Shown in pieces: positions 1 through 64,000 of a DNA stretch of 64,000 nt (positions within the stretch are counted from its first letter, which is position 1; every line of letters begins with the position of its first letter). This DNA is from Halomarina salina (GTDB lineage Archaea > Halobacteriota > Halobacteria > Halobacteriales > Haloarculaceae): positions 124,001 through 188,000 of the forward strand of contig NZ_JALLGW010000003.1 of NCBI RefSeq assembly GCF_023074835.1, read 5' to 3'. The notes beneath the pieces were generated by a model. The model worked only from the letters and a program-made list of their open reading frames with translations, was not told the origin of the DNA and searched no databases. The translations under genes and the position numbers were made by a program.

Positions 1-370
1 CCGTCGGCAACGGGTTCCCGAGCGTCCGGCCAGCGACGACGTACGACGAGTACGCGATGAACAGACAGAACGCCAGCACGAGGACGTTCGTTACCATGAA
101 CAGCACCGACTGGTAGTTCCCCGAGAGGGACTTCAGGAGCGGCCGGATGGAGATGTGGTCGTTGGTCCGCATCGCGTACGGGATGCCGACGATGGTGAGG
201 ATGACCAGACAGTACCGCGCGATTTCGCCGGTCCAGAGGAGGTCGGGAAGGAATTCGAGGGGCCGTGAGGCGATCCGGAGCGTCACCGTGACACCGATGA
301 CGCCGACGAGCAGGACGCCGATGATCTCCAGAGCCGTGTGGACCTTCCCGAGGATATTGTATGATGTCAA
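1..370 (-). CDS. dctQ: TRAP transporter small permease DctQ (partial, C-terminus outside window)
   Basis: Membrane subunit of a tripartite ATP-independent periplasmic-type transporter for organic acids. Reading the minus strand from a TTG at 370 gives about 123 residues before the window edge. They contain a hydrophobic helix near residues 10-30, an RPLEFL loop, a helix around YCLVILTIVGIPYAM, the DctQ-type RTNDHISI motif and a further helix. An in-frame ATG is lacking upstream, so the TTG start 25 bases after dctP is an inference. It follows dctP directly in the same direction, the usual DctP-DctQ order; the large permease DctM should lie beyond base 1. Confidence 0.8.
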   Translation of the reverse strand, partial: MTSYNILGKVHTALEIIGVLLVGVIGVTVTLRIASRPLEFLPDLLWTGEIARYCLVILTIVGIPYAMRTNDHISIRPLLKSLSGNYQSVLFMVTNVLVLAFCLFIAYSSYVVAGRTLGNPLPT

Positions 371-395
371 TGGTGGTGGGTTCGCAGTCGAGGGG

Positions 396-1445
396 TTACG
401 CCAGGCTCTGTACGTCGTCGTAGCTCGCGTTCCAGTTCTCCTCGAACAGTTGCCTGATCTTCGGAGCGGCGGCCTCCTGAAACGCCTGCTGGTCGACCTC
501 CTCGGCGGGGACGATCGTCGTGTCGTGTTCCTCCTGGACCATCTGCTCCAGCTCCTCGAACTCGCTCTGAATCGTCTCGTACCCCCAGCTGACCGCGTCG
601 TCGATGGCCGTGTTGAACGTCTCCTTGTCGCCGTCCGAGAGACTGTCCCAGAACTGCGTGCTGACGACCTGCGGATACGCCTGGGTCATGTGACCCGTCT
701 TCGAGAAGTGCGACTGGACCTCGTAGAGGCTGAAGTCGACGAACTGGCCGATCGGCCCCTCCGACGCCTCGACGACGCCGGTCTGGAGGGCGGAGTACAG
801 TTCGTCCGCCTGGACCGGCGTCACGTCCACGCCGATGGCGTTCCACGGACCGATCCACGAGTCGATCTCCGGCATCCGCATCGGGACGCCCTCGAGGTCC
901 TCGGGCGAGGTGACCGGCTTGTTCGACGTGGTGTGACGGACGCCACGGTACGCCGCCCGGACGACACGCTGGTTCCCCTCCTCGGTGAGGACGCTGTTCA
1001 GTCCGTCCTCGCCCTCGACGTACTCCGCCTCCATCGCCTGGAGGTGCTCCCAGCCCTGGGCGACGAACGGTGCCGAGAGGAACCCGTACCCCGAAGCGTA
1101 CCGGTTCGCCAGCCCCCCGTAGCTCGTACTGTGGACGTCGATGCTGCCACTCGCGGCCGCCTCCATCTGGTCCTCCTCGCCCCCGATGGAGCCAGCGAGG
1201 AGGTTGAGGCTGTAGTCGCCCTCGGCGTTCTCGATGAAGTTGTTCACACCCCGTTCGAGGATTTGCGCCTGGATGTGGTCCTGATTGAACACCGTCGCGG
1301 CGCGGATCGTCCCGCCACCACCACCGCCACTGCTGTTGTTTCCGTTCCCCCCGCCCCCGAGTGCGTCGGTACAGCCACTGAGTCCGACGAGTCCAGCCGC
1401 AGATACGCCTATACCGGTCTTTAGCACGTCCCGTCTGCTTACCAT
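396..1445 (-). CDS. dctP: TRAP transporter solute-binding lipoprotein DctP
   Basis: Extracellular substrate-binding protein delivering a carboxylate-type ligand to the DctQ/DctM permease. From the ATG at 1445 it is 349 residues. The N-terminus carries a Tat motif (SRRDVLK) and a lipobox LSGC with Cys25, then a Gly/Asn/Ser-rich linker, so it is a Tat-exported lipoprotein anchored outside the cell. The body has the family signature region around TSPEDLEGVPMRMPE and the length usual for DctP. An alternative ATG at 1466 would add seven residues. I prefer 1445 because the TATA element at 1477-1489 sits about 37 bases upstream of it but only about 17 from 1466. It diverges from the SAF oxidoreductase/CitE pair, which probably acts on the imported compound. 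Confidence 0.9.
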   Translation of the reverse strand: MVSRRDVLKTGIGVSAAGLVGLSGCTDALGGGGNGNNSSGGGGGGTIRAATVFNQDHIQAQILERGVNNFIENAEGDYSLNLLAGSIGGEEDQMEAAASGSIDVHSTSYGGLANRYASGYGFLSAPFVAQGWEHLQAMEAEYVEGEDGLNSVLTEEGNQRVVRAAYRGVRHTTSNKPVTSPEDLEGVPMRMPEIDSWIGPWNAIGVDVTPVQADELYSALQTGVVEASEGPIGQFVDFSLYEVQSHFSKTGHMTQAYPQVVSTQFWDSLSDGDKETFNTAIDDAVSWGYETIQSEFEELEQMVQEEHDTTIVPAEEVDQQAFQEAAAPKIRQLFEENWNASYDDVQSLA

Positions 1446-1476
1446 TGTTAACGACTGTCTAGCCATGGTGTGTATA

Positions 1477-1489
1477 CTTATATTTATCG
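1477..1489 (-). promoter_or_regulatory. TATA element for dctP
   Basis: The minus strand reads CGATAAATATAAG, an AT-only core in a GC-rich setting, ending 32 bases upstream of the preferred dctP ATG at 1445. The divergent gene starting at 1690 has its own element, CTTAGTA, near 1658-1664, about 27 bases before its ATG. Confidence 0.5.
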
Positions 1490-1689
1490 GAAGCTCCGCC
1501 TCAGCTGGCGGACGAAGGCTCCCAACGGTCCTCGCACTGCGACGGTGCTGGGGAGTCGAGAACGCCGAAGCCCCCACGAGAACGACAGTCTCACCGGGAC
1601 ACAGACCCGGTCGCTGTCTACGGACTGCCCCACACCTCGAGTGTCACTCTGCAACACACTTAGTAGGCCACCGGCAGACGGGACGGACG

Positions 1690-3033
1690 ATGCTGAACAC
1701 AGCGCGAAAGCTCGCCGACCGTGAGTCGCCGGTCCGGGTCGGGGTCATCGGTGCGGGACTGTTCGGAAGCAACACGGTCACGCAGGTCGAGCGTGCGCCC
1801 GGGATGACGACGGCGGCTATCGCGGACGTCGACACGGAGAAGGCGACCGAGACGTATCGAACCGCTGGCGTGGACGATGCCGCCGTCGTAACGGCGAATA
1901 CTCCCGAAGAAGCGACCGAGGCCATCGGCGGCGGCGAGCGAGCGGTGCTCGACGACGGGCTCGACCTGGTGCGCGCGGACCTGGACGTCGTCGTGGAGGC
2001 GACGGGTATCCCGAACCTCGGCGCTCGTCACGCCTACGACGCCATCGTGAACGGCACGCACGTCGTGATGGCGACGGTCGAAGCCGACTCCGTCGTCGGG
2101 CCAGCGCTCACGGAACTCGCCGAGCAGTGCGGGGTCGTCTACTCGATGGCGTACGGCGACCAGCCAGCGCTCATCGTCGAACTGTGCGACTGGGCGGAGA
2201 CCGTGGGACTGGACGTCGTGGCCGCCGGGAAGGGGAACACGTACCTCGAAGAGTACCGGTACGGCACCCCCGACGACGTGTTCGAGCGAATGGGGTTCGA
2301 CGAGTCGTTCGTCGACTCCCACGACCTGAACGCGCGGATGTACAACTCCTTCCTCGACGGGACGAAGGTGGCCGTCGAGATGTGCGCCGTCGCCAACGCG
2401 ACCGGCCTGCGCCCCGACCGGACGGGGATGCACCTCCCGACCGCCGAGATCCCCGAGATTCCCGACCTCCTGCGGCCGGAACGCGACGGCGGGCTGCTTG
2501 AAGAGACGGGCGTCGTCGACACCGTGAGCTCACTGCATCCGGACGGGTCGAGCGTCGACCGCGACATCAGCTTCGGCGTCTTCGTCGTGACGACGACGCC
2601 CACCGAGCGAGCGCGAACGTACATGGCGGAGAACGCGGGGACGGGCTACTACGTCTCCGACGACGGCGACTACCAGGTGTTCTACCGGCCGTACCACCTC
2701 CCGGGCGTCGAGACGTCGGTCAGCATCGCCAACGCCGTCCTGTACGGCGAACCGACCGGCACCTCCCGTCACCGAACGGGTGAGGTGGTCGCGCGGGCGA
2801 AACGCGAGCTCGAACCGGGTGAGGAACTCGACGGTGGTGGTGGCTACACCGTCTACGGCGTCCTCGAAGACGCCGCGACGGCGGACGAGGCCGATCACGT
2901 CCCGTTCGAACTGCTCGACGGCGCGACGGTCACCGACACCGTCGACCGCGACGCCGTCCTCGGTTACGACGACGTCGACCTTCGGACCGACTCGTTCATC
3001 TACCACCTCCGTCAGCTACAGGAGGACCGATGA
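1690..3033 (+). CDS. NAD(P)-binding oxidoreductase with C-terminal SAF domain
   Basis: 447-residue protein. A Rossmann motif GVIGAGLFG (residues 18-26) opens a homoserine-dehydrogenase-like dinucleotide domain, with VVVEATGIP around residues 99-107. The C-terminal part (roughly 330-420), with RAKRELEPGEELDGGGG, resembles an SAF domain as found in altronate dehydratase and sialic acid synthase relatives. The family is generally annotated as SAF-domain or homoserine-dehydrogenase-like protein, and its reaction is uncertain. The start at 1690 is chosen because the N-terminal motif follows within 18 residues and a TATA-like CTTAGTA lies about 27 bases upstream. The stop overlaps the next start as ATGA, so it is translationally coupled to the CitE-like gene. 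The divergent TRAP genes suggest a sugar-acid or hydroxy-acid substrate. Confidence 0.75.
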   Translation: MLNTARKLADRESPVRVGVIGAGLFGSNTVTQVERAPGMTTAAIADVDTEKATETYRTAGVDDAAVVTANTPEEATEAIGGGERAVLDDGLDLVRADLDVVVEATGIPNLGARHAYDAIVNGTHVVMATVEADSVVGPALTELAEQCGVVYSMAYGDQPALIVELCDWAETVGLDVVAAGKGNTYLEEYRYGTPDDVFERMGFDESFVDSHDLNARMYNSFLDGTKVAVEMCAVANATGLRPDRTGMHLPTAEIPEIPDLLRPERDGGLLEETGVVDTVSSLHPDGSSVDRDISFGVFVVTTTPTERARTYMAENAGTGYYVSDDGDYQVFYRPYHLPGVETSVSIANAVLYGEPTGTSRHRTGEVVARAKRELEPGEELDGGGGYTVYGVLEDAATADEADHVPFELLDGATVTDTVDRDAVLGYDDVDLRTDSFIYHLRQLQEDR

Positions 3034-3863
3034 GCGACCGGAGCTACCTGTTCGTCCCCGGTGACGACGAGGGGGCCGTCGAATCGGCGAGAGGGTCCAG
3101 TACTGACGCCGTCATCCTCGACCTGGAGGACACGGTGGCCGAGTCGGCGAAGGAGGCGGCCCGGCGGGTCGTAGTGCGGACCGTCGAGGAGTGGTCGCCG
3201 TCGGACCCCACGCTGTACATCCGCGTCAACGGGCTGGACACCGAGTACGCGTTGACCGACGTGGCGGCCGTTCTCGACTGTGACGGCGCACCCGAGGCAC
3301 TGGTCGTCCCCGACGTCCGGAGCGCCACGGAGGTCGACATCGTCGCCGATGTCCTCGACGCGGCGTCGTCGGCCGTCGGTCTCGTCCCGCTGGTCGAACG
3401 GCCGGAGGCGGTGTTCCGCGCTCACGAGATCGCGACCGCGAGCGACCGGACGGTCGCGCTCGCGTTCGGCTCGGTCGACTTCCGGATGAACGTCGGCCTG
3501 TCGGCACTCGACACGGACGCCGACGTCTACCTCCCGCGGTACCTCGTCTCGATGGCGGCCAGCGCGGCTGGCTGCCGGGCGCTCGACACCGTGTTCCTCG
3601 ATTGCGAGGACGCCGCCGGACTCCGTGCGGAGACCCGCGAGGCGCGTCGCATCGGGTTCGACGGCAAGATGGCCATCGCGGAGTCCCAGATTCCGGACGT
3701 CCACGAGGGGTTCGCGCCGACCGAGCGGGAACTCGACCGGGCGCGTCGCCTCGTCGCGGCGTTCGAGGAGACCGACTCCGGCGTCGTCTCCTTCGAGGGG
3801 ACGTTCGTCGACCGGCCCGTCGTCGAGCAGCAGCGACGGCTGCTCGACCGGGCCGCTGAGTGA
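3030..3863 (+). CDS. HpcH/HpaI / CitE-like aldolase-lyase
   Basis: 277-residue TIM-barrel lyase of the citrate lyase beta / malyl-CoA lyase family. It begins with the typical RSYLFVPGDD and has DAVILDLEDTV (about residues 27-37), a VPLVERPEAV stretch and the metal-binding region ALAFGSVDF. A C-terminal segment, GKMAIAESQIPDVHEGFAPTE, corresponds to the family's AIHPSQI region. These enzymes cleave C-C bonds of 3-hydroxy acids or acyl-CoAs, releasing pyruvate, glyoxylate or acetyl-CoA. The start overlaps the preceding stop (ATGA) and has a clear Shine-Dalgarno GGAGG at 3021-3025, so it is leadered and coupled. Substrate unknown; the acyl-CoA dehydrogenase gene following it suggests a CoA-ester route. 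Confidence 0.85.
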   Translation: MSDRSYLFVPGDDEGAVESARGSSTDAVILDLEDTVAESAKEAARRVVVRTVEEWSPSDPTLYIRVNGLDTEYALTDVAAVLDCDGAPEALVVPDVRSATEVDIVADVLDAASSAVGLVPLVERPEAVFRAHEIATASDRTVALAFGSVDFRMNVGLSALDTDADVYLPRYLVSMAASAAGCRALDTVFLDCEDAAGLRAETREARRIGFDGKMAIAESQIPDVHEGFAPTERELDRARRLVAAFEETDSGVVSFEGTFVDRPVVEQQRRLLDRAAE

Positions 3864-3896
3864 GACCGGGCGACGAGGGGCCCGCGGCGACCTCCA

Positions 3897-3903
3897 GTTT
3901 TAA
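3897..3903 (+). promoter_or_regulatory. TATA element for the 3-hydroxyacyl-CoA dehydrogenase gene
   Basis: TTTTAAG stands 25-31 bases before the ATG at 3928, the spacing expected for a leaderless haloarchaeal transcript. It indicates a separate promoter from the upstream SAF/CitE pair. Confidence 0.5.
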
Positions 3904-3927
3904 GCCGGCCGGCGGCAGTGTCGAGGT

Positions 3928-4875
3928 ATGGATTCACCGACCACGGTCTCCGTCATCGGTGCCGGGACGATGGGTGCGGGGCTGGCCGTCCAGTTCGCGC
4001 GACACGGCCACCGGGTGACGCTCGTCGACCACCGTCAGGCGAACCTCGACGACGCTCGGCTGCGAATCGCGGACGCGGTCGACCTCCTCGTCGAGGAGTC
4101 GCTCGCCGAGACGACGGCGGAGGAACTGTTCGAACGCGTCGAGTTCACGCTCGACCAGGATGCGGGCGTCTCGTCGGCAGCGCTCGTCGTCGAGTCGGTC
4201 TCCGAGGACATCGACGTGAAGCGAGCGCTGTTCCGCGACGTCGGGGCGGCCGCCCCCGACGACGCCATACTGGCGTCGAACACCTCGGGGCTTCGCATCA
4301 CCGACATCGCGGCGGGCGCGGAGCGGTACGCCGACCGCATCGTCGGCTGTCACTGGTGGAACCCACCGTACGTCATGCCGCTCGTCGAACTGGTCCCTGG
4401 CGAGGCGACGAGCGACGAGACGATGGACGAACTGGAACGGCTCGTCGAGTCGGTCGACAGGACGCCCATCCGCGTCCAGCGGGACGCGCCGGGGTTCGTC
4501 TGGAACCGCGTCCAGTTCGCGGTGCTCAGGGAGTGCATGCACATCGTCGACGAGGGCATCGCCTCGGTCGAGGCCGTCGACACCGCCGTCCGGGAGGGGT
4601 ACGCGCTGCGGACCGCGACCGTCGGGCCGTTCGAGACGGTCGACATCTCCGGCGTGGACCTGTTCCGGACCATCGCCGAGGGGCTGTACCCGGAACTCTC
4701 CGCGCGACAGACGCCGAGCGAACGGTTCGACGACCTGCTCGACGCCGGCCGAGAGGGCGTCGCTGCTGGCGCGGGGTTCCACGAGTACGACGAGTCTCTC
4801 GAGTCCGTCGTCCGTCGCCGGGACCGCGAGATAGCACGTGTCCGGAACGCCCTCGACGCCAACGACGAACGCTGA
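3928..4875 (+). CDS. 3-hydroxyacyl-CoA dehydrogenase family protein
   Basis: 315-residue NAD-dependent dehydrogenase oxidising a 3-hydroxyacyl-CoA or related hydroxy acid. The N-terminal Rossmann motif is GAGTMG (residues 11-16). The catalytic region reads NTSGLRITDIA followed by GCHWWNPPYVMPLVELVPG, which supplies the family His and Glu, and the linker DAPGFVWNRVQF leads into the helical C-terminal domain. The HWWNP variant of the usual HFFNP resembles lambda-crystallin / L-gulonate 3-dehydrogenase-like members, so a non-CoA hydroxy acid is also possible. Its TGA (4873-4875) directly abuts the stop codon of the convergent amidase gene, with no intergenic base. Confidence 0.85.
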   Translation: MDSPTTVSVIGAGTMGAGLAVQFARHGHRVTLVDHRQANLDDARLRIADAVDLLVEESLAETTAEELFERVEFTLDQDAGVSSAALVVESVSEDIDVKRALFRDVGAAAPDDAILASNTSGLRITDIAAGAERYADRIVGCHWWNPPYVMPLVELVPGEATSDETMDELERLVESVDRTPIRVQRDAPGFVWNRVQFAVLRECMHIVDEGIASVEAVDTAVREGYALRTATVGPFETVDISGVDLFRTIAEGLYPELSARQTPSERFDDLLDAGREGVAAGAGFHEYDESLESVVRRRDREIARVRNALDANDER

Positions 4876-6366
4876 CTACCCGAGCCGTGGTTCGAGGTGG
4901 GAGGCGACACGCAGCAGCGTCCGTTCCTCGAACTCTCCGGCGACGAGCTGGAGGCCGACCGGCAGGCCGTCGACGGTCCCGTTCGGGAGCGTGATGGCTG
5001 GCACGCGGGTGACGTTAGCCAGTCGGGTGTTCCGGGCGTAGTCGAAGTCGGGCGACGGGGCGTCGTCGAGGTGAGGAGCCGTCTCGGGCATCGTCGGCAA
5101 CAGCAGGCAGTCGACGCCGTCGAGGGCGTCGGCGACTTCGCGCGCGAGCAGGTCGCGGGCCGCCTGCGCTCTCCCGTACCGCAGGCCGTGGTCGCGCTCG
5201 ACCAGAGCCGCTCCGGCGAGGAGCTTGCTCTTGTACCACGTGCTGAGTCGTCGGCCCGACGCGCGCGACCGGGCGGCGAACCCCGCCCGGTAGCCGTCGT
5301 CGACGACGCTCGCTCGCCGGTACGGCACCCCGCCGTCGCGCCAGAGCGTCGCGAGTTCGGTGAGACTGAGTAGGTTCTTGACCGCCCTCCCGGCGGCGAA
5401 GTGCTCGACGGAGACCGACTCGACGGCCACCCCCTCGGCGTCGAGTCCGTCGACGGTCGCTCGCGTGTGGTCGGCGACGGCCGCCGAGACGCCGTCGCCG
5501 AACCCCTCTTCGAGGACGCCGACCGTCACCTCCCCCACGCTCCCCGTCCCGGCGGCCTCCTCGTAGTTCCCGACCCGGTAGCCCGCTCTGCCAGCCGCCT
5601 GGAGGCTCGCCGGGTCCGCCTCGCCACGGCCCGCGAGCACGTCAAGGACGCGCGCCGTCGTCTCGACGGAGTCCGCGAAGGTGCCGACGTGGTCGAGGGT
5701 GTACGTGTTCTCGCCGACTCCGGTCAGTGGAACCAGCCCGTAGGAGGGTTTCAGTCCGACGACGCCGCAGAACGACGCCGGGATACGGACCGAGCCGCCG
5801 GTGTCGGTTCCTAGCGCGACGTCGACGTCGTCCGTGGCGACGGCGACCGCGCTCCCGCCCGAGGACCCCCCCGCAGTCCGGTCGGGGTCGTGGGGGTTCC
5901 GAATCGGGCCGTCGACCCCCGTCGTGCCGCTGGCGCTGCCGGCGAACTCGTCGAGTGCGAGCGTCGCCGTGACGGTTGCCCCCGCCTCGCGGAGTCGGTC
6001 GACGACCGTCGCGTCCCGACGAGGGACGTACCCCGCCATCGCCCCCGACCCGCACTCCATCGGCACGCCGGCGACGGCGATGATCTCCTTGAGACCGACC
6101 TCGACCCCCGAGAGTTCCCCGGAGTGGTCCGCCGTCGGTGGGACGTCACACCACCGTGAGACGGCGTTGTAGGGGTTCGACTCCGGGGGCGACCACCGGC
6201 GCTCGCTCACCGACACCGTCCCCGCCGTCGGCAGGGCGTCCACCTCGTCGAGGTCCTCGCGGAGCGTCGCGACCGTCGCAACGAGGTCGTCCATCTCCGC
6301 GTCGTCCACCGGGAGTCCGATGGCGTCGCTCAACTCGTCGAGTTCGGCCGCCGATAGCTCGTCCAT
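4876..6366 (-). CDS. Amidase signature family hydrolase
   Basis: 496-residue cytoplasmic amidase or amidohydrolase (GatA-like superfamily). The Ser-cisSer-Lys apparatus is visible: Lys in GLKEIIAVAGVP, the glycine/serine loop GGSSGGSAVAV, and the nucleophile region GTDTGGSVRIPASFCG. An upstream in-frame extension to 6456 is poorly conserved in character, so the ATG at 6366 (MDELSAAEL) is chosen; an A/T tract, GTTTTTTGC, lies about 25-33 bases upstream of it. It is monocistronic and convergent with the preceding dehydrogenase. The natural amide is unknown. It is distinguished from tRNA-dependent GatA only by context, since no gatB or gatC is present. Confidence 0.85.
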   Translation of the reverse strand: MDELSAAELDELSDAIGLPVDDAEMDDLVATVATLREDLDEVDALPTAGTVSVSERRWSPPESNPYNAVSRWCDVPPTADHSGELSGVEVGLKEIIAVAGVPMECGSGAMAGYVPRRDATVVDRLREAGATVTATLALDEFAGSASGTTGVDGPIRNPHDPDRTAGGSSGGSAVAVATDDVDVALGTDTGGSVRIPASFCGVVGLKPSYGLVPLTGVGENTYTLDHVGTFADSVETTARVLDVLAGRGEADPASLQAAGRAGYRVGNYEEAAGTGSVGEVTVGVLEEGFGDGVSAAVADHTRATVDGLDAEGVAVESVSVEHFAAGRAVKNLLSLTELATLWRDGGVPYRRASVVDDGYRAGFAARSRASGRRLSTWYKSKLLAGAALVERDHGLRYGRAQAARDLLAREVADALDGVDCLLLPTMPETAPHLDDAPSPDFDYARNTRLANVTRVPAITLPNGTVDGLPVGLQLVAGEFEERTLLRVASHLEPRLG

Positions 6367-6491
6367 GCCCTCTCCTCCCGCCCGGGGAGCAAAAAACACC
6401 CGTCGGACGGACGGGGTCGATGGAGGGTCCGGGGACCGGTCGAGTGGGAGGAACACTCATACCGGTGCCGACGGTTCGTCGAGTCGTCACC

Positions 6492-7583
6492 ATGCAGACG
6501 ACATCGATGGTACTGGCGGAGCCGGGCCGCCTCGAACCGCGGACGTTCGAGCGCCCCGAGTCGGTCACCGAGGGAGCACTGCTCGAGGTCGAGATGACGT
6601 CGGTCTGCGGGACCGACGTCGGCCTCTACGGGGGGAAGTCGGCGATGGGGACCGCTCCCGTCGTCCTCGGGCACGAGGTGGTCGGGCGTATCGTGGACGG
6701 CGACCCGGCGACACTCGACGCGTGGGACGTGACCGTCGGCGACCGCGTAGTGCCGGAACCGTACGTCCCGTGTCGGCGCTGTCGGAACTGCCTGAGCGGG
6801 AACTACCACATGTGCGAGGAGGGACGGGCCTACGGCGTGACCATCTCCGCCGACGAGCCTCCGCACCTGTGGGGCGGCTACGGCGACTACATGTACCTCG
6901 ACCCGGACTCCCGCGTCCACGACGCGACCGCCGTCCCGCCGCGTGCGGCCTGTCTCGGCACCGTGGTCGGGAACGGCGTCCGGTGGGTGCTCACGAAGGG
7001 CGGCGTCACCGCGGGCGACAGCGTCGCCGTCGTCGGCCCCGGCGCACAGGGACTCGCGGCCACCGTCGTCGCCAGCGAGGCGGGCGCGGCACCCATCGCG
7101 GCGTTCGGACTGGAGGCCGACGCGACGAAGCTCTCGGTGGCCGAGGAGCTCGGTGCGACCCACACCGTCTTCTCCGACCAGGAGGGTGCGGTCGAGCAGG
7201 CACGGGCTATCGTTGACGGGTACGACGTGGTGGTCGTCGCCGCACCGTCCGCGCCCGCGCTCCAGTTCGGTATCGACGTCGTCCGGGAGCGGGGGACGGT
7301 CGTCCTCGTCGGGATGTCGGGCGAACCGGTGTCGGTCGACCTCGACCGGGTCGTCGTCGACGAGATATCGCTGCTCGGCGGCCGTGGCCAGGCCCTCGAC
7401 GTCGAACGGGCGATGGACATCCTCGGCCGGAACGCGGAGGCAGTCGCCCGTATCAACTCCCACGTGTTCCCCGTCGACGACGCCGAGACGGCCATCCGCC
7501 GCCAGCTCCCGGGCGAGGAGTACGACCCGGACCTCGTCCACGCGGCGCTCACCCCGGACGGGACGGACCCGGGCGACGCCTGA
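6492..7583 (+). CDS. Zinc-dependent alcohol dehydrogenase (MDR family)
   Basis: 363-residue medium-chain dehydrogenase. Catalytic zinc ligands lie in SVCGTDVGLYGG and GHEVVG. The structural zinc site is the four-cysteine stretch CRRCRNCLSGNYHMC. The NAD(P) fold contains VAVVGPGAQGLAA near residues 178-190. The ATG at 6492 begins directly with the catalytic domain; the longer in-frame extension overlaps the amidase promoter and is rejected. It diverges from the amidase and is followed by two MBL-fold genes after a 271-base gap in which I see only a TATA-like CTTATTG near 7665. The substrate is probably a polyol, aldehyde or hydroxy acid. Confidence 0.85.
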   Translation: MQTTSMVLAEPGRLEPRTFERPESVTEGALLEVEMTSVCGTDVGLYGGKSAMGTAPVVLGHEVVGRIVDGDPATLDAWDVTVGDRVVPEPYVPCRRCRNCLSGNYHMCEEGRAYGVTISADEPPHLWGGYGDYMYLDPDSRVHDATAVPPRAACLGTVVGNGVRWVLTKGGVTAGDSVAVVGPGAQGLAATVVASEAGAAPIAAFGLEADATKLSVAEELGATHTVFSDQEGAVEQARAIVDGYDVVVVAAPSAPALQFGIDVVRERGTVVLVGMSGEPVSVDLDRVVVDEISLLGGRGQALDVERAMDILGRNAEAVARINSHVFPVDDAETAIRRQLPGEEYDPDLVHAALTPDGTDPGDA

Positions 7584-7854
7584 CGGGCCCGGTCCGACGA
7601 CCCCGACCGACGAACGCCAGCCGACGTACCGACAGCCCGGAACGCCGCGGCCAGTTCACGTACGCTTATTGTGCGGTGGGGTCACGTAGAACGCACCCGC
7701 GGCAGGATGCCGGGGACCCACCGATGACTCGTCTACCACGCACTCGACCCGCCCGCGGACGGCCCCGCCGTCGCCCGTGGCGTTCGACAGCAGCACGGAG
7801 GCAGCGCCCAGCAGAGACACCCCGTCGACGCCGACGGCCCGGGAGGACGGACTG

Positions 7855-8658
7855 ATGGGTCGGGAGGTACTGCCCGGACTCCACTGGTTCTACGAACCGG
7901 GGCCGGACCGGCGCGGGATGGTCGTCGAAGACGGGGACGGCCCGGACTGGTACGAGCCGGGGGCGGCGGTCCGGATACCGCAGTGTGCGTACCTGTTCGA
8001 GGGCGAACAGTCGCTGCTGTTCGACACACTCTCGCCAGCGAGCCGTGACGAGATACTCGCGGAGCTCGACGACGCGCTCGACGGCGGGTCGCTCGACTAC
8101 CTCGTCGTCTCGCACCCGGACGTCCCCCACGCTGGCAACGCGTCGGCCATCCGCGACGCGTACGACGACGTCACGCTCGTCGCGCCGCGGTACGGGAACG
8201 GCCACGACCTCTACCACCTCGACGAGGCGATGCACGTCGGCGAGGGCGACGACATCGACCTCGGCGGGTTCGAGGTGGCCTTCCACGAGGCGACGTTCCT
8301 CGACGCGCCCGTCTCGCTGTGGATGACCGAACGGACCCGCGAGATGCTGCTCCCCGTCGACTGGATGGGGTTCCCACACCTCCACGCCGACCGACTGACC
8401 TGCGTCGACGAACTCGACGGCGACCTCGCGCTCGACCAGCTCGTCGAGTTCCACGGCCGCGTCCTGTTCTGGCACCAGTACGTCGACGTCGAGAAGGTCC
8501 AGCGCGAGATACGCCGGGTCGTCGAGACGTACGACCCCGAACTGGTGCTCCCGACGCACGGACTCGTCATCCGGGAGCGGGCGACGGAGTACCTCGAACG
8601 GATGACCGACGTCGTCGCCGAGATCGAACGACGCGACCGCATCGGGGCGCTGGGGTGA
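7855..8658 (+). CDS. MBL-fold metallohydrolase-like protein with altered metal motif (copy 1)
   Basis: 267-residue protein of the metallo-beta-lactamase fold, closest in style to the diiron domain of flavodiiron proteins. After the N-terminal strands (QCAYLFEGEQSLLFDT) the usual HxHxDH or HxExDH motif is replaced by SHPDVPHAGN, so only the first and last His of the motif remain. Later features are LLPVDWMGF, FWHQYVD and LPTHG. No flavodoxin domain is attached. The ATG at 7855 is chosen over an in-frame ATG at 7777 because the intervening 26 residues lack family character. It is coupled to the downstream paralogue. It could be a metal enzyme acting on organic thioesters or oxygen species, or a catalytically altered member. 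Confidence 0.7.
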   Translation: MGREVLPGLHWFYEPGPDRRGMVVEDGDGPDWYEPGAAVRIPQCAYLFEGEQSLLFDTLSPASRDEILAELDDALDGGSLDYLVVSHPDVPHAGNASAIRDAYDDVTLVAPRYGNGHDLYHLDEAMHVGEGDDIDLGGFEVAFHEATFLDAPVSLWMTERTREMLLPVDWMGFPHLHADRLTCVDELDGDLALDQLVEFHGRVLFWHQYVDVEKVQREIRRVVETYDPELVLPTHGLVIRERATEYLERMTDVVAEIERRDRIGALG

Positions 8659-8663
8659 CGAGG

Positions 8664-9416
8664 ATGGCGCGACGACTCACCCCGACGGTGGAGTGGCTGT
8701 CGGTCTGTCACCCGGTCGAGGGCCACCACGAACACGTCTCGGTCTACCTGGTCGAACACGACGGCTCGTACCTCCTCGTCGACTCCGGCTCGTTCCACCA
8801 CGAGGCGGAGATACGGTCTGCCATCGAGGCGGCGACCGACGGCGCGGGCATCGACGCGATACTCCTCTCGCACTCGGACTACCCCCACTCCGCGAACGTC
8901 GAACCGTTCCGCGAGGAGTGGGCCGACGTCGAACTGGTCGCCTCCTCCGGGTCGCCGGCCATCCAGGGGCTCAGCGACGCCCGGCGCTGCGTCATCGGGG
9001 AGGACCTCGACGTCCTCGGGCGGACGTTCTCGTTCGTCGACCCCCCGCTCGCCGACCGCTCGCACACGACGTGGATACACGACGACGAGTCGAAGGTGCT
9101 GTTCACCGCCGACGGGTTCGGCAACTACCACGACGACGGGTGCGACCGCCTCTCGACGGAGTTCGACGGTGGCGTTCCGGTCGAGGCCATCTACCGGTAC
9201 CACGCCGAGAACCTCGTCTGGCTCCGGTACGTCGACCCCGCCAAACTCCGGCGAGCGCTCGACGACATCTTCGACCGGTACGAGGTGTCGGCGGTCGCAC
9301 CCATCCACGGCAACCCGATACTGGCAGCGGACCTCCCGGACTACCTCGACCGCCTCGAAGCGGCAGCGAGTCGCATCGCCGACGGGTACGACGTCCCGCC
9401 CGTCGACGCCGAGTGA
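8664..9416 (+). CDS. MBL-fold metallohydrolase-like protein with altered metal motif (copy 2)
   Basis: 250-residue paralogue of the preceding gene, sharing its layout. The N-terminal strand is YLLVDSGSF, the metal region reads LLSHSDYPHSANVEPF (again H-x-D-x-P-H instead of HxHxDH), followed by LFTADGFGN, YHAENLVWLRYVDP and APIHGNP. A GTG at 8655 overlaps the previous stop as GTGA and is in frame three codons upstream, so translation is coupled whichever start is used. Two adjacent copies with the same substitution suggest a functional pair, perhaps a heterodimer; this is inference. No regulatory element is visible between the copies. Confidence 0.7.
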   Translation: MARRLTPTVEWLSVCHPVEGHHEHVSVYLVEHDGSYLLVDSGSFHHEAEIRSAIEAATDGAGIDAILLSHSDYPHSANVEPFREEWADVELVASSGSPAIQGLSDARRCVIGEDLDVLGRTFSFVDPPLADRSHTTWIHDDESKVLFTADGFGNYHDDGCDRLSTEFDGGVPVEAIYRYHAENLVWLRYVDPAKLRRALDDIFDRYEVSAVAPIHGNPILAADLPDYLDRLEAAASRIADGYDVPPVDAE

Positions 9417-9468
9417 CGCCGACGCGGGATTCCGACCCGCTCTCGTAAACGCTGGGTCGAAACGAGGA

Positions 9469-9487
9469 TTTATCAGGGTCGACCCTG
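9469..9487 (+). promoter_or_regulatory. TATA box followed by a perfect 14-bp palindrome (operator candidate)
   Basis: TTTATC at 9469-9474 is a TATA-like core 27-32 bases before the SDR start at 9501. It runs directly into CAGGGTCGACCCTG (9474-9487), a perfect palindrome. A dyad in this position would cover the TATA/start-site interval, as expected for a repressor operator. The cognate regulator is unknown. Confidence 0.5.
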
Positions 9488-9500
9488 TCGCAAGCCATAG

Positions 9501-10268
9501 ATGAGTGTGAGCAGGAGCGAGTTCGACGGACGGACAGCGCTGGTGACCGGTGCAGCCCGGGGAATCGGTCGCGGAATCGCGGAGACGCTCTCGTCGTACG
9601 GCTGTACCGTCGTCGTCAACGACGTCGACGGTGACCAGCTGGAGGAGACGGCGGCGGACCTGACCGACGCCGGAGGCGAGGTGGTCGGGCTCGAAGCCGA
9701 CGTCTCGGACCCCGACGAGGTCGAACTGCTGTTCGACGAGGTCGAAGACCGGTTCGGCGGTCTCGACGTCCTCGTGAACAACGCGGCCATCATCGACCCC
9801 GCGGAGTACGACGAGATATCGCCCGAGGGGTGGCGGCGGGTGATGTCGGTCAACCTCGACGGCGTCCACCACTGCTGTTCGACCGGTGCGCCCCTCATCG
9901 CCCGCTCGGGTGGCGGGTCCATCGTCAACATCTCCTCGATAGCGGGCAAGCGCATCAGCGTGCTGGCGGGCGCACACTACACCACGTCGAAGTGGGGCGT
10001 CATCGGCCTCACGAAGCACGTCGCCGAGGAGTACGGGCCGCGAGGCGTCAGGGTCAACGCCATCTGCCCCGGTCCGACCGAGACGGAGACGATGAGCGGG
10101 CTCAACGACGGCGACGGCCACGGGTCGGTCGCCCGAGACGACATCCCCCTCCGGCGGATGGGAGACCCCGCCGACATCGGTCGAGCGGTCGTGGCGCTCT
10201 CCTCGGACCTGACGTCGTTCGTGACCGGGACGACGCTCGTCGTCGACGGCGGTTACACCATCAGGTGA
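9501..10268 (+). CDS. Short-chain dehydrogenase/reductase (SDR)
   Basis: 255-residue classical SDR. It shows the nucleotide motif TGAARGIGRG (about residues 16-25), NNAAI, the catalytic serine stretch NISSIAGKRIS and the YxxxK pair in HYTTSKWG. The C-terminal motif FVTGTTLVVDGGYT is typical of 3-oxoacyl-ACP reductase or glucose/sorbitol dehydrogenase relatives. It converts an alcohol to a ketone, or the reverse, with NAD(P). It has its own leaderless promoter with a palindrome. Adjacency to the acetoin/pyruvate dehydrogenase complex makes an acetoin- or diol-type substrate thinkable but unproven. Confidence 0.85.
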   Translation: MSVSRSEFDGRTALVTGAARGIGRGIAETLSSYGCTVVVNDVDGDQLEETAADLTDAGGEVVGLEADVSDPDEVELLFDEVEDRFGGLDVLVNNAAIIDPAEYDEISPEGWRRVMSVNLDGVHHCCSTGAPLIARSGGGSIVNISSIAGKRISVLAGAHYTTSKWGVIGLTKHVAEEYGPRGVRVNAICPGPTETETMSGLNDGDGHGSVARDDIPLRRMGDPADIGRAVVALSSDLTSFVTGTTLVVDGGYTIR

Positions 10269-10386
10269 GCGTGCGGCGGGAGACGGCGGTCCTCGCCAGT
10301 GCGACGTGCGGCGAGTCGCCTACCGACCCGGCGACGCCCCGTGGAACACAAGAACTATCACCGCGCGAGTGACCTATCCGGTGACA

Positions 10387-11793
10387 ATGTCCTCACCCCC
10401 CACGGAGACGGACGTCCTGGTAGTCGGTGCTGGCCCCGGCGGGTACGTCGCCGCGATTCGGGCCGGACAGCTCGGACTCGACGTGACGCTCGTGGACGCT
10501 GACGCGTTCGGCGGCGTCTGCCTGAACTACGGCTGTATCCCGTCGAAGGCGCTGCTGTCGGCGGCCGACGTCGTCCACGACGCAGGCCACCGGGAGTCGA
10601 TGGGCATCTACGCCGACCCGTACGTCGACTGGGACGAACTCCTGGAGTGGCAGGCGGGCGTCGTCGCCCGGCTCACCGACGGCGTGAAGGCGCTCTGCCG
10701 CGGAGCGGGCGTCGACCTCGTCGACGGTCACGCCCGGTTCGTCGACGAGCACAGCGCGACGGTGACGACGCCCGACGGGACCGACAACGACCTCGCGTTC
10801 GACCGTGCGGTCGTCGCGACGGGGAGCCGAGCGGTCGAACTGGAGACGTTCCCGTTCGACGAGGAGGCGGTCCTCACCTCGCGTGACGTCTTCTCGATGG
10901 CCGACGTCCCGCGACGCCTGGTCGTCGTCGGGGCGGGGTACATCGGCCTCGAACTGGCGACCCTGTTCGCGAAGCTCGGGACCGAGGTCCGCGTCGTGGA
11001 GTTCGAGGACGACGTCCTCCCCGGCTGGGACGACGAGCTACGGGGGCTGCTCCGCGAGCACCTCGAATCGCTCGGCGTCGAGTTCGCGTTCGGGCAGCGA
11101 GCGACGGGCTGTACGGTCGGCTCGTCGGGCGTAGTGGTCTCGACGGCGGCAGAGGACGGCACCGAGACGGACCACGAGGCCGACCGGGTCGTCGTCGCCG
11201 TCGGTCGCCAGCCCGTGACCGACACCGCCGGACTGGAGCATCTCGGCGTCGAGACGACCGAGCGCGGGTTCGTCGACGTCGACGAGCGGTGCCGGACGTC
11301 CCTCGACCACGTGTTCGCCATCGGCGACGTCGCCGGCGAACCGATGCTCGCGCACAAGGCGAGCGCGGAGGGCCACGTCGCGGCCGAGGTGCTCGCCGGC
11401 CAGGACGCGTCGATGGCGAATCGGACGATACCCGCCGTCATCTTCACCGACCCCGAGGTCGCCACAGTGGGCCTCTCGGAGACGGACGCCGACGACGCTG
11501 GCTACTCCCCCGTCGTCGGGGAGATGCCGTTCGGCGCTAACGGCCGGGCGCTGACCGCCGACAGCCAAGAAGGATTCGTCCGCGTCGTCGTCGACGCGGA
11601 GAGCGACGCGATTCTCGGCGCGCAGGTCGTCGGTGCGGACGCCTCCGAACTCGTCGGCGAACTCTGTGTCGCGATCCAGGCGGGTCTCTCTCCGGCCGCC
11701 GTCAGCGCGACCGTCCACCCGCACCCGACGCTGTCGGAGGCGGTGATGGAGGCGTGTGCCGACGCTCTCGACGAAGCGATTCACACCAGCTAA
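10387..11793 (+). CDS. lpdA: Dihydrolipoyl dehydrogenase (E3)
   Basis: 468-residue flavoprotein that reoxidises dihydrolipoamide on E2 using NAD. An FAD motif GAGPGGYVAA lies near residues 14-23 and the redox-active disulfide is CLNYGC. The NAD motif is GAGYIGLELA, the second FAD motif is FAIGDVAGEPML, and the C-terminal interface carries HPHPTLSE with the catalytic His-Glu. ATG 10387 gives the family N-terminus; an in-frame GTG lies two codons upstream at 10381. It is transcribed convergently towards the E1-beta/E1-alpha/E2 operon, supplying the E3 component of that complex. Confidence 0.95.
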   Translation: MSSPPTETDVLVVGAGPGGYVAAIRAGQLGLDVTLVDADAFGGVCLNYGCIPSKALLSAADVVHDAGHRESMGIYADPYVDWDELLEWQAGVVARLTDGVKALCRGAGVDLVDGHARFVDEHSATVTTPDGTDNDLAFDRAVVATGSRAVELETFPFDEEAVLTSRDVFSMADVPRRLVVVGAGYIGLELATLFAKLGTEVRVVEFEDDVLPGWDDELRGLLREHLESLGVEFAFGQRATGCTVGSSGVVVSTAAEDGTETDHEADRVVVAVGRQPVTDTAGLEHLGVETTERGFVDVDERCRTSLDHVFAIGDVAGEPMLAHKASAEGHVAAEVLAGQDASMANRTIPAVIFTDPEVATVGLSETDADDAGYSPVVGEMPFGANGRALTADSQEGFVRVVVDAESDAILGAQVVGADASELVGELCVAIQAGLSPAAVSATVHPHPTLSEAVMEACADALDEAIHTS

Positions 11794-11868
11794 CCCGAAC
11801 GAAGCGGGGCACAGCGGCCGCCTCGTCTCGGGGACGGTCGTCGAGTCCGACGACCCCACTCTCGGCCC

Positions 11869-12867
11869 TCAGAGAACGCGACGAACGGCGCGTTCGACAT
11901 CCGGAGCGCTCGGCAGCACCTCTGCTTCGAGGCCCGGCGCGAACGGTATCGGCGTGTCGGCGACGCCCACGCGCTGTGGCGGGGCGTCGAGCGTGAAGAA
12001 CCCCTCCTCCATCACCCGGGCCATCACCTCGGCGTGGAACCCGTAGGACATCGGGCTCTCGTCGGCGACGACCAGCCGACCCGTCTTCGCCACGCTGTCC
12101 AGTATCGTCTCGGTGTCGAGCGGGTACAGCGACCGCGGGTCGATGACCTCGACGTCCGCCTCGCCGGCCAGGTCGTCGGCGACGTTCATCGCCTCGCCGA
12201 ACAGTCGCTGGGTGGCGACGACGGTGACGTCATCGCCGGTCCGTTCGACGCTCGCCTCGCCCAGTGGCACCGTCTGCTCGCCAGTGCGCACCTCGCCGCG
12301 TTCGCTGTAGATGGACTTGTTCTCGAAGAACATCACCGGGTCGTCCGACCGGATGCTCTCCTTGATGAGGCCCTTCGCTGCCGCTGGCGTCGCGGGCGCG
12401 ACGACCTTGATGCCGGGCAGGTGGGAGACGAGCGTGTGGACGGTCCCGGAGTGCTGGGCCGCGGCGCTGACGGTCCCACCCTCCGTCGCGCGGAGGACGA
12501 GCGGTACCTCGCTCTCGCCGCCGTACATGTACCGGGTCTTTCCGACCTGGTTCATGATCTGGTCGAAGCAGACCCCGATGAAATCCGAGAAGCTGAGTTC
12601 GACGACCGGTCGGAGGCCGGTCGCCGCCGCACCGACGGCGGCACCGACCTGTGCCGCTTCGCTGATGGGCGTGTTCTTCACGCGTCGACCGCCGAACTCG
12701 TCGTAGAGGCCAGCGGTGACCTCGAACGACTCGCCGTCGCGTTCGTCCTGCCCGTACAGCATCACCTGCTCGTCGCGCTGTAACTCCTCGCGGAGCCCCT
12801 GCCGGATGGCCTCGCGGACGGTCATCGTCTCGGTGCCGTCGCCGCTGCGCGCGTCGGACTGGGCCAT
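11869..12867 (-). CDS. Acetoin/pyruvate-type dehydrogenase E1 component, beta subunit
   Basis: 332-residue transketolase-like subunit pairing with E1-alpha to decarboxylate or cleave the substrate on thiamine diphosphate. It has the typical VREAIRQGLREEL start, TPISEAAQVGAAVGAA, VELSFSDFIGVCFDQIMNQ, the HSGTVHTLVSHLPGIKVVAPATPAAAKGL region and the C-terminal DPRSLYPLD. The start shares one base with the E1-alpha stop (TGATG), so the subunits are translationally coupled. Resemblance of the E1-alpha partner to AcoA suggests acetoin dehydrogenase, with pyruvate as the main alternative. Confidence 0.9.
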   Translation of the reverse strand: MAQSDARSGDGTETMTVREAIRQGLREELQRDEQVMLYGQDERDGESFEVTAGLYDEFGGRRVKNTPISEAAQVGAAVGAAATGLRPVVELSFSDFIGVCFDQIMNQVGKTRYMYGGESEVPLVLRATEGGTVSAAAQHSGTVHTLVSHLPGIKVVAPATPAAAKGLIKESIRSDDPVMFFENKSIYSERGEVRTGEQTVPLGEASVERTGDDVTVVATQRLFGEAMNVADDLAGEADVEVIDPRSLYPLDTETILDSVAKTGRLVVADESPMSYGFHAEVMARVMEEGFFTLDAPPQRVGVADTPIPFAPGLEAEVLPSAPDVERAVRRVL

Positions 12868-13907
12868 CAGTACGCCCCCCAGTCCGGTTCCTCGCGCGCG
12901 AGTCGACTCCTGTGCGCCTCGACGTCGGGCACTGCGTCGACGAACACGTCGTCGTACGCCGCTTCTGCGGGGGCCTCCTCGCTCTCCCTGGCGAACGCCA
13001 GTGCCTCCTCCATGACGGCCTCGACCTCGTTCCGGAGCGCCTCGTAGTCGTCCTCGGTGATGACACCCTCGTCGAGGAGGGTGTCGGCGTAGTTCCGGAT
13101 GGGGTCGCGGTGTTCACGCCACTCCTCGATCTCCTCGTCGGTACGGTAGGGCTGCTGGTCGCCCTCGAAGTGGCCCCGGTAGCGGTAGGTCTTCGCCTCG
13201 ATCAGCGTCGGTCCCTCGGCGAGGGCGCGCGCCTTCGCCTCTGCCATCACGTCGTGTACCGCTTCGACGTCCTGTCCGTCGACGATCTCGCCGGGGATGC
13301 CGTAGCTCGCTGCCATGTCAGCGAGGTCCTCGACGTTGTGCTGCTCGTCGAACCGCATCCCCTCCGAGTAGAGGTTGTTCTCGACGACGAATACGACCGG
13401 CAGGCCCCACGTGGCGGCGAGGTTGAACGCCTCGTGGACCTGCCCGGCAGCGGTGGCGCCGTCACCGACGAACGCGACGGAGATCCAGTCCGCGTCCTCG
13501 TACTGGGCGGTGATACCGGCACCGACCGCCAGCGGGGCGCTCGCGCCGACGATGGGTTGCGCACCGAGCATCCCCTCTTCGAGGGAGGCCACGTGCATCG
13601 ACCCACCCTTCCCCTCGCAGTACCCCGTCTCCTTCGCGTACAGTTCGGCCAGCGCCCGGTCGGGGTCGAGTCCCTTCGCGATACTGTGGCCGTGCGCTCG
13701 GTGCGTACTGGTGATGTAGTCGTCGACGGTGAGCGTCCCGCAGACGCCGACCGCGACCGCCTCCTGGCCCTGCGAGAGGTGTACGAAACCGGGTATCTCT
13801 CCGTCGGCGAACCGGTCCTGGACGGTGTCCTCGAACTCCCGCGCGAGGAGCATCCGACGGAGTGCCTCGACGGTACCGTCGGCTGTGCCGAAGTCAATCT
13901 GCGTCAT
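12867..13907 (-). CDS. Acetoin/pyruvate-type dehydrogenase E1 component, alpha subunit
   Basis: 346-residue thiamine-diphosphate subunit. The diphosphate-binding motif begins VGDGATAAGQVHEAFNLAA and ends with VVENN. Substrate-side segments GEIPGFVHLSQGQEAVAVG, STHRAHGHSIAKG and GKGGSMH follow the acetoin dehydrogenase alpha (AcoA) pattern more than branched-chain 2-oxoacid E1. It is the second gene of an E2-E1alpha-E1beta operon on the minus strand, 70 bases after E2. Several haloarchaeal complexes of this type have no proven substrate, so acetoin is an inference supported by a butanediol-dehydrogenase-like gene at 18.7 kb. Confidence 0.9.
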   Translation of the reverse strand: MTQIDFGTADGTVEALRRMLLAREFEDTVQDRFADGEIPGFVHLSQGQEAVAVGVCGTLTVDDYITSTHRAHGHSIAKGLDPDRALAELYAKETGYCEGKGGSMHVASLEEGMLGAQPIVGASAPLAVGAGITAQYEDADWISVAFVGDGATAAGQVHEAFNLAATWGLPVVFVVENNLYSEGMRFDEQHNVEDLADMAASYGIPGEIVDGQDVEAVHDVMAEAKARALAEGPTLIEAKTYRYRGHFEGDQQPYRTDEEIEEWREHRDPIRNYADTLLDEGVITEDDYEALRNEVEAVMEEALAFARESEEAPAEAAYDDVFVDAVPDVEAHRSRLAREEPDWGAY

Positions 13908-13977
13908 CGAGAATCGATTGCCTACGTTCGCACATAGTGGTTTCGATGGTGAGGGTCCCGAGCGCGTGGGAGAACCG

Positions 13978-15459
13978 TCAGACGAGGTCGGGGGCGTCTT
14001 CGAGCGTCGTGGCGAGCGTGTCGAGGAACCGCGCCGCGTCGGCCCCGTCGACGACCCGGTGGTCGAACGAGAGGCTGAACCCGATGGTCCGTCTGAACTC
14101 GATGCCCGTCTCCGTCCGGGCGGGGTCCTCGCGGATGGCGTTGACGCCGAGGATGGCGACCTGCGGCGGATTGATGATGGGCGTGAACGTGTCGACGCCG
14201 AACACGCCGAGGTTCGAGACCGTGAACGTCCCGCCCTGGAGGTCGCCCGGACGCTGTCGGCCGCCCTGTACTCGCTCCGTCAGTGAGCCGCGTTCGTACG
14301 CGATCTCGGTGACAGTCTTCGACTCGACGTCCCGCAGGACCGGCGTCACCAGTCCGGCGTCGACGTCGACGGCGACGCCGACGTTGTGCTCCTCGTACAG
14401 TCGGTGGGTGTCGTCCTCGAACGTCGCGTTGAACGCCGGGTGCTCGCCGAGCGTGACGCTGACCGCCTTCAGCAAGATGTCGGAGACCGACACGACGTCG
14501 TCGGCCGCCGAACTCGCCCGGAGGAGCGCCTCGGCGTCGACGCGCCTGTCGACGGTGACGTGTGGAGCCTCCCAGCTCCCGCTCAACCGTCGAGCGATGG
14601 TCGAGCGCATCCCGCCGAGCGGCCGCTCTTCGACCAGCGTCCGCCCGTCCTGGCCCGACGAGACCGACGTGACCTCGTCACCGGATGTCTGCTGGGTCGC
14701 GGACGTGCCTCCCTCACCGGCCGACTCGACGTCGGCTGCGCGGATCGCTCCCCCGGGCCCGCTCCCCGACAGCGTCGCAAGGTCGACACCCAGATCAGAC
14801 GCCCGTTTCCTGGCCCGGGGCGTCGCCGGTGCCGCGGTCGACCCGGCTCGTTCGACCGTGGCCCCGCCCGGGGCCGACGACGAACCGCTGTCGAGCGTAG
14901 CGGTCACGTCCGCCTCGGTCACCGCACCCTTCGGACCGGAGCCACTGACCGACGACAGCGGCAGATTGGCCTCGGACGCCCGTCGCCGCGCTTTCGGCGT
15001 CGCCCGCCCGTCGCCGGTCGACTCACCCGCGGCTGGCTGCTCGGTCGACGGGCCGCCAGCCGACGACTGCGCCACGCGCGACGACTCCGACCCCCCATGC
15101 GACTGTCCCTGGTCGTCGGTCACCGCGGTGGCCGCGGTATCTGCGGACGCCCCGCCCGTCGCCGCGTCGACCTCGCCGTTCTCCTCCTCGATGTCGGCCA
15201 GCAGGTCGTCGATAGCTGCCTCGGCGTCCGCGACGACCCCCAGTGCGGTGCCCGGGGGGACCTCGACGCCCGCCTCCAGCACTCTGTGGCGGAACACGCC
15301 GTTCTCGCGGGCGGTGACCTCGGCGGTCGTCTTCTCGGATTCGATCTCCGCGAGCACGTCGCCGTCCTCGACGGCGTCGCCCTCTTCGACGTGCCAGTCG
15401 AGGAGAATCCCCGTCTGCATCTCTACGCCCATCTTGGGCATCCGGACGATGTACGCCAT
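13978..15459 (-). CDS. Dihydrolipoamide acyltransferase (E2) with two E3/E1-binding domains
   Basis: 493-residue core of the complex. The lipoyl domain (residues 1-80) carries the lipoyl lysine K43 in ESEKTTAEV. An acidic Ala/Gly/Ser-rich linker follows. Two successive peripheral-subunit-binding domains are visible, one from ATPKARRRASEANLP (about 153-187) and one from ATPRARKRASDLGVD (about 212-245), each ending in a GSGP-G-G(A)-ADV pattern. The catalytic acyltransferase domain ends with SFDHRVVDGADAARF, giving the active-site His and Asp. One binding domain is the norm for archaeal and Gram-positive E2, so duplication is unusual. A poly-T TATA-like element at 15484-15492 starts the operon. 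Confidence 0.93.
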   Translation of the reverse strand: MAYIVRMPKMGVEMQTGILLDWHVEEGDAVEDGDVLAEIESEKTTAEVTARENGVFRHRVLEAGVEVPPGTALGVVADAEAAIDDLLADIEEENGEVDAATGGASADTAATAVTDDQGQSHGGSESSRVAQSSAGGPSTEQPAAGESTGDGRATPKARRRASEANLPLSSVSGSGPKGAVTEADVTATLDSGSSSAPGGATVERAGSTAAPATPRARKRASDLGVDLATLSGSGPGGAIRAADVESAGEGGTSATQQTSGDEVTSVSSGQDGRTLVEERPLGGMRSTIARRLSGSWEAPHVTVDRRVDAEALLRASSAADDVVSVSDILLKAVSVTLGEHPAFNATFEDDTHRLYEEHNVGVAVDVDAGLVTPVLRDVESKTVTEIAYERGSLTERVQGGRQRPGDLQGGTFTVSNLGVFGVDTFTPIINPPQVAILGVNAIREDPARTETGIEFRRTIGFSLSFDHRVVDGADAARFLDTLATTLEDAPDLV

Positions 15460-15483
15460 CTACCCGTAGCGTCGATACTCCCG

Positions 15484-15492
15484 TACAAAAAA
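15484..15492 (-). promoter_or_regulatory. TATA-like element of the E2-E1alpha-E1beta operon
   Basis: The minus strand reads GGTTTTTTG, 25-33 bases upstream of the E2 ATG at 15459, matching leaderless transcription. It is the only A/T run in the 100 bases between E2 and the IclR gene. Confidence 0.45.
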
Positions 15493-15559
15493 CCTGTGTT
15501 GGGGAACGATACGGCGAGATTCGGCGGAATCGGTGCCGTGCCGGTAGCCGCTCACGCCG

Positions 15560-16348
15560 TCAGTCGACGGTGGACTCCTCCTGCAGTTCCCGCTCGATGT
15601 CGGCCTCCAGTTCGTTCACGACCTCGAGCAGTACGGCGACGAACTCCGAGCGGAGTCGCTGGTCGTCGATACGGTACTCGGGACCGCCGACACCGAACGC
15701 GCCGAAGATGCGCCCATCGGGGTACGTGACGGCCGCACCGACGGACCGGAGTCCCTCGACCAGTTCGCCGTCGATGGTCGCGTACCCCTGTTCGCGGACT
15801 CGCTCTATCTCGGTCCGGAGTTCCGCCCGGTCCGTGATCGTCCTGGGCGTGGTCGCTTCCAGTTCGATGCGGTCGAGCGTCGCTTCGAGTCGGGAGTCGG
15901 GGAGCTCCGCGAGCACCGCCTTCCCGCTGACGGTGTTGTGGAGATCGAAGTACTCGCCGACGGTGAATATCGGGTCTCTCGGGTTGTTCTGCTTGCAGTA
16001 CAGCCCGATCATCCGGTCGCCCTCGGGGACGAGGAAGTTCGCCCCCTCGTCGAGTCGGTCGGCCAACCGTCCCACCTTCGACTCCGCGAACGGATACAGT
16101 TCGTTCCTTACCTTGGCGTGTTCACCCAGGTTCGCGAGTCGGAGACCGAGCAGATACTCGTTGTCCTCGCGAACGAGGAGCCCGTTCCGTTCCAGCGTAG
16201 ACAGGTACCCGTGGATCGTACTCTTCGCGACGCCGAACTCCTCGGCGAGTTCGGCCATCGTCGCCCCGTTGCACTGTTTGACGTACTCCAGAACGTCGAT
16301 CGCGGTCGTCACCGTCGTCAGTTCCCGGCCAGGGGAGGGGGCGGTCAT
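15560..16348 (-). CDS. IclR-family transcriptional regulator (first)
   Basis: 262-residue regulator. A winged helix-turn-helix occupies residues 10-70 (AIDVLEYVKQCNGATMAELAEEFGVAKSTIHGYLSTLERNGLL). The IclR effector domain follows, with LVPEGDRMIGLY, the DLHNTVSGKAVLAELP segment and AAVTYPDGRIFGAFGVGGPEYR. These proteins bind small carbon compounds and control catabolic operons. ATG 16348 is taken because the DNA-binding domain starts soon after it; a longer in-frame extension to 16438 is composed of unrelated residues. It is co-directional with and downstream of nothing obvious, and lies just beyond the E2 operon, which it may control. Confidence 0.9.
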   Translation of the reverse strand: MTAPSPGRELTTVTTAIDVLEYVKQCNGATMAELAEEFGVAKSTIHGYLSTLERNGLLVREDNEYLLGLRLANLGEHAKVRNELYPFAESKVGRLADRLDEGANFLVPEGDRMIGLYCKQNNPRDPIFTVGEYFDLHNTVSGKAVLAELPDSRLEATLDRIELEATTPRTITDRAELRTEIERVREQGYATIDGELVEGLRSVGAAVTYPDGRIFGAFGVGGPEYRIDDQRLRSEFVAVLLEVVNELEADIERELQEESTVD

Positions 16349-17829
16349 AGAGTATGCGTCGTTCCGATGGACAATAACGGTTCGGTATATGTGAAACGAT
16401 GTTCTCACCGGCTGGACCGGTCGGTTCCCCACCATCACGTCCCGTTCGACCAGTGCTAGGACGAATCAGTGAGAGAACCCTCAGAGGAACTGCAGGAGGC
16501 GAGGTCCCAAAATGCGTCCCGTATCTTGCTCTACTGTCCGATTCGAGTACGATGAGGTGAGACGAGACCATCCCCCCTCGACAATGGTAACCAATGAACC
16601 CCCTCGACCGACACCGACATCTTCATCGATCGGTGCACTGACGATATTCACGACGACTACCGCACTGAACGATATACGTTCAGTAATTTTGCCTCTGGCC
16701 TCCCGCTTCGCGAACCGTGAGCGCTCGAGAGTAGTCGTAAGTGTATCTCGACGGTGAGGACAGTCGTATCTATCGACTTCTGTCAGTGTTCGCGATATTC
16801 GAACGGTCTTTTACGATCGATGATTAGGCCCGGTGATTCCCGATTCGTCGAACGCCTCTTCAGTAATTTCTATTACCACCCTTTTCGTATCATACCGTTA
16901 TCGGATTCGACGTAGGGTGGTTCAGCCGAGTTCCCATATTTCGTACAGAATGTCATTCACCACCACACCACGTGCGACGGTCGAAGGTGCGATCACCGAA
17001 TGCCAGTCACAGTGGTCGAAGACGACTCTTCGAGTGCCCGGTCCGACGAACTCAGAGCCGGAGACCACCAGCGTTCATAACAACAGTATTCCTGTTATAA
17101 CCTGAAATCTCATCTGGAGTACTCTTCGGGAGCGAATCGATACGGTCGCCGGCACCACTCGATAACGAGACAGCCCCCTCGTAACAAGCCTATTTTCGTT
17201 ATCCAGAAGCAACTGTGCCGACCGCTGTCGCCATCTCACTGCTCCGACGGACCCCACCAGCGTTTGGTCGTTTCATGAGTCATTCTCGCACCCGATACTG
17301 TACACGAGGGATAGAAAGCACCATTTGACGAGTTTACCCCGTTATAAAATACGAATTGCGTCTTATTCGGCCTATATTTCGTATTTTCGTATGGTTTGGA
17401 GGCAGACAGGAGTAAAGTCACATATTTCGTCTCGGGAACGGCAATATCTGACAGTGAAACCGATTTTGGTACGTCTTCTCGTCCCGAGGGATCGCCCGCG
17501 TGGTCGCGGAGGAACAGTTCGCGCCGCCTGACCGCCCTCGCCGGCTCTCAAGTAGATTCCGTCCCGCCAGCGAGTTGGTGTACGACAGCCATCGAGGTAC
17601 CACTCTGCGGCTATTCTGTGCTTCCACGGTCGAGCGACAGGGTGACGACCGCGAGAGTGGCTGTCCAACGTGCTCGTGCTACACTCTGTTCCGACCGCCG
17701 GTCGGCGGCTGGCGTTCGTCTCCATCACACGTACATCGAATATATGGATGTGGTTACCCAATACAAACGGAGCCAGGAATCGGTTTACCCATGGTAAAAT
17801 ATTTCTGGTAGTGGGTGCTGGTTCGGGTC
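16349..17829. other. AT-richer non-coding block between two IclR genes with repeated TTTCGT motifs
   Basis: About 1.5 kb without a convincing gene: the open frames present lack halophilic acidic composition and any recognisable motif. What it does hold is short dyads and repeats. ATATTTCGTA occurs at 16937-16946 and 17374-17383, with variants CTTTTCGTAT at 16881, TATTTTCGTA at 17382 and ATATTTCGTC at 17422. Inverted repeats are ATAACA/TGTTAT (17077-17082 and 17093-17098), GATAACGA/TCGTTATC (17161-17168 and 17196-17203) and AAATACGAA/TTCGTATTT (17347-17355 and 17378-17386). The block may be a decayed insertion or a regulatory intergenic region. Confidence 0.5.
17784..17804 (+). promoter_or_regulatory. 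Promoter of second IclR gene with overlapping 15-bp palindrome
   Basis: TTTACC-CAT-GGTAAA (17784-17798) is a perfect 6-bp inverted repeat with a three-base centre. Its right arm merges with the A/T core AAAATATTT (17796-17804), which is 26-34 bases before the ATG at 17830. A dyad over the TATA box suggests negative autoregulation by the IclR protein encoded downstream. Confidence 0.5.
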
Positions 17830-18645
17830 ATGGGGCAAGCCAACGACCAACACAACTCCGCGGGGTCGAAGAACGGCGTCCAGGCCGTCGAGACGTCGTT
17901 CGAGATCGTCGAGGCGCTGAAAGCGATGGGTGGTGGACGAGTCACCGACATCGTGGACGCGACGGGACTGTCGAAGGGCGCCGTGTACAAACACCTCACG
18001 ACGCTGATGGGCCACGACTTCGTCGTGAAGCGTGGCCACCAGTACACGCTGGGGTTCCGCTTCCTCGACTACGGTGGCTACCTCCGCGCGAACTACATCG
18101 GGTCGGAGCTGATCAAACCGCAGATCCAGGACCTGGCGGAGACGACGAACGAGGTCGCCCTGTTCGCTATCCCGGAGAAAGACCGGGTGATCACGCTGTT
18201 CCGGGAGAACGGGAGCAACGGCGTCCACACGCGAACCCGCCTGGGTCGCCGCCTCTTCATGAACCAGACGGCCGGCGGGAAGGCGATGCTCTCGCAGTTC
18301 TCGGAGGCCGAGGTTCGGGGACTCGTCGACCGGGTCGGCCTGCCAGCCGCCAACGAGAACACGATCACCGACCTGGACGAACTGCTCGAGGAACTGGAGA
18401 CGATCCGGGAACAGGGGTTCGCACTGAACCGCGAGGAGAGCACGAACGGCCTGGAAGCCGTCTCGGTTCCGCTGACCCCCGACGGGAACGTCGTCGGCGC
18501 GTGTGGGGTCTGTGGCCCCCGTCACCGGATGAGCGAACAGCGACTCACGGAGGAGATACCCGACCTGTTGCTCAGCGTCGTCAACGAACTCGAACTGAAC
18601 ATCACGCACTCGAACGGCCCCGTCCAGATGTTCTGTCCGGAGTAG
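17830..18645 (+). CDS. IclR-family transcriptional regulator (second)
   Basis: 271-residue regulator with an N-terminal winged helix (about 18-75: VQAVETSFEIVEALKAMGG, then VTDIVDATGLSKGAVYKHLTTL). A C-terminal IclR effector domain follows, with LFAIPEKDRVITLF, the MNQTAGGKAMLSQF loop and VSVPLTPDGNVVGACGVCGP. The wHTH resembles that of the first IclR gene only in family features, so it is not a recent duplicate. ATG 17830 fits a leaderless start 26-34 bases after the TATA core; an in-frame GTG at 17815 is less likely. It is convergent with the butanediol-type dehydrogenase, and the likely target is one of the surrounding catabolic operons. Confidence 0.9.
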   Translation: MGQANDQHNSAGSKNGVQAVETSFEIVEALKAMGGGRVTDIVDATGLSKGAVYKHLTTLMGHDFVVKRGHQYTLGFRFLDYGGYLRANYIGSELIKPQIQDLAETTNEVALFAIPEKDRVITLFRENGSNGVHTRTRLGRRLFMNQTAGGKAMLSQFSEAEVRGLVDRVGLPAANENTITDLDELLEELETIREQGFALNREESTNGLEAVSVPLTPDGNVVGACGVCGPRHRMSEQRLTEEIPDLLLSVVNELELNITHSNGPVQMFCPE

Positions 18646-18672
18646 TCCTCCGTACTCTCGTTTCGTCGCTGG

Positions 18673-19737
18673 CTACGGCTCGACGAGGACCTTCACCGCG
18701 TCGCTCTCCTCGTCGAGCAGTCGCTCGAACCCCTCGTCGACGACGTCGCCCAGGTCGATTCGCGACGTGATCAGCGGCTCCGGGTCGAAGGCACCCGAGG
18801 CAAACTTCTCGAGCGTGACCCCGAACTCCTCGGCGGAGCGTGGGCCGCCGTGGAACGCCGCCGTGCCGACGACGGTGCGTTCGGCGGTCACGAGGTGGAT
18901 GGGCTCAATCGACACCGCCTCCTCGAACAGGCTGACGATGGTCGTCGTCCCTCCCGACCGGGTGCTAGTGAGCGCCTGATTCAGCGACGGTTCGACGCCA
19001 GCGACCTCGAAGGTCACGTCTACACCGCCATCAGTCCGTTCGGTCAGGTACTCCACCGGGTCGGTCGCGGTGGGGTCGAGCACCTCGTCGGCACCGCACT
19101 CTTCAGCCAACTCGCGTCGGTGGGGGTTCGGTTCGGAGACGTAGACCGGGTCTGCACCAGTGGCAGCCGCGGCCTGCACGACGGCGAGACCGATGGGACC
19201 GCTCCCGAACACGGCGACGCTGTCGCCCAGACCGAGCCCCGAACGCTCGACGGCGTGGACGCCGACGGTGAACGGTTCGGCGAGCGCCGCGACTTCGACG
19301 GGCACCGCCTCCGGGAGCGGGACGACCTGGTCGGCCGAGACGACGACGTTCTCGGCGAACCCGCCACCGCCGCCCGAGAGGCCGACGAACCCGCCCGAAG
19401 CGCAGAGGTGGTAGTTCCCCTCGGCGCAGTACCGACAGTCGCCACACCAGACGATGGGGTTGACCGCGACCTCGGTTCCAGTGGAGACCTCGGCGCCGTC
19501 GCCCCCCTCCGTCACGGTGCCGGCGAACTCGTGGCCGATGGTGATGGGAAGCGACTCGCCGGTGACCGGGTGCGGGGAGTCGGGGATGGTGATGGGTCCG
19601 GCGGCGTACTCGTGGAGGTCCGAGCCACAGATGCCACACGCCGCCACCTCGACGCGTACCTGATTCGGCCCGAGCGACTGCGGTTCGACCTCCTCGACGC
19701 GGACGTCCTGCGGCCCGTAGTACCGTGCTGCACGCAT
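18673..19737 (-). CDS. Zinc alcohol dehydrogenase, 2,3-butanediol dehydrogenase type
   Basis: 354-residue MDR enzyme. The start MRAARYYGPQDVRVEEV is characteristic of (R,R)-butanediol dehydrogenases. Catalytic zinc ligands lie in ACGICGSDLHEY and GHEFAGTV, the structural zinc site is CGDCRYCAEGNYHLC, and the cofactor fold contains VAVFGSGPIGLAVVQ. The enzyme would interconvert acetoin and 2,3-butanediol, or another secondary alcohol/ketone pair, with NAD(H). If so, it would feed the acetoin-type dehydrogenase complex encoded about 4 kb away. The ATG at 19737 removes a long non-homologous extension. The preceding 176 bases hold a purine-rich, slightly repetitive stretch (GAGCGAGAAACGAG style) of no clear function. 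Confidence 0.85.
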   Translation of the reverse strand: MRAARYYGPQDVRVEEVEPQSLGPNQVRVEVAACGICGSDLHEYAAGPITIPDSPHPVTGESLPITIGHEFAGTVTEGGDGAEVSTGTEVAVNPIVWCGDCRYCAEGNYHLCASGGFVGLSGGGGGFAENVVVSADQVVPLPEAVPVEVAALAEPFTVGVHAVERSGLGLGDSVAVFGSGPIGLAVVQAAAATGADPVYVSEPNPHRRELAEECGADEVLDPTATDPVEYLTERTDGGVDVTFEVAGVEPSLNQALTSTRSGGTTTIVSLFEEAVSIEPIHLVTAERTVVGTAAFHGGPRSAEEFGVTLEKFASGAFDPEPLITSRIDLGDVVDEGFERLLDEESDAVKVLVEP

Positions 19738-19913
19738 GCCACTCGCTACCGAGCAGCAGGCAATAAGCCTTGGCGTCGACCCGAGGGGACAGGAGCGAGA
19801 AACGAGGGGCGAAGCGACGAGAGAACGCGCGAGCGGGAGTGAGAGGGGTAGTGAAGAACGGAGAGGGGTCCAGAAAAACCGTCGGCAGAGAATGGGGACG
19901 AGGGACGACCGGT

Positions 19914-20879
19914 CTACCGGTTTCGCTTGGTGTCGAGCGTCGGCAGCATCTCCTCGATGCGCTCGATGTCGACGTCCAGCCACTCCGGCACCTTCAGTTC
20001 GTCGCCGTACTCGGAGGGGTCCTGGTCGATGTCGAAGCCGGGACCCATCGTCGCGTACTCGAAGATGGCTCCACCGGGTTCGGTGATGTACCGCGAGTGG
20101 AAGTAGTCGCGGTCCTTCCGCGAGGTGGTGATGTAGCCGTTCTCCCGGAGGTCGTCGCTTATCTGGTCCTGCTCCCAGTCGTTCTCCACCTGGAACGCGA
20201 CGTGGAGGTACGTCCCGATGCCCATCACGCCGGTCGGCGCGTTCGGACGGATGAGGACGTCGACGTACCGGCCACACGGCGCGTCACCGGGCGCTTCGTA
20301 GCGGAAGCGGTCACCCGCCTGCGGGTGGGTCGCCTCGCCGATGCAGTCCCAGCCCATGACCTCGAGGACGTCCATCGTCCCGGCCGGGTCCGACGAGTGG
20401 AGCGTCGTGTTGAACATCCCGCGGATGCCGTGTTCGGCCGGGACATCGCTGTCGCCGGTCCACGGCTCGATGTCGGACTCGCCCGTGACGAGTTCGTAGG
20501 GGAGGCCGTCCGGGTCGGTGAACCCGATGGCCGTCTCGTCGAAGCGCTCTTCGACCGTGTACTCGACATCGTGGTCCTCGAAGCGGTCGGTCCAGTAGTC
20601 GACGGAGCCTTCGGGAATCGTCAGGCCGACCGAACTCATCATCCCCTTGCCCACCATGCCCTCCTCCATCGGCATGTTGGTCATCGGGAAGTACGTCACG
20701 ACGGTGCCGGGCGTCCCCGTCTCGTCGGCGTAGTAGAGGTGGTAGATCTTCTCCGGGACGTCGAACCGGACGGTTCGCTTGACGAATCGCAGACCGAGCA
20801 CGTCCACGAAGAAGTCGTGGTTCACCTGCGGGTCGTCACAGAACGCCGTTACGTGGTGTATCCCATTGATGTCTGGCAT
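19914..20879 (-). CDS. Ring-cleaving dioxygenase, VOC/glyoxalase superfamily (MhqO-like)
   Basis: 321 residues containing two vicinal-oxygen-chelate modules. The N-terminus GIHHVTAFCDDPQVNHDFF followed by LGLRFVKRTVRFD and YHLYYADETGTPGT follows the MhqO / hydroquinone-dioxygenase-like pattern. Candidate metal ligands are the His in GIHHVTA, the His in YLHVAFQV and the Glu in GGAIFEYAT. The protein would open a dihydroxylated aromatic ring, or detoxify quinols. ATG 20879 is chosen over the upstream in-frame codon at 20891 because the family starts with the HHVT strand. It is transcribed away from the CoA-transferase operon's end and is monocistronic. Confidence 0.85.
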   Translation of the reverse strand: MPDINGIHHVTAFCDDPQVNHDFFVDVLGLRFVKRTVRFDVPEKIYHLYYADETGTPGTVVTYFPMTNMPMEEGMVGKGMMSSVGLTIPEGSVDYWTDRFEDHDVEYTVEERFDETAIGFTDPDGLPYELVTGESDIEPWTGDSDVPAEHGIRGMFNTTLHSSDPAGTMDVLEVMGWDCIGEATHPQAGDRFRYEAPGDAPCGRYVDVLIRPNAPTGVMGIGTYLHVAFQVENDWEQDQISDDLRENGYITTSRKDRDYFHSRYITEPGGAIFEYATMGPGFDIDQDPSEYGDELKVPEWLDVDIERIEEMLPTLDTKRNR

Positions 20880-21007
20880 GGTATGATACAACTCAACAGT
20901 AACGTGGCCCCCGTCATAACCTTTGCTGAAAAATACCGCGACGGGGATTCCCCGAACAATGTTCGACGCGTCACCGGGTCGCGAGGGCTATCGCTCGGGA
21001 CAGCCGG

Positions 21008-21766
21008 CTACCCGGTGTAGATGCCGTCTGGGTCGAGTTCGTTTCGGATGAGCGCGACCTCCCGGTCCGTCGGGGGGTCGGTCGTCTCCAGGTCCGACGC
21101 GAACTGGAGGTCCCAGCCGGTCGCGTCCTGGACCGCCTCACGCTCGACGCCGGGATGGAGCGACTCGACGTACATCTCGCCCTCGTCGTCGAACCGCATC
21201 ACCGCCATGTCCGTGATGACCGCCTCGGGGCCGCCTCTGAGACCGAGGTCCTTTCGGTTCTGACGACCCCCGACGTAGCCCGGACTCGTCACGAAGTCCA
21301 CCTCCTCGGGAAAGCGGCGCTCGCTGTGTGGCGTGATGACGATGGTACGGTGGGTGTTGCTCGCTATCTCGCAGGCCCCGCCGCTCCCCGGGAGTCGGAC
21401 GGTCGGGTCGTCGTACTCCCCGATGACCGTCGAGTTTATGTTGCCGTGCCGGTCGATCTGTGCACCGCCGAGGAACCCGACGTCGATGCGACCGGACTGC
21501 AGGTAGTAGCCGAAGCCCTGTACCATCGGGACGATGCTGCGGGCGTTCGTCGCGAGCACCGGGTCCCCGATGGACAGCGGCAGTTTCGAGGGGTTGGAGT
21601 CGATGGTCCCCGACTCGTACACCATCTCCAGGTCGGGGGCGTGCGTCCGCTTCGCGAGGTTGCACGCGAGGTTCGGGACGCCGACGCCGACCAGCGTCGT
21701 GTCGCCGTTCTCCAGTTCCGTCGCCGCTCGGCTGACCATCAGTTCGGTGTCGGTGTAGTCCGTCAT
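21008..21766 (-). CDS. CoA-transferase subunit B (glutaconate/3-oxoacid type)
   Basis: 252-residue family I CoA-transferase beta subunit. It contains VGVGVPNLACNLAKRTHAPDLEMVYESG, in which the Glu of the ESG motif is the covalent CoA-carrying residue of this family. GGAQIDRHGNINSTVIG and the glycine-rich LPGSGGACEIA motif follow. With subunit A it transfers CoA from an acyl-CoA donor to a free acid. The ATG is one base after the stop of subunit A, which implies coupling. The ring-cleaving dioxygenase downstream fits activation of a cleavage product, as in the 3-oxoadipate route, but substrate identity is open. Confidence 0.9.
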   Translation of the reverse strand: MTDYTDTELMVSRAATELENGDTTLVGVGVPNLACNLAKRTHAPDLEMVYESGTIDSNPSKLPLSIGDPVLATNARSIVPMVQGFGYYLQSGRIDVGFLGGAQIDRHGNINSTVIGEYDDPTVRLPGSGGACEIASNTHRTIVITPHSERRFPEEVDFVTSPGYVGGRQNRKDLGLRGGPEAVITDMAVMRFDDEGEMYVESLHPGVEREAVQDATGWDLQFASDLETTDPPTDREVALIRNELDPDGIYTG

Positions 21767-21767
21767 C

Positions 21768-22685
21768 TCAGTACTCCCCCATGTCGATGGGCGTCCCGTA
21801 GTTCGACCGTGGCTGCAGGTCGAGGAACCGCTCGGTACCCAGTTTCGCGAGGTACTCCCGTCGACTGTCGACGCCGTACACCCACTCGTCGAGCCACTCG
21901 ACGGTCGTCTCGTGGGACTCCGACTGCTGGTCCCAGTCGAGGTAGGCGTCGTTGTCCCGGTCGTAGTAGCCCTGCGCGTACGACGGGTGGGAGCCGTACG
22001 GTTCCTCGACGACGTAGTCGACCACCGTCCCCGGTATCAGCGTCCGGTTCGGGTCGCTCCGAATCACGTCCGAGTCGACGATCTCCTCGACGCTCAGGAC
22101 GACGGTGTCGGCCGCGAAGGCGGCCTCGACCATCTCGCCGACGATACCCCAGAGCTGTCCGTTGCCGTCCGCGTCGGCCCGCTGTGCCCTGACGACCGCT
22201 ATGTCCGGATTCAGCGGCGGAACGACCGGAATCTCGGGCGGGCCGTCGTCGTAGGGGTTCTCGACGGTCCGGATGCCGTCGGTGTGCTCGGGGTAGCTCG
22301 ACCCGACGTACGTCCGGAGCGGAAGGAACGGAAGGTCCTGTGCGCCCGCCGCGAGGCGGGTGACGAGGCCGAAGTGCGAGTACTCCTCGAGGGCGAGTTC
22401 GTTCGGGACGCCCTCCTCCACTGCGCGACGGAACGCCCGCAGGCTCCCGACGCCTGGGTTCCCCGCCCACGAGAAGGTGACCGCGCTCGCACAGCCAGCC
22501 GCTATCATCTGGTCGTAGACGAGGTCCGGCGTCGCCCTGACGAGCGTCAGGTCCCGTCGTCCCTGTCGGATTATCTCGTGGCCGGCCGCGAACGGGATGA
22601 GGTGGGTGAACCCGCCCAGATAGAGGCTCTGGCCGTCCTCGACCGTCTCCGCTATCGCCCGGTCCATCTCGACTAGCTCCGGCAT
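21768..22685 (-). CDS. CoA-transferase subunit A (glutaconate/3-oxoacid type)
   Basis: 305-residue alpha subunit. It carries DGQSLYLGGFTHLIPFAAGHEIIRQG near the N-terminus (the acyl-CoA binding glycine loop) and AGCASAVTFSWAGNPGVGSL. A later GNGQLWGIVGEMVEAAFAADTVVLSVEEIVD segment is typical of GctA-type subunits. It heads the two-gene operon. The 117-base gap to the SDR gene further upstream contains a TATA-like TTATAATAG near 22759-22765 on the minus strand. Confidence 0.88.
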   Translation of the reverse strand: MPELVEMDRAIAETVEDGQSLYLGGFTHLIPFAAGHEIIRQGRRDLTLVRATPDLVYDQMIAAGCASAVTFSWAGNPGVGSLRAFRRAVEEGVPNELALEEYSHFGLVTRLAAGAQDLPFLPLRTYVGSSYPEHTDGIRTVENPYDDGPPEIPVVPPLNPDIAVVRAQRADADGNGQLWGIVGEMVEAAFAADTVVLSVEEIVDSDVIRSDPNRTLIPGTVVDYVVEEPYGSHPSYAQGYYDRDNDAYLDWDQQSESHETTVEWLDEWVYGVDSRREYLAKLGTERFLDLQPRSNYGTPIDMGEY

Positions 22686-22808
22686 CTACGGGACCCTCCC
22701 GAACGCCGACGCTACTCGACACGCTGCGTTGCCCATGCGCCTTGGTATCAGTCCGTCTATTATAACTCTCCGGTCGGTGGTACGACGCGCCGGTGGGGCC
22801 ACGGCAGA

Positions 22809-23582
22809 CTACGGCCCACCGATGTTCACCCACCCACCGTCGACGAGGATGGACTCCGCGGTGACGTACGACGCCTGGTCGCTGGCGAGGAACGCGGTGA
22901 CGTTCCCGACGTCCCTGGGCGTCCCGAGTCGCTCCATCACCGTCTCCTCGGCCCGCGCCGTCGCGGCCTCGGGGTCGTGGTTCTCGGCGAGTCCGGTCTC
23001 GTCTGTGAACCCCGGCTGGACGGCGTTGACGCGCACCTCCGGCCCGAGGAGGTCCGCGATGGCGTAGGTCATCGACTTCACGCCACCTTTCGCGGCGCAG
23101 TAGAGGATAGAGCCCGGTTCGACGAACCCCTGGTCGGCCGCGGTGCTCGCGACGTTGACGATGGAGCCGCCGCCGTTCTCCAGCATCCGTTCGCCGGCGG
23201 CCTGACAGCCGTAGTACGCCCCCTTCAGGTTCACGTCGACGAGCGTGTCGAAGTCCTCGTCGGTCGTCTCGAAGAACTCCACCGAGTGGACGATGCCCGC
23301 GTTGTTCACCATCACGTCGACGCCGCCGAACGCCTCGGCCTCGTCGACCGCTCCGACGAGGTCGTCGTAGTCCGTCACGTCGCACTCGACGAACAGGCCC
23401 CGCGAGTCCGTCTCGTCGTCGACCGCCTCCAGCGTCGGCGTCGTGTCCGGCGTCCGTGGCTGGTCGTTCAGGTCGGCGACGACCACGTCCGCCCCCTTCT
23501 CCGCGAGTGTCAGTGTTATTCCGCGCCCGATACCGCTGGCACCGCCGGTGACGATTGCCGTCTTTCCACTCAGGTCCGACAT
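22809..23582 (-). CDS. Short-chain dehydrogenase/reductase (SDR)
   Basis: 257-residue classical SDR with TGGASGIGRG (residues 12-21) and NNAGIV. The catalytic region is NVASTAADQGFVEPGSILYCAAKGG, where YCAAK provides the Tyr and Lys. The C-terminus YVTAESILVDGGWVNIGGP is typical. An unusual acidic loop, DQPRTPDTTPTLEAVDDETDSRG, follows the second strand, where NAD/NADP preference is decided; the aspartate at the end of that strand (VVADLND) suggests NAD. It sits head-to-head with the flavin-reductase-like gene at 23703 and upstream of the CoA-transferase genes, so it may oxidise a hydroxylated intermediate in the same pathway. Confidence 0.85.
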   Translation of the reverse strand: MSDLSGKTAIVTGGASGIGRGITLTLAEKGADVVVADLNDQPRTPDTTPTLEAVDDETDSRGLFVECDVTDYDDLVGAVDEAEAFGGVDVMVNNAGIVHSVEFFETTDEDFDTLVDVNLKGAYYGCQAAGERMLENGGGSIVNVASTAADQGFVEPGSILYCAAKGGVKSMTYAIADLLGPEVRVNAVQPGFTDETGLAENHDPEAATARAEETVMERLGTPRDVGNVTAFLASDQASYVTAESILVDGGWVNIGGP

Positions 23583-23702
23583 GTGCGCACAGTTACCACG
23601 ACCCGATATCAAAGCTCCGGTCGGGGGGACGAGACCGCGTGGGCGCCAGGCAACACCGAGAGCGTGGATACCTTTATTACCGACTCGGCAGGTGTGGTGG
23701 AC

Positions 23703-24329
23703 ATGCCCGAGTCGAGCATCACGAGGCTGGAGACCGTCGGGACCGACACGATTGCCATCGAGGTCGAGACACCGGCCGGGTTCGAGGCCCGGCCTGGTCA
23801 GTTCGTCCTGGTACGGGCGACCGTCGACGGCGAGGAGGAGTCGGGGTACTACACCATCTCCTCGCCGACGGTCGGCGAGACGTTCGAGATGACCGTGGCC
23901 GTCGACCCCGACGGGACGCTCGGCCCGTGGCTGGGAGGGCGGACGCTAGGCGACGACGTCACCGTCGAGGGACCGTTCGGCGACGTCCAGTACACCGACG
24001 ACGGCGACGTCCTCGTGCTGGCAGGTGGACCGGGTATCGGCCCGGCGGTCGGTATCGCCGAGCGAGCGCTCGACACGGGGCACGAGGCGACGGTCGTCTA
24101 CGGTGGCAGCGAACCACCGCACGGTCGCCGGCTGACGGCGCTGGAGGAAGCGGGAGCGACGGTCGTCCTCTCGGACGACCTGGCCTCGGCGGTCGGGTCG
24201 CTCGACGTCGACGGGGTCCAGACGTACGTGTTCGGGTTCCGCGGGTTCGTCGAGGAGGCCAGAGCGGCGCTGACCGACGCGGGCGTCGACCTCGACGACG
24301 TCGAGATAGAGGGGTTCGGCCCGGAGTGA
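23703..24329 (+). CDS. FAD/NAD(P)-binding reductase of the FNR superfamily
   Basis: 208-residue ferredoxin-reductase-like protein. The FAD domain includes RPGQFVLVRA and GYYTISSPT, the RxYS-type region with Arg replaced by GY. The NAD(P) domain has VLVLAGGPGIGPAVGIAERAL and the C-terminal VYVFGFRGFVEEARAAL-like segment. There is no iron-sulfur domain, so it needs a separate electron acceptor such as ferredoxin or an oxygenase. Compact proteins of this sort are common in haloarchaea. A TATA-like CCTTTATTACCG at about 23671-23682 lies 22-32 bases upstream of the ATG, consistent with a leaderless message. Confidence 0.75.
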   Translation: MPESSITRLETVGTDTIAIEVETPAGFEARPGQFVLVRATVDGEEESGYYTISSPTVGETFEMTVAVDPDGTLGPWLGGRTLGDDVTVEGPFGDVQYTDDGDVLVLAGGPGIGPAVGIAERALDTGHEATVVYGGSEPPHGRRLTALEEAGATVVLSDDLASAVGSLDVDGVQTYVFGFRGFVEEARAALTDAGVDLDDVEIEGFGPE

Positions 24330-24528
24330 GCCACCGGCGGACGACGAGCGACCGTCAGCACCAGTAGCGCAGCCGTGCGCCGCCGAGGACGGGAGACGAC
24401 CCAACGAAGCGGGAGCGTGCACGAGAGAGCGCGGTGCCGTGCGTGAGAATATCACTACCGGCCGACGTCGCCTCCGAGCGGTTCTGAGAGCGCCGTCTGA
24501 GCCCAGTTGCGGTCTGCCCTCACCAAAA

Positions 24529-24537
24529 CCTATAAGA
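24529..24537 (+). promoter_or_regulatory. TATA box of the livH-livM operon
   Basis: CCTATAAGA is 27-35 bases before the livH ATG at 24564, which decides that start against the in-frame ATG at 24507 lying upstream of the promoter. Confidence 0.6.
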
Positions 24538-24563
24538 AACCAGTCCGCACAGGACTCAAGCGA

Positions 24564-25433
24564 ATGTCCATGATAGTTGCCCAACTGTCCCGTATCGGGG
24601 CATTACTGGTCGATGGGCTGAGCATCGGTCTCCTCTACGCGATGCTCGGCCTCGGAATCACACTGGTGTTCGGGCTCGGCGGTATCCTGAACCTGGCGCT
24701 CGGCGTGTTCTGCGTCATCGCACTGCTCATCGTCTTCGAACTGGCCGGAGCGGTCCCCCTCGTCGCCGCGGTGGTCATCGCCGTCGTGGCGACGGCGGCG
24801 CTCGGGTTGACGACCGAACAGACGCTGTTCAGGCTCGTCTACCGGTCGGAGGGCGACGACCGACTCCTGCTGGGCATCTTCACGACGCTCGGCCTCTCCA
24901 TCCTCCTCCAGGGGGTGCTCTCGCTGGAGTACTCGGGGCTGTTCTCGATACCGATGGAGTTCTCGTCGTACAACCTGTTCGGGACGGTCGTCCGGGGGAG
25001 TTCGGTCACCATCATCGCCCTCTCGCTGGTGACGCTGCTGGCGATGTACCTGTTCTTCAGTCGGACGTACACCGGGATGGCCACGCGGACAATCATGCAG
25101 GACGAGACGGGGGCGACGCTCTGTGGCATCGACACGGGCCGGATGCGGTCGCTCGTCTTCGTACTGAGCATCGGTATCGCCGCGTTCGCGGGCATCCTCT
25201 ACGGCCTCTCGTTCGAGGCCGGAGTCTCCGACTCGTTCGACCTCACCATCACCGCGGTCATCGTCTCCATCGTCGGCGGCGTGACGAGCATCCTCGGCGT
25301 CGTCGTCGCCGGTATCCTGCTGGGCATCCTGACGACGTTCATCAGCGCGTTCCTGGGGTCGTACATCTCGACCATCGCGCTGTTCGGGGCGGCTATCGTG
25401 GTCCTCCTCGCCAAACCGGAGGGTATCCAATGA
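24564..25433 (+). CDS. livH: Branched-chain amino acid-type ABC transporter permease LivH
   Basis: 289-residue integral membrane permease with about eight hydrophobic helices. Helices begin at LLVDGLSIGLLYAMLGLGITLVFG and end with ALFGAAIVVLLAKPEGIQ. The family EAA-like cytoplasmic loop appears as TIMQDETGATLCGIDTGRMRSLVF, followed by the SIVGGVTSILGVVVAG segment. It forms the membrane channel with LivM for import of branched-chain amino acids or, often in such clusters, aromatic or short carboxylic acids. The stop overlaps the livM start (ATGA). Ligand binding by LivK and energy from LivG/LivF are encoded 3-6 kb downstream on the opposite strand. Confidence 0.9.
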   Translation: MSMIVAQLSRIGALLVDGLSIGLLYAMLGLGITLVFGLGGILNLALGVFCVIALLIVFELAGAVPLVAAVVIAVVATAALGLTTEQTLFRLVYRSEGDDRLLLGIFTTLGLSILLQGVLSLEYSGLFSIPMEFSSYNLFGTVVRGSSVTIIALSLVTLLAMYLFFSRTYTGMATRTIMQDETGATLCGIDTGRMRSLVFVLSIGIAAFAGILYGLSFEAGVSDSFDLTITAVIVSIVGGVTSILGVVVAGILLGILTTFISAFLGSYISTIALFGAAIVVLLAKPEGIQ

Positions 25434-26425
25434 ACTGGGACCTCCGCCGCATCGCGCCCGTCGCGGTCGTCCTCCTGCTCATCCCGCCGCTGTTCTTCAG
25501 CGAGAGCGTGACCTACATCTCCCGCATCTTCATCCTGATGGCGCTGTACGCCATCCTCACCATCTCCCTCAACATCGTCTTCGGCCACACCGACCAGCTG
25601 CTCCTGTTCACCGGCGCCGTCACGGGCATCGGCGCGTACACCACCGCGCTCTCCGCCGAGGCCCTCGGCGTCTCGCCGTGGCTGACGCTCCTCTTCGGAG
25701 CCGTCGTCGCGGCGCTCATCGGTGCGCTCGTCTGTTACGTGGCCGCCATCCGCGAACTGACGGTCATCGTCATCTCCATCCTCACGCTGGCCCTGCAGTT
25801 CTCCATCATCGAGCTCATCAACAGCCAGCGGGCCATCACTGGTGGGGTGACGGGACTGACCTTCACCGGCCTCCGTATCGAACAGCTAGAGGAGGCGCTC
25901 GGGGTGAGTCCGAACGTCGTCCTCTTCTACGTCCTGGGGGCGCTCCTCCTCGGTCTCATGGTGTTCTACCAGTTCCTGATGAACTCGAAGTACGGGCTGG
26001 CGTTCGACATGATCCGACAGGACGAGGTGGCGGCCGAGTCCGCCGGTCTCGACGTGGTCCGGTACAAGACCATCGCCGGGTTCACCGCGACGTTCGTCAT
26101 GGGGCTCACGGGGCCGTTCTTCGCGCAGTTGGCGGGGTACGCGACGCCGCGGCTGTTCTCGTTCAACTCCATCGACGTGCTCATCCTCATCATGCTCATC
26201 GTCGGCGGACTGCGGACGATGTACGGCCCGCTCGTCGGCGCGTTCGTCATCATCCTCCTCGACCAGCAGCTCAGGAACTTCGCCGAGTACCGCTCCATCA
26301 TCTTCGGCGTCCTGCTCATCTTCCTGTTCCTCTACTTCCGGGACGGCGTCGTCCCGTTCGTCGACAGCCACCTCGAACGGTACAACATCAAACGCCGGGT
26401 GGTGAACTTACGCCCCGGTTCGTGA
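25430..26425 (+). CDS. livM: Branched-chain amino acid-type ABC transporter permease LivM
   Basis: 331-residue membrane permease with roughly nine to ten predicted helices. It includes IFILMALYAILTISLNIVFG, the NIVFGHTDQLLLFTGA region (LivM proteins usually have GYxGQxSLGHAAF here) and the cytoplasmic loop FDMIRQDEVAAESAGLDVVRYKT. The C-terminal GGLRTMYGPLVGAFVIILLDQQLR is characteristic. A Shine-Dalgarno GGAGGG at 25418-25423 and the ATGA overlap with livH show coupled translation. The altered GHxxQL motif in place of the usual GYxGQxS is a divergence from enteric LivM and may reflect a different substrate. Confidence 0.9.
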   Translation: MNWDLRRIAPVAVVLLLIPPLFFSESVTYISRIFILMALYAILTISLNIVFGHTDQLLLFTGAVTGIGAYTTALSAEALGVSPWLTLLFGAVVAALIGALVCYVAAIRELTVIVISILTLALQFSIIELINSQRAITGGVTGLTFTGLRIEQLEEALGVSPNVVLFYVLGALLLGLMVFYQFLMNSKYGLAFDMIRQDEVAAESAGLDVVRYKTIAGFTATFVMGLTGPFFAQLAGYATPRLFSFNSIDVLILIMLIVGGLRTMYGPLVGAFVIILLDQQLRNFAEYRSIIFGVLLIFLFLYFRDGVVPFVDSHLERYNIKRRVVNLRPGS

Positions 26426-26525
26426 CGGCGGCCGAGTGACGCGTCTCGGTCGCCCGAGGTAGCTGACTCGTGACCGCACACCGGGCCTGCCAGCACCACC
26501 ATCACCGCCCGCTCGCCACCACGAG

Positions 26526-26534
26526 GCTATTTAT
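26526..26534 (+). promoter_or_regulatory. TATA box of the LarA-like gene
   Basis: CTATTTATC lies 25-33 bases before the ATG at 26559, so the gene is transcribed from its own leaderless promoter despite following livHM. Confidence 0.5.
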
Positions 26535-26558
26535 CGGCCCCTCACCTACCGCCGAGCC

Positions 26559-27893
26559 ATGCCAGAGCTACCCGACCTGACCGTCCCCGAACGCGTCGTC
26601 GAGGACACCTGCGGCGAGACGCCGCTGCCAGCGATGGGGCTGATAGAGCAGGTGTGGGAACGCGACCCGATTCCGGAGGCCGACCTCGCCGAACGAGCGG
26701 CGGAGGCAGTCCGCTCGCTCCCGTTCGACGACGTCCCCGACGGCGGCACCGTCGCCCTCGGGGTCGGGAGTCGCGGCATCGCCAACCTGCCGACCATCGT
26801 CGCTGGCGTCGTCGAGGGCGTCCGCGACCTGGGGTTCGAGCCCATCGTCGTCCCGGCGATGGGGAGCCACGGCGGAGCGACGGCCGAGGGCCAGCGCGAG
26901 AAACTCGCCGCACTCGGCGTCACCGAGGAGCGGGTCGACTGCGAGGTCAGGTCGAGCATGGACGTCGTGCAGGTCGGCGAGACGCCCGAGCGTGGCGTCC
27001 CGCTGTACTTCGACGCCGTCGCCGCCGAGGCCGACGCCATCGTCCCCGTCAACCGCGTCAAGCCCCACACCGACTTCGACGGGAGCGTCGAGAGCGGCCT
27101 GTCGAAGATGATCGTCATCGGCCTCGGAAAACAGCGCGGCGCGAAAGTCGCCCACGACTGGGCCGTCGACTGGAGCTTCCGGAACATGATCCCCGAGATA
27201 ACGACGCAGCTCCTCGACGCACTCCCCATCGTCGGCGGCGTCGCCATCGTCGAGGACCAGCGCGACGAGACGACCATCCTCGAAGGCATCCCGCCGTCGG
27301 GGTTCCTCGACCGGGAGCGCGAGCTGCTGGAGACGGCCTACGAGGTCATGCCGAAGCTCCCGTTCGACGAGGTGGACGTGGTCGTCTTCGACCGGCAGGG
27401 CAAGGACATCAGCGGGCAGGGCATCGACACGAACGTCATCGGTCGCCGCCCGTTCGCCATCAACGAGCCCGAACCGGACGCGCCGGACGTGAAGCGCATC
27501 TACGTCCGCTCGCTCACCGAGACGACGAAGGGGAACGCGATGGGCGTCGGCTCGGCCGACTTCGTCCACCGCGACCTCTACGAGGCCATCGACGCCTCGA
27601 AGTCGCTCATCAACGCTATCACGGCGAGCACGACGCGGGGGGTTCGACTCCCGCCCGTCGTCGAGACGGACCGCGCCGGACTCGTCGCCTCGCTGTCGAC
27701 CATCGGAGTCGTCGACCCCGAGTCCGTCCGCGTCCTCCGGGCGACCGACACGATGCACCTGAACCGGCTGTACGCCTCGGAAGCGCTCGTCGAGGCGGCA
27801 CGGGAGCGCTCCGACCTCCGCGTCGTCCGGGAGCCAGCGCCCATCGAGTTCGACGACGGGGAGTTCGCTGCTCCACCACCAGACGAGGTGTGA
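26559..27893 (+). CDS. LarA-like (DUF2088, lactate racemase N-terminal domain) protein
   Basis: 444-residue protein related to the nickel-pincer enzyme lactate racemase. The N-terminal domain has TVALGVGSRGIANLPTIV followed by VVPAMGSHGGATAEGQREKL, aligning with the LarA region that reads GTHRP in true racemases. A later segment, VNRVKPHTDFDGSVESGLSKM, contains the lysine and histidine typical of the DUF2088 family. Because GTHRP is replaced by GSHGG, I do not call it lactate racemase; a related racemase or epimerase of a 2-hydroxy acid is likely. Its position between the permease and binding-protein genes of one ABC importer suggests it processes the imported acid. Confidence 0.75.
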   Translation: MPELPDLTVPERVVEDTCGETPLPAMGLIEQVWERDPIPEADLAERAAEAVRSLPFDDVPDGGTVALGVGSRGIANLPTIVAGVVEGVRDLGFEPIVVPAMGSHGGATAEGQREKLAALGVTEERVDCEVRSSMDVVQVGETPERGVPLYFDAVAAEADAIVPVNRVKPHTDFDGSVESGLSKMIVIGLGKQRGAKVAHDWAVDWSFRNMIPEITTQLLDALPIVGGVAIVEDQRDETTILEGIPPSGFLDRERELLETAYEVMPKLPFDEVDVVVFDRQGKDISGQGIDTNVIGRRPFAINEPEPDAPDVKRIYVRSLTETTKGNAMGVGSADFVHRDLYEAIDASKSLINAITASTTRGVRLPPVVETDRAGLVASLSTIGVVDPESVRVLRATDTMHLNRLYASEALVEAARERSDLRVVREPAPIEFDDGEFAAPPPDEV

Positions 27894-27949
27894 GCAGCGG
27901 CGCTGGCGGGGAGAGGAGAGAGCGAGAAGAGACGGGGCCGACTCGGCGC

Positions 27950-29215
27950 TCAGTTGAGGTCGAGCGAGCCCGGTTCGAACGCCGGGAGCGGGTCCGTCCG
28001 GAACTCCTCGACAGGGGCGAACGCGCCGTCGGACCAGAACTCGGGTGAGCTCTCGACGTCGAAGCCGTTGTAGATCTGGACGGTGTTCTTCGGTTCGCCC
28101 CACTCAGTGTACTCCAGGGGACTCGCGTACAGCAGGTCGAAGCTCCCCGTCCGGGTGGCCTCCGCGATGTCCGTCGGGTCCGTCGACCCGGCCTCCTCGA
28201 TGGACTGGGCGACCAACTGCACCGCGGTGTAGCCCGCGACCTGTGCGTGGTCGAACAGCCCCCCGAACTCGCTGTCCTCGTTGAACGCCGACGCTTGCTC
28301 GGCGTACTTGTCGCTGTACATGTCGGTGAGGTTGAACGAGGCGAACGACTGGCCGATGTTGTCGCCCATGGCGTTGTAGTCGGCCTCCATCGGCGTGATG
28401 GCACCGAGGAACAGGTCCGGCTCCAGCCCGATCTCGTACATCTGCGGGTAGAGGGAGCTCACACCCGCCGGGTGGGCGGTGCCGAGGAACACCTCGATGT
28501 CGTCCGGGAAGTTCCGAAGCTGCGGGACGAAGTCCGTCTGCGGGATGGGCGCGCTGTCGCTGGTGATGTTGATGTCGTCAGGGAAGTACTCCTCGACGGC
28601 CGCCCCGTACTCGTCGCCCCAGACGCCGTCCTCGTAGATGAGGCCGATCTCCGTGTACCCGCGGTCCTCGACGAGTTGGGCCTGCGCACGGCCGACGGTA
28701 GGGGTGGCCGGGAGCGCCGTCCGGAACGTGTAGCGTGCTTCTTTCGGGACGACCGCCACGGCACCGGCCGCGTGGAGGTAGAGCGGGACCTCCTTCTGCT
28801 CGGCGACGTCGCCGACCCGGATACCCACCTCGGAAGCTCCGGGACCGATACCGGCGACGGCGTCGTTCTGCTCGACCGCCTCGGTGAACGCGCTCACGGC
28901 GTCCTGCGCGTTCGACGCGGTGTCGACCGTCCGGATGCGGATCTGCCGGTCGCGGACGCCGCCCTCGTCGTTGATCTGCTTGGCTGCGAACTCCGCTCCG
29001 GCCCGATGTCGAGGGCCGTAGACCGAGAACGGGCCGGAGAGCGGTTCGAGCGCCGAGATGACGATGGGGCTGCCGTCACCGCTCCCGTTGCCATCACCGC
29101 CGCCGCCGCTCGTCAGGTCGGTGAGACAGCCGGCAGCGAGCGTGGCTGTCACACCGGCACCGGTCGCTTTCAGGAAGTTACGTCTCTTCGTGACTGCTGT
29201 GGGCTTGCGAGTCAT
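27950..29215 (-). CDS. livK: ABC transporter substrate-binding lipoprotein LivK type
   Basis: 421-residue receptor of the periplasmic-binding-protein type I fold. The Tat signal is KRRNFLKATGAG, followed by the lipobox LAAGC and a Gly/Ser-rich tether, so it is exported folded and lipid-anchored. Ligand-domain segments include ISALEPLSGPFSVYGPRHRAGAEFAAKQINDEGGV and VAGIGPGASEVGIRVGDVAEQ, typical of branched-chain amino acid / amide / aromatic acid binding proteins. The ATG at 29215 is used because a TATA element lies 28-39 bases upstream; an in-frame GTG two codons earlier is possible. Its own promoter would allow higher expression than the ATPase genes. Confidence 0.92.
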   Translation of the reverse strand: MTRKPTAVTKRRNFLKATGAGVTATLAAGCLTDLTSGGGGDGNGSGDGSPIVISALEPLSGPFSVYGPRHRAGAEFAAKQINDEGGVRDRQIRIRTVDTASNAQDAVSAFTEAVEQNDAVAGIGPGASEVGIRVGDVAEQKEVPLYLHAAGAVAVVPKEARYTFRTALPATPTVGRAQAQLVEDRGYTEIGLIYEDGVWGDEYGAAVEEYFPDDINITSDSAPIPQTDFVPQLRNFPDDIEVFLGTAHPAGVSSLYPQMYEIGLEPDLFLGAITPMEADYNAMGDNIGQSFASFNLTDMYSDKYAEQASAFNEDSEFGGLFDHAQVAGYTAVQLVAQSIEEAGSTDPTDIAEATRTGSFDLLYASPLEYTEWGEPKNTVQIYNGFDVESSPEFWSDGAFAPVEEFRTDPLPAFEPGSLDLN

Positions 29216-29242
29216 TACCACTATCCCCTACCGGGTATACGG

Positions 29243-29254
29243 AGATATTTATAG
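29243..29254 (-). promoter_or_regulatory. TATA box of livK
   Basis: Minus strand CTATAAATATC (29244-29254), 29-39 bases before the livK ATG, inside a 60-base A/T-rich stretch. A further AT-rich dyad, GTTATAAGATAAC (29271-29283), lies upstream with arms GTTAT/ATAAC and is a possible operator. Confidence 0.6.
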
Positions 29255-29354
29255 TTTGTTTAATTTTTCGTGTTATAAGATAACGGAACTGAAACGGGCA
29301 CGAACACGTCTCGAACGCGTACTGTCGGCGGAGCGGTGGTCTCCCGACGAACGG

Positions 29355-30053
29355 CTAGCCGCTGAGGTAGCTCTCCCGGACGTGTTCGCTCTCCAGGAGC
29401 TCCCGGCCGGTCCCCTCGGTGGCGATGCGCCCGTTCTCCAGGAGGTAGGCGCGGTCGGCGAGCCCCAGCGCCTGGTCGACGTGCTGTTCGACGAGGATGA
29501 CCGTGACGTCGTCGCTGATGGTGTCTATCTTCTGGAACACGCGTTCGGCCAACTGGGGTGCGAGCGCTCCCGAGGGCTCGTCCAGGGCGAGCACCTTCGG
29601 TTTGGCCATCAGCCCCCGGCCGATGGCGAGCATCTGCTGTTCGCCACCGCTGAGCGTGCTCGCCTTCTGGTCGCGGCGCTCTTCGAGGACCGGGAACATC
29701 TCGACGACCTCCTGCCGTGTCGCCTCGAAGTCGTCGCGCTGGGTGTACGACCCCATCCGGAGGTTCTCGTACACCGAGAGGTCGCCGAACAGGTTGCGCT
29801 TCTCGGGGACGTGGACGAACCCCCGGCGGACGATGTCGCTTGCCGACAGCGTCGACGTCGGCGTGTCGAACAGCCGTATCTCGCCGTCGGTCGGCGTCAG
29901 GACGCCCGAGAGCGTCTTCAGGAGCGTCGTTTTCCCCGCCCCGTTCGGCCCGACGATGACGACGACCGAGTCGTCGTCTCGAACGTCGAGCGAGACGTCC
30001 CAGAGCACCTGGAGGTCGCCGTAGTGGACGTCGAGGTCCCGGACGGTGATCAT
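29355..30053 (-). CDS. livF: ABC transporter ATP-binding protein LivF
   Basis: 232-residue ATPase. Walker A is GPNGAGKTT, the Q-loop lies in VHVPEKRNLFGDLSVYENL, the signature is LSGGEQQMLAIGR, Walker B is PKVLALDEPS, and the switch His lies in ILVEQHVDQAL. EKRNLFGDLSVYENL is diagnostic of LivF rather than LivG. The ATG overlaps the LivG stop by four bases (ATGA), with a GGAGG-like sequence a few bases upstream, so the two ATPases are coupled. They energise the LivHM permease. Confidence 0.93.
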   Translation of the reverse strand: MITVRDLDVHYGDLQVLWDVSLDVRDDDSVVVIVGPNGAGKTTLLKTLSGVLTPTDGEIRLFDTPTSTLSASDIVRRGFVHVPEKRNLFGDLSVYENLRMGSYTQRDDFEATRQEVVEMFPVLEERRDQKASTLSGGEQQMLAIGRGLMAKPKVLALDEPSGALAPQLAERVFQKIDTISDDVTVILVEQHVDQALGLADRAYLLENGRIATEGTGRELLESEHVRESYLSG

Positions 30054-30781
30054 GACGAGGCCTCCACCCCGCCCAGGTACGCCTCCGCGACGTGCGGGTC
30101 CTGTCGGACCTCCGCTGGCGTCGCGTCGGCGATCTTCGCCCCCTGGTTGAGGACGATGATGCGGTCGGTGGCGGACATGATGGCGTCCATCACGTGCTCG
30201 ATCCAGAAGACGGAGACGCCGAGCTCCGAGCGGACGCGCTGGAGCGTCCGGGAGAGGTCCTGAATCTCCGACGGGGTCAGCCCGCTCCCGATCTCGTCGA
30301 CCAGGATGAGCCGCGGCTTCGACGCGAGCCCCTTCGCCAGTTCGAGTTGCTTGCGGTCGGCGAGCGTCAACTCGCTCGCCAGGTTGTGCGCCTGGTCCTC
30401 CAGGCCGATGAACTCCAGGTACTCCCAGGCCGCCTCGCGCTCCTCGTCGAGGGAGGCCGCGTCGTCCTTCCCGAAGACGGCTCCCGTCAGGACGTTGTCG
30501 AGGACCGTCGACTCGTTGAACGTCCGGGCCGTCTGGAACGTGCGGGCGATGCCGAGGCGGGCGACCTGGTGGGGTTTCCGCCCGACGAGTTCCGTGCCGT
30601 CGAACGTTATCGACCCCTCGTCAGCAGGGTAGACCCCGGCGATGGTGTTGAACAGCGTGGTCTTCCCGGCCCCGTTCGGACCGATGAGTCCGACGACCTC
30701 CCGGTCGTCGATGGTGAAGTCGACCGAGTCGACGGCGGTGAGCCCCCCGAACCGCTTGGTCACATTGCTGACCGTTAACAT
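30050..30781 (-). CDS. livG: ABC transporter ATP-binding protein LivG
   Basis: 243-residue ATPase starting MLTVSNVTKRFGGLTAVDSV. Walker A is GPNGAGKTTLFN; the LivG-type RTFQTARTFNESTVLDNVLTG follows. The signature region is degenerate: ELTLADRKQLELAKGLA replaces LSxGxQ, the variant usual in LivG (LxYGxQRRLEIAR). Walker B is PRLILVDE, and the switch His lies in FWIEHVMDAI. ATG 30781 is chosen at the first conserved strand. The upstream neighbour on the same strand is the SnoaL-like gene about 80 bases away, which may be co-transcribed. Confidence 0.92.
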   Translation of the reverse strand: MLTVSNVTKRFGGLTAVDSVDFTIDDREVVGLIGPNGAGKTTLFNTIAGVYPADEGSITFDGTELVGRKPHQVARLGIARTFQTARTFNESTVLDNVLTGAVFGKDDAASLDEEREAAWEYLEFIGLEDQAHNLASELTLADRKQLELAKGLASKPRLILVDEIGSGLTPSEIQDLSRTLQRVRSELGVSVFWIEHVMDAIMSATDRIIVLNQGAKIADATPAEVRQDPHVAEAYLGGVEASS

Positions 30782-30860
30782 GGCTTGGCGTTTCGCTGAA
30801 CACCACATAAAACATAGGGTCCAGTTCCGTACGGTGGCGGTCGTCCGGACCCGACGGGAC

Positions 30861-31289
30861 TCAGAGCCAGGGGTACCGGTCGGTGTCCGCCCCGGCGTAG
30901 TCCGGGTCGAGGTAGATGAACAGACGCTGGATGCGGTCGTCGCGCACCTCGAACACGTCACACCAGCGTCCCCCACCGGGGGTTCCGTCCGGCCGCCACT
31001 CGACGCCGTCCGCGGACTCGCCGGTGCTGGTCCCTTCGACGACGACCACGTCGCCGTCGATGACGTAGTTGAACGTCTCGTAGTCGTGGGCCATCGCGTT
31101 CACCGTCGACCCGACGTCGCCGAACATGGCGCCGATCTCGTCGTGACCGGTCGCGACGCCCCACTTCGGATAGAACACCCTCGCGTCCTCGGCGAACAGG
31201 TCGAGGAAGTCGTCGCCCCGGTCCAGACGCCGGAAGTAGTCGAGGACGATGGCTTTGCGGTCGATGTCGTCGGCAGTGGTCTCGGCCAT
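30861..31289 (-). CDS. SnoaL-like / NTF2-like small protein
   Basis: 142-residue protein of the NTF2-like alpha+beta cone fold. The N-terminus has the helical IVLDYFRRLDRGDDFLDLFAEDARVFYP, followed by a central strand with DVVVVEGTSTGES and a C-terminal WCDVFEVRDDRIQRLFIYLDPDY, the pattern shared by SnoaL polyketide cyclases, ketosteroid isomerases and limonene-epoxide hydrolases. A specific reaction cannot be assigned. It is divergent from the luciferase-like monooxygenase gene, 185 bases away, hinting at action on the monooxygenase product. Confidence 0.75.
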   Translation of the reverse strand: MAETTADDIDRKAIVLDYFRRLDRGDDFLDLFAEDARVFYPKWGVATGHDEIGAMFGDVGSTVNAMAHDYETFNYVIDGDVVVVEGTSTGESADGVEWRPDGTPGGGRWCDVFEVRDDRIQRLFIYLDPDYAGADTDRYPWL

Positions 31290-31474
31290 GGGGGTGCAAC
31301 AGTGTCGCGGGAAGGTAACGATTCCGCCGAGCGAGTCCCCCGGAAGAGCTATCCAGGGGCGAGACAGTCGACGACCCGAACGCGGGTAACGTATCGGTGG
31401 TGCTGAACGACCACTGTTCGCCAGCCCCCGCGGGAGTACGTACAATTAAGTAACACCGTGCGGATTGTGACCAC

Positions 31475-32641
31475 ATGGAAACCTTTGCGTTCCACCTGAT
31501 GCCGTATCAGGATGTCGAGGAGATAGACGAGCGTCACGCGGCCTGGCCGTGGGCGGAGTACGACTACGACCCCGAGAAGGGAGCGAAGTACTACGACGAC
31601 TACCTCGGTCAGCTCGAGTACGCCGCGGAGCTCGGATTCGACGGCGTCGCGGTCAACGAACACCACTACAACGCGTACGGTCTCCAGCCCAGTCCGAACA
31701 TCACGGCCGCGAACCTCGCGGGTCGGGTCGGCGACACGACCATCGCGTTCTTCGGGAACCTGCCCGCCCTGCGCGAGAACCCGATTCGACTCGCCGAGGA
31801 ACTCGCGATGCTCGACAACATCACCGAGGGGAACATCATCAGCGGGTTCCCGCGGGGCATCCCGAGCGAGTACCTGGCGTACGGCATCCCGATGGAGGAG
31901 TCCCGGAGTCGCTTCGAGGAGGCCTGGGACCTCATCGTGAAGGCGTGGACCGCCGACGAGCCGTTCGACTGGGACGGCGAGCACTTCCAGTACGAGCAGG
32001 TCAACATCTGGCCGAAGCCGTACCAGGACCCCCACCCGCGGCTCTGGATGCCCGCCGAGAGCGAGGAGTCGCTGCGGTTCGCCGCGAACAAGCAGATACC
32101 AATCGGCCTCGTCTTCCAGCCCGTCGAGACCATCGCCGAGAAGTTCGACGAGTACCGGGGGTACGCCGACGAGTACGGCTGGACGCCGGGCGACGAGCAC
32201 TTCTCGACGATGCGCGCCATCTACGTCGCCGACTCGATGGAGAAGGCCCGCGAGGAGGCCGAGCCGCACCTCCGGAAGTTCTACCGGACGCTCACCGCCG
32301 GCGTCCACATCGGCGTGACCGCGGGCATGATGGGCGACCAGCCGTGGGACCCCGACAAGTGGGATACGTACGTCGACGAACTCCACCCGCACGGCGAACT
32401 CGCGTACAACTACGACTTCGAGAAGTTCCAGGACTACGGCGAGACCATCGTCGGCACCCCGGAGTACGTCGTCGAGGAGCTGAAACGGCAGTACGAGGTC
32501 GTCGGCGGGTTCGGCCGCATCGTCGGGCAGTTCCACTTCGGCGACCTGCCGGACTGGAAGATCCGGAAGAGCCTCCAGCTGTACGCCGAGGAGGTCAAAC
32601 CAGAGGTCGACGAGATAGGCGGCGTGAACCCCGAGTCGTAA
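31475..32641 (+). CDS. Luciferase-like (LLM class) flavin-dependent monooxygenase
   Basis: 388-residue TIM-barrel flavin monooxygenase of the bacterial luciferase group. It contains FDGVAVNEHHYNAYGLQPSPNI, the family's active-site EHH segment, then LAEELAMLDNITEGNIISGFPRGI and PHPRLWMPAESEESLRFAA. Such enzymes use reduced FMN (or F420H2 in some archaeal members) and oxygen to hydroxylate or cleave a substrate. TATA element ATTAAGTAA lies 25-32 bases before the ATG. RibK and ribB genes lie 1.6-3 kb downstream on the same strand and could supply flavin; the small reductase at 23.7 kb is a candidate electron donor. Confidence 0.85.
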   Translation: METFAFHLMPYQDVEEIDERHAAWPWAEYDYDPEKGAKYYDDYLGQLEYAAELGFDGVAVNEHHYNAYGLQPSPNITAANLAGRVGDTTIAFFGNLPALRENPIRLAEELAMLDNITEGNIISGFPRGIPSEYLAYGIPMEESRSRFEEAWDLIVKAWTADEPFDWDGEHFQYEQVNIWPKPYQDPHPRLWMPAESEESLRFAANKQIPIGLVFQPVETIAEKFDEYRGYADEYGWTPGDEHFSTMRAIYVADSMEKAREEAEPHLRKFYRTLTAGVHIGVTAGMMGDQPWDPDKWDTYVDELHPHGELAYNYDFEKFQDYGETIVGTPEYVVEELKRQYEVVGGFGRIVGQFHFGDLPDWKIRKSLQLYAEEVKPEVDEIGGVNPES

Positions 32642-32734
32642 CCCGACCTCCCTTTTCGGCACGCAGTGGCTACTCGAGCCACGGCACGCCCGGTCGAAAC
32701 CTCTTACTCGGCGGCGGTCGAAGCGTGACAGTAC

Positions 32735-33121
32735 ATGCCACCGTCGTTGCACCAGTCGCTGCTGATGGTCACGGAGCTGGAGGAGTCGACCGCGTTCTAC
32801 CGGGACACCGTCGGGTTGGCGGTCGACCGGGAGGCCGACGGCAACGTCGAGTTCGACACCGGGCAGGCGACGCTCGTCCTCGAATCGGACTTCGAACCCG
32901 ACGTGCTCGACGCGTTCGGCCTGGACGACCCCGGCGACGAACGCGGTCGTGGCGTCATCGTCGCCATCGAGGTGGACGGCCCGGACGCGGTCGACGAAGT
33001 GTGCGAGGCGGTCCCCGACGAGGACGTTCGCCTCGCGCCGACGGACGTCGACTGGGGTCGTCGGATGGCCATCGTCTCGGACCCCGACGACTACGCCGTC
33101 GAGATATCGGCGCCGCTGTGA
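32735..33121 (+). CDS. VOC-family (glyoxalase/bleomycin resistance) protein
   Basis: 128-residue single-module vicinal oxygen chelate protein. It has LHQSLLMVTELEESTAFYRDTVGL at the N-terminus and ends with GRRMAIVSDPDDYAVEISAPL, where the last Glu is the usual metal ligand; His5 in LHQSL is the likely first ligand. Two copies would form the active site by dimerisation. Possible roles are lyase, epimerase, or extradiol-type steps. A weak TATA-like element (CTTACT) lies about 28-33 bases upstream. Confidence 0.75.
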   Translation: MPPSLHQSLLMVTELEESTAFYRDTVGLAVDREADGNVEFDTGQATLVLESDFEPDVLDAFGLDDPGDERGRGVIVAIEVDGPDAVDEVCEAVPDEDVRLAPTDVDWGRRMAIVSDPDDYAVEISAPL

Positions 33122-33181
33122 CGAACCCTCGAACCGTCCCACCTGAACATATTTAACGAACGAGGTCCCTCGTTGGGTGTG

Positions 33182-34123
33182 ATGCGTGCACAAGAGCCAC
33201 ATCCCGAGATTCAGGCGTTCATCGACGAGACCGAGGACGCGCCGGCCTTCCACGAGATGCCGATGGAGGAGGTCCGGGGGATGACCGTAGGCGTCTTCTC
33301 GGTGGAGGAGCCGACTCCCGTCGGGGAGGTCGTCGACCGGACGATACCGGGTGAAGGGGGAGAGCTACCGATTCGAATCTACGTCCCGGAGGGCGACGGG
33401 CCGTTCCCGGTGACGATGTTCTTCCACGGCGGCGGGTTCGTCTCGGGGAATCTGGAGAGTCACGACGAACTGTGTCGGGTGCTGGCGAACGACACCGGGG
33501 TAGCAGTCGTCGCCGTCGACTACCGTCTGGCACCGGAGGACCCCTTCCCGGCGGCGGTCGAGGACGCCTACACCGCGACCGAGTGGGTCGCGGAGAACGC
33601 AGACGAGTTCGGCGGTGACGCCAGCAGACTCGCCGTCGCTGGCGACTCCGCCGGGGGGAACCTCGCGGCCGTCGTCGCGCACATGGCCCGCGACCGGGGC
33701 GGTCCCGACCTCCGGTACCAGTTGCTCCTCTACCCGACCGTGTCGCCGCACCTGGACTGGCCGTCCGCCGAGGAGAACGGCGAGGGCTACTTCATCACCG
33801 CCGAGGACCTGGCGTGGTTCGACGAGCAGTACTTCGAGCACGAGATCGACGCGATGAACGTCTACGCCTCGCCGCTCCTCGCGGCCGACTTCGAGGACCT
33901 GCCCCCGGCGACGGTCGTGACGGCGGGCTTCGACCCGCTTCGCGACCAGGGCGTCGCGTACGCCGAGCGACTGGAAGACGCCGGCGTCGCGGTGACCCAC
34001 CACCACTACGACGACGTCATCCACGCGTTCGTCCAGATGGGGGTCGCACCGTTCGGCTTCGAGCGCTCCGCCGAGGCGTTCGACGACGCCGCAGGCGACC
34101 TGCGCGACGCGCTCGCGGAGTGA
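33182..34123 (+). CDS. Alpha/beta hydrolase, hormone-sensitive lipase family
   Basis: 313-residue esterase. The oxyanion motif HGGGF lies near residue 83 and the nucleophile motif GDSAGG near residue 155. The acidic and His members of the triad are likely in DPLRDQGVAYAERL and DVIHAFVQMG. The fold cap helices occupy the first 50 residues. A TATA-like CATATTTAAC at 33148-33157 is 25-34 bases before ATG 33182, so that ATG is chosen; an in-frame TTG at 33173 is also available. It would cleave carboxylic esters in the cytoplasm. Confidence 0.88.
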   Translation: MRAQEPHPEIQAFIDETEDAPAFHEMPMEEVRGMTVGVFSVEEPTPVGEVVDRTIPGEGGELPIRIYVPEGDGPFPVTMFFHGGGFVSGNLESHDELCRVLANDTGVAVVAVDYRLAPEDPFPAAVEDAYTATEWVAENADEFGGDASRLAVAGDSAGGNLAAVVAHMARDRGGPDLRYQLLLYPTVSPHLDWPSAEENGEGYFITAEDLAWFDEQYFEHEIDAMNVYASPLLAADFEDLPPATVVTAGFDPLRDQGVAYAERLEDAGVAVTHHHYDDVIHAFVQMGVAPFGFERSAEAFDDAAGDLRDALAE

Positions 34124-34211
34124 CCCCGCACGACCGCACGTCTCCCGCGTCGGGGGAGGCGGCAACGGAGCGGACGAACGGCCGCGGTTCGGGAGCAGGA
34201 GGTGTCGACGC

Positions 34212-34646
34212 GTGACGTTCACGGTAGAAGGGGCAGTGACGAGCGGTCTCGGCCGTGGCGAGGAGTTCGTCGCGCTACCGGGGTACGCGCGGCAGTTCGA
34301 GGAGAAGCTCGGGTACGAGCCGTTCCCCGGCACGCTGAACCTCGCGCTCTCCCGCTCGGTGGCCGACCAGTTCGCGACACTCCAGTCGGTCACCATCGAG
34401 GGGTGGAGCGAGGACGGCCGGTCGTTCGGCGCGGTCGACTGCTATCCGACCACGCTCGTCTCCGTGGACGCCTCGGTCCGGGTACACGCCATCGTCCCTC
34501 GGCGGACCGACCACGACGCGTCGACGATAGAACTGGTCTCGCCGGTGAAGCTGCGAGACCGGTTCGACCTGAGCGACGACGACCGGGTGTCGATTCGCGT
34601 CGCCTCGCGCGAGGAACAGGAGACGCCGAACCGGTCGACGGACTGA
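34212..34646 (+). CDS. ribK: CTP-dependent riboflavin kinase, catalytic domain only
   Basis: 144-residue archaeal riboflavin kinase (RFK, DUF120), making FMN from riboflavin and CTP. Signature segments are VTSGLGRGEEFVALPGYARQFEEKLGYEPFPGTLNL (shown here in parts: VTSGLG, the Q-F-E stretch and PFPGTLNL), then SPVKLRDRFDLSDDDRV at the C-terminus. Many archaeal RibK proteins carry an N-terminal helix-turn-helix and double as the RbkR regulator; this copy starts directly with the kinase fold at a GTG and has no such domain upstream in any frame. It precedes ribB by 111 bases, in the usual archaeal pairing. Confidence 0.85.
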   Translation: MTFTVEGAVTSGLGRGEEFVALPGYARQFEEKLGYEPFPGTLNLALSRSVADQFATLQSVTIEGWSEDGRSFGAVDCYPTTLVSVDASVRVHAIVPRRTDHDASTIELVSPVKLRDRFDLSDDDRVSIRVASREEQETPNRSTD

Positions 34647-34687
34647 ACGAGGACCCTCGACTCGGAGCCGACCCGCGCCGGGACAAC

Positions 34688-34768
34688 GCTTATCATTCGT
34701 GCCAACGGCTACCTAGCATGGTTTCGGTCGCACCGATACGGACCGAGGTGAGCGGACGTGTGGAGTGA
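34688..34768 (+). promoter_or_regulatory. ribB leader: TATA box, leaderless 16-codon upstream ORF and hairpin
   Basis: A TATA-like CTTATCAT (34689-34696) stands 22-29 bases before an ATG at 34718 that opens a 16-residue frame (MVSVAPIRTEVSGRVE) ending with TGA at 34766-34768. The ribB GTG (34758) lies inside this small frame, in another register, and its Shine-Dalgarno-like GAGGTGA (34745-34751) also lies within it. The arms TCGGTC (34724-34729) and GACCGA (34741-34746) can pair and would partly sequester GAGGTGA. This layout could couple ribB translation to that of the upstream peptide. Confidence 0.45.
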
Positions 34769-35462
34769 TACGCTACTACCGGACAGTTACAGCTACCCCC
34801 AGAAGGAGATTCGGGAGACCCTCGACGACGCCATCGAGGCGTTCGGCCACGGGGAACCGGTGCTCGTCCACGACGACGCCGACCGGGAGAACGAGGTGGA
34901 CCTGGTGTACCCCGCACACGCCGTCACGCCGTCTGACGTGGCGCGGATGCGCAACGACGCCGGCGGCCTCATCTGCGTGGCGCTCTCCCACGACGTGGCG
35001 GAGACGTTCGACCTCCCGTTCCTCCACGACGCAGTCGACCACCCCGCCGGACGGACGACTGACATCCAGTACGACGACCGCTCGTCGTTCTCGCTGACGG
35101 TGAACCACCGCGAGACGTTCACGGGCGTCGTCGACAACGACCGAGCACGTACCATCGCCGAACTCGGCGCGGCGGCCCGCAACCCCGCGGCGGCGGACTT
35201 CGCCGGGGAGTTCGACACGCCGGGCCACGTCCACCTGCTGCGGGCCGCACCGGGCCTCCTCGACGACCGGCAGGGCCACACCGAACTCGGCATCGCGCTC
35301 GCGGACCTCGCCGACGTCCCGCCGGCGGTCGTCGTCTGCGAGATGCTCGACGACGAGACCGGCGGTGCGCTCTCACGGTCCAGCGCGAAGTCCTACGCGC
35401 GGGACACCGACTCGGTGTTCCTGAACGGCAGCACCGTCCTCGAAGCGGTTCGGGCCGACTGA
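34758..35462 (+). CDS. ribB: 3,4-dihydroxy-2-butanone-4-phosphate synthase
   Basis: 234-residue enzyme converting ribulose 5-phosphate to the four-carbon riboflavin precursor plus formate. VLVHDDADRENEVDLVYPA contains the acidic metal loop (DDxDRENE), while RNDAGGLICVAL and the histidine region HTELGIALADLADVPPAVVVCEM are family hallmarks. An in-frame stop (TGA at 34749-34751) just upstream forces the GTG start at 34758. Together with ribK it gives a flavin supply module beside a flavin-dependent monooxygenase. Whether it is the only ribB in the genome cannot be known from this window. Confidence 0.92.
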   Translation: MWSDTLLPDSYSYPQKEIRETLDDAIEAFGHGEPVLVHDDADRENEVDLVYPAHAVTPSDVARMRNDAGGLICVALSHDVAETFDLPFLHDAVDHPAGRTTDIQYDDRSSFSLTVNHRETFTGVVDNDRARTIAELGAAARNPAAADFAGEFDTPGHVHLLRAAPGLLDDRQGHTELGIALADLADVPPAVVVCEMLDDETGGALSRSSAKSYARDTDSVFLNGSTVLEAVRAD

Positions 35463-35591
35463 GTACGGCCAGCCCCCGTTCCCGCGCTTCCCACTTCTCG
35501 AGTCTTCGCACTCCGGTTTCTCACGGGGTGAGCGGTCGTCGGGCGGTTCGCCCGAACCAAGCTTCAAGATACCAGCCGCCGATGGGCCAGT

Positions 35592-36602
35592 ATGTCACAG
35601 CAGCCAGCCGAGTACCCGACTCGCCGACCGACGGACGAGTCGTACCTCGACGCCGACCGGTTCGACCCGCCGACGTCGCTCCTCAACCTGCCGTGGGTCG
35701 ACTGTCACAACCACGCCCACACGCTGTCGTGGGAGGACCGCGAGCGCTACTCGCTGTCGGGCTGTGCGGCGATGGTGATGGTCGCGTCGGGCTACCACTG
35801 GACGCCGTACAAGCCCGTCGCCGCCGAGGACGTCCAGTTCCTCTGGGACGACGTCATCAACAGGAAGCGGGCCATCGAGCGCGACCACCTCTTCGACGCG
35901 AACCTCGCACTGGGCGTCCACACCGGCGTCCGCATCGAGGACCCCGACACGCTGCTCGACCGGATGGCCGAGTACAGCCGCCTCGACGACGTCGTCGCCA
36001 TCGGCGAGACGGGCATCACGCCCGCCCAGCACGCCGAGTCGTGGGCCCTGGACGAGCAGCGAGCGGTCGTCGGGTCGCAGATGGAACTCGCCGCCGACGA
36101 GGACCTGCCGGTCATCCTCCACACGCCGAACGTCGGGACCGACTCGGGGCCGGAGTACCGGTCGGGAATCGGGCTGCCGGGCTACGAGAGCAACACGTCG
36201 CTCGTCCAGGAGCCGGTCCTGACCGGCGAGAACCCGGCGCTGGAGTCGGTGAAGATAGACGTCGAGGTGGCCGCCGACGCCGGCCTACCCGAGGACCGCA
36301 TCGTCGCCTCCCACGCCGACACGAACAACGTCGAGTACCTGCTGGAGGAGACCGACTGCCACGTCAGCTTCACGGTCGGCTACCCGTGGCTGACCGGCAT
36401 CGACGCGACCGACGTCGCGAACACCATCGAGGAGTACGGGCCCGACCGCGTCATGATGGACACGGACTGCGCGAACATCCTCAAGACGGACGTGTTCTCC
36501 GTCAAACGCAGCATCCTCGAACTCTACCGACAGGGCATCGACGAGGACACCATCCGGCAGGTCGTGCTGGAGAACCCGCGCGACGTGTTCGGTCTCGACT
36601 GA
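35592..36602 (+). CDS. TatD-family / amidohydrolase superfamily metal-dependent hydrolase
   Basis: 336-residue TIM-barrel hydrolase. The first metal motif is VDCHNHAH near residue 38, then VVAIGETGITPAQ (TatD-style conserved Glu), LPVILHTPN, IVASHADTNNV and RVMMDTDCAN, which supplies the last Asp. The order of ligands fits TatD-related hydrolases. It is not clear whether the substrate is DNA or a small organic ester, lactone or amide; the catabolic setting favours a small molecule. It is transcribed convergently with the FAH-family gene. Confidence 0.8.
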   Translation: MSQQPAEYPTRRPTDESYLDADRFDPPTSLLNLPWVDCHNHAHTLSWEDRERYSLSGCAAMVMVASGYHWTPYKPVAAEDVQFLWDDVINRKRAIERDHLFDANLALGVHTGVRIEDPDTLLDRMAEYSRLDDVVAIGETGITPAQHAESWALDEQRAVVGSQMELAADEDLPVILHTPNVGTDSGPEYRSGIGLPGYESNTSLVQEPVLTGENPALESVKIDVEVAADAGLPEDRIVASHADTNNVEYLLEETDCHVSFTVGYPWLTGIDATDVANTIEEYGPDRVMMDTDCANILKTDVFSVKRSILELYRQGIDEDTIRQVVLENPRDVFGLD

Positions 36603-36659
36603 GGGACCTAGAAGCGAGGGGCCGAGAGTGGCAGTCGAGCTAGCGGTGCCGAGCGCCGT

Positions 36660-37547
36660 TCAGCGGTGTCGACAGCCGTTCGTCAGCTCTCCCACACCTT
36701 CGATACCGACGGTCACGCTGTCGCCGTCGTCGAGCAGCACCTGTGGCTCCCGGTAGACGCCCACGCCCGGGGGCGTCCCGGTGAATATCAGGTCGCCCGG
36801 TTTCAGCGTGAACGCGCGACTGCAGAAGGAGACGAGTTCGTCGAGGCCGAAGATGAGGTTCGCCGTCGTCGAGTCCTGGACCCGGTCGCCGTTCACCTCC
36901 GTCCAGATGTCGAGGTCGTGGGGGTCGTCGATGTCGTCGAGCGTCACGAGGTCCGGACCGGTCGGCGCGAACGTGTCGAGGCTCTTCCCCCGGACCCACT
37001 GGCCGTCGCCGTGCTGGAGGTCGCGCGCCGAGACGTCGTTGCCGACCGTGACGCCCGCGACGTGGTCGAGCGCCTCGTCCGCCGAGACGTCCCGCGCCTC
37101 CCGGCCGACGACGACGACGAGTTCCGCCTCGTAGTCGACCTGCTCGGCGTAGCTCGGGTCCCAGACGACGTCGTCGCCCGGTCCGACGAGCGTGGTCGGG
37201 AACTTCGAGAACAGCACCGGTTCGTCGGGGATGGGGTTGTCCCCCTCCTCGGCGTGGTCGCGGTAGTTCAGGCCGACGCAGACGATCTTCTCCGGGTCCG
37301 ACACCGGTTCGTGTCTCTCCAGCGAGTCGCGGTCGTGCTGTGCGACACCCGCCTCCTCGGCGAACTCGACCGCGAGCGAGGCCTTCTCCTCCCAGTTCCA
37401 CTGGTCGAGCAGGGCGGCCGTCCCCCTGGGGATATCGATTCCGGCCTCCATGCCCGCCGTGTGGAGATCGACCACCGTCTCCTCGTCCAGTAGCGCGCCA
37501 CACCACGGCGTCTCCGCGTCCGAACCGCTGAATTGCCCAATACGCAT
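36660..37547 (-). CDS. Fumarylacetoacetate hydrolase family protein
   Basis: 295-residue FAH-superfamily enzyme. The C-terminal domain contains IVCVGLNYRDHAEE, then PVLFSKFPTTLVGPGDDV, DYEAELVVVVGREARDVSADEALDHVAGVTVGNDVSARDLQ and FTGTPPGVGV. The Mg ligands are the conserved E/E/D set within these stretches (acidic residues in DYEAELV and in GNDVSARD). The family hydrolyses acylpyruvates or fumarylacetoacetate, or decarboxylates/hydrates 2-oxo acids from aromatic ring cleavage, which complements the ring-cleaving dioxygenase at 20 kb. A TATA-like GCTAAATAAC on the minus strand lies 24-32 bases before the ATG. Confidence 0.88.
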   Translation of the reverse strand: MRIGQFSGSDAETPWCGALLDEETVVDLHTAGMEAGIDIPRGTAALLDQWNWEEKASLAVEFAEEAGVAQHDRDSLERHEPVSDPEKIVCVGLNYRDHAEEGDNPIPDEPVLFSKFPTTLVGPGDDVVWDPSYAEQVDYEAELVVVVGREARDVSADEALDHVAGVTVGNDVSARDLQHGDGQWVRGKSLDTFAPTGPDLVTLDDIDDPHDLDIWTEVNGDRVQDSTTANLIFGLDELVSFCSRAFTLKPGDLIFTGTPPGVGVYREPQVLLDDGDSVTVGIEGVGELTNGCRHR

Positions 37548-37708
37548 CGTCGGGAGCTACTACGCGCAGTTATTTAGCTGTCGGTGGGACGTCGTCGGTG
37601 TCACCAGTGTCGCGACCGTCGTCGCGGCGAGCCGCCGCGAACCGCCACCGCCGCGAACGACGTCCCGCCACTGTGAACTATTATCACGCCAGCCGGGGGA
37701 GTACGTCC

Positions 37709-38398
37709 ATGGACTCGACTTTCGACCCGGACCGCGTCGAGCGGGTGACGTTCGACTCCTACGGCACGCTCGTCGACACGAGCGTGGCCGCGTCGGTGCT
37801 CGACGGAGTCGTCGACGACCCGGACGCCGTCGCGGCCCGCTGGCGGGAGAACGCGCTGTTCTTCTCGGTCGTCGCGGGCGACCTCGACGAGTACGAGACG
37901 TACGACGACCTGCACGAGATGGGGTTGCGCGACGCCCTCCGGACGGAGGGAGTAGACCCCGACGAGGTGGACACCGCCGAGCTGAACGACGTCTACCACC
38001 GCCTCGAACCGTACCCCGACGTCGCCCCCGCCTTCGAGCGACTCGCTAACGCCGGGTACGGGCCGGCCATCCTCTCGAACGGCGACCCGGCGATGCTCGA
38101 CTCGCTGGTCGAGTCGCTCGGCGTCGGAGAGACGGTGAGCGAGTGCGTCAGCGCCGACGAGATTCGGACGTTCAAGCCGTCGCGAGAACTCTACGACCAC
38201 GCCGCCACGCGCCTCGACGGGACGGTGGAGTCCGTCGCGCACGTCACGGCCCACTGGATGGACGTCCAGGGAGCGACGAACGCCGGGATGCAGGGCGTCT
38301 GGCTGAACCGCACGGGCGGCGAGTGGACGGCGTTCGGAAGCGACCCGTCGCTCGTCGTCGACTCGCTCGACGACCTGTGCGACCTGCTCGACTGCTGA
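37709..38398 (+). CDS. HAD superfamily hydrolase, haloacid dehalogenase type II-like
   Basis: 229-residue HAD protein. Motif I is FDSYGTLVDT, with the nucleophilic Asp followed by SYGT as in L-2-haloacid dehalogenases. Motif II is AILSNGDPAML; motif III includes FKPSRELYDHAATRL; motif IV is AHWMDVQGATNAG, where the acidic residue differs from the DD of phosphatases. The substrate may be a 2-haloacid, though phosphatase members share this outline. ATG 37709 is preceded by ACTATTATC about 24-36 bases upstream, so the message is probably leaderless. Confidence 0.85.
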   Translation: MDSTFDPDRVERVTFDSYGTLVDTSVAASVLDGVVDDPDAVAARWRENALFFSVVAGDLDEYETYDDLHEMGLRDALRTEGVDPDEVDTAELNDVYHRLEPYPDVAPAFERLANAGYGPAILSNGDPAMLDSLVESLGVGETVSECVSADEIRTFKPSRELYDHAATRLDGTVESVAHVTAHWMDVQGATNAGMQGVWLNRTGGEWTAFGSDPSLVVDSLDDLCDLLDC

Positions 38399-38441
38399 GC
38401 AGGGAGGCCGACCTGGACGGAGAACGGATGGTCGCGGTCGG

Positions 38442-39656
38442 TTAGTCGCTCGATTCGTCGTCGCCGAAGACGCCCGCCTCCGCCAGTTCGTCGATGGCCG
38501 ACTCCGAGAGGCCGAGGTCCTCGAACACCTCGCGGTTGTGTTCGCCGAGCAGCGGCGGCGGACTCTCGAACCCGCTCTCCGCGTGCGCGAAGTTGAGCGG
38601 GTGTTCGATGACCGGCACCGACCCGAGGTCCGGGTGGTCGAGTTCGGTCACCATCCCGCGGGCGTTGGTCTGCGGGTTGTCCAGCGCGTCCTCGACGTCG
38701 TACACTGGCCCGGCGGGGATACCGGCGTCCTCGACGATTATCTCCATCCACTCGTCGGTGGACCGCTCGCGGAACGTGGACTGGAGTTCGGTCTCCAGTT
38801 CGTCCATGTGCTCGACGCGGTCGGCGTTCGTCTCGAACCGCTCGTCGGCGGCGAGGTCCGGGCGGTCGAGCGCCTCGCAGAGGCCGTACCAGAGCTTCTG
38901 GTTCAGGCAGGCGACGTTGATGTAGCCGTCCGCCGTCTCGAACGTCTGGTAGGGAGCCAGCACCGGGTCGCGCGTCCCCATCCGTCCCGGTGACTCGTCG
39001 GCGAACACCTTCCCCGCCTGCTTCGTGAGCCACGGGAGCGTCGCGTCGAGCATCCCGAGGTCGATGTACTCGCCCTCGCCCGTCCGGTCCCGCCGGTAGA
39101 GCGCGCCGACGACGCCGAACGCCCCCCACATCGCGGTGATGAGGTCGGTCATCGGCAACCCGACCTTCGCGGGCTGGCGACCCTCCTCGCCGGTCACGCT
39201 CATGATGCCGCTCATCCCCTGGACGAGCAGGTCGTAGCCCGGCCGTTCGCGCCAGGGGCCGGTCTGCCCGAACGCCGAGATGGCGAGGTAGACGATATCG
39301 TCGTTCCGTTCGCGGAGGGTGTCGTAGTCGACGCCGAGGCGCTCGGCCGTGCCGGGGCGGTAGTTCTGGACGAACACGTCGGCCGACTCGACGAGGTCGT
39401 AGAGCGCGTCGAGCGCCTCCGGGTTCTTCAGGTCGAGTTCGAGGCTCCGCTTCCCGTAGTTGATGGTCCAGAAGTACGGCGACTCGCCCTCGATGAACGG
39501 CGGGCCGGAGTGGCGGTTGTCGTCGCCGACGCCGGGGCGTTCGACCTTGACCACGTCCGCGCCCTGGTTCGCGAGCATCGCCGAGCAGAACCCCCCGGTG
39601 ACGAACGTGGAGAGGTCGAGGACGGTGACGCCGTCGAGTATCTTGTTCTGACTCAT
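38442..39656 (-). CDS. CaiB/BaiF family III CoA-transferase
   Basis: 404-residue family III CoA-transferase. Its N-terminus is LDGVTVLDLSTFVTGGFCSAMLANQGADVVKVERPGVGD-like, with NYGKRSLELDLKNPEALDALYDLVESADVFVQNYRPG bearing the catalytic Asp region, and SAFGQTGPWRERPGYDLLVQGMSGIMSVTG. It exchanges CoA between carboxylic acids and works without a second subunit. It is the second CoA-transferase of the window, presumably for a different acid. Divergent 140 bases from nothing on the right except the CocE gene end, so it is monocistronic. Confidence 0.92.
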   Translation of the reverse strand: MSQNKILDGVTVLDLSTFVTGGFCSAMLANQGADVVKVERPGVGDDNRHSGPPFIEGESPYFWTINYGKRSLELDLKNPEALDALYDLVESADVFVQNYRPGTAERLGVDYDTLRERNDDIVYLAISAFGQTGPWRERPGYDLLVQGMSGIMSVTGEEGRQPAKVGLPMTDLITAMWGAFGVVGALYRRDRTGEGEYIDLGMLDATLPWLTKQAGKVFADESPGRMGTRDPVLAPYQTFETADGYINVACLNQKLWYGLCEALDRPDLAADERFETNADRVEHMDELETELQSTFRERSTDEWMEIIVEDAGIPAGPVYDVEDALDNPQTNARGMVTELDHPDLGSVPVIEHPLNFAHAESGFESPPPLLGEHNREVFEDLGLSESAIDELAEAGVFGDDESSD

Positions 39657-39796
39657 CGGTATCGTCGCGTCGGTGGTCGTCCGTCGTCGGTCGGTAGCGA
39701 CGTCAGGAGCGGTCCGGTACGCATAGGCTCACCTCGAAGCACCGCGTGGTAAATCTATCCGTCCGCCCGACGACGGCCCACGACAGAGCGACGGAC

Positions 39797-41695
39797 CTAC
39801 TCCCGACCGACGACAGACCGAACCGGCAGTTCGACGTGCGTCGGATACTCCCGGCAGTGGTACACCGTGTTGTGAGCGACTCGACGGTCGCGGCCACCGT
39901 ACAGCGACCCACCGGTGTTGTCGTTCACGTCGTACCGCGGGAAGTTCGAGGAGGAGACGTCGAGGCGAATCGAGTGGCCCGCCTCGAACACGTTCGCCGT
40001 CGGGTACGGCTCCATCTCGAACTCGTAGACGGTGTCGGGTTCCACGAAGTCAGGTTCGGTCCGGTAGCCGCGGTAGCGTGCGCGACAGATGGAGTCCGAG
40101 AGGTTCGCCGCGAACCCCTGCGGGAACTCTTTCGAGGGCGGGTACTCGTCGAGGAGTTTCGCGGTGAAGTCGGTGTCCGGCGCGTCCGTCTCGGCGTGGA
40201 CGCGGACGGTGATGGGACCCGTTATCTCGACGGCCTCCTCCAGCGGTGGCGTCCGGTAGACGAGCACGTCGCTCCGGCGTTCGAGCGGGCCGTACGGCGC
40301 CTCCGCCCCGAACGTGTCGGGACGCGTTCGCTGGTCGTAGCCGCCGCTCCCGGTGATGTTGAGCTTCTTGCGCTCGGAGAGCGGATACTCCAGCAGCGGC
40401 TCGTCGCGCTGCTCGAACGCGGCGTACGACGAACAGTTCCCGCCGACGGTAGGAACTGGATTCGACGGATCGAACCGGTACGTCGTCGAGGCGACGTCGA
40501 CGGCCGGTTCCTCGGGCGAGAGGCGGCCATTTGGATGGGCGTAGTACCGCGTGAACTCGGTGTCCGGCAGGGGCCATTCGTCGGCCGTCCGCCACTCGCC
40601 GCCGTGGAACAGTCGCCCTTCGCCCGTCTTCCGGCCGTCCCCGGTACCCATCTGCCAGTACTGGACGGTCGGCTGGTCGGTCCAGGTGTCCCGGCCCTTC
40701 AGGTAGTGGTCGAAGAAGCGGAGGCGGAGGGTCTGGTAGTCGATGGTCGACTCCGGGCCGAACTCCAGTTCCCCCGAGTACGTCTTCTTCCAGGACGGCA
40801 GCGGGTACGCCTCCCAGCCGTGGGTCCACGGTCCCATCACGAGGAAGTGGTCGCTCTCCTTCCGCTCGGCGAGCGCCTCGAAGTTGTCGCAGGTCGCCTT
40901 CGCGTACGAGTCGTACCACGCCCCGGCGTACACCGTCGGGACGTCGGCGCTCTCCTCGTAGTGCGCCTCGAAGTTGAGTCCGGGTCGCTGCCAGAGTTCG
41001 TCCGTCCCGTCGGTCGTCATGACGTCGAACGCCCACTCCTCGTAGTTCGGGAGGTGCCGCAGTGGCGACTCTCCCTTCCGGACCGGGCCGTCGGCCAGCA
41101 GGTCGCGGGTGTCGACGTTCGCCAGCATCGTCTGGAGGTCGGGGTCCTCCAGCGCGCGCTTGGCGAACCCGCTGCCGTGGACGAACGCCCAGCAGAGCCA
41201 GCGCAGTTCGAACGCGCCGTTGTGCCGGAACGTCGCCTCCCAGCCGTTGGCCGCACCCTGGTTGACGAACATCGCTTCGAGGTGTGGCGGGTCCTGCGTC
41301 GCCAGCCCGGACTGGACCCAAGCGCCGTACGACGACCCGAGCGTCCCGACCTGGCCGTCGCAGTAGGGCTGCTCGGCCAGCCACTCGACCGTGTCGTGGC
41401 CGTCCTCGGGTTCGTTCACGAAGATGTAGAACTCGCCCTCGCTCCGGAACCGGCCGCGGACGTCCTGGACGGCGACGGCGTAGCCGCGCTCGGCGAACCA
41501 CTCGCCGTGGCGCTGGAGGTTGCCCCGCTTGTCGTACGGCGTCCGTTCGAGCAGGGCGGGAACCGGTTCGTCGAGCGGCTCGCCCGTCCCGGGGTCCGCC
41601 GGACGGAACACGTCCGTCGCCAGCCGCGTCCCGTCGCGCATCTCGACCATCACGTCGAGGTCGACGTGCACACTGTACTCCGGAGTCGATGTCAT
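39797..41695 (-). CDS. CocE/NonD family hydrolase (X-Pro dipeptidyl-peptidase S15 fold)
   Basis: 632-residue serine hydrolase. The N-terminal alpha/beta-hydrolase has MRDGTRLATDVFRPA and RTPYDKRG, with the nucleophile motif GTLGSSYGAWVQ. A later VMGPWTHGW supplies the catalytic His region, and the C-terminal jelly-roll domain ends near SVDSSNFPRYDVN-like residues. No signal peptide is visible, so it is cytoplasmic. Relatives are cocaine esterase, glutaryl-7-ACA acylase and ester hydrolases of unknown substrate. ATG 41695 is chosen since the extension to 41722 lies within the promoter (AGATTATGTG about 24-33 bases upstream). Confidence 0.88.
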   Translation of the reverse strand: MTSTPEYSVHVDLDVMVEMRDGTRLATDVFRPADPGTGEPLDEPVPALLERTPYDKRGNLQRHGEWFAERGYAVAVQDVRGRFRSEGEFYIFVNEPEDGHDTVEWLAEQPYCDGQVGTLGSSYGAWVQSGLATQDPPHLEAMFVNQGAANGWEATFRHNGAFELRWLCWAFVHGSGFAKRALEDPDLQTMLANVDTRDLLADGPVRKGESPLRHLPNYEEWAFDVMTTDGTDELWQRPGLNFEAHYEESADVPTVYAGAWYDSYAKATCDNFEALAERKESDHFLVMGPWTHGWEAYPLPSWKKTYSGELEFGPESTIDYQTLRLRFFDHYLKGRDTWTDQPTVQYWQMGTGDGRKTGEGRLFHGGEWRTADEWPLPDTEFTRYYAHPNGRLSPEEPAVDVASTTYRFDPSNPVPTVGGNCSSYAAFEQRDEPLLEYPLSERKKLNITGSGGYDQRTRPDTFGAEAPYGPLERRSDVLVYRTPPLEEAVEITGPITVRVHAETDAPDTDFTAKLLDEYPPSKEFPQGFAANLSDSICRARYRGYRTEPDFVEPDTVYEFEMEPYPTANVFEAGHSIRLDVSSSNFPRYDVNDNTGGSLYGGRDRRVAHNTVYHCREYPTHVELPVRSVVGRE

Positions 41696-41833
41696 GACTC
41701 CCGTATCAGGTGTGCCACACATAATCTTTCACACCGATTCGAGACGCCGAGCGTGAACCGAAGGGTGCCGAGGGGAGTCACGAGAGCAGCGACGGTCGGG
41801 CCCCGCACTCTGAGGGAGCGTCGAACGGTGGAC

Positions 41834-43312
41834 TCAGTAGTCCCAGCGCTCGATTGTGATCTTCTTGTCCGTGTAGAAGTGGATCATGTCCTCGCCCTGG
41901 GCGTGCAGGTCGCCGAAGAACGACTCCTTCATCCCGCCGAAGTGGAAGAACGCCATCGGCGCGGCCGTCCCGGCGTTGATGGCGAGGTTGCCGGCCTCCG
42001 CCTCCTGCTTGAACCGGCGGGCGTCGCGGCCGCTCTCGGTGAACAGGCTGGCCGCGTTGCCGAACCGACTCCCGTTGAGCACCTCCAGCGCCTCGTCGAG
42101 GTCCGACACCGAGACGAGACAGACGACGGGGCCGAATATCTCCTCCTGGGCGAGCGTCATGTCGGGGGTCACGTCCTCGAACAGGCACGGCCCGAGGAAG
42201 TTGCCGTCCGGGTACTCCTCGACGGTCTGGTCGCGGCCGTCGTAGACGAGGTCCGCGCCCTCGTCGACGCCCGTCTGGACCATGTCGCGGACGGACTGCT
42301 CGTGCTCCTCGGTGATGAGCGGGCCGATGGTCGTCTCCTCGTCGAGACCGTTCCCGAGCACCTGTGACTCTATCTCCGCCAGCGTCGCGTCACGGAACTC
42401 GTCGTACACCGACTCGTCGACGAGGATAACGTCGTTCGCGAGGCAGCGCTCGCCGGAACAGGCGAGCGCCGAACTCACGGACTGCGCGGCCGCGAACTCG
42501 ATATCGGCGCTGTCGCTGACAATGACGTGGTTCTTCGCCCCGCCCTGCGCCTGCACGCGCTTGCCAGCCGCCGCGGCTTGCTCGTAGATGGAGCGGGCGA
42601 CGGGCGTGCTCCCGACGAACGAGATGCCCGCCACGTCGTCGTGTTCGATGAGCGCCGACACGGTGTCCGCGCCGCCGTTGACGAGGCTGACGACGCCCGG
42701 CGGGAACCCGGCCTCGTCGATGAGCTCGAACAGGTACTGGGAGGTCAGCGGGTCGCGCTCGCTGGGCTTCAGGACGAAGCTGTTGCCGGTCGCCACCGCG
42801 TAGGGGAGGAACCAGAGCGGAATCATGCCGGGGAAGTTGAACGGCGTGACGGCCGCGAACACCCCCAGCGGCTGGCGGACGGCGCTCTCGTCGATGTTCG
42901 GCGCGGCGTTCGAGAGCGTCCCGGCCTGCATCATCTTCGGGATGCCACAGGCCACCTCGACGTTCTCGATGCCCCGTCGGAGTTCCCCCTTCGCCTCGCC
43001 GAACGTCTTCCCGTGTTCGCTGACGAGCGTGCGCGCGATGTCGTCCTGGTGCTCTTCGAGCAGTTGCTTCAGTCTGAACAGCGGCTGGATGCGCTCCTCG
43101 ACGGCCGTCTCCTTCCACGACTGGAACGCGTCGTTGGCCGCCGAGACGGCCTCGTCGACCTCGTCGTCGGAACTGAACCGGAGGGTCGACAGCCGCTCTC
43201 CTGTCGCGGGGTCGGTCACGTCGAACTGCTCCCCGCCCGTACTCGTGGTCCAGTCGCCGTCGACGTAGTTGCGAACCTCGTCGAGGTCGGTCATCTCCGC
43301 TGATGAAGGCAT
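41834..43312 (-). CDS. mmsA: Methylmalonate-semialdehyde dehydrogenase (acylating)
   Basis: 492-residue aldehyde dehydrogenase of the CoA-dependent MmsA group. Diagnostic segments are ITLEHGKT-like LVSEHGKTFGEAKGELRRGIENVEVACG, AVTPFNFPGMIPLWFLPYAVATGNSFVLKPSERDP and the C-terminal FFHFGGMKESFFGDLHAQGEDMIHFYTDKK. The active-site Cys is in CSGERCLAN. It turns methylmalonate or malonate semialdehyde plus CoA into propionyl- or acetyl-CoA, as in valine, inositol or beta-alanine degradation. TATA element GATTTAACC lies 26-33 bases before the ATG. The alcohol dehydrogenase behind it could supply the semialdehyde. Confidence 0.92.
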   Translation of the reverse strand: MPSSAEMTDLDEVRNYVDGDWTTSTGGEQFDVTDPATGERLSTLRFSSDDEVDEAVSAANDAFQSWKETAVEERIQPLFRLKQLLEEHQDDIARTLVSEHGKTFGEAKGELRRGIENVEVACGIPKMMQAGTLSNAAPNIDESAVRQPLGVFAAVTPFNFPGMIPLWFLPYAVATGNSFVLKPSERDPLTSQYLFELIDEAGFPPGVVSLVNGGADTVSALIEHDDVAGISFVGSTPVARSIYEQAAAAGKRVQAQGGAKNHVIVSDSADIEFAAAQSVSSALACSGERCLANDVILVDESVYDEFRDATLAEIESQVLGNGLDEETTIGPLITEEHEQSVRDMVQTGVDEGADLVYDGRDQTVEEYPDGNFLGPCLFEDVTPDMTLAQEEIFGPVVCLVSVSDLDEALEVLNGSRFGNAASLFTESGRDARRFKQEAEAGNLAINAGTAAPMAFFHFGGMKESFFGDLHAQGEDMIHFYTDKKITIERWDY

Positions 43313-43379
43313 ACGTCGGGGACACGCGGTCGGGGGTTAAATCGTTTGATTGCGGGGGTCGTCGCGGTCGCGAACCACG

Positions 43380-44612
43380 TCAGGACCGGCGTGGCGCGTC
43401 GGGAGCGAGCGCGTCGTCGTAGACGTGTAGGAACAGCTCCTCGATCTCCTCGACGGTCGGCTTCCGGGGGTTGTTGTCGGGCGACCCGGAGTCGACGGCG
43501 TCCTGGGCCATCTTGCCGACGACGTCCGCGTACTCCTCGCGGGTGGGAATCGTCCCGTGGTCGTCGAGGTAGGAGGTGAGTGTGATGTCCTCACAGAGCC
43601 GGTAGACGCCCTCGACGGCGGCCTCGGCAGCCTCCCGGTCGGGGTCGTCCTCGTCGGCGACGCCCATCGCCCGCGCAATGTCGGCGTACTCCTCCGGGGC
43701 CGCCATCAGCGAGAACTCCATCACGTACGGGAGGAGCAACCCGTTCGCGAGGCCGTGCGGGATGTGGAGCTGCGCCCCCAGTGGTCGGGCCATCCCGTGG
43801 ACCAGCGCGACGGAGGAGTTCGTGAACGCCTGCCCCGCCTGCAACTGGCCGATGAGCGTCTCCGTCCGCGCCTCGACGTTCTCCCCGTCGGCCCACGCCT
43901 TCGGGAGCGCGCGGGACATCCGCCGGATGGCCGAGGTGGCGAACTCGTCCGGGACGCTCCAGGACTCGACGGAGACGTACGCCTCGACCGCGTGCGTGAG
44001 CGCGTCGATACCGGTGAACGCGGTGTGGCTCTGCGGGAGCGAGAGCGTCAGTTCCGGGTCCTCGATGGCGACGGTCGGAACGACGTTCTTCGAGACGATG
44101 AGGAACTTCGTCGACGTCGACTCGTCGCTCACGACGACCGAGCGCGTCGCCTCGCTGCCGGTCCCCGTCGTGGTGTTGACCGCGACGAGCGGCGGCGTCG
44201 GGTTCGGGACGCCCTCGTAGCCCGCGACGTCGACGCCGAAGTCGCGTATCTCGCCGTCGTTGGTCGCGAGGATGCCGACGCCCTTCCCCGTGTCTATCGA
44301 CGACCCGCCACCGAGCGTCACGATAACGTCGCAGTCCTCGTCGCGGTACAGCGCGTGCGCCGACTCGATGTTCTCGACGGTCGGGTCCGGCCTGACCTCG
44401 TCGTAGACGACGGTCTCCACACCGGCCTCGTCGAGGACGGACTCGACGGTCTCGCCGTGGATGGCGTATATCTCTTCAGAGGCGACGAGGAGCACCTTCC
44501 GACCGTACGTCGTCGCGTACTCGCCGAGCGTCTCGACGGCACCGCGACCGAGTTCGATGTTCCCCGGCGATACGACCAGGCGGGACTCGCGAGACGGGTC
44601 CTGGGCAACCAT
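43380..44612 (-). CDS. Iron-containing alcohol dehydrogenase
   Basis: 410-residue group III alcohol dehydrogenase. The NAD motif GGGSSIDTGKG lies near residue 98, with TTTGTGSEAT in the middle. The metal ligands are in GIDALTHAVEAYVS and HGMARPLGAQLHIPHGLANGLLLP, where Asp, His, His and His are found at the expected places. It would oxidise a short alcohol, diol or hydroxyacid to the aldehyde. It is transcribed towards mmsA and 68 bases upstream of its start. TATA-like GCTATATTC is 22-31 bases before the ATG at 44612. A long upstream in-frame extension on this strand is antisense to real genes and is rejected. Confidence 0.92.
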   Translation of the reverse strand: MVAQDPSRESRLVVSPGNIELGRGAVETLGEYATTYGRKVLLVASEEIYAIHGETVESVLDEAGVETVVYDEVRPDPTVENIESAHALYRDEDCDVIVTLGGGSSIDTGKGVGILATNDGEIRDFGVDVAGYEGVPNPTPPLVAVNTTTGTGSEATRSVVVSDESTSTKFLIVSKNVVPTVAIEDPELTLSLPQSHTAFTGIDALTHAVEAYVSVESWSVPDEFATSAIRRMSRALPKAWADGENVEARTETLIGQLQAGQAFTNSSVALVHGMARPLGAQLHIPHGLANGLLLPYVMEFSLMAAPEEYADIARAMGVADEDDPDREAAEAAVEGVYRLCEDITLTSYLDDHGTIPTREEYADVVGKMAQDAVDSGSPDNNPRKPTVEEIEELFLHVYDDALAPDAPRRS

Positions 44613-44734
44613 GGCACGCCTACCGAAGGCGGCCGAATATAGCTTGTGACGAGTCACCCAGTCGGTGACCGAGGAGAAGAGCGAGAGCGCCCCACGTCGC
44701 ACCCGAGCGCCGACCGACAGTGAGAGAGTGTGTG

Positions 44735-45658
44735 TCAGCCCCGCAGTCGTTCTATCGTCCGGTCCACGAGCGCACGGAACCCCTCGACGTCGATGTCGAC
44801 CGCGACCTCGGCGTTCGGCTCCTTCCCCACCTCGTCGCGACGGTCGCAGGCGACGGCGCCGTGGAACGGCCCCTCGCCCACCTCGACGTCGAGGTGCGCA
44901 GGTTCGAACGCGAGCACGTCGTCGAGTACGTGGGCGACGACGGCGGCGTCGTGGACCGCCGGGTCCGAGCCCTCCCCGAACTGCCTGACCTCCTCGGGGT
45001 AGTCGAGCCACGCGCCGAACGCGTCCAGCGGCGGCGGCGAGGAGAGCAGCTCGTCGAGGTCGTCGAGCGGGACGGTCGCTCTGTTCGTCGCGTCGAGGCC
45101 GACCATCCTGGGTCGCGCAGACCGGACGACGCGCTTGGCAGCGACGGCGTCGTTGTGGAAGTTCGCCTCCGCCGTCGCCGTCTTGTTCCCGATACCGGAC
45201 GCCGACCCGCCCATCAGGTAGATGTCGTCGACGAGCGACGGGAGGTCCGGTTCCTTCACGAGCGCCGTCGCGAGGTTGGTCATCGGCCCGACGGCGAGGA
45301 TGGTCAGGTCGTCCCCGAGTTCCCGCGCGCGGTCTATCGTGAAGTCGACGGCGTGCTGGTCGACCGGTTCGGTCGACGGGTCGGGGAGGTCGCCCCGGAT
45401 GCCGTTCGGGCCGTGTATCTCCTCGGCCGTGTCCAGTTCGCCGACGATGGGCTGGCCAGCCCCACGCGCTACGGGCACGTCCGCGGCGTCGAGCAGTTCC
45501 AGGATGGCGAGCGCGTTCCTCGTCGTGTTGTCGACAGTCGTGTTCCCGGCGACCGTCGTGAGTCCGACGACGTCGATGTCCGGTGCGGCGAGCGCCATCG
45601 CCAGCATCACGGCGTCGTCGCACCCCGGGTCGACGTCGAGCAGCACCTTCTGGCTCAT
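44735..45658 (-). CDS. Inosine-uridine preferring nucleoside hydrolase
   Basis: 307-residue nucleoside N-ribohydrolase. Calcium-binding DVDPGCDDAVMLAMAL (the DxDxxxDD signature) starts at residue 8, followed by VVGLTTVAGNTTVDNTTRNAL, LTILAVGPMTNLATAL and EANFHNDAVAA. The catalytic C-terminal Asp is in DPAVHDAAVVAHVL. It hydrolyses nucleosides to base and ribose, feeding salvage or catabolism. Two start codons are close (45664 and 45658); the TATA element GTTTTATACG sits 23-32 bases before 45658, which favours MSQKVLL. It has no partner genes here. Confidence 0.9.
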   Translation of the reverse strand: MSQKVLLDVDPGCDDAVMLAMALAAPDIDVVGLTTVAGNTTVDNTTRNALAILELLDAADVPVARGAGQPIVGELDTAEEIHGPNGIRGDLPDPSTEPVDQHAVDFTIDRARELGDDLTILAVGPMTNLATALVKEPDLPSLVDDIYLMGGSASGIGNKTATAEANFHNDAVAAKRVVRSARPRMVGLDATNRATVPLDDLDELLSSPPPLDAFGAWLDYPEEVRQFGEGSDPAVHDAAVVAHVLDDVLAFEPAHLDVEVGEGPFHGAVACDRRDEVGKEPNAEVAVDIDVEGFRALVDRTIERLRG

Positions 45659-46338
45659 ACCCATCAAGCCGGTCAGACGCGTATAAAACGTCGGATGTCC
45701 GGTCACCTCTGGTCGAACCGCTCGCCGACGACGTCGACGTACCGGGGGACACCTCCTCTCTCGTATTATTAAAAGTAGTTACTCACTCTAATCCAGCAGT
45801 CAAGACCGAGACGCGCTTCGGGCCCACGGTCGCACTGTGTAGCAGATAGGATTTAGGACACTCAATACACGGATACTCCGCACTGCCGACGGCTCGCAGT
45901 CACGATTGACCCTACGCCATTCAGAATTATGCTTTTGAAATCTTGAACCGGTTTATTGTTTTGATTTCGAAATATTGGCATATTCTACCGTCGGTATCGA
46001 ACTAAATCTGGACTATTCGCTACGAATCTGAATCGATATGCGCCATCTCGAAGCGGCAGAGCAGTTTGGGCAATGACTTCTACTGACGTTTTCAGCGCAG
46101 TTCGGTCGTTCGAGGATACCCGACGTCTGGTACCCTACCGTCGTCCGACATGACCGAGTAGCTGTTAAGAGTGTTCCACCGCGAGGTGACACCCCCCACG
46201 AGCAATGGACGACCAGCCGAGCACTCCGACCGACCGCCTCCGCACCAAAATCGACGAGGGGGCGCTCGACGACGCGTCACACCGACGACGCCGACCGCTC
46301 CCCGAAAACACTATCACTCTTTAGGCTGGCCTAAACTC
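45659..46338. other. AT-richer intergenic region with a short open frame and iron-box-like operator
   Basis: Besides the nucleoside hydrolase promoter (TATA near 45681-45690) and the operator at 46320-46335, the 680 bases hold an AT-rich stretch around 45915-46010 and a 39-codon frame at 46205-46324. The frame begins MDDQPSTPTDRLRTKIDEG and ends inside the operator. It is preceded by a TTAAGA about 35-40 bases upstream, but I cannot say it is expressed. I see no tRNA or transposase. Confidence 0.4.
46320..46335 (+). promoter_or_regulatory. DtxR/Idr-like iron box upstream of flavoprotein
   Basis: TTTAGG-CTGG-CCTAAA is a perfect inverted repeat ending three bases before the ATG at 46339. TTAGG/CCTAA arms resemble recognition sites of iron-dependent DtxR/IdeR/SirR-type repressors. 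Its place over the expected transcription start suggests repression by metal. Confidence 0.6.
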
Positions 46339-47274
46339 ATGGACGACCGTTCGGCTCTGGAGGAGGAATCGACAGCCCGTGACTACGACGTCGTCGTCGT
46401 CGGTGGCGGTCCGGCCGGCTGTTCGACGGGCGTGTTCACCGCGCGGTACGGGCTCGACACCGCGATATTCGACCGGGGGAACTCCTCGATTCGGCGGTGT
46501 GCGTATCTGGAGAACTACCTCGGGTTCCCCGCGGGCATCGACATCGACACCCTCTACGAGCTGCTGCACGACCACGCCGAGGAGGCGGGCTGTGACCTCG
46601 TCTCGGACATGGTCGTGTCCGTCGAACGCGACCACGAGGACGACGGCTTCGTCGTCGAGACCCAGGAGGGACGGACCGTCACGTGCCAGCGGGTCGTCCC
46701 GGCCGCGCGCTACGACGCGGATTTTCTCCGCCCGCTCGGCGAGGAGGCGGCGATGTTCGACACTCACGACCACGGCGACGGAGAGCACGAGCATTTCGAC
46801 CGCGACTACCCCGAGGAGGACGGGACGACGCCCATCGACGGCCTGTACGTCGCAGCACCGGCCGGTGACGCCGAGGCGCAGGCCATCATGGCCGCCGGTC
46901 ACGGGGCGGGCGTCGGCCGGAGCATCGTCGCCGACGTGCGCCGCGAGCAGGGGTATCCCGAGGGCCTGGCCGACCACTGGGACTGGCTCCGGAAGGAGGC
47001 CGAACTGACCGGCGAGTGGGCAGACCGGGACCGATGGCGGGAGTACGCCGACGGCCAGCGACCGGAGGGCCACGAGATGAGCGACGAGCGCTGGGAGTCG
47101 CTGCGCGAACAGGAGATCGACCGTCGGTTCGACACCTACGTCGACGAGGGGACGGTCGAGCGTCGCGCCGTGCGCGGACAGCGACGGCTCCTCGACCACC
47201 TCGACGACGACCTGATACTCGACGCCGCCCGCGACATCGAGGCCGCCCGCGAGTCGGCAGCACCCGAGGAGTGA
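46339..47274 (+). CDS. Thioredoxin-reductase-like FAD-dependent oxidoreductase, shortened middle domain
   Basis: 311-residue flavoprotein. The N-terminal FAD motif is VVVVGGGPAGCSTG (about residues 18-31), and the C-terminal FAD motif includes YVAAPAGDAEAQAIMAAGHGAGVGRSI, a variant of the TrxR GDxxxxxxxQxxxAAGxG sequence. Between them there is no second GxGxxA/G NAD(P) motif and no CxxC redox disulfide; only Cys28 and Cys54 occur near the N-terminal FAD domain. The tail (about 215-311) is charged and helical. It may act as a flavin oxidase or reductase with another partner, such as siderophore or metal reduction given the iron-box operator. ATG 46339 is chosen since the FAD motif follows directly. 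Confidence 0.75.
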   Translation: MDDRSALEEESTARDYDVVVVGGGPAGCSTGVFTARYGLDTAIFDRGNSSIRRCAYLENYLGFPAGIDIDTLYELLHDHAEEAGCDLVSDMVVSVERDHEDDGFVVETQEGRTVTCQRVVPAARYDADFLRPLGEEAAMFDTHDHGDGEHEHFDRDYPEEDGTTPIDGLYVAAPAGDAEAQAIMAAGHGAGVGRSIVADVRREQGYPEGLADHWDWLRKEAELTGEWADRDRWREYADGQRPEGHEMSDERWESLREQEIDRRFDTYVDEGTVERRAVRGQRRLLDHLDDDLILDAARDIEAARESAAPEE

Positions 47275-47445
47275 GCACCTCCTCCGTCGTCACCGGAGGG
47301 AGCCGAACGGAGACGTCACGGTTCGCTCGACTGTGTTCCCTCGAACGTGGTTCGTCGCCTCGCTGTACCTCACCTCGTCGGACGAGTTCGAGAACGGTGT
47401 CGCCACGAGTCGACCGATTCGAACCGTATAGCGGGATTCGATGCG

Positions 47446-47452
47446 TTTAAAG
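47446..47452 (+). promoter_or_regulatory. TATA element of first halocyanin gene
   Basis: TTTAAAG 24-30 bases before the ATG at 47476. The second halocyanin gene has TTTATAC at 48166-48172, 27-33 bases before its ATG, so each copy has a separate promoter. Confidence 0.5.
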
Positions 47453-47475
47453 AACCCAGGCGACGAACTGTAGCT

Positions 47476-48147
47476 ATGAACCGCCGAACGTTCCTCCGTA
47501 CTGTCGGAGGGGCGACTGCCGTTGGTGCCTCTGCTCAGTCAGTCAGTGCACAGGAGGGGAACGAGTCCGGTGGTAGTGGTAACGGATCGGGAGGCAGTTC
47601 GGGAGGTAACGGTTCGGGTGGTGGCGGCGGCGGTACCGGCCCCATCGACTACGGAGGCTGGTTCTCGGACGTCCCCTACTGGGGTGGGCCGGGGTCCACC
47701 GAGGAGATGACCGGCCAGTCGGAAGTGACGATCGCCGTCGGGGCCAGCGCCAACAGCGGAAACTCCTACCAGCCCGGCGCGGTCCACGTCGACCCCGGCA
47801 CGACCGTCATCTGGGAGTGGGAAGGGTCGGGCCACAACGTCCTCCCGGAGTCGATTCCCGGCGGCGCGTCCTGGGAGGGGAGCTCGGAACTGTCCAGCTC
47901 CGGCGCCACCTACGAGCACACCTTCGAGACCGCTGGCATCTACGAGTACTACTGCGAACCGCACCTCGGCCTCGGGATGAAGGGCGCCGTCGCCGTCGGC
48001 ACCGTCCCACGGTCGGCCCCCGCCGCTCCCGTCGAACCGGCTGTGTCCGACCAGGCGAAGACGCTAGGCGTGGCGACCATGATCGCGTTGGTCTCGACGC
48101 TCAGTCTGGCGTTCTTCTTCCTCAAGTACGGAGGCGACTATGAGTAA
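47476..48147 (+). CDS. Halocyanin-like blue copper protein (copy 1)
   Basis: 223-residue extracellular cupredoxin carrying electrons at the membrane surface. The Tat signal (NRRTFLRTVGG) ends near SVSAQEG, then a 30-residue Gly/Ser/Asn linker. The type-1 copper ligands are visible as His in GSGHNVLP, Cys and His in YYCEPH, and Met in GMKGAV. A C-terminal hydrophobic helix (TLGVATMIALVSTLSLAFFFLKY) would anchor it in the membrane. A paralogue follows in tandem. Expressed from its own leaderless promoter. Confidence 0.9.
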   Translation: MNRRTFLRTVGGATAVGASAQSVSAQEGNESGGSGNGSGGSSGGNGSGGGGGGTGPIDYGGWFSDVPYWGGPGSTEEMTGQSEVTIAVGASANSGNSYQPGAVHVDPGTTVIWEWEGSGHNVLPESIPGGASWEGSSELSSSGATYEHTFETAGIYEYYCEPHLGLGMKGAVAVGTVPRSAPAAPVEPAVSDQAKTLGVATMIALVSTLSLAFFFLKYGGDYE

Positions 48148-48198
48148 CACCGTGCCATCGTACGGTTTATACGACCACGGTGGGAAGGACTACTATCA

Positions 48199-48954
48199 AT
48201 GAATCGTCGGAGGTTTCTCCAGACCGCTGGCGGGGCAGCCACTGTGGTCGCCACCAGCGGCGCGGTTGCTGCGCAGGAGGGTAACGGCTCCGGTGGCGGC
48301 GGTGGGAACGCGTCGGGAGGAAACGAGTCCGGTGGTGGCGGCGGAAACGCGTCCGGCGGCGGTGGGAACGCATCCGGCGGCGGCGGTGGCGGCGGTAGTG
48401 GCCCCATCGACTACGGAGGCTGGTTCTCGGACGTCCCCTACTGGGGTGGAGACGGCTCTACCCAGGAGATGACCGGCCAGTCGGAAGCGACCGTTACCGT
48501 CGGCCCCAGTGGCGTCAACAGCGGCAACGCGTACGAGCCCGCCGCCATCCACGTCGACCCCGGCACGACCGTCGTGTTCGAGTACGCCAGTTCGGGCCAC
48601 AACGTCCTCCCGGAGTCGATTCCCGACGGCGCGTCCTGGGAGGGGCACTCCGAACTGTCCAGCTCCGGCACCACCTACGAACACACCTTCGAGACCGCTG
48701 GCATCTACGAGTACTACTGCCAGCCACACCGTAGCCTCGGCATGAAGGGCGCAGTCGCCGTCGGCTCCGTCCCCCGGAAGGCCGCCGCAGCAGGCGGCGG
48801 GGAAGCCGAGCCGGCCGACCCCGAACACATGGGCGTGCCGATACAGGCCCACTGGGTCGGCATCGCGACGATTCTGATGATCGTCTCGTCGCTGATGTTC
48901 ACCTTCTTCCTGCTCAAGTACGGCGAGAGCGCGCACACGAAGGGTGGGAACTGA
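48199..48954 (+). CDS. Halocyanin-like blue copper protein (copy 2)
   Basis: 251-residue cupredoxin, closely similar to copy 1 in the PIDYGGWFSDVPYWGG, VDPGTTV and GHNVLPESIP segments. Copper ligands sit in SSGHNVLP, YYCQPH and GMKGAV. The Tat signal is NRRRFLQTAGG. The linker between signal and copper domain is longer, about 40 residues of (G)GNASGG-type repeats, and the C-terminal transmembrane helix is WVGIATILMIVSSLMFTFFLLKYG. Tandem divergence of linker length suggests different reach from the membrane. TATA element TTTATAC is 27-33 bases upstream. Confidence 0.9.
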   Translation: MNRRRFLQTAGGAATVVATSGAVAAQEGNGSGGGGGNASGGNESGGGGGNASGGGGNASGGGGGGGSGPIDYGGWFSDVPYWGGDGSTQEMTGQSEATVTVGPSGVNSGNAYEPAAIHVDPGTTVVFEYASSGHNVLPESIPDGASWEGHSELSSSGTTYEHTFETAGIYEYYCQPHRSLGMKGAVAVGSVPRKAAAAGGGEAEPADPEHMGVPIQAHWVGIATILMIVSSLMFTFFLLKYGESAHTKGGN

Positions 48955-49092
48955 CCGCTCTCGGATGTCCGTTCCAGCGTCGGTCACCAGTCGCCCCTCA
49001 CTCGCGTCGGCGGGTTCGACACCGGTCACCACCGCCAGTCGTGTGTAGTCACCCCCAGAGCCGACTCGTGGGCACCACGGACCGCTGAATCG

Positions 49093-50358
49093 ATGCGTCT
49101 CCGAACCTACGGAGCCGTCGCCCTGGTGGTCGTAGCGTTGAGCGCCGTCGTGTTCATCGGCCTCGGGTCGCCCACGAGCGGAACGTTCACCGAGAACTGG
49201 GTCAGCGACACCGCACGCGAGAACGAACGGAACCACCACGCCGTCGGTGCGAGCGACGGACGGGACCTCGTCGTCGCACCCGTCGCGGAGGCCGGAGGGG
49301 ACGAAGCTGAGTACACCGACACCTCCTGCACGCTGGCCAGGTTGGCGGCGACGAACGGGTCTGTCGCCTGGCGGACGTCGGTACCACCGGACGAGTGTTT
49401 CACACACGCCCTGACCGAACCGGACATCGGTGACCTCGACGGCAACGGGAACGTCTCCGTCGTCGCCGCCACGTTCGGCGGTGACCTCGTCGCGTACGAC
49501 GCCAGGACCGGGGCGAGCGAGTGGAGCGTCCCCCTCGTGGAGACGGCAGGCGAGCGGCGCTCCTACGGATACGGGCGTCCGACCATCGGTGAGCTACTCC
49601 CGGCGGACGGTCGAGAGGTGGTCGTCAGCGACGTGAACGGGAACGTCGTCGCCGTCGAGGCGGACGGGAACGTCGCCTGGCGGTACTCGCTCTCCCAGGC
49701 CGGCATGGACGGCGTCACCGTCAGTAGTCGGCCGCTCGTCGGCGACGTGGACGGGGACGGCGCTGCCGAGGTGGTCGTCTCCTCGAACGACGGCGTCGTC
49801 GTCCTCGACGCAGACGGCGAACTCCTGTGGGAACGGACGCTCCCCGCGTCGTACCTCGCGTCCGGTCAGGCCGACGACGACCCGCAACGCGAGATAGCGG
49901 TGGGGTACCAGACGCAGGTCGCCCTGCTGGACGGGGCGTCCGGAGAGACCGAGTGGAGCCGAGAGGCGGACGAAGCAGTTCGGTTCCGGGAGGTGGCGGA
50001 CGGCGACGGTGACGGCGCTGCCGAACTCTACGTGGGCTATCAGAACGGAACCGTCGGCGCGCTCGACCTGGCCACGGGTCGCCCCGAGTGGACGTCGACG
50101 CTCGCGAGCGACAGCACGGTCTGGGCACCTACACTCGGTGACGGCGACGGGGACGGGACCGACGAGCTGTTCGTCCCGACCCAGTCCGGACTCGTCACCG
50201 CCGTCGACCCGGCCGACGGCAGCGAACTCGCGGCGTACCAGCGGGAGGTCCCCATCTGGACGCATCTGACGCCTGCGGACGTCGACGGCGACGGGAGGAC
50301 GGAGGTGTTCGTCCGGTACGGCGACGGGCGGGTCGTCTCGCTGACGTACGACGGATAG
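49093..50358 (+). CDS. Secreted or anchored beta-propeller protein (PQQ/FG-GAP-like repeats)
   Basis: 421 residues beginning with an N-terminal hydrophobic helix (AVALVVVALSAVVFIGLG, about 9-26), so extracellular and possibly membrane-anchored. The rest consists of about seven blade-like repeats. Calcium-binding loops of the DxDxDG type occur as DLDGNGNVSVV, DVDGDGAAEVVVSS, DGDGDGAAELYVGY, DGDGDGTDELFVP and DVDGDGRTEVFV, interleaved with W-strand ends such as GASEWSVPL and ETEWSREAD. No catalytic residues are recognised. A role in binding a sugar, cofactor or protein is possible. It follows the halocyanins co-directionally after 138 bases. Confidence 0.75.
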   Translation: MRLRTYGAVALVVVALSAVVFIGLGSPTSGTFTENWVSDTARENERNHHAVGASDGRDLVVAPVAEAGGDEAEYTDTSCTLARLAATNGSVAWRTSVPPDECFTHALTEPDIGDLDGNGNVSVVAATFGGDLVAYDARTGASEWSVPLVETAGERRSYGYGRPTIGELLPADGREVVVSDVNGNVVAVEADGNVAWRYSLSQAGMDGVTVSSRPLVGDVDGDGAAEVVVSSNDGVVVLDADGELLWERTLPASYLASGQADDDPQREIAVGYQTQVALLDGASGETEWSREADEAVRFREVADGDGDGAAELYVGYQNGTVGALDLATGRPEWTSTLASDSTVWAPTLGDGDGDGTDELFVPTQSGLVTAVDPADGSELAAYQREVPIWTHLTPADVDGDGRTEVFVRYGDGRVVSLTYDG

Positions 50359-50544
50359 GGTCGAGCGGCGCGTGAGAGCAAACGCGCACTGTAACGGCTC
50401 TCTCGGACGTCCATCCGCGGAGTGTACAGTGGTGAACCCGAATCGCGGTCGTATCCGTTCCGAACGACCGCGGGTGAGCCTGGGTGTGGCGAGAACGAAC
50501 CGAGCACGACCCCCCTGGTCGGTCGGCGAGTGCCGTCTGCCGAT

Positions 50545-51318
50545 TCACTTGATGTCGTCCCACGCGCCGACGTCGCTTCGCCGGAGTTCGCCGGTCGCCT
50601 GCCAGACGCGCGGTCGGAACGTGATGCCGACGAGCACGAGGTAGAACGCGGCGACGAGCGCCGTGGCGACCGTCCCCGGGACAGCTCCCACCGCGGCGCT
50701 CGGGGGCCACGCACTGCCGGCGTCGGGAGTGACGAGGATGCGGACCAGCCACGCCGCGAGCAGTACCGTGAACAGCGGCAGGTACACCCGGCGCAGGCGG
50801 TGGGCGATGGCCTCCTCGTAGGATATCTTCGCGCGCGGCTCGCGGTAGTCACGCGAGAGGCGCGGCCGCCAGTCGGGGTCCTCGATGCCCTGCGAGGGGT
50901 CCAGCGAGTACGCGAACACGTTGCGCTGGAGAATCCGGACGCGAGAGCGCCACATGTCGTACCCACGGTAGCGTCGAGCCTCGATGACGAGGAACACCGT
51001 CACCATCACGACGCCGACGAGGATGACGTAGTGGGGTCGGTTGGCACTCGAGAAGGCGTACGTCAGGATGGCCGCGATGAGCGTCACCGCCCAGTTCGAG
51101 GTCCGGTCGAGGCGCTCGCGCCAGAGCTTCATCCGATGGATCTCGCCGCGGTAGAGGTGCGCCATCGCCGATCCCGGAGCACTCGACTCCTCGAAGAACC
51201 CGCGGCCCATCGTCCGGGCCGCTTCGCTCACCGCGTCGAACGACTCGTCGCAGTCGGGGCCAGCGGTCTCGGGGTCGGACTGTCCGTCGCTCGTCGTGTT
51301 TGCTCGTCGGTCGGTCAT
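50545..51318 (-). CDS. DUF2270 family membrane protein
   Basis: 257-residue membrane protein found in haloarchaea. An acidic N-terminus precedes MAHLYRGEIHRMKLWRERLDRTSNWAVTL, followed by helices around TLIAAILTYAFS, YVILVGVVMVTVFLVIEARRYRGYDMWRSR, LPLFTVLLAAWLVRIL and TVATALVAAFYLVLVG. RRYRGYDMWRSRVR is the family motif. Function unknown. It lies 43 bases beyond the DsrE-like gene in the same direction, so it may belong to the TusA-DsrE transcript. Confidence 0.8.
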   Translation of the reverse strand: MTDRRANTTSDGQSDPETAGPDCDESFDAVSEAARTMGRGFFEESSAPGSAMAHLYRGEIHRMKLWRERLDRTSNWAVTLIAAILTYAFSSANRPHYVILVGVVMVTVFLVIEARRYRGYDMWRSRVRILQRNVFAYSLDPSQGIEDPDWRPRLSRDYREPRAKISYEEAIAHRLRRVYLPLFTVLLAAWLVRILVTPDAGSAWPPSAAVGAVPGTVATALVAAFYLVLVGITFRPRVWQATGELRRSDVGAWDDIK

Positions 51319-51361
51319 GGAGATCGTCTCTGTGAGGTCGTGGTTCGGTGGGCGGTGGCGC

Positions 51362-51970
51362 TCAGACCAGCAGCTGGATGTCGGCGTCGGCCATCCGCTG
51401 GAGCGCGGTGGCCGCGCCGACCCCGGTCGTGACCCCGTCGTAGAACTCGTCCTCGTCGTAGTCCATCAGCTCGATGGTCATCTGGCACGCCTGGAGGTCG
51501 ACCCCCTGGTCGAGCGAGACGTCGACGAGTTCCTCGATGGTCGCGGTGTTGTTGTCGGCGATCTTCCGGTTCATCATTCGCGTCGCCACCGAGTCCATGC
51601 CCGGCAACGCGGCCAGCGCGTTCGGCATCGGCATGCTCGGGTTCCCGACCGCCGAGAGCTTGAGCTCCTTCGACTTCTCCTCGTGGAGGATGTCGAGCCC
51701 CCAGAAGGTGTGGAACACGGTGACGTCCCAGCCGAACGCGGCCGCCGTCGACGCGAGGATGAGCGGTGGGTACGCCATGTCGAGGCTCCCCTTCGTCGCG
51801 ACGATGACCATCGACTGCTGGTCGTCGCCCACCTCCGCTCTGAGGTCGGCCATCTCCTCGCGGAGCGTTTCGACCTCGTCGGCCAGTTCCGCCGGCGTCA
51901 GGTCCTCGGGGTCCTCGTTCGAGTCGACGGGCGTCTCCGTCTCCGAACTGTCGGGTGTGTCCGTGCTCAT
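51362..51970 (-). CDS. DsrE/DsrF/DrsH-like family protein
   Basis: 202-residue sulfur-handling protein of the DsrE superfamily. An acidic tail (1-40) leads into a coiled-coil helix (LADEVETLREEMADLRAEV). The DsrE-type fold follows with SMVIVATKGSLDMAYPPLILASTAAAFGWDVTVFHTFWGLDIL and a cysteine in VDLQACQMTIELM, the probable persulfide-carrying residue. DsrE-like proteins relay sulfur atoms with TusA. Its gene follows tusA by two bases, so the two are co-transcribed. I place it as a partner in sulfane-sulfur transfer rather than in dissimilatory sulfite reduction, since no dsrAB is present. Confidence 0.85.
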   Translation of the reverse strand: MSTDTPDSSETETPVDSNEDPEDLTPAELADEVETLREEMADLRAEVGDDQQSMVIVATKGSLDMAYPPLILASTAAAFGWDVTVFHTFWGLDILHEEKSKELKLSAVGNPSMPMPNALAALPGMDSVATRMMNRKIADNNTATIEELVDVSLDQGVDLQACQMTIELMDYDEDEFYDGVTTGVGAATALQRMADADIQLLV

Positions 51971-51972
51971 CG

Positions 51973-52218
51973 TCACTCGGTCTTGCGCACGTAGTGTTCG
52001 AACACGTCGCCGTCCTCTCCCTGGTCGAGGAGTTCGACGCCGTTCGTCGTCTCGGCCCACCCCGCGATGTCGCTCACACTGCCGGAGTCGGTGGCGAGCA
52101 CCTGCAGTACGTCGCCCTGGCTGAGACCGTCGATTGCGCCTTTCGTCTTCACGACCGGCATCGGGCACGATTCGCCTTTCACGTCGAGCGTCTCTGTGAC
52201 TGTGTATTCCGAACTCAT
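51973..52218 (-). CDS. Sulfurtransferase TusA family protein
   Basis: 81-residue sulfur carrier. The catalytic cysteine is C18 in GESCPMPVVKTK, with the family's DxxGxxCPxP pattern. The remaining fold VLQVLATDSGSVSDIAGWAE is typical of the two-layer TusA/SirA structure. It accepts persulfide sulfur and passes it to partners, here probably the adjacent DsrE-like protein. ATG 52218 is used since the CPMP motif sits at the expected distance. It diverges from the rhodanese-MBL gene, sharing a 230-base region that also holds the promoter of that gene. Confidence 0.9.
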   Translation of the reverse strand: MSSEYTVTETLDVKGESCPMPVVKTKGAIDGLSQGDVLQVLATDSGSVSDIAGWAETTNGVELLDQGEDGDVFEHYVRKTE

Positions 52219-52448
52219 TGTGGCTCGGCCCATTCCGTATTGGGCTTGTCAGACAATACTGCCCCACCGTTGAAAAGTGTGTTGATTATTGGGCACTGCT
52301 CACTTTTCTCCACCTCGTAGCTCTGCTCCAGAGGCGTTCTGGATGTATTTCGCCGAATTTCCGTCTCTCCCCGGACCCACGAAATTGCACAAACCTTACA
52401 ATAGCATAGAAACCCTTTTGCGTCGCCGGTCAGTACGAACGGATACAG

Positions 52449-53639
52449 ATGGACGACGGATTCCCCGAACCGGAGGCGGAGGTCGAGTCGATCGTCCCCG
52501 AGGCGCTCAAACAGCGCATCGACGACGGTCGACCGGTGACGATACTCGACGTACGTGCTGAGAGCGAGTACGAGGAGTGGCGCATCGACGGCGAGACCGC
52601 AGAGGTCGCCAACGTCCCGTACTTCGAACTGCTCGACGGTGTGAGCGAGGAGCAGCTCGAACGTATCCCGGCGGGCGACCCGACGGTCGTCGTCTGCGCG
52701 AAGGGCGGCTCCAGCGAGTACGTCGCTGGCCAGCTCCTCGAGGAAGGGGTCGACGCCGCCAACCTCGAACGCGGGATGAACGGCTGGGCAGGCATCTACG
52801 AGTACCGCGAACTCGACGCCGACACGGACGCGACCGTCGCACAGTACCAGCGCCCGTCCAGCGGGTGCATGGCCTACATGGTCGCCAGCGACGGGGAGGC
52901 CGCGGTCGTCGACCCGCTCCGGGCGTTCGTCGACGACTACGTCCAGGACGCACGCGCGATGGGTGTCGACATCACGTACGCCATCGACACGCACGTCCAC
53001 GCCGACCACGTCAGCGGCGTCCGCGAACTCGCCGCCCAGACCGGCGCGCAGGTCGTCCTCCCCGAAGCGGCGGTCGACCGCGGCGTCGAGTACGACGTCG
53101 ACTACGAGACGGTCGGCGACGGCGACACGCTCACCGTCGGCGAGGTCGACGTCGACGTCCTCCACACGCCCGGCCACACCTCGGGCATGACGTCCTACCT
53201 CGTCGACGACGCCGTCCTCCTCAGCGGGGACGGACTGTTCACCGAGAGCGTCGCTCGGCCGGACCTCGAAGGGGCGAACGACGAGGAAGCCCACGAGGCC
53301 GCCGCCGAGCTCCACGAGACGCTCCAGTCGGCGGTGCTGCCGCTCGGCGACCACGTCCACGTCGCGCCCGCCCACTTCAGCGACTCGGCGACGTCGCGCG
53401 ACGACGGGACCTACGCCACCCGCCTCGGCGACCTGAAACGCGAGATGGACGCCCTGTCGATGGACCGCGAGCGGTTCGTCGAGTTCATCCTCTCGGACAT
53501 GCCGCCGCGCCCGGCGAACTACGAGGAGATCATCGGCACGAACCTCGGCCGGCGGGCGACCGACGACGAGGAGGCGTTCGAACTCGAACTCGGCCCGAAC
53601 AACTGCGCCGCCAGCAGCGACGCGATGACGAGCGACTGA
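52449..53639 (+). CDS. Rhodanese-MBL fold fusion (persulfide dioxygenase-like), copy 1
   Basis: 396-residue protein. Residues 1-120 form a rhodanese domain with Cys83 in VVCAKGGSSEYVAG. Residues 130-330 form an MBL domain with THVHADHVSG (180s), LHTPGHTSG, SGDGLF and APAHFSDS, the layout of ETHE1-type glutathione-persulfide dioxygenases. A conserved C-terminal tail ends LELGPNNCAAS. Known fusions such as CstB or PDO-rhodanese place the MBL first; here the order is reversed. It would oxidise or transfer sulfane sulfur. TATA-like CCCTTTTG precedes the ATG by about 28-36 bases; it opens the operon for sulfur transport. Confidence 0.88.
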   Translation: MDDGFPEPEAEVESIVPEALKQRIDDGRPVTILDVRAESEYEEWRIDGETAEVANVPYFELLDGVSEEQLERIPAGDPTVVVCAKGGSSEYVAGQLLEEGVDAANLERGMNGWAGIYEYRELDADTDATVAQYQRPSSGCMAYMVASDGEAAVVDPLRAFVDDYVQDARAMGVDITYAIDTHVHADHVSGVRELAAQTGAQVVLPEAAVDRGVEYDVDYETVGDGDTLTVGEVDVDVLHTPGHTSGMTSYLVDDAVLLSGDGLFTESVARPDLEGANDEEAHEAAAELHETLQSAVLPLGDHVHVAPAHFSDSATSRDDGTYATRLGDLKREMDALSMDRERFVEFILSDMPPRPANYEEIIGTNLGRRATDDEEAFELELGPNNCAASSDAMTSD

Positions 53640-53661
53640 GAACCCGACTCCAAACCAGACT

Positions 53662-54159
53662 ATGACCACACCCACACTCCCACTGGTCGCGTTCGCGGAA
53701 CTCTTCCCGCGCGGTATCGTCCAGTACGCCGCTGGCGGCCTCCTCATCGGGCTGGGCGTCGCGACGATCTACCTCGGGACGGGCATCATCGCGGGCGCGA
53801 GCACGTTCCTCGAGTCGACGCTGTCGTACGTCTCGGCCGTCCCCCGGTTCAACCGGGCGAAGTACCTGGCCTCGCGCGACTGGCGCGTCGTGTTCACGCT
53901 CGGTATCGTCGGCGGCGCGGCGGTGTACGCTCTCGCCTTCGGCGAGTTCGGCTGGACCACCGCCGTCCAGCCGTGGCGACTGCTCGGTGGCGGGTTCCTC
54001 GTCGGCGTCGGGACGCGCCTCGGGAAGGGCTGTACCTCCGGACACGGGGTCTGTGGGGTCGGCTCGCTCTCCGAGACCTCGCTGGTGAACGTCGCGACGT
54101 TCATGGCCTTCGCCATCGGGACGGCCCAGGTCGTCGCCGCCCTGGGGGTGTCGCCGTGA
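53662..54159 (+). CDS. YeeE/YedE family membrane transporter, N-terminal half
   Basis: 165-residue membrane protein with about four to five helices. The signature cysteine loop RLGKGCTSGHGVCG is where thiosulfate- or persulfide-binding cysteines lie in YeeE (TsuA)-type proteins. It forms half of a transporter whose second half is the next gene, overlapping by GTGA. TusA encoded nearby is the usual cytosolic acceptor for such uptake. Split YeeE halves are common in haloarchaea and some bacteria. Confidence 0.9.
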   Translation: MTTPTLPLVAFAELFPRGIVQYAAGGLLIGLGVATIYLGTGIIAGASTFLESTLSYVSAVPRFNRAKYLASRDWRVVFTLGIVGGAAVYALAFGEFGWTTAVQPWRLLGGGFLVGVGTRLGKGCTSGHGVCGVGSLSETSLVNVATFMAFAIGTAQVVAALGVSP

Positions 54160-54635
54160 GCACCGCGACAGACCAGGACCGCGGCCTCGGGGTCACCCTC
54201 CTGATACTGCTCGGTGGCCTGGTGTTCGGGTTCGGTCTCGCGCTCAGCGGGATGGCGAAGCCCGAAATCGTGCTGGACTTCCTCCAGTTCGACGACCTCG
54301 GCCTGCTGTTCGTGATGGGCGGGGCCGCAGTGGTCTCCGGGGTGGTGTTCCTCGTCGCCACGCGCTTCCTCGACCGCGCACCCCTCACCGGACGGGCGTA
54401 CACCCGCCGGCTGAAGTCGATGAACCGCAACGTCCTCGCCGGCGGTGCTATCTTCGGCGTCGGGTGGGGCGTCTCGGGCATCTGTCCCGGTGCCGCGTAC
54501 GCGAGCGTCGGTATCGGGAACCTCCCCATCCTGTGGGCGGTCCTCGGGATGTTCCTCGGTGCGTACGCGCAGGGGTACGTCCGTTCGTACCGCGCCGACG
54601 ACGCCGACAGCTCGGACACCGTCCCCACCGACTGA
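54156..54635 (+). CDS. YeeE/YedE family membrane transporter, C-terminal half (DUF6691-like)
   Basis: 159-residue partner of the preceding protein. Helices include LGVTLLILLGGLVFGFGLALSGMAKPE, VMGGAAVVSGVVFLV and WGVSGICPGAAYA, in which the cysteine-containing GICPGAAY motif mirrors the first half's GCTSGHG. The GTG start is decided by the GTGA overlap with the previous stop. Together they would pass sulfane sulfur (thiosulfate or related) across the membrane. The tail is acidic and cytoplasmic. Confidence 0.88.
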   Translation: MSTATDQDRGLGVTLLILLGGLVFGFGLALSGMAKPEIVLDFLQFDDLGLLFVMGGAAVVSGVVFLVATRFLDRAPLTGRAYTRRLKSMNRNVLAGGAIFGVGWGVSGICPGAAYASVGIGNLPILWAVLGMFLGAYAQGYVRSYRADDADSSDTVPTD

Positions 54636-54693
54636 CGACCGTGGTACTCACTCCACCGCAGGTCGGTGCTCGCGAGAGGTACTGTGCAGCAAA

Positions 54694-54703
54694 CGAAATT
54701 TCG
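54694..54703 (+). promoter_or_regulatory. Palindromic promoter element CGAAATTTCG
   Basis: Perfect 10-bp palindrome lying 27-36 bases before the small gene at 54730, in place of a TATA box. It could be bound by the HTH regulator encoded at 55944. Confidence 0.4.
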
Positions 54704-54729
54704 AACGATACGACAGGAAAACACGTAAC

Positions 54730-54879
54730 ATGTCCGTAATCGGAGTCTTGAGCGGGTCGACAGGTGCGGTAACGACGGTCGGTCTCGTCCTCGGGGAGGC
54801 GTTAGTGCTGTACGTGGGGTACGGCGTCCTCGACGGTCTCGTCAGGAGCAGGGTGCTCGACGCGGCCGGAGGTGAGTGA
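54730..54879 (+). CDS. Small single-helix membrane protein (DUF7512-like)
   Basis: 49-residue protein with one hydrophobic helix (AVTTVGLVLGEALVLYVGYGVL) and a short charged C-terminus. Small proteins of this kind occur beside TauE/SafE exporters in haloarchaea (I recall them as DUF7512, without checking). The stop overlaps a GTG three codon-steps before the TauE ATG (GTGA), so translation is coupled. It may be a subunit or assembly factor of the exporter. It is too short for standard gene-finding confidence but has a promoter and coupling. Confidence 0.65.
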   Translation: MSVIGVLSGSTGAVTTVGLVLGEALVLYVGYGVLDGLVRSRVLDAAGGE

Positions 54880-54881
54880 GG

Positions 54882-55877
54882 ATGGAACTCCTCGGGATGA
54901 GTCTGCTGCTGGTCGCGACGTTCGTCGGCTTCGGGCTGCTCATCGGGACGCTGTTCGGATTCTTCGGGATGGGCGGCTCGTTCCTCGTGACACCGGCGTT
55001 GCTCGTCGTGGGCTACCCCTCGACGGTCGCCGTCGGGAGCGGCCTCGCGTTCGTCTTCGGGACGAGCGTCATCGGCGCGCTCCGCCACCGCGACCACGGG
55101 CAGGTCGACTACAAACTCGCGGCCATCATGACCGCGGCCATGACCCTCGGCATCGAAGGCGGGAAGAGCGTCGTCTTCCTCCTCGACGCGAGCGGGATGG
55201 CCGACCTCGTCATCAACGTCGCGTACGTCGGTCTGCTCGCTGCCGTCGGTCTGTTCACGCTCCACGACGCGTGGTCCGACGACGAGGGGTCGGACGGCGG
55301 CGACCTCGCCGACCGCGTCCAGGCCATCCACGTCCCACCGATGGTGACACTGCGCGGAGGCGTCCGCGTCTCGGGGAGTATCGTCTTCGCCATCGGTCTC
55401 GTCATCGGCGTCCTCTCGGGGTTCCTGGGCGTCGGTGGCGGCTTCCTCCTGATGCCGGCGATGATGTACGGCCTCGGTGTCCCGGCCGCAATCGCCGTCG
55501 GGACGGACATCTTCCAGATCACCATATCCGGCGCGTTCGGCGCGTTCACGTACGCGCAGTCCGGGGCGGTCGCGCTCCCCGTCGTCGGGTTCCTGCTCCT
55601 CGGGAGCGCGCTCGGGGCCCGAATCGGGGCGGGCGCGACGAACCTCGTCGACGAGGCTGACATCAAAGGGTACTTCGCCGCCATGCTCCTCGCCGGGAGC
55701 GCCGCCGTCGCCGCCAACAGGCTCGGAACGGTCTACGGTATCGACCTCCTCAACACGCTGAGTACGGTGCTCATCTTCGGGGCGGCGCTGCTGGTGAGCG
55801 GTGCGGTCGTCCTCGCCGCCGTCTGTCAGCTCCGGAACGACCAGAGCGGGACGTGGTGTCGGCTCACCACGTCGTAA
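54882..55877 (+). CDS. TauE/SafE family sulfite exporter-like permease
   Basis: 331-residue membrane protein with about eight to nine helices. The paired repeat motifs FGMGGSFLVTPALLVVGYPSTVAVGSGLAFVFGTSVIGALRHRDHG and FLGVGGGFLLMPAMMYGLGVPAAIAVGTDIFQITISGAFGAF are the two TauE half-repeats. The family exports sulfite, sulfoacetate or related anions, here plausibly sulfite or thiosulfate from the persulfide dioxygenases. The ATG at 54882 follows the overlapping GTG at 54876; either can serve. It precedes the regulator gene. Confidence 0.9.
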   Translation: MELLGMSLLLVATFVGFGLLIGTLFGFFGMGGSFLVTPALLVVGYPSTVAVGSGLAFVFGTSVIGALRHRDHGQVDYKLAAIMTAAMTLGIEGGKSVVFLLDASGMADLVINVAYVGLLAAVGLFTLHDAWSDDEGSDGGDLADRVQAIHVPPMVTLRGGVRVSGSIVFAIGLVIGVLSGFLGVGGGFLLMPAMMYGLGVPAAIAVGTDIFQITISGAFGAFTYAQSGAVALPVVGFLLLGSALGARIGAGATNLVDEADIKGYFAAMLLAGSAAVAANRLGTVYGIDLLNTLSTVLIFGAALLVSGAVVLAAVCQLRNDQSGTWCRLTTS

Positions 55878-55943
55878 CCCTGCGGAGTATTGCATCGAGC
55901 TTACAAAGTCTTTTGGCCACTCGCTCCCTACGTTCTACCACTC

Positions 55944-56348
55944 ATGGCCGACTCGATGAACGAGATGCTCCGGAAGGACATGGCGTGTGAGGGCCTGCTG
56001 GAGTGTTTCCACGACCTCAAGGCCCTCGACAGGGAGATTTTCCAGCTGCTCAGCGAGCGACGGGAGCCGCTCACCGTCGACGAGATCGCCGAACGGGTCG
56101 ACCGAGAGCGGTCGACTGCCTACCGTGGTATCCAGCGGCTCCTCCAAGCTGGCTTCATCCAGAAAGAGCAGGTGAACTACGACCACGGCGGCTACTACCA
56201 CGTCTACCGGCTGCGTGACGCCGACGAGGTCGCCCGCGAGATGCAGCGGACGCTCAACGACTGGTACGCGAAGATGGGACAGCTCATCGGCGAGTTCGAG
56301 GAGAAGTACGGCGAGGACCTCCACTCGCCCGCTCCTGCCGAGAGCTGA
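55944..56348 (+). CDS. Small HTH transcriptional regulator (TrmB/MarR-like) with Cys pair
   Basis: 134-residue winged-helix protein. The recognition region is ERREPLTVDEIAERVDRERSTAYRGIQRLLQAGFIQKEQVNY (about 35-75), followed by a C-terminal helix VAREMQRTLNDWYAKMGQLIGEFEEKYG for dimerisation. The first 30 residues hold Cys15 and Cys21 (MACEGLLECFHDL), an arrangement that could sense sulfane sulfur or redox state, as CstR does in bacteria. ATG 55944 is preferred over 55890 because the 5' extension is hydrophobic and unrelated. Located within the sulfur cluster, it probably regulates it. Confidence 0.85.
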   Translation: MADSMNEMLRKDMACEGLLECFHDLKALDREIFQLLSERREPLTVDEIAERVDRERSTAYRGIQRLLQAGFIQKEQVNYDHGGYYHVYRLRDADEVAREMQRTLNDWYAKMGQLIGEFEEKYGEDLHSPAPAES

Positions 56349-56411
56349 ATCGGACGTCGACGAGCACCGATACCGCCGACCGCACGCTGAGTTGTCGACC
56401 GTCTCATCAAC

Positions 56412-56420
56412 GCATTTATC
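56412..56420 (+). promoter_or_regulatory. TATA box of second rhodanese-MBL gene
   Basis: CATTTATCC, 28-36 bases before the ATG at 56448, fixes that start rather than an in-frame GTG at 56439. Confidence 0.5.
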
Positions 56421-56447
56421 CCCGTCCGGCAGCTACTATTGCGTGTA

Positions 56448-57572
56448 ATGCACAATACAGACATCGAAGCATCCGAGGTCGCGCGCCGTATCGCCGACGA
56501 GGACAGCGAGGACCTGTTCGTCCTCGACGTGCGCAACGAGGACGACTACGAGGAGTGGCCGATCCCCGAGAGCAGGAACCTCCCGATCTACGACGAACTG
56601 CTCGACCACGACTTCTCCGGACTGGAGGCACACCTCGAGGACCTCCCCGAGGACGAGGAGATCGCCGTGGTCTGTGTTGGCGGCATCACCTCCGCCCGTG
56701 CCGCCGAGTTCCTCCGCGACGAGGGCTTCGACGCGAAGTCCATCCCCGACGGGATGAACGCCTGGGGACGGGTCCACCGCGAGTACGAACCCGCCGCCGT
56801 CGACGGCGTCGTGCAGGTCGTCCGTCCCGGGACCGGGTGCGTCTCGTACCTCGTCCACGACGACGGTGAGGCCGTGGTCGTCGACCCCTCACAGTACGTA
56901 GACCGGTACCTGAACGCCGTCGACGAGCGCGACCTGGAGATCGTCGGCGTCGCGGACACCCACGCGCACGCGGACCACGTCTCGGGTGCACGACGCCTCG
57001 CCGGGGAACTCGACGTCCCCTACTACCTCCACGGCGAGGACACCGGCGACCTCGGCGGGACGACCGAGCTAGCGGACGGCGACACGATTCCGGTCGGGAA
57101 CCGCGAACTCGACGTCAGCCACACGCCCGGCCACACCCCCGGCAGCGTCTCCTTCGAGTACGGCGACGCCCTGCTCTCGGGTGACACGCTGTTCCTCCGG
57201 AGCGTCGGCCGCCCCGACCTGGAGGACGGCGGCGAGGACGCGATTCGCGAGGCGTCCGACCGCCTGTTCGACAGCCTCGACGACCTCACCGACCGCTCCG
57301 ACGACACGGTCGTCCTCCCCGGCCACTTCAGCGACGAGGAGGTGCGACCGCTCGCGACCGACCTCGGCGACCTGCTGGCCGAGTCCACCAACGAACTGCT
57401 GAGCTACGTCGAAGATGGCGACGAGGAGGCGTTCGTCGAGACCATCGTCGAGAGCCTCGCCGACGAACCGGCGAACTACAACGAGATCAAGCAGATCAAC
57501 TGGGGCAAGGAGCAACCCGGGAGCGACGTCGAGTCGCTCGAACTCGGCCCGAACAACTGCGCCGCGAACTGA
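56448..57572 (+). CDS. Rhodanese-MBL fold fusion (persulfide dioxygenase-like), copy 2
   Basis: 374-residue paralogue of the protein at 52449 with the same rhodanese-first order. The rhodanese Cys76 lies in VVCVGGITSARAAEF, and the MBL motif is ADTHAHADHVSGARRLAG, followed by SHTPGHTPGSVSFEYGDALLSGDTLF and VLPGHFSD. The tail again ends LELGPNNCAAN with a terminal-region Cys. The active-site loop CVGGITS differs from CAKGGSS of copy 1, so substrate or partner specificity may differ. Its own promoter, behind the HTH regulator, suggests separate control. It is followed by an MFS gene after 21 bases. Confidence 0.88.
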   Translation: MHNTDIEASEVARRIADEDSEDLFVLDVRNEDDYEEWPIPESRNLPIYDELLDHDFSGLEAHLEDLPEDEEIAVVCVGGITSARAAEFLRDEGFDAKSIPDGMNAWGRVHREYEPAAVDGVVQVVRPGTGCVSYLVHDDGEAVVVDPSQYVDRYLNAVDERDLEIVGVADTHAHADHVSGARRLAGELDVPYYLHGEDTGDLGGTTELADGDTIPVGNRELDVSHTPGHTPGSVSFEYGDALLSGDTLFLRSVGRPDLEDGGEDAIREASDRLFDSLDDLTDRSDDTVVLPGHFSDEEVRPLATDLGDLLAESTNELLSYVEDGDEEAFVETIVESLADEPANYNEIKQINWGKEQPGSDVESLELGPNNCAAN

Positions 57573-57593
57573 AGGCCCTCTCTGTCCCTTCCA

Positions 57594-58871
57594 ATGTCGT
57601 ACGCACAGGGAATCAGGCGCAACTGGACGCAGTTCTCGCTCCAGTTGCTGACGGTCTTCGCGGTCGGACTCACCATCGGAGCGGAACGGAACGTCGTGCC
57701 CGTCCTCGGTCGAGACGTGCTCGGCGTCGAGTCCGTGTTCGTCGTCGGGGCGTTCGTGATGAGCTTCGGGTTCGTGAAGGCCCTGCTCAACCTCTACGGT
57801 GGGAAGTGGTCCGAGTCCTACGGCCGGAAACCGGTACTCGTGGCCGGCTGGGTCGTCGCCCTCCCGATTCCGGTCATCCTCGTCCTCGCGCCGAACTGGT
57901 GGTGGGTCACCGTCGGGAACGTCCTCCTGGGCGTCAACCAGGGGCTCGCCTGGAGCATGAGCGTGAACGCGAAGATCGACCTCGCGGGGAGCGACGCCCG
58001 CGGCTTCGCCGTCGGTCTGGACGAAGCGTTCGGCTACGGCGGCGTCGCCGTCGGGTCGTGGGTCACCGGCGTCATCGCGGCCCGCTACGGTTTGCGCCCC
58101 GAACCGTTCTACTTCCTGGCTGGGGTCGTCCTGCTCGGCCTCCTCGTCGCGGTCCTGTTCGTCGACGAGACGCTCCCGTACGCGCGAGCGGAAGCCGACG
58201 AGGAGACGACTGACGAGGACGCCGATCTGCCGTTCCGCGAGGTCCTGAAGCGGGCGACCTACGGGGACAGGACGCTGCTCGCGGCGTCGCAGGCGGGGAG
58301 CGTCGAGAAGTTCGTCGACGCGCTCGTCTGGATAGCGTACCCGCTGTACCTGACGACGGCCGGGCTCTCCGTCGCGCAGGTCGGCGTGGTCGTCGGCGTC
58401 TACGGCGGCGTCTGGGGCCTCCTCCAGCTGTACACGGGTCGGCTCGCCGACCGAATCGGGCGTCGCCCGCCGGTGGTCGCCGGGATGTTCGTCGCCGGTG
58501 CGGGCGTCTTGCTCACGGCCGTCGTCGACGGCTACTGGCTCTGGACCGGCGCGGCGGCCGTGACCGGCGTCGGGATGGCGCTCCTCTACCCGAACCTCAT
58601 CACGGTCGTCGGCGACGCTGCCCACCCGTCGTGGCGGGCGACGGGTCTCGGCGTGTACCGGATGTGGCGCGACGCCGGCTACGGGTTCGGTGCAGTCCTC
58701 ATCGGCGTGACCGCCGACCTGCTGTCGACGGCTGCCGCCTTCTACGTCGTCGCCGCGGCGATGTTCCTCTCGGGAGCGGTCACGCTCCTCTGGATGCGCG
58801 AGACCCACCCCGACCGCGAGGCGAGTAGTCCGACCGCGACCGACCCCGCGGGCCCGACCGACACCGACTGA
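57594..58871 (+). CDS. Major facilitator superfamily (MFS) transporter
   Basis: 425-residue transporter with about 12 hydrophobic helices in two halves, separated by an acidic central loop (RAEADEETTDEDADLPFREV). Recognisable parts are the motif A-like stretch GGKWSESYGRKPVLVAGWVVALPI and its second-half counterpart GRLADRIGRRPPVVAGMFVAG. It sits 21 bases after the rhodanese-MBL gene and is probably co-transcribed, so it may export sulfur compounds. The substrate cannot be named from sequence. Confidence 0.85.
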   Translation: MSYAQGIRRNWTQFSLQLLTVFAVGLTIGAERNVVPVLGRDVLGVESVFVVGAFVMSFGFVKALLNLYGGKWSESYGRKPVLVAGWVVALPIPVILVLAPNWWWVTVGNVLLGVNQGLAWSMSVNAKIDLAGSDARGFAVGLDEAFGYGGVAVGSWVTGVIAARYGLRPEPFYFLAGVVLLGLLVAVLFVDETLPYARAEADEETTDEDADLPFREVLKRATYGDRTLLAASQAGSVEKFVDALVWIAYPLYLTTAGLSVAQVGVVVGVYGGVWGLLQLYTGRLADRIGRRPPVVAGMFVAGAGVLLTAVVDGYWLWTGAAAVTGVGMALLYPNLITVVGDAAHPSWRATGLGVYRMWRDAGYGFGAVLIGVTADLLSTAAAFYVVAAAMFLSGAVTLLWMRETHPDREASSPTATDPAGPTDTD

Positions 58872-58895
58872 CCTCGATTCCATGGCCGAACCCCG

Positions 58896-59125
58896 ATGAC
58901 CGAACTCCCAGTCCAGTACGTCTCGAACGACTCCGAGACACCCCTAGCCGTCCTGCTCGACCTGCTGGCGCTGGACACGCAGAACCCGCCGGGCGAGACA
59001 CGAGAGCCATCGTCGACTACCTCGAACGCCGATTCCACCCGCTGCCCGTGACCCTCGAACGGGTCGAGGTCGACCCCGCGAAGCCGAACTTGGTCGCGAC
59101 ATCCCGACCCGAGTTGGACTCGTGA
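58896..59125 (+). pseudogene. Truncated, frameshifted M20 peptidase (ArgE/DapE-like) remnant
   Basis: From ATG 58896 the frame reads MTELPVQYVSNDSETPLAVL and LLALDTQNPPGET, the N-terminus typical of M20 amidohydrolases such as acetylornithine deacetylase. At about base 59003 the reading shifts; the next frame gives RAIVDYLERRFHPLPVTLERVEVDPAKPNLVATSRPEL before a TGA at 59123-59125. The metal-binding domain is missing entirely. It directly follows the MFS gene and precedes the toxin-antitoxin region, so a deletion or insertion has removed the rest. One base loss, or two gained, would explain the shift. Confidence 0.75.
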
Positions 59126-59232
59126 CCACACGGTCACTCCTGGAGGTCTGGCAAGCGACTCGCGTGGAGTCGTCGTCGAACGGAGTGCCGCCTGGAGACG
59201 AGAGTACCGAGGTCGACGGTACGCGAATCGAC

Positions 59233-59252
59233 CTGGCTCACAACGTACACAC
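59233..59252 (+). repeat. 20-bp direct repeat, first copy
   Basis: CTGGCTCACAACGTACACAC, identical to the copy at 59270-59289, with a 37-base period. Both lie upstream of the RHH antitoxin start at 59290, so they may form a repeated operator for antitoxin autoregulation. They could also be a duplication scar from the event that truncated the M20 gene. Confidence 0.7.
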
Positions 59253-59269
59253 GACAAGAGCCAAGTACG

Positions 59270-59289
59270 CTGGCTCACAACGTACACAC
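59270..59289 (+). repeat. 20-bp direct repeat, second copy
   Basis: Second exact copy, ending at the base before the antitoxin ATG at 59290. Such placement would let a bound antitoxin block initiation. The intervening 17 bases are GACAAGAGCCAAGTACG. Confidence 0.7.
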
Positions 59290-59592
59290 ATGAGTTCGGA
59301 GAAGAAGCGCGTCCAGTTCCGTGCGCCCCATCGACTCATCGACCGGACGGACGCGCTGGCGACCGTACTCGGCGAGGACCGAACCGACGTCCTCGTGACC
59401 GCGCTTCGCGAGTACCTGCAGGAGGCGGCCCACGACGACGCTCTCGTCCAGGAGATAGCGGGCGCGTACTACGACGACGAGATCAGCTATGAGCAGCTGA
59501 AGGCGCTCGTCGGGGCGGAGGAGGCCGCGAACGTCCGCGTACTGAAACAGCAGCTCGACGAGGGGTACGTCGACGACCTCGCGGAACTCTGA
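59290..59592 (+). CDS. Ribbon-helix-helix antitoxin-like protein
   Basis: 100-residue protein. An N-terminal basic strand KKRVQFRAPHRLIDRTDALATVLGEDRTDVLVTALREYLQE is a ribbon-helix-helix DNA-binding domain. The acidic C-terminal half, with DDEISYEQLKALVGAEEAANVRVLKQ, would wrap the PIN toxin. It ends directly at the toxin start (stop 59592, ATG 59593), the usual two-gene layout of VapBC systems. ATG 59290 is preferred over upstream frames because the RHH strand starts nine residues later. Confidence 0.85.
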   Translation: MSSEKKRVQFRAPHRLIDRTDALATVLGEDRTDVLVTALREYLQEAAHDDALVQEIAGAYYDDEISYEQLKALVGAEEAANVRVLKQQLDEGYVDDLAEL

Positions 59593-60120
59593 ATGGCGGT
59601 GCTGGTCGCGGACACGTTGGCACTCGTCAGCCTCGGGGTCGTCGCAGTTGGTGACAGTGAAGCCGTGGAAGCCGACCCGCTGGCGCTCTGTCTCGACGCG
59701 TACGACGTCCGCGCGCCCGACGAGGTGGTCGACGAACTCGACGAGATGGGGTCGTACGACGACCGGCACGGACGGGCGGCGCAGGCCGTTCTCGACCGTG
59801 TCGGGGAGATGACCGTCCAGTCGGTCGAACTGGACGCCGACTTCCCGCTCGACGACGGCGAGAACGCGGCGGTGACGCTCGCGAACGAGACCCAAGCCGA
59901 CCTCTTCCTCTGTGACGAGTTCAACCGCCTCGGTCTCGTGCACGCGTCGCTGGCCGACACTCGCCTCGTCACGACGCCGACGCTCCTCTCGGTGTTCGTG
60001 CGTGCGGGCCGACTCGAACCCGACGACGCGCGTGCACTCCTCGACGACGTCAGCGAGTCGCGTAGCTGGGGCGCAAACAGCTACGTCCAGCGGGCACGCT
60101 CGCTGCTCGACGCTGAGTGA
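59593..60120 (+). CDS. PIN-domain protein, VapC-like toxin
   Basis: 175-residue PIN-fold RNase. Acidic catalytic residues are VLVADTLALVSLG (Asp6), PDEVVDELDEM (Glu), DDGENAAVTLANE (Glu) and LFLCDEFNRLGLV (Asp), the four positions of a PIN active site. It pairs with the RHH protein encoded immediately upstream, as toxin and antitoxin. VapC toxins cut tRNA or rRNA. A longer-than-usual length (VapC mostly 130-140) comes from a C-terminal helical extension (ALLDDVSESRSWGANSYVQRARSLL). Confidence 0.8.
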   Translation: MAVLVADTLALVSLGVVAVGDSEAVEADPLALCLDAYDVRAPDEVVDELDEMGSYDDRHGRAAQAVLDRVGEMTVQSVELDADFPLDDGENAAVTLANETQADLFLCDEFNRLGLVHASLADTRLVTTPTLLSVFVRAGRLEPDDARALLDDVSESRSWGANSYVQRARSLLDAE

Positions 60121-60149
60121 GTTCAGACTCGTCCACCGTCTGCCGACGA

Positions 60150-60176
60150 CCCCCGTTCTCGGTCGGTGAATGGGGG
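60150..60176. terminator. Hairpin between convergent genes
   Basis: CCCCCGTTC (60150-60158) and GAATGGGGG (60168-60176) pair with one G-U wobble and a nine-base loop. It lies between the convergent PIN and methyltransferase genes, where a bidirectional transcription barrier is expected, but there is no T-tract. Confidence 0.35.
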
Positions 60177-60182
60177 AATCGG

Positions 60183-60800
60183 TCAGGGGACGCGGAACAC
60201 GCGGATGGTGTCGCGGTTGGTCGGCTCACAGAGGAGTTGCGCGGCCCCGCGTTCGGTGAAGACGTGCTTCCAGTCGCGGTGGTACAGCGGGAACTCGTCG
60301 TTGACGCAACTGACCTCTCGTCCGTCGCGGCCGCGCTGTGGGCTGTTCCCTTCGTTCTCGGCCGTTATCAGCAGGTCGCCGGTGACCCGAAGCAGCTCCT
60401 CGAACACCCAGTCGTCGTCCGGGTGGACGTGCTGGAGCGTCTCGACGGAGTAGACGACGTCGAACGTGTCGTCGGGGAACTCAGGTACGAGACTCTCGAT
60501 GGCCCCGGTGTGGAACGTCCCGGTCTCGGCCAGTCGGGGGTAGTGGTCGGCCATCACGTCGAACGACTCGTCGTTGAGGTCGATGCCGGTGAGGTTCTCG
60601 AACCCCTCGTCCAGGAGGTGCGCGAGGTGCCGCCCGGAACTACAGCCCACTTCGAGGACCGCCGCGTTTTCGTCGACGTAGTAGTCGAACACGTTCGACA
60701 GCGTCTCGCTCACCTCGTTCGGCCCGATGTGGGCGTAGTACGCGGGAGAGAACTCTCCCGAACGTTCGGCCCACCCACGATGGTTCTCCTCCGGGTCCAT
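60183..60800 (-). CDS. Class I SAM-dependent methyltransferase
   Basis: 205-residue methyltransferase. Motif I is AVLEVGCSSGRHLAHLL (about residue 48-64), then LTGIDLNDESFDVM and DDTFDVVYSVETLQHVHPDD (motif IV region). The remainder is a short helical cap. The substrate is not identifiable. The ATG at 60800 is 26-33 bases after a TATA-like CCTTAACT on the minus strand. It is monocistronic. Confidence 0.85.
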   Translation of the reverse strand: MDPEENHRGWAERSGEFSPAYYAHIGPNEVSETLSNVFDYYVDENAAVLEVGCSSGRHLAHLLDEGFENLTGIDLNDESFDVMADHYPRLAETGTFHTGAIESLVPEFPDDTFDVVYSVETLQHVHPDDDWVFEELLRVTGDLLITAENEGNSPQRGRDGREVSCVNDEFPLYHRDWKHVFTERGAAQLLCEPTNRDTIRVFRVP

Positions 60801-61530
60801 ATCGACAGTCGGGACGCGCAGGGAGTTAAGGCCGGTCGTCGCGGCCTGGCGGTCCGCACTCCCGAGCCGTTTCGGTCCGTGCTCGCGACGACAGCGGCGA
60901 CGTGCTGAGGCGTCCGCACTGCTCGGCAGAGTCCGGTGCCGCCGACGAATCGCGCCGTCGTCCGCCGGGTCGGCCCTGACCAGCCACGAGCAGTCGGTGT
61001 CGCGCTCATCCTGCTAGCTTCTCGACGAGGTCTCCCTCTGAGAGCCGACTCACTCTCGGAGTCCCCTCCTCCGAGCGGGAACGAGCGGACGGAACACGCG
61101 TCGGGAGGAAGTACAGCAATGAATGAATACAGTGAACACAACAGATGAACCCAAGCGATGAATGTTTGTTAGTGTCTTCTCTCCAGGAGGAGACGACGTC
61201 AGTGGAGGGGTTCATCCGTGGACGGACTCGAGACGAGAGTGTGGAGTCACCGGGGAACTGTCGACCTGCTGGGACGGCCAGAAACGATATCACCGAGTGA
61301 CGCGCGTCTGGGTGAACGGACACCCGGTGTGGAACGAGTCCGGTAGAGGCGACACAGTGCTCGTGATTGTGAGACGTGTCTGTTATACCAACTTTATCAC
61401 AAGCGGGAAGGAACACGGACCACTGCAAGGGTAAAATACAAATTTTAGTCACGTGTTAGCACACAGTGTACAGCCACAGTCGCTGGGTCGTGTCCTCGGG
61501 CCCGGGCGATGGCCGTTCGAGGAGCCAACT
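60801..61530. other. Intergenic region with no recognised gene
   Basis: 730 bases between the divergent methyltransferase and the next gene. There is an AT-richer stretch near 61380-61450, including TACAAATTTTAG (61437-61448), which may serve as promoter for the downstream gene with a leader of about 60 bases. Short ATGAATG-type repeats occur near 61119-61165. Open frames here have low acidic content and no motif. Confidence 0.4.
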
Positions 61531-62274
61531 ATGCATCGCCACACACTCGCGCCGCTCTCTGCGGCGCAACAGCGAGTCGCCACCGAGCGAGACCAGATCC
61601 GGGACGAACTGGAGGCGTTCGAGTCGTTCGCGGAGAGAGTCGCCGACATCGACGTCCAGCAGCCCCAGGGTGGACCATCACGGTCGGTCCAGCGGACCGT
61701 CGTGACGAACCAGCAGCGGACGCCGCTCCAGCGCCTTCGGTCGGCGTTCCGGGAGACGGTGATGGCGGTCCCACACTTCGAGGAGGTGTACGACGAACCG
61801 CTGCTCGTCCACGTGGACGGCGAACTCGGTAGCGACGTCGCGGCGAGTTTCCAGAACGGCGGGACGTTCTCGGAACCGCTCAAACGGGCGATCGGGAGCG
61901 GTGTCGCACAGGCCGTCGAACGCCGGAGTACCGTGCTCGAGCATCTGGACGACGAGATCGACTCGCTGGCTGACGCGCTGTCGGAGTTACTGGCCGTCAC
62001 GGAGACGATGGACGAACTGATGGCGGCGGACGGTGACGTCGACGGTCGGTTGCGGGACGTCGAAGACCGGATTCGGTCGGTCCTTCTCGAACGGCAGGCG
62101 CTCATCCACGGCCGGCGGTCGACGTTCTCCGCGACCGGCACCGACCTCTGTACCTACCTCTACGGTGAGTCGGGCGGGTGGACGTACCCCGTGTTGTCCG
62201 TGACGGCCTCGCTCCAGCGGGACGCCGACGCCCTCGAACGGCGGACGGGAGCGGACCAGCTCTCCGCGCCGTGA
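61531..62274 (+). CDS. Uncharacterised haloarchaeal coiled-coil protein (DUF7260-like)
   Basis: 247-residue soluble protein. The first third is helical with the coiled coil LSAAQQRVATERDQIRDELEAFESFAERV; the middle has LQRLRSAFRETVMAVPHFEEVYDEPL; the last third is again helical with VERRSTVLEHLDDEIDSLADALSELL and a CTYLYGESGGWTYPVL turn. The family resembles the haloarchaeal DUF7260 type (from memory). Function unknown, though it lies beside the replication origin. An in-frame GTG at 61453 would add 26 residues without family character. Confidence 0.75.
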   Translation: MHRHTLAPLSAAQQRVATERDQIRDELEAFESFAERVADIDVQQPQGGPSRSVQRTVVTNQQRTPLQRLRSAFRETVMAVPHFEEVYDEPLLVHVDGELGSDVAASFQNGGTFSEPLKRAIGSGVAQAVERRSTVLEHLDDEIDSLADALSELLAVTETMDELMAADGDVDGRLRDVEDRIRSVLLERQALIHGRRSTFSATGTDLCTYLYGESGGWTYPVLSVTASLQRDADALERRTGADQLSAP

Positions 62275-62360
62275 ATCCTCGGTGAACGAAATACGCCCTC
62301 CTCGGTGGTCGTGGCCGGTCGGAGTGTGGCAGTCGGGAGTAGCGATTCGAACGGGGCAGG

Positions 62361-62384
62361 CACACCCCTCGTCAAGAGTGTAAC
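62361..62384 (-). repeat. Origin recognition box (ORB) repeat 1, reverse orientation
   Basis: On the minus strand it reads GTTA followed by CACTCTTGACGAGGGGTGTG, the full consensus of this origin. Confidence 0.8.
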
Positions 62385-62844
62385 GGGAGGGAGTGTGGGG
62401 GGAGGGGTGGACTGGAAACGAAGGTCGGCGACGAGAAGGGGAAGCGCGAGATACTCGGTACGACGGTTATACAGGCCGAATTCTGGAGATATATCGCGGC
62501 GGAGCGTCAGCAGGATGAGCTTGACCAGAGACTCCGGATCGTGTGAAGCCGAACGAATGCCGCCTTCGTTCTTCGTTAGCTACGAATGCACTTGTCGAGA
62601 TGTTAACACCGCTATAGTATAAACCCACTAGATACAAATCTATCTCTAGACAAGTCTCTCGTCAACACATTCTCATCGGTTGTACTAGGTAACAACCGTA
62701 ACGAGATCGAGGGGTGATTCGTCCATCGTCCAACCGAGATTCGTCGGTAACCGCTGGCTGCTGGTCGCTCTCCTTCGTTCTACCGCTGACGATGCTACGT
62801 CGAGGAACGCTATCGCACCGTCCCAGGCACCCACCTCCACACGT

Positions 62845-62867
62845 TTACACTCTTGACGAGGGGTGTG
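62845..62867 (+). repeat. ORB repeat 2
   Basis: TTA followed by CACTCTTGACGAGGGGTGTG, identical to repeat 1 over the shared core. First forward copy to the right of the AT-rich element. Confidence 0.8.
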
Positions 62868-62955
62868 GGTGGTCGGAGGCTTCGACAGGAAGAGCGCCGA
62901 ACGTCCCATTCCCACGGCGCTGAACCGACCACCACTCGACCGAACGGTGGCTCAG

Positions 62956-62978
62956 ATACACTCTTGACGAGGGGTGTA
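62956..62978 (+). repeat. ORB repeat 3
   Basis: ATA then CACTCTTGACGAGGGGTGTA; differs from the core only at the last base and in the flank. Confidence 0.8.
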
Positions 62979-63046
62979 CGACGCACGTCAGACGTTACCG
63001 CCTCACTACGATCACCCACGAGTCACTGGAGTCGTGGCGGTCGGTC

Positions 63047-63070
63047 GTTACACTTTGGACGAGGGGTGTG
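63047..63070 (+). repeat. ORB repeat 4
   Basis: GTTA then CACTTTGGACGAGGGGTGTG; two changes in the middle (CTTTGG for CTCTTG), with the G-string GAGGGGTGTG intact. Confidence 0.75.
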
Positions 63071-63104
63071 CTACCGGGCGGACGGCAGTAGCGGTCGTTC
63101 CACT

Positions 63105-63127
63105 GTTACACTCTTGGTGAGGGGCCC
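63105..63127 (+). repeat. ORB repeat 5 (partial)
   Basis: GTTA then CACTCTTGGTGAGGGG; the 3' end GTGTG is replaced by CCC. Confidence 0.65.
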
Positions 63128-63382
63128 CGGTCGAGAGAGCCGCACTTCGAAACGAGTGGAATCGGACCACGAACCAGCCGGAGAGGGTCTCGGCGAGTGC
63201 ACAGGACCGGGAGAGAGTGGGGTCTACGGGCCGCAATACGCCGGTTACCGAACGAACCCTGCACGCTGATTGGTCAGTACGACTCCGTGGGGAGTTCGAG
63301 CGTTCCAGAGCGACCCGTGACGAGATTCCAAATCCTCGATCAGTGAACCGGACCTTCGAAGAGTCCCTCACCCGACTCTCAC

Positions 63383-63406
63383 GTTACACTCTTGACCAGG
63401 GGTGTG
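63383..63406 (+). repeat. ORB repeat 6
   Basis: GTTA then CACTCTTGACCAGGGGTGTG; one change from the core. Confidence 0.75.
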
Positions 63407-63554
63407 CCCTCCACCCTACCCCGCCGTGGGAGTGCGGTTTGGACCCGGCGCGTCGTAGTCCCCTCCGGCCCACGCTCGAAATCGATACCGGACGAGTCGG
63501 CGCGCCGGCGTCCTTTCCCTCTCCCATCGTGCCGACCTCCTGCCTCACGGCTCG

Positions 63555-63592
63555 CTATCACTCTGGACTGACCCCTCGTCAGCCCTACACCC
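63555..63592. repeat. Degenerate composite ORB-like element
   Basis: Starts TATCACTCTGGACTG in forward sense and continues ACCCCTCGTCAGCCC, which on the minus strand is TGACGAGGGGT of the core, so two partial copies face each other. Confidence 0.4.
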
Positions 63593-63631
63593 GTCGGTGA
63601 GTCAGTCGTCTGCTCGGGTGTCACCGACTGA

Positions 63632-63651
63632 TTTACACTCTTGGTCGGGTC
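63632..63651 (+). repeat. ORB repeat 7 (mini-ORB near the orc gene)
   Basis: TTTACACTCTTGGTCGGGT, with the left part intact and the G-string shortened, 41-60 bases before the orc1 ATG and next to its TATA-like TTAAGTA (63659-63665). This would allow Orc1 to autoregulate. Confidence 0.6.
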
Positions 63652-63691
63652 CGAACAGTTAAGTACTGGGCCTCCTCTGTACGAAGCAGAC

Positions 63692-64000
63692 ATGGCCGAC
63701 GACCCCTCAACGCTCTCGGACTTCGACGACCGGTTCGAGGACCCCGCGGAAGACCCCCTGTTCAGCCTCGACGAGAACACGGGCCGGGTCGACATCTTCT
63801 CGCGGAAGGAACTCCTGAAGGTCGGACACGTCCCCGAGAGCACGCGTATCGTCGGTCGAGACGACGAGATAGAGGCCGTCGCGGCCGAACTGCGGCCGAT
63901 CGTCCACGCCGACCCGCCGAACAACGTCATGATCTACGGGAAGACGGGGACCGGGAAGTCCCTCGTCGCACGGCACGTCACCGAGCGCGCGCGCGCCGCG
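63692..64000 (+). CDS. orc1: Orc1/Cdc6 family replication initiator (partial, 3' end outside window)
   Basis: First 103 residues of an AAA+ origin-recognition protein. After an acidic N-terminus come LFSLDENTGRVDIFSRKELLKVGHVP and RIVGRDDEIEAVAAELRPIV, then Walker A in VMIYGKTGTGKSLVARHV. This N-terminal pattern is standard for haloarchaeal Orc1/Cdc6, which has a C-terminal winged helix that binds ORB repeats; that part is beyond the window. TATA-like TTAAGTA is 27-33 bases before the ATG at 63692. It should bind the repeats in the adjacent origin. Confidence 0.92.
   Translation, partial: MADDPSTLSDFDDRFEDPAEDPLFSLDENTGRVDIFSRKELLKVGHVPESTRIVGRDDEIEAVAAELRPIVHADPPNNVMIYGKTGTGKSLVARHVTERARAA

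Follow-up and report, generated by a model that had tools for sequence, protein, structure and literature searches.

In Haloferax volcanii, 72% of protein-coding transcripts are reported to be leaderless (PMC4983044), and Shine-Dalgarno (SD) sites are described as not being used for initiation at 5′-UTRs in Haloferax (PMC3986360). Overlapping genes are served in another way: all nine gene pairs tested in H. volcanii were found to be strictly coupled by termination-reinitiation, with varying help from the SD (PMC6728339), and spacings between -8 and +6 are reported as typical of efficient coupling (PMC10666635). The upstream partner need not be a full gene. According to a 2025 review, short upstream open reading frames (uORFs) can bring a ribosome to the gene with which they are coupled (PMC12548453), and in Mycobacterium tuberculosis the short translated uORF uPPE2 is presented as a landing pad for PPE2, working mostly by termination-reinitiation (PMC11260477). 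Frames of 15-31 residues are also reported ahead of H. volcanii genes, within leaders of 150-250 nt (PMC4983044). For riboflavin synthesis, RbkR is described as an archaeal riboflavin kinase and transcriptional regulator; the H. volcanii protein, HVO_0326, is listed together with ribB, HVO_0327 (PMC8305020).

We analysed a 64,000-nt stretch of DNA from the haloarchaeon Halomarina salina (the window), which carries the second of two ribB genes in this genome (34758-35462, plus strand; PF00926, E 4.4e-54). An ATG at 34718 begins a 16-codon frame, MVSVAPIRTEVSGRVE, on the same strand (34718-34768), and its stop codon, TGA at 34766-34768, ends 11 nt into ribB in a register that differs from that of ribB by +1. 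Because an in-frame TGA lies at 34749-34751, 9 nt 5′ of the GTG at 34758, this GTG is the earliest possible ribB start. The original prediction held that a small frame overlaps the ribB start and encloses an SD-like GAGGTGA, with the GTG in another register; all of this is seen in the DNA, the SD-like site lying at 34745-34751 with its first G 13 nt before the ribB start. A TATA-like box, CTTATC (34689-34694; TTAT at 34690-34693), precedes the uORF ATG by 28 nt.

This arrangement shares with the described H. volcanii pairs an overlapping stop and start, an SD within the upstream frame and a haloarchaeal setting, but in those pairs an ordinary gene lies upstream and the overlap is 4, 1 or 8 nt (PMC6728339, PMC10666635), whereas at the window locus the upstream partner has just 16 codons, begins with a leaderless-type start and overlaps ribB by 11 nt. 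The H. volcanii uORFs are similar in size, but they lie inside long leaders (PMC4983044), whereas the window frame begins where the transcript is predicted to start and runs into ribB. The landing-pad role described for uPPE2 is the role that we propose for the window frame; as described, uPPE2-PPE2 differs in being bacterial, in lying behind a B12 riboswitch and in its AUGA overlap (PMC11260477), and no riboswitch was found at the window locus. We found no report of a uORF before ribB in the open-licence literature on haloarchaea.

The spacing of the TATA-like box can be read against the genome itself. A simple heuristic called 247 genes in 464 kb of this genome, and in these genes matches to TT[AT]T 5′ of the first ATG peak at -31 to -28 (12 + 16 + 18 + 18 = 64 matches), against a mean background of 0.67 matches per offset outside -33 to -23. 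The uORF ATG qualifies by position as a leaderless-type start because its TATA box lies at this peak offset, at -28, and initiation there is likely to be leaderless. The original prediction of a TATA element giving a leaderless ATG at 34718 thus fits by position, with a spacing calibrated on the genome. The combination of TATA box, ATG and small frame ending at the start was found at 2 of 72 SD-led candidate starts in the same 464 kb, the window locus included, compared with a mean of 0.17 and a maximum of 2 in 200 block-shuffled rounds; the layout exceeds what is expected by chance. The other case in this genome joins a TATA box and a 12-codon frame, MSGVPSGRGRPR, on the minus strand of L098 at about 13970-14045, to an SD-led frame of about 800 codons through a GTGA overlap.

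The window ribB matches a small protein class across its whole length. Searches for such proteins (class 2) at a threshold of E <= 1e-95 gave matches in 4 of 146 genomes from the same family, in 6 of 392 from the order, in 4 of 391 from the taxonomic class, and in 2 of 28 and 2 of 125 from two further families, these genome sets overlapping one another and those for the order and class being samples. After removal of three copies (L065, L067 and L069, equal to L013, L012 and L056) and six bacterial matches (L059-L064), there are eight distinct loci in eight different genomes from three haloarchaeal families, three of these genomes having also been recovered as named records; culturable carriers include Haloarcula japonica, Haladaptatus halobius and Natrinema zhouii. 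The class-2 genes form one clade with support of 100/100 beside the Natrialbaceae ribB, the bootstrap not being fully settled. No further members were found in the viral contigs searched, and among the plasmids searched identities above 62% occurred only in a Haladaptatus record that was already known.

Comparison with relatives confirms the small frame and shows it to be conserved. The original prediction had tied its reading to conservation of the frame in relatives, and an ATG in the uORF frame is present in all eight loci, at -40 from ribB in seven and at -37 in L068. When the loci are anchored on the ribB start, no triplet in the preceding 110 nt is as well conserved as the ATG at -40 (7/8), and AGG at -12, within the SD-like site (6/8), and parts of GAGGTG (5/8) come next; flank identity at -110 to -76 is near random, at 12-41%. 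Given an ATG rate of 0.015 at other positions, a shared position would arise by chance with a probability of about 1e-7 if there were five independent lineages, a rough guide and not an exact probability, as the loci are related, belong to one clade and represent five lineages at best. TTAT is also present in 8/8 loci, 25-34 nt before the uORF ATG (25-30 nt in six, 34 nt in two, the latter predicting a short leader of a few bases). Despite this variable spacing the register between ATG and ribB is constant, and the sole length difference inside the uORF is 3 nt. In addition, the stretch 5′ of the TATA box (34680-34694 in the window) is conserved, with a BRE-like AACG or AATA directly before TTAT in 8/8 loci. 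We dropped the openness of the uORF as proof of its function: the third frame is equally open, with stops at 0 of 96 codons, compared with 1 of 104 in the uORF frame and 7 of 104 in the ribB frame.

The stop of the upstream frame lies at or near the ribB start in all eight loci. In seven it is a TGA inside the ribB sequence ATG-xxG-AGT-GA, which gives the 11-nt overlap; the third ribB codon in these loci is AGT, a codon used for only 9 of 104 serines from codon 5 onward. The exception is L004, which reads AGC GAG at these codons and so lacks the TGA; its frame would continue for more than 60 codons, were it not for a TAG one base before the ribB ATG (a 1-nt gap), and its SD is degenerate. A different sequence thus seems to give the same outcome, translation that would end at the ribB start. 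The 11-nt overlap is outside the reported range of -8 to +6, within which only L004 (+1) falls, and overlaps of 14-17 nt also occur between ordinary rbkR and ribB. As a separate matter, the distance from ATG to ribB is 40 nt in 7/8 loci although the sequence between has diverged strongly; this near-constant distance is tighter than coupling alone requires, as coupling would need only the frame.

What is kept is not the peptide. In alignments its letters drift across lineages, and of the changed uORF codons in three close pairs, 1 of 8, 3 of 11 and 1 of 1 were synonymous (the last pair covering 21 nt only), with no excess of synonymous changes in the uORF frame over the other frames in these pairs. 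A function for the 16-residue peptide itself is accordingly very improbable: close pairs do show some likeness, such as the MRINELR common to L056 and L068, but the sequences diverge between lineages and the L004 peptide has only 12 residues. The likeness that remains stems from the SD and the ribB start, and the peptide as such is apparently unimportant. The same divergence bears on a regulatory reading, in which translation of or stalling on the small frame, together with a hairpin, would repress or tune ribB according to flavin. A uORF over the ribB start is conserved, and uORFs linked to vitamin riboswitches have a reported precedent in bacteria (PMC11260477), yet no conserved peptide of the kind that marks a peptide-sensing regulatory uORF was found across the eight loci. 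The hairpin fares no better. The inverted repeat TCGGTC/GACCGA (34724-34746, plus strand; arms 34724-34729 and 34741-34746) spans part of the SD site and had been put forward as part of a control element, but shuffle and fold tests place it at chance level and we judge it incidental: when the 40-nt stretch is shuffled 5000 times, 6.6% of the shuffles contain a stem of at least 6 bp, and the fold z-score for the window is -0.58, with 47 of 200 shuffles folding as well. All 6 stem pairs can form in the window, whereas the nearest relative, L003, which has one G-C to A-T change, keeps 5 of 6 and the other six loci keep 2-3 of 6, and across the eight loci the stem is not kept by compensatory change. 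Neither in the window nor next to the other ribB of this genome does the palindrome occur more often than in shuffled sequence. As an attenuator or operator the hairpin was rejected on these three counts, being neither conserved nor stable nor in excess. No FMN riboswitch was matched by Rfam in 34100-35600, the sole match up to an E value of 1 being a sub-threshold microRNA family. This agrees with one premise of the original prediction, which argued for translational control from the lack of FMN riboswitches in haloarchaea, but the argument is incomplete, as archaea have the RbkR regulator. Of the translational control element that it proposed, the conserved leaderless-type uORF over the ribB start stands, whereas flavin sensing at the window ribB finds no support, and we consider flavin-dependent regulation through the small frame quite unlikely.

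We think it probable that the 16-codon frame is a leaderless mini-cistron that brings ribosomes to ribB and replaces rbkR as its upstream partner. Judged by the TATA spacing, transcription would start at ATG 34718 or 1-2 bases from it; a ribosome would initiate on the 5′-terminal AUG, read 16 codons and terminate at the TGA 11 nt inside ribB. Reinitiation would then take place at the ribB GTG, aided by the GAGGTGA within the mini-cistron, as published work on Haloferax suggests, so that the mini-cistron would substitute for rbkR in a ribB copy with its own promoter. Another account is that transcription initiation is what preserves the ATG, or that the ATG is a mere by-product of leaderless transcription, and that ribB starts independently from a 40-nt leader by means of its SD. 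The ATG does sit where transcription should begin, and most loci retain the SD-like site at a similar distance from ribB. However, it is the distance from TATA box to ATG that varies and the register from ATG to ribB that does not, a stop persists at the ribB start even where, as in L004, a TAG has taken the place of the TGA, and the SD is reported to be inactive at Haloferax 5′-UTRs (PMC3986360). This account is for these reasons unlikely. The overlap of two frames that differ by +1 would also permit a frameshift at the uORF end, giving an extended RibB that carries the 16 residues as a fusion, and a minor fusion product is described at the overlapping mycobacterial uPPE2-PPE2 (PMC11260477). 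Against this, all eight loci provide ribB with an ATG or GTG of its own at one and the same position, the peptide is not conserved and the L004 frame stops before the ribB start; we give such a fusion almost no credence.

The substitution for rbkR is suggested by the ordinary arrangement of ribB. The other ribB of this genome, on contig C1, lies directly behind a gene with both DUF120 and HTH matches, that is, rbkR. Among 54 ordinary loci (three non-haloarchaeal and two plasmid loci included), 49 have a possible ribB start between a 6-nt gap and a 23-nt overlap relative to the rbkR stop, by a permissive test in which any in-frame ATG or GTG in this range was counted. Among the chosen spacings, overlaps of 4 nt (19 loci) and 17 nt (12) and a gap of 1 nt (8) are the most frequent. 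Five loci miss the range: in L015, L044 and L054 the search pattern located no rbkR end, L028 has a CTG instead of ATG or GTG, and L052 is the fifth. Since 49 of the 54 loci are so placed, the normal arrangement in these archaea is a ribB preceded by a frame that closes at the ribB start. The window type shares this geometry, and 23 rbkR-ribB loci share the register of the uORF to the ribB start (14-20-nt overlap), but in the ordinary loci the upstream frame is a regulator/kinase gene. Class-2 ribB appears to have lost the upstream rbkR while a frame ending at the ribB start is still present. Because ATG, frame and stop are kept without the peptide, and ordinary ribB has the same geometry, the mini-cistron may be taken to stand in for rbkR.

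Whether the uORF descends from the 3′ end of rbkR is a separate matter. Its end, EVSGRVE, resembles the RbkR ends EVTIRVE. Outside the SD and the start, the DNA of rbkR-ribB junctions is no closer to the uORF than controls are: a weight matrix from 25 junctions, scored outside the SD, gave a class-2 mean of -9.6 versus -4.5 in 34 SD-matched controls, and anchored identity to rbkR ends, compared with 434 looser controls, gave p values of 0.10-0.22 for positions -6 to -1, of 0.09-0.28 with +3 to +8 added, and no likeness at -20 to -14. An origin as an rbkR remnant is no more than a possibility on this evidence. On two haloarchaeal plasmids (L080, 3262-4645; L078, 4334-5657), ribB overlaps a DUF120 protein of 218-238 residues whose N-terminal half has no Pfam match, and the L080 pair lies near another LLM oxidoreductase. 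These pairs are possible intermediates between the rbkR-ribB type and the window type.

The surroundings of the window ribB point to its metabolic setting. Upstream on the same strand lies a CTP-dependent riboflavin kinase (34212-34646; DUF120, PF01982, E 8e-37, its sole Pfam match and thus without an HTH match), and the same cluster includes a luciferase-like flavin monooxygenase (31475-32641, plus strand; PF00296, E 1.5e-41). Genes resembling this monooxygenase and kinase are near ribB in 8/8 class-2 loci, as judged from N-terminal sequence and, for a sample, Pfam, and in four of the eight a HIT-domain gene on the other strand lies between kinase and ribB. Common class-2 neighbours are a VOC protein, an alpha/beta hydrolase, an iron-containing alcohol dehydrogenase and a TatD-like hydrolase; in the window, 31475-37547 also holds a VOC protein, an alpha/beta hydrolase, a TatD-like hydrolase and an FAA hydrolase. 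From its gene content, the cluster looks like a catabolic pathway that is provided with FMN by genes of its own.

We tentatively suggest that haloarchaeal ribB cannot start alone, and that, after one ribB had parted from rbkR within a catabolic cluster with a high demand for flavin, rbkR with its 200-odd codons was replaced by a minimal leaderless cistron, perhaps derived from its tail, which was kept for reinitiation only. A conserved leaderless start with a reinitiation site would explain the use of an SD by a gene with its own promoter, and would address the puzzle that the Haloferax SD is reported to be idle in 5′-UTRs yet used at overlapping genes. With 51 nt, one ATG, one stop and one SD, the locus is a small natural test system, and the case sets selection on translating as such apart from selection on the peptide that is made, within the archaea. 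If the suggestion is true, leaderless mini-cistrons would represent a general route by which haloarchaea start genes that carry an SD.
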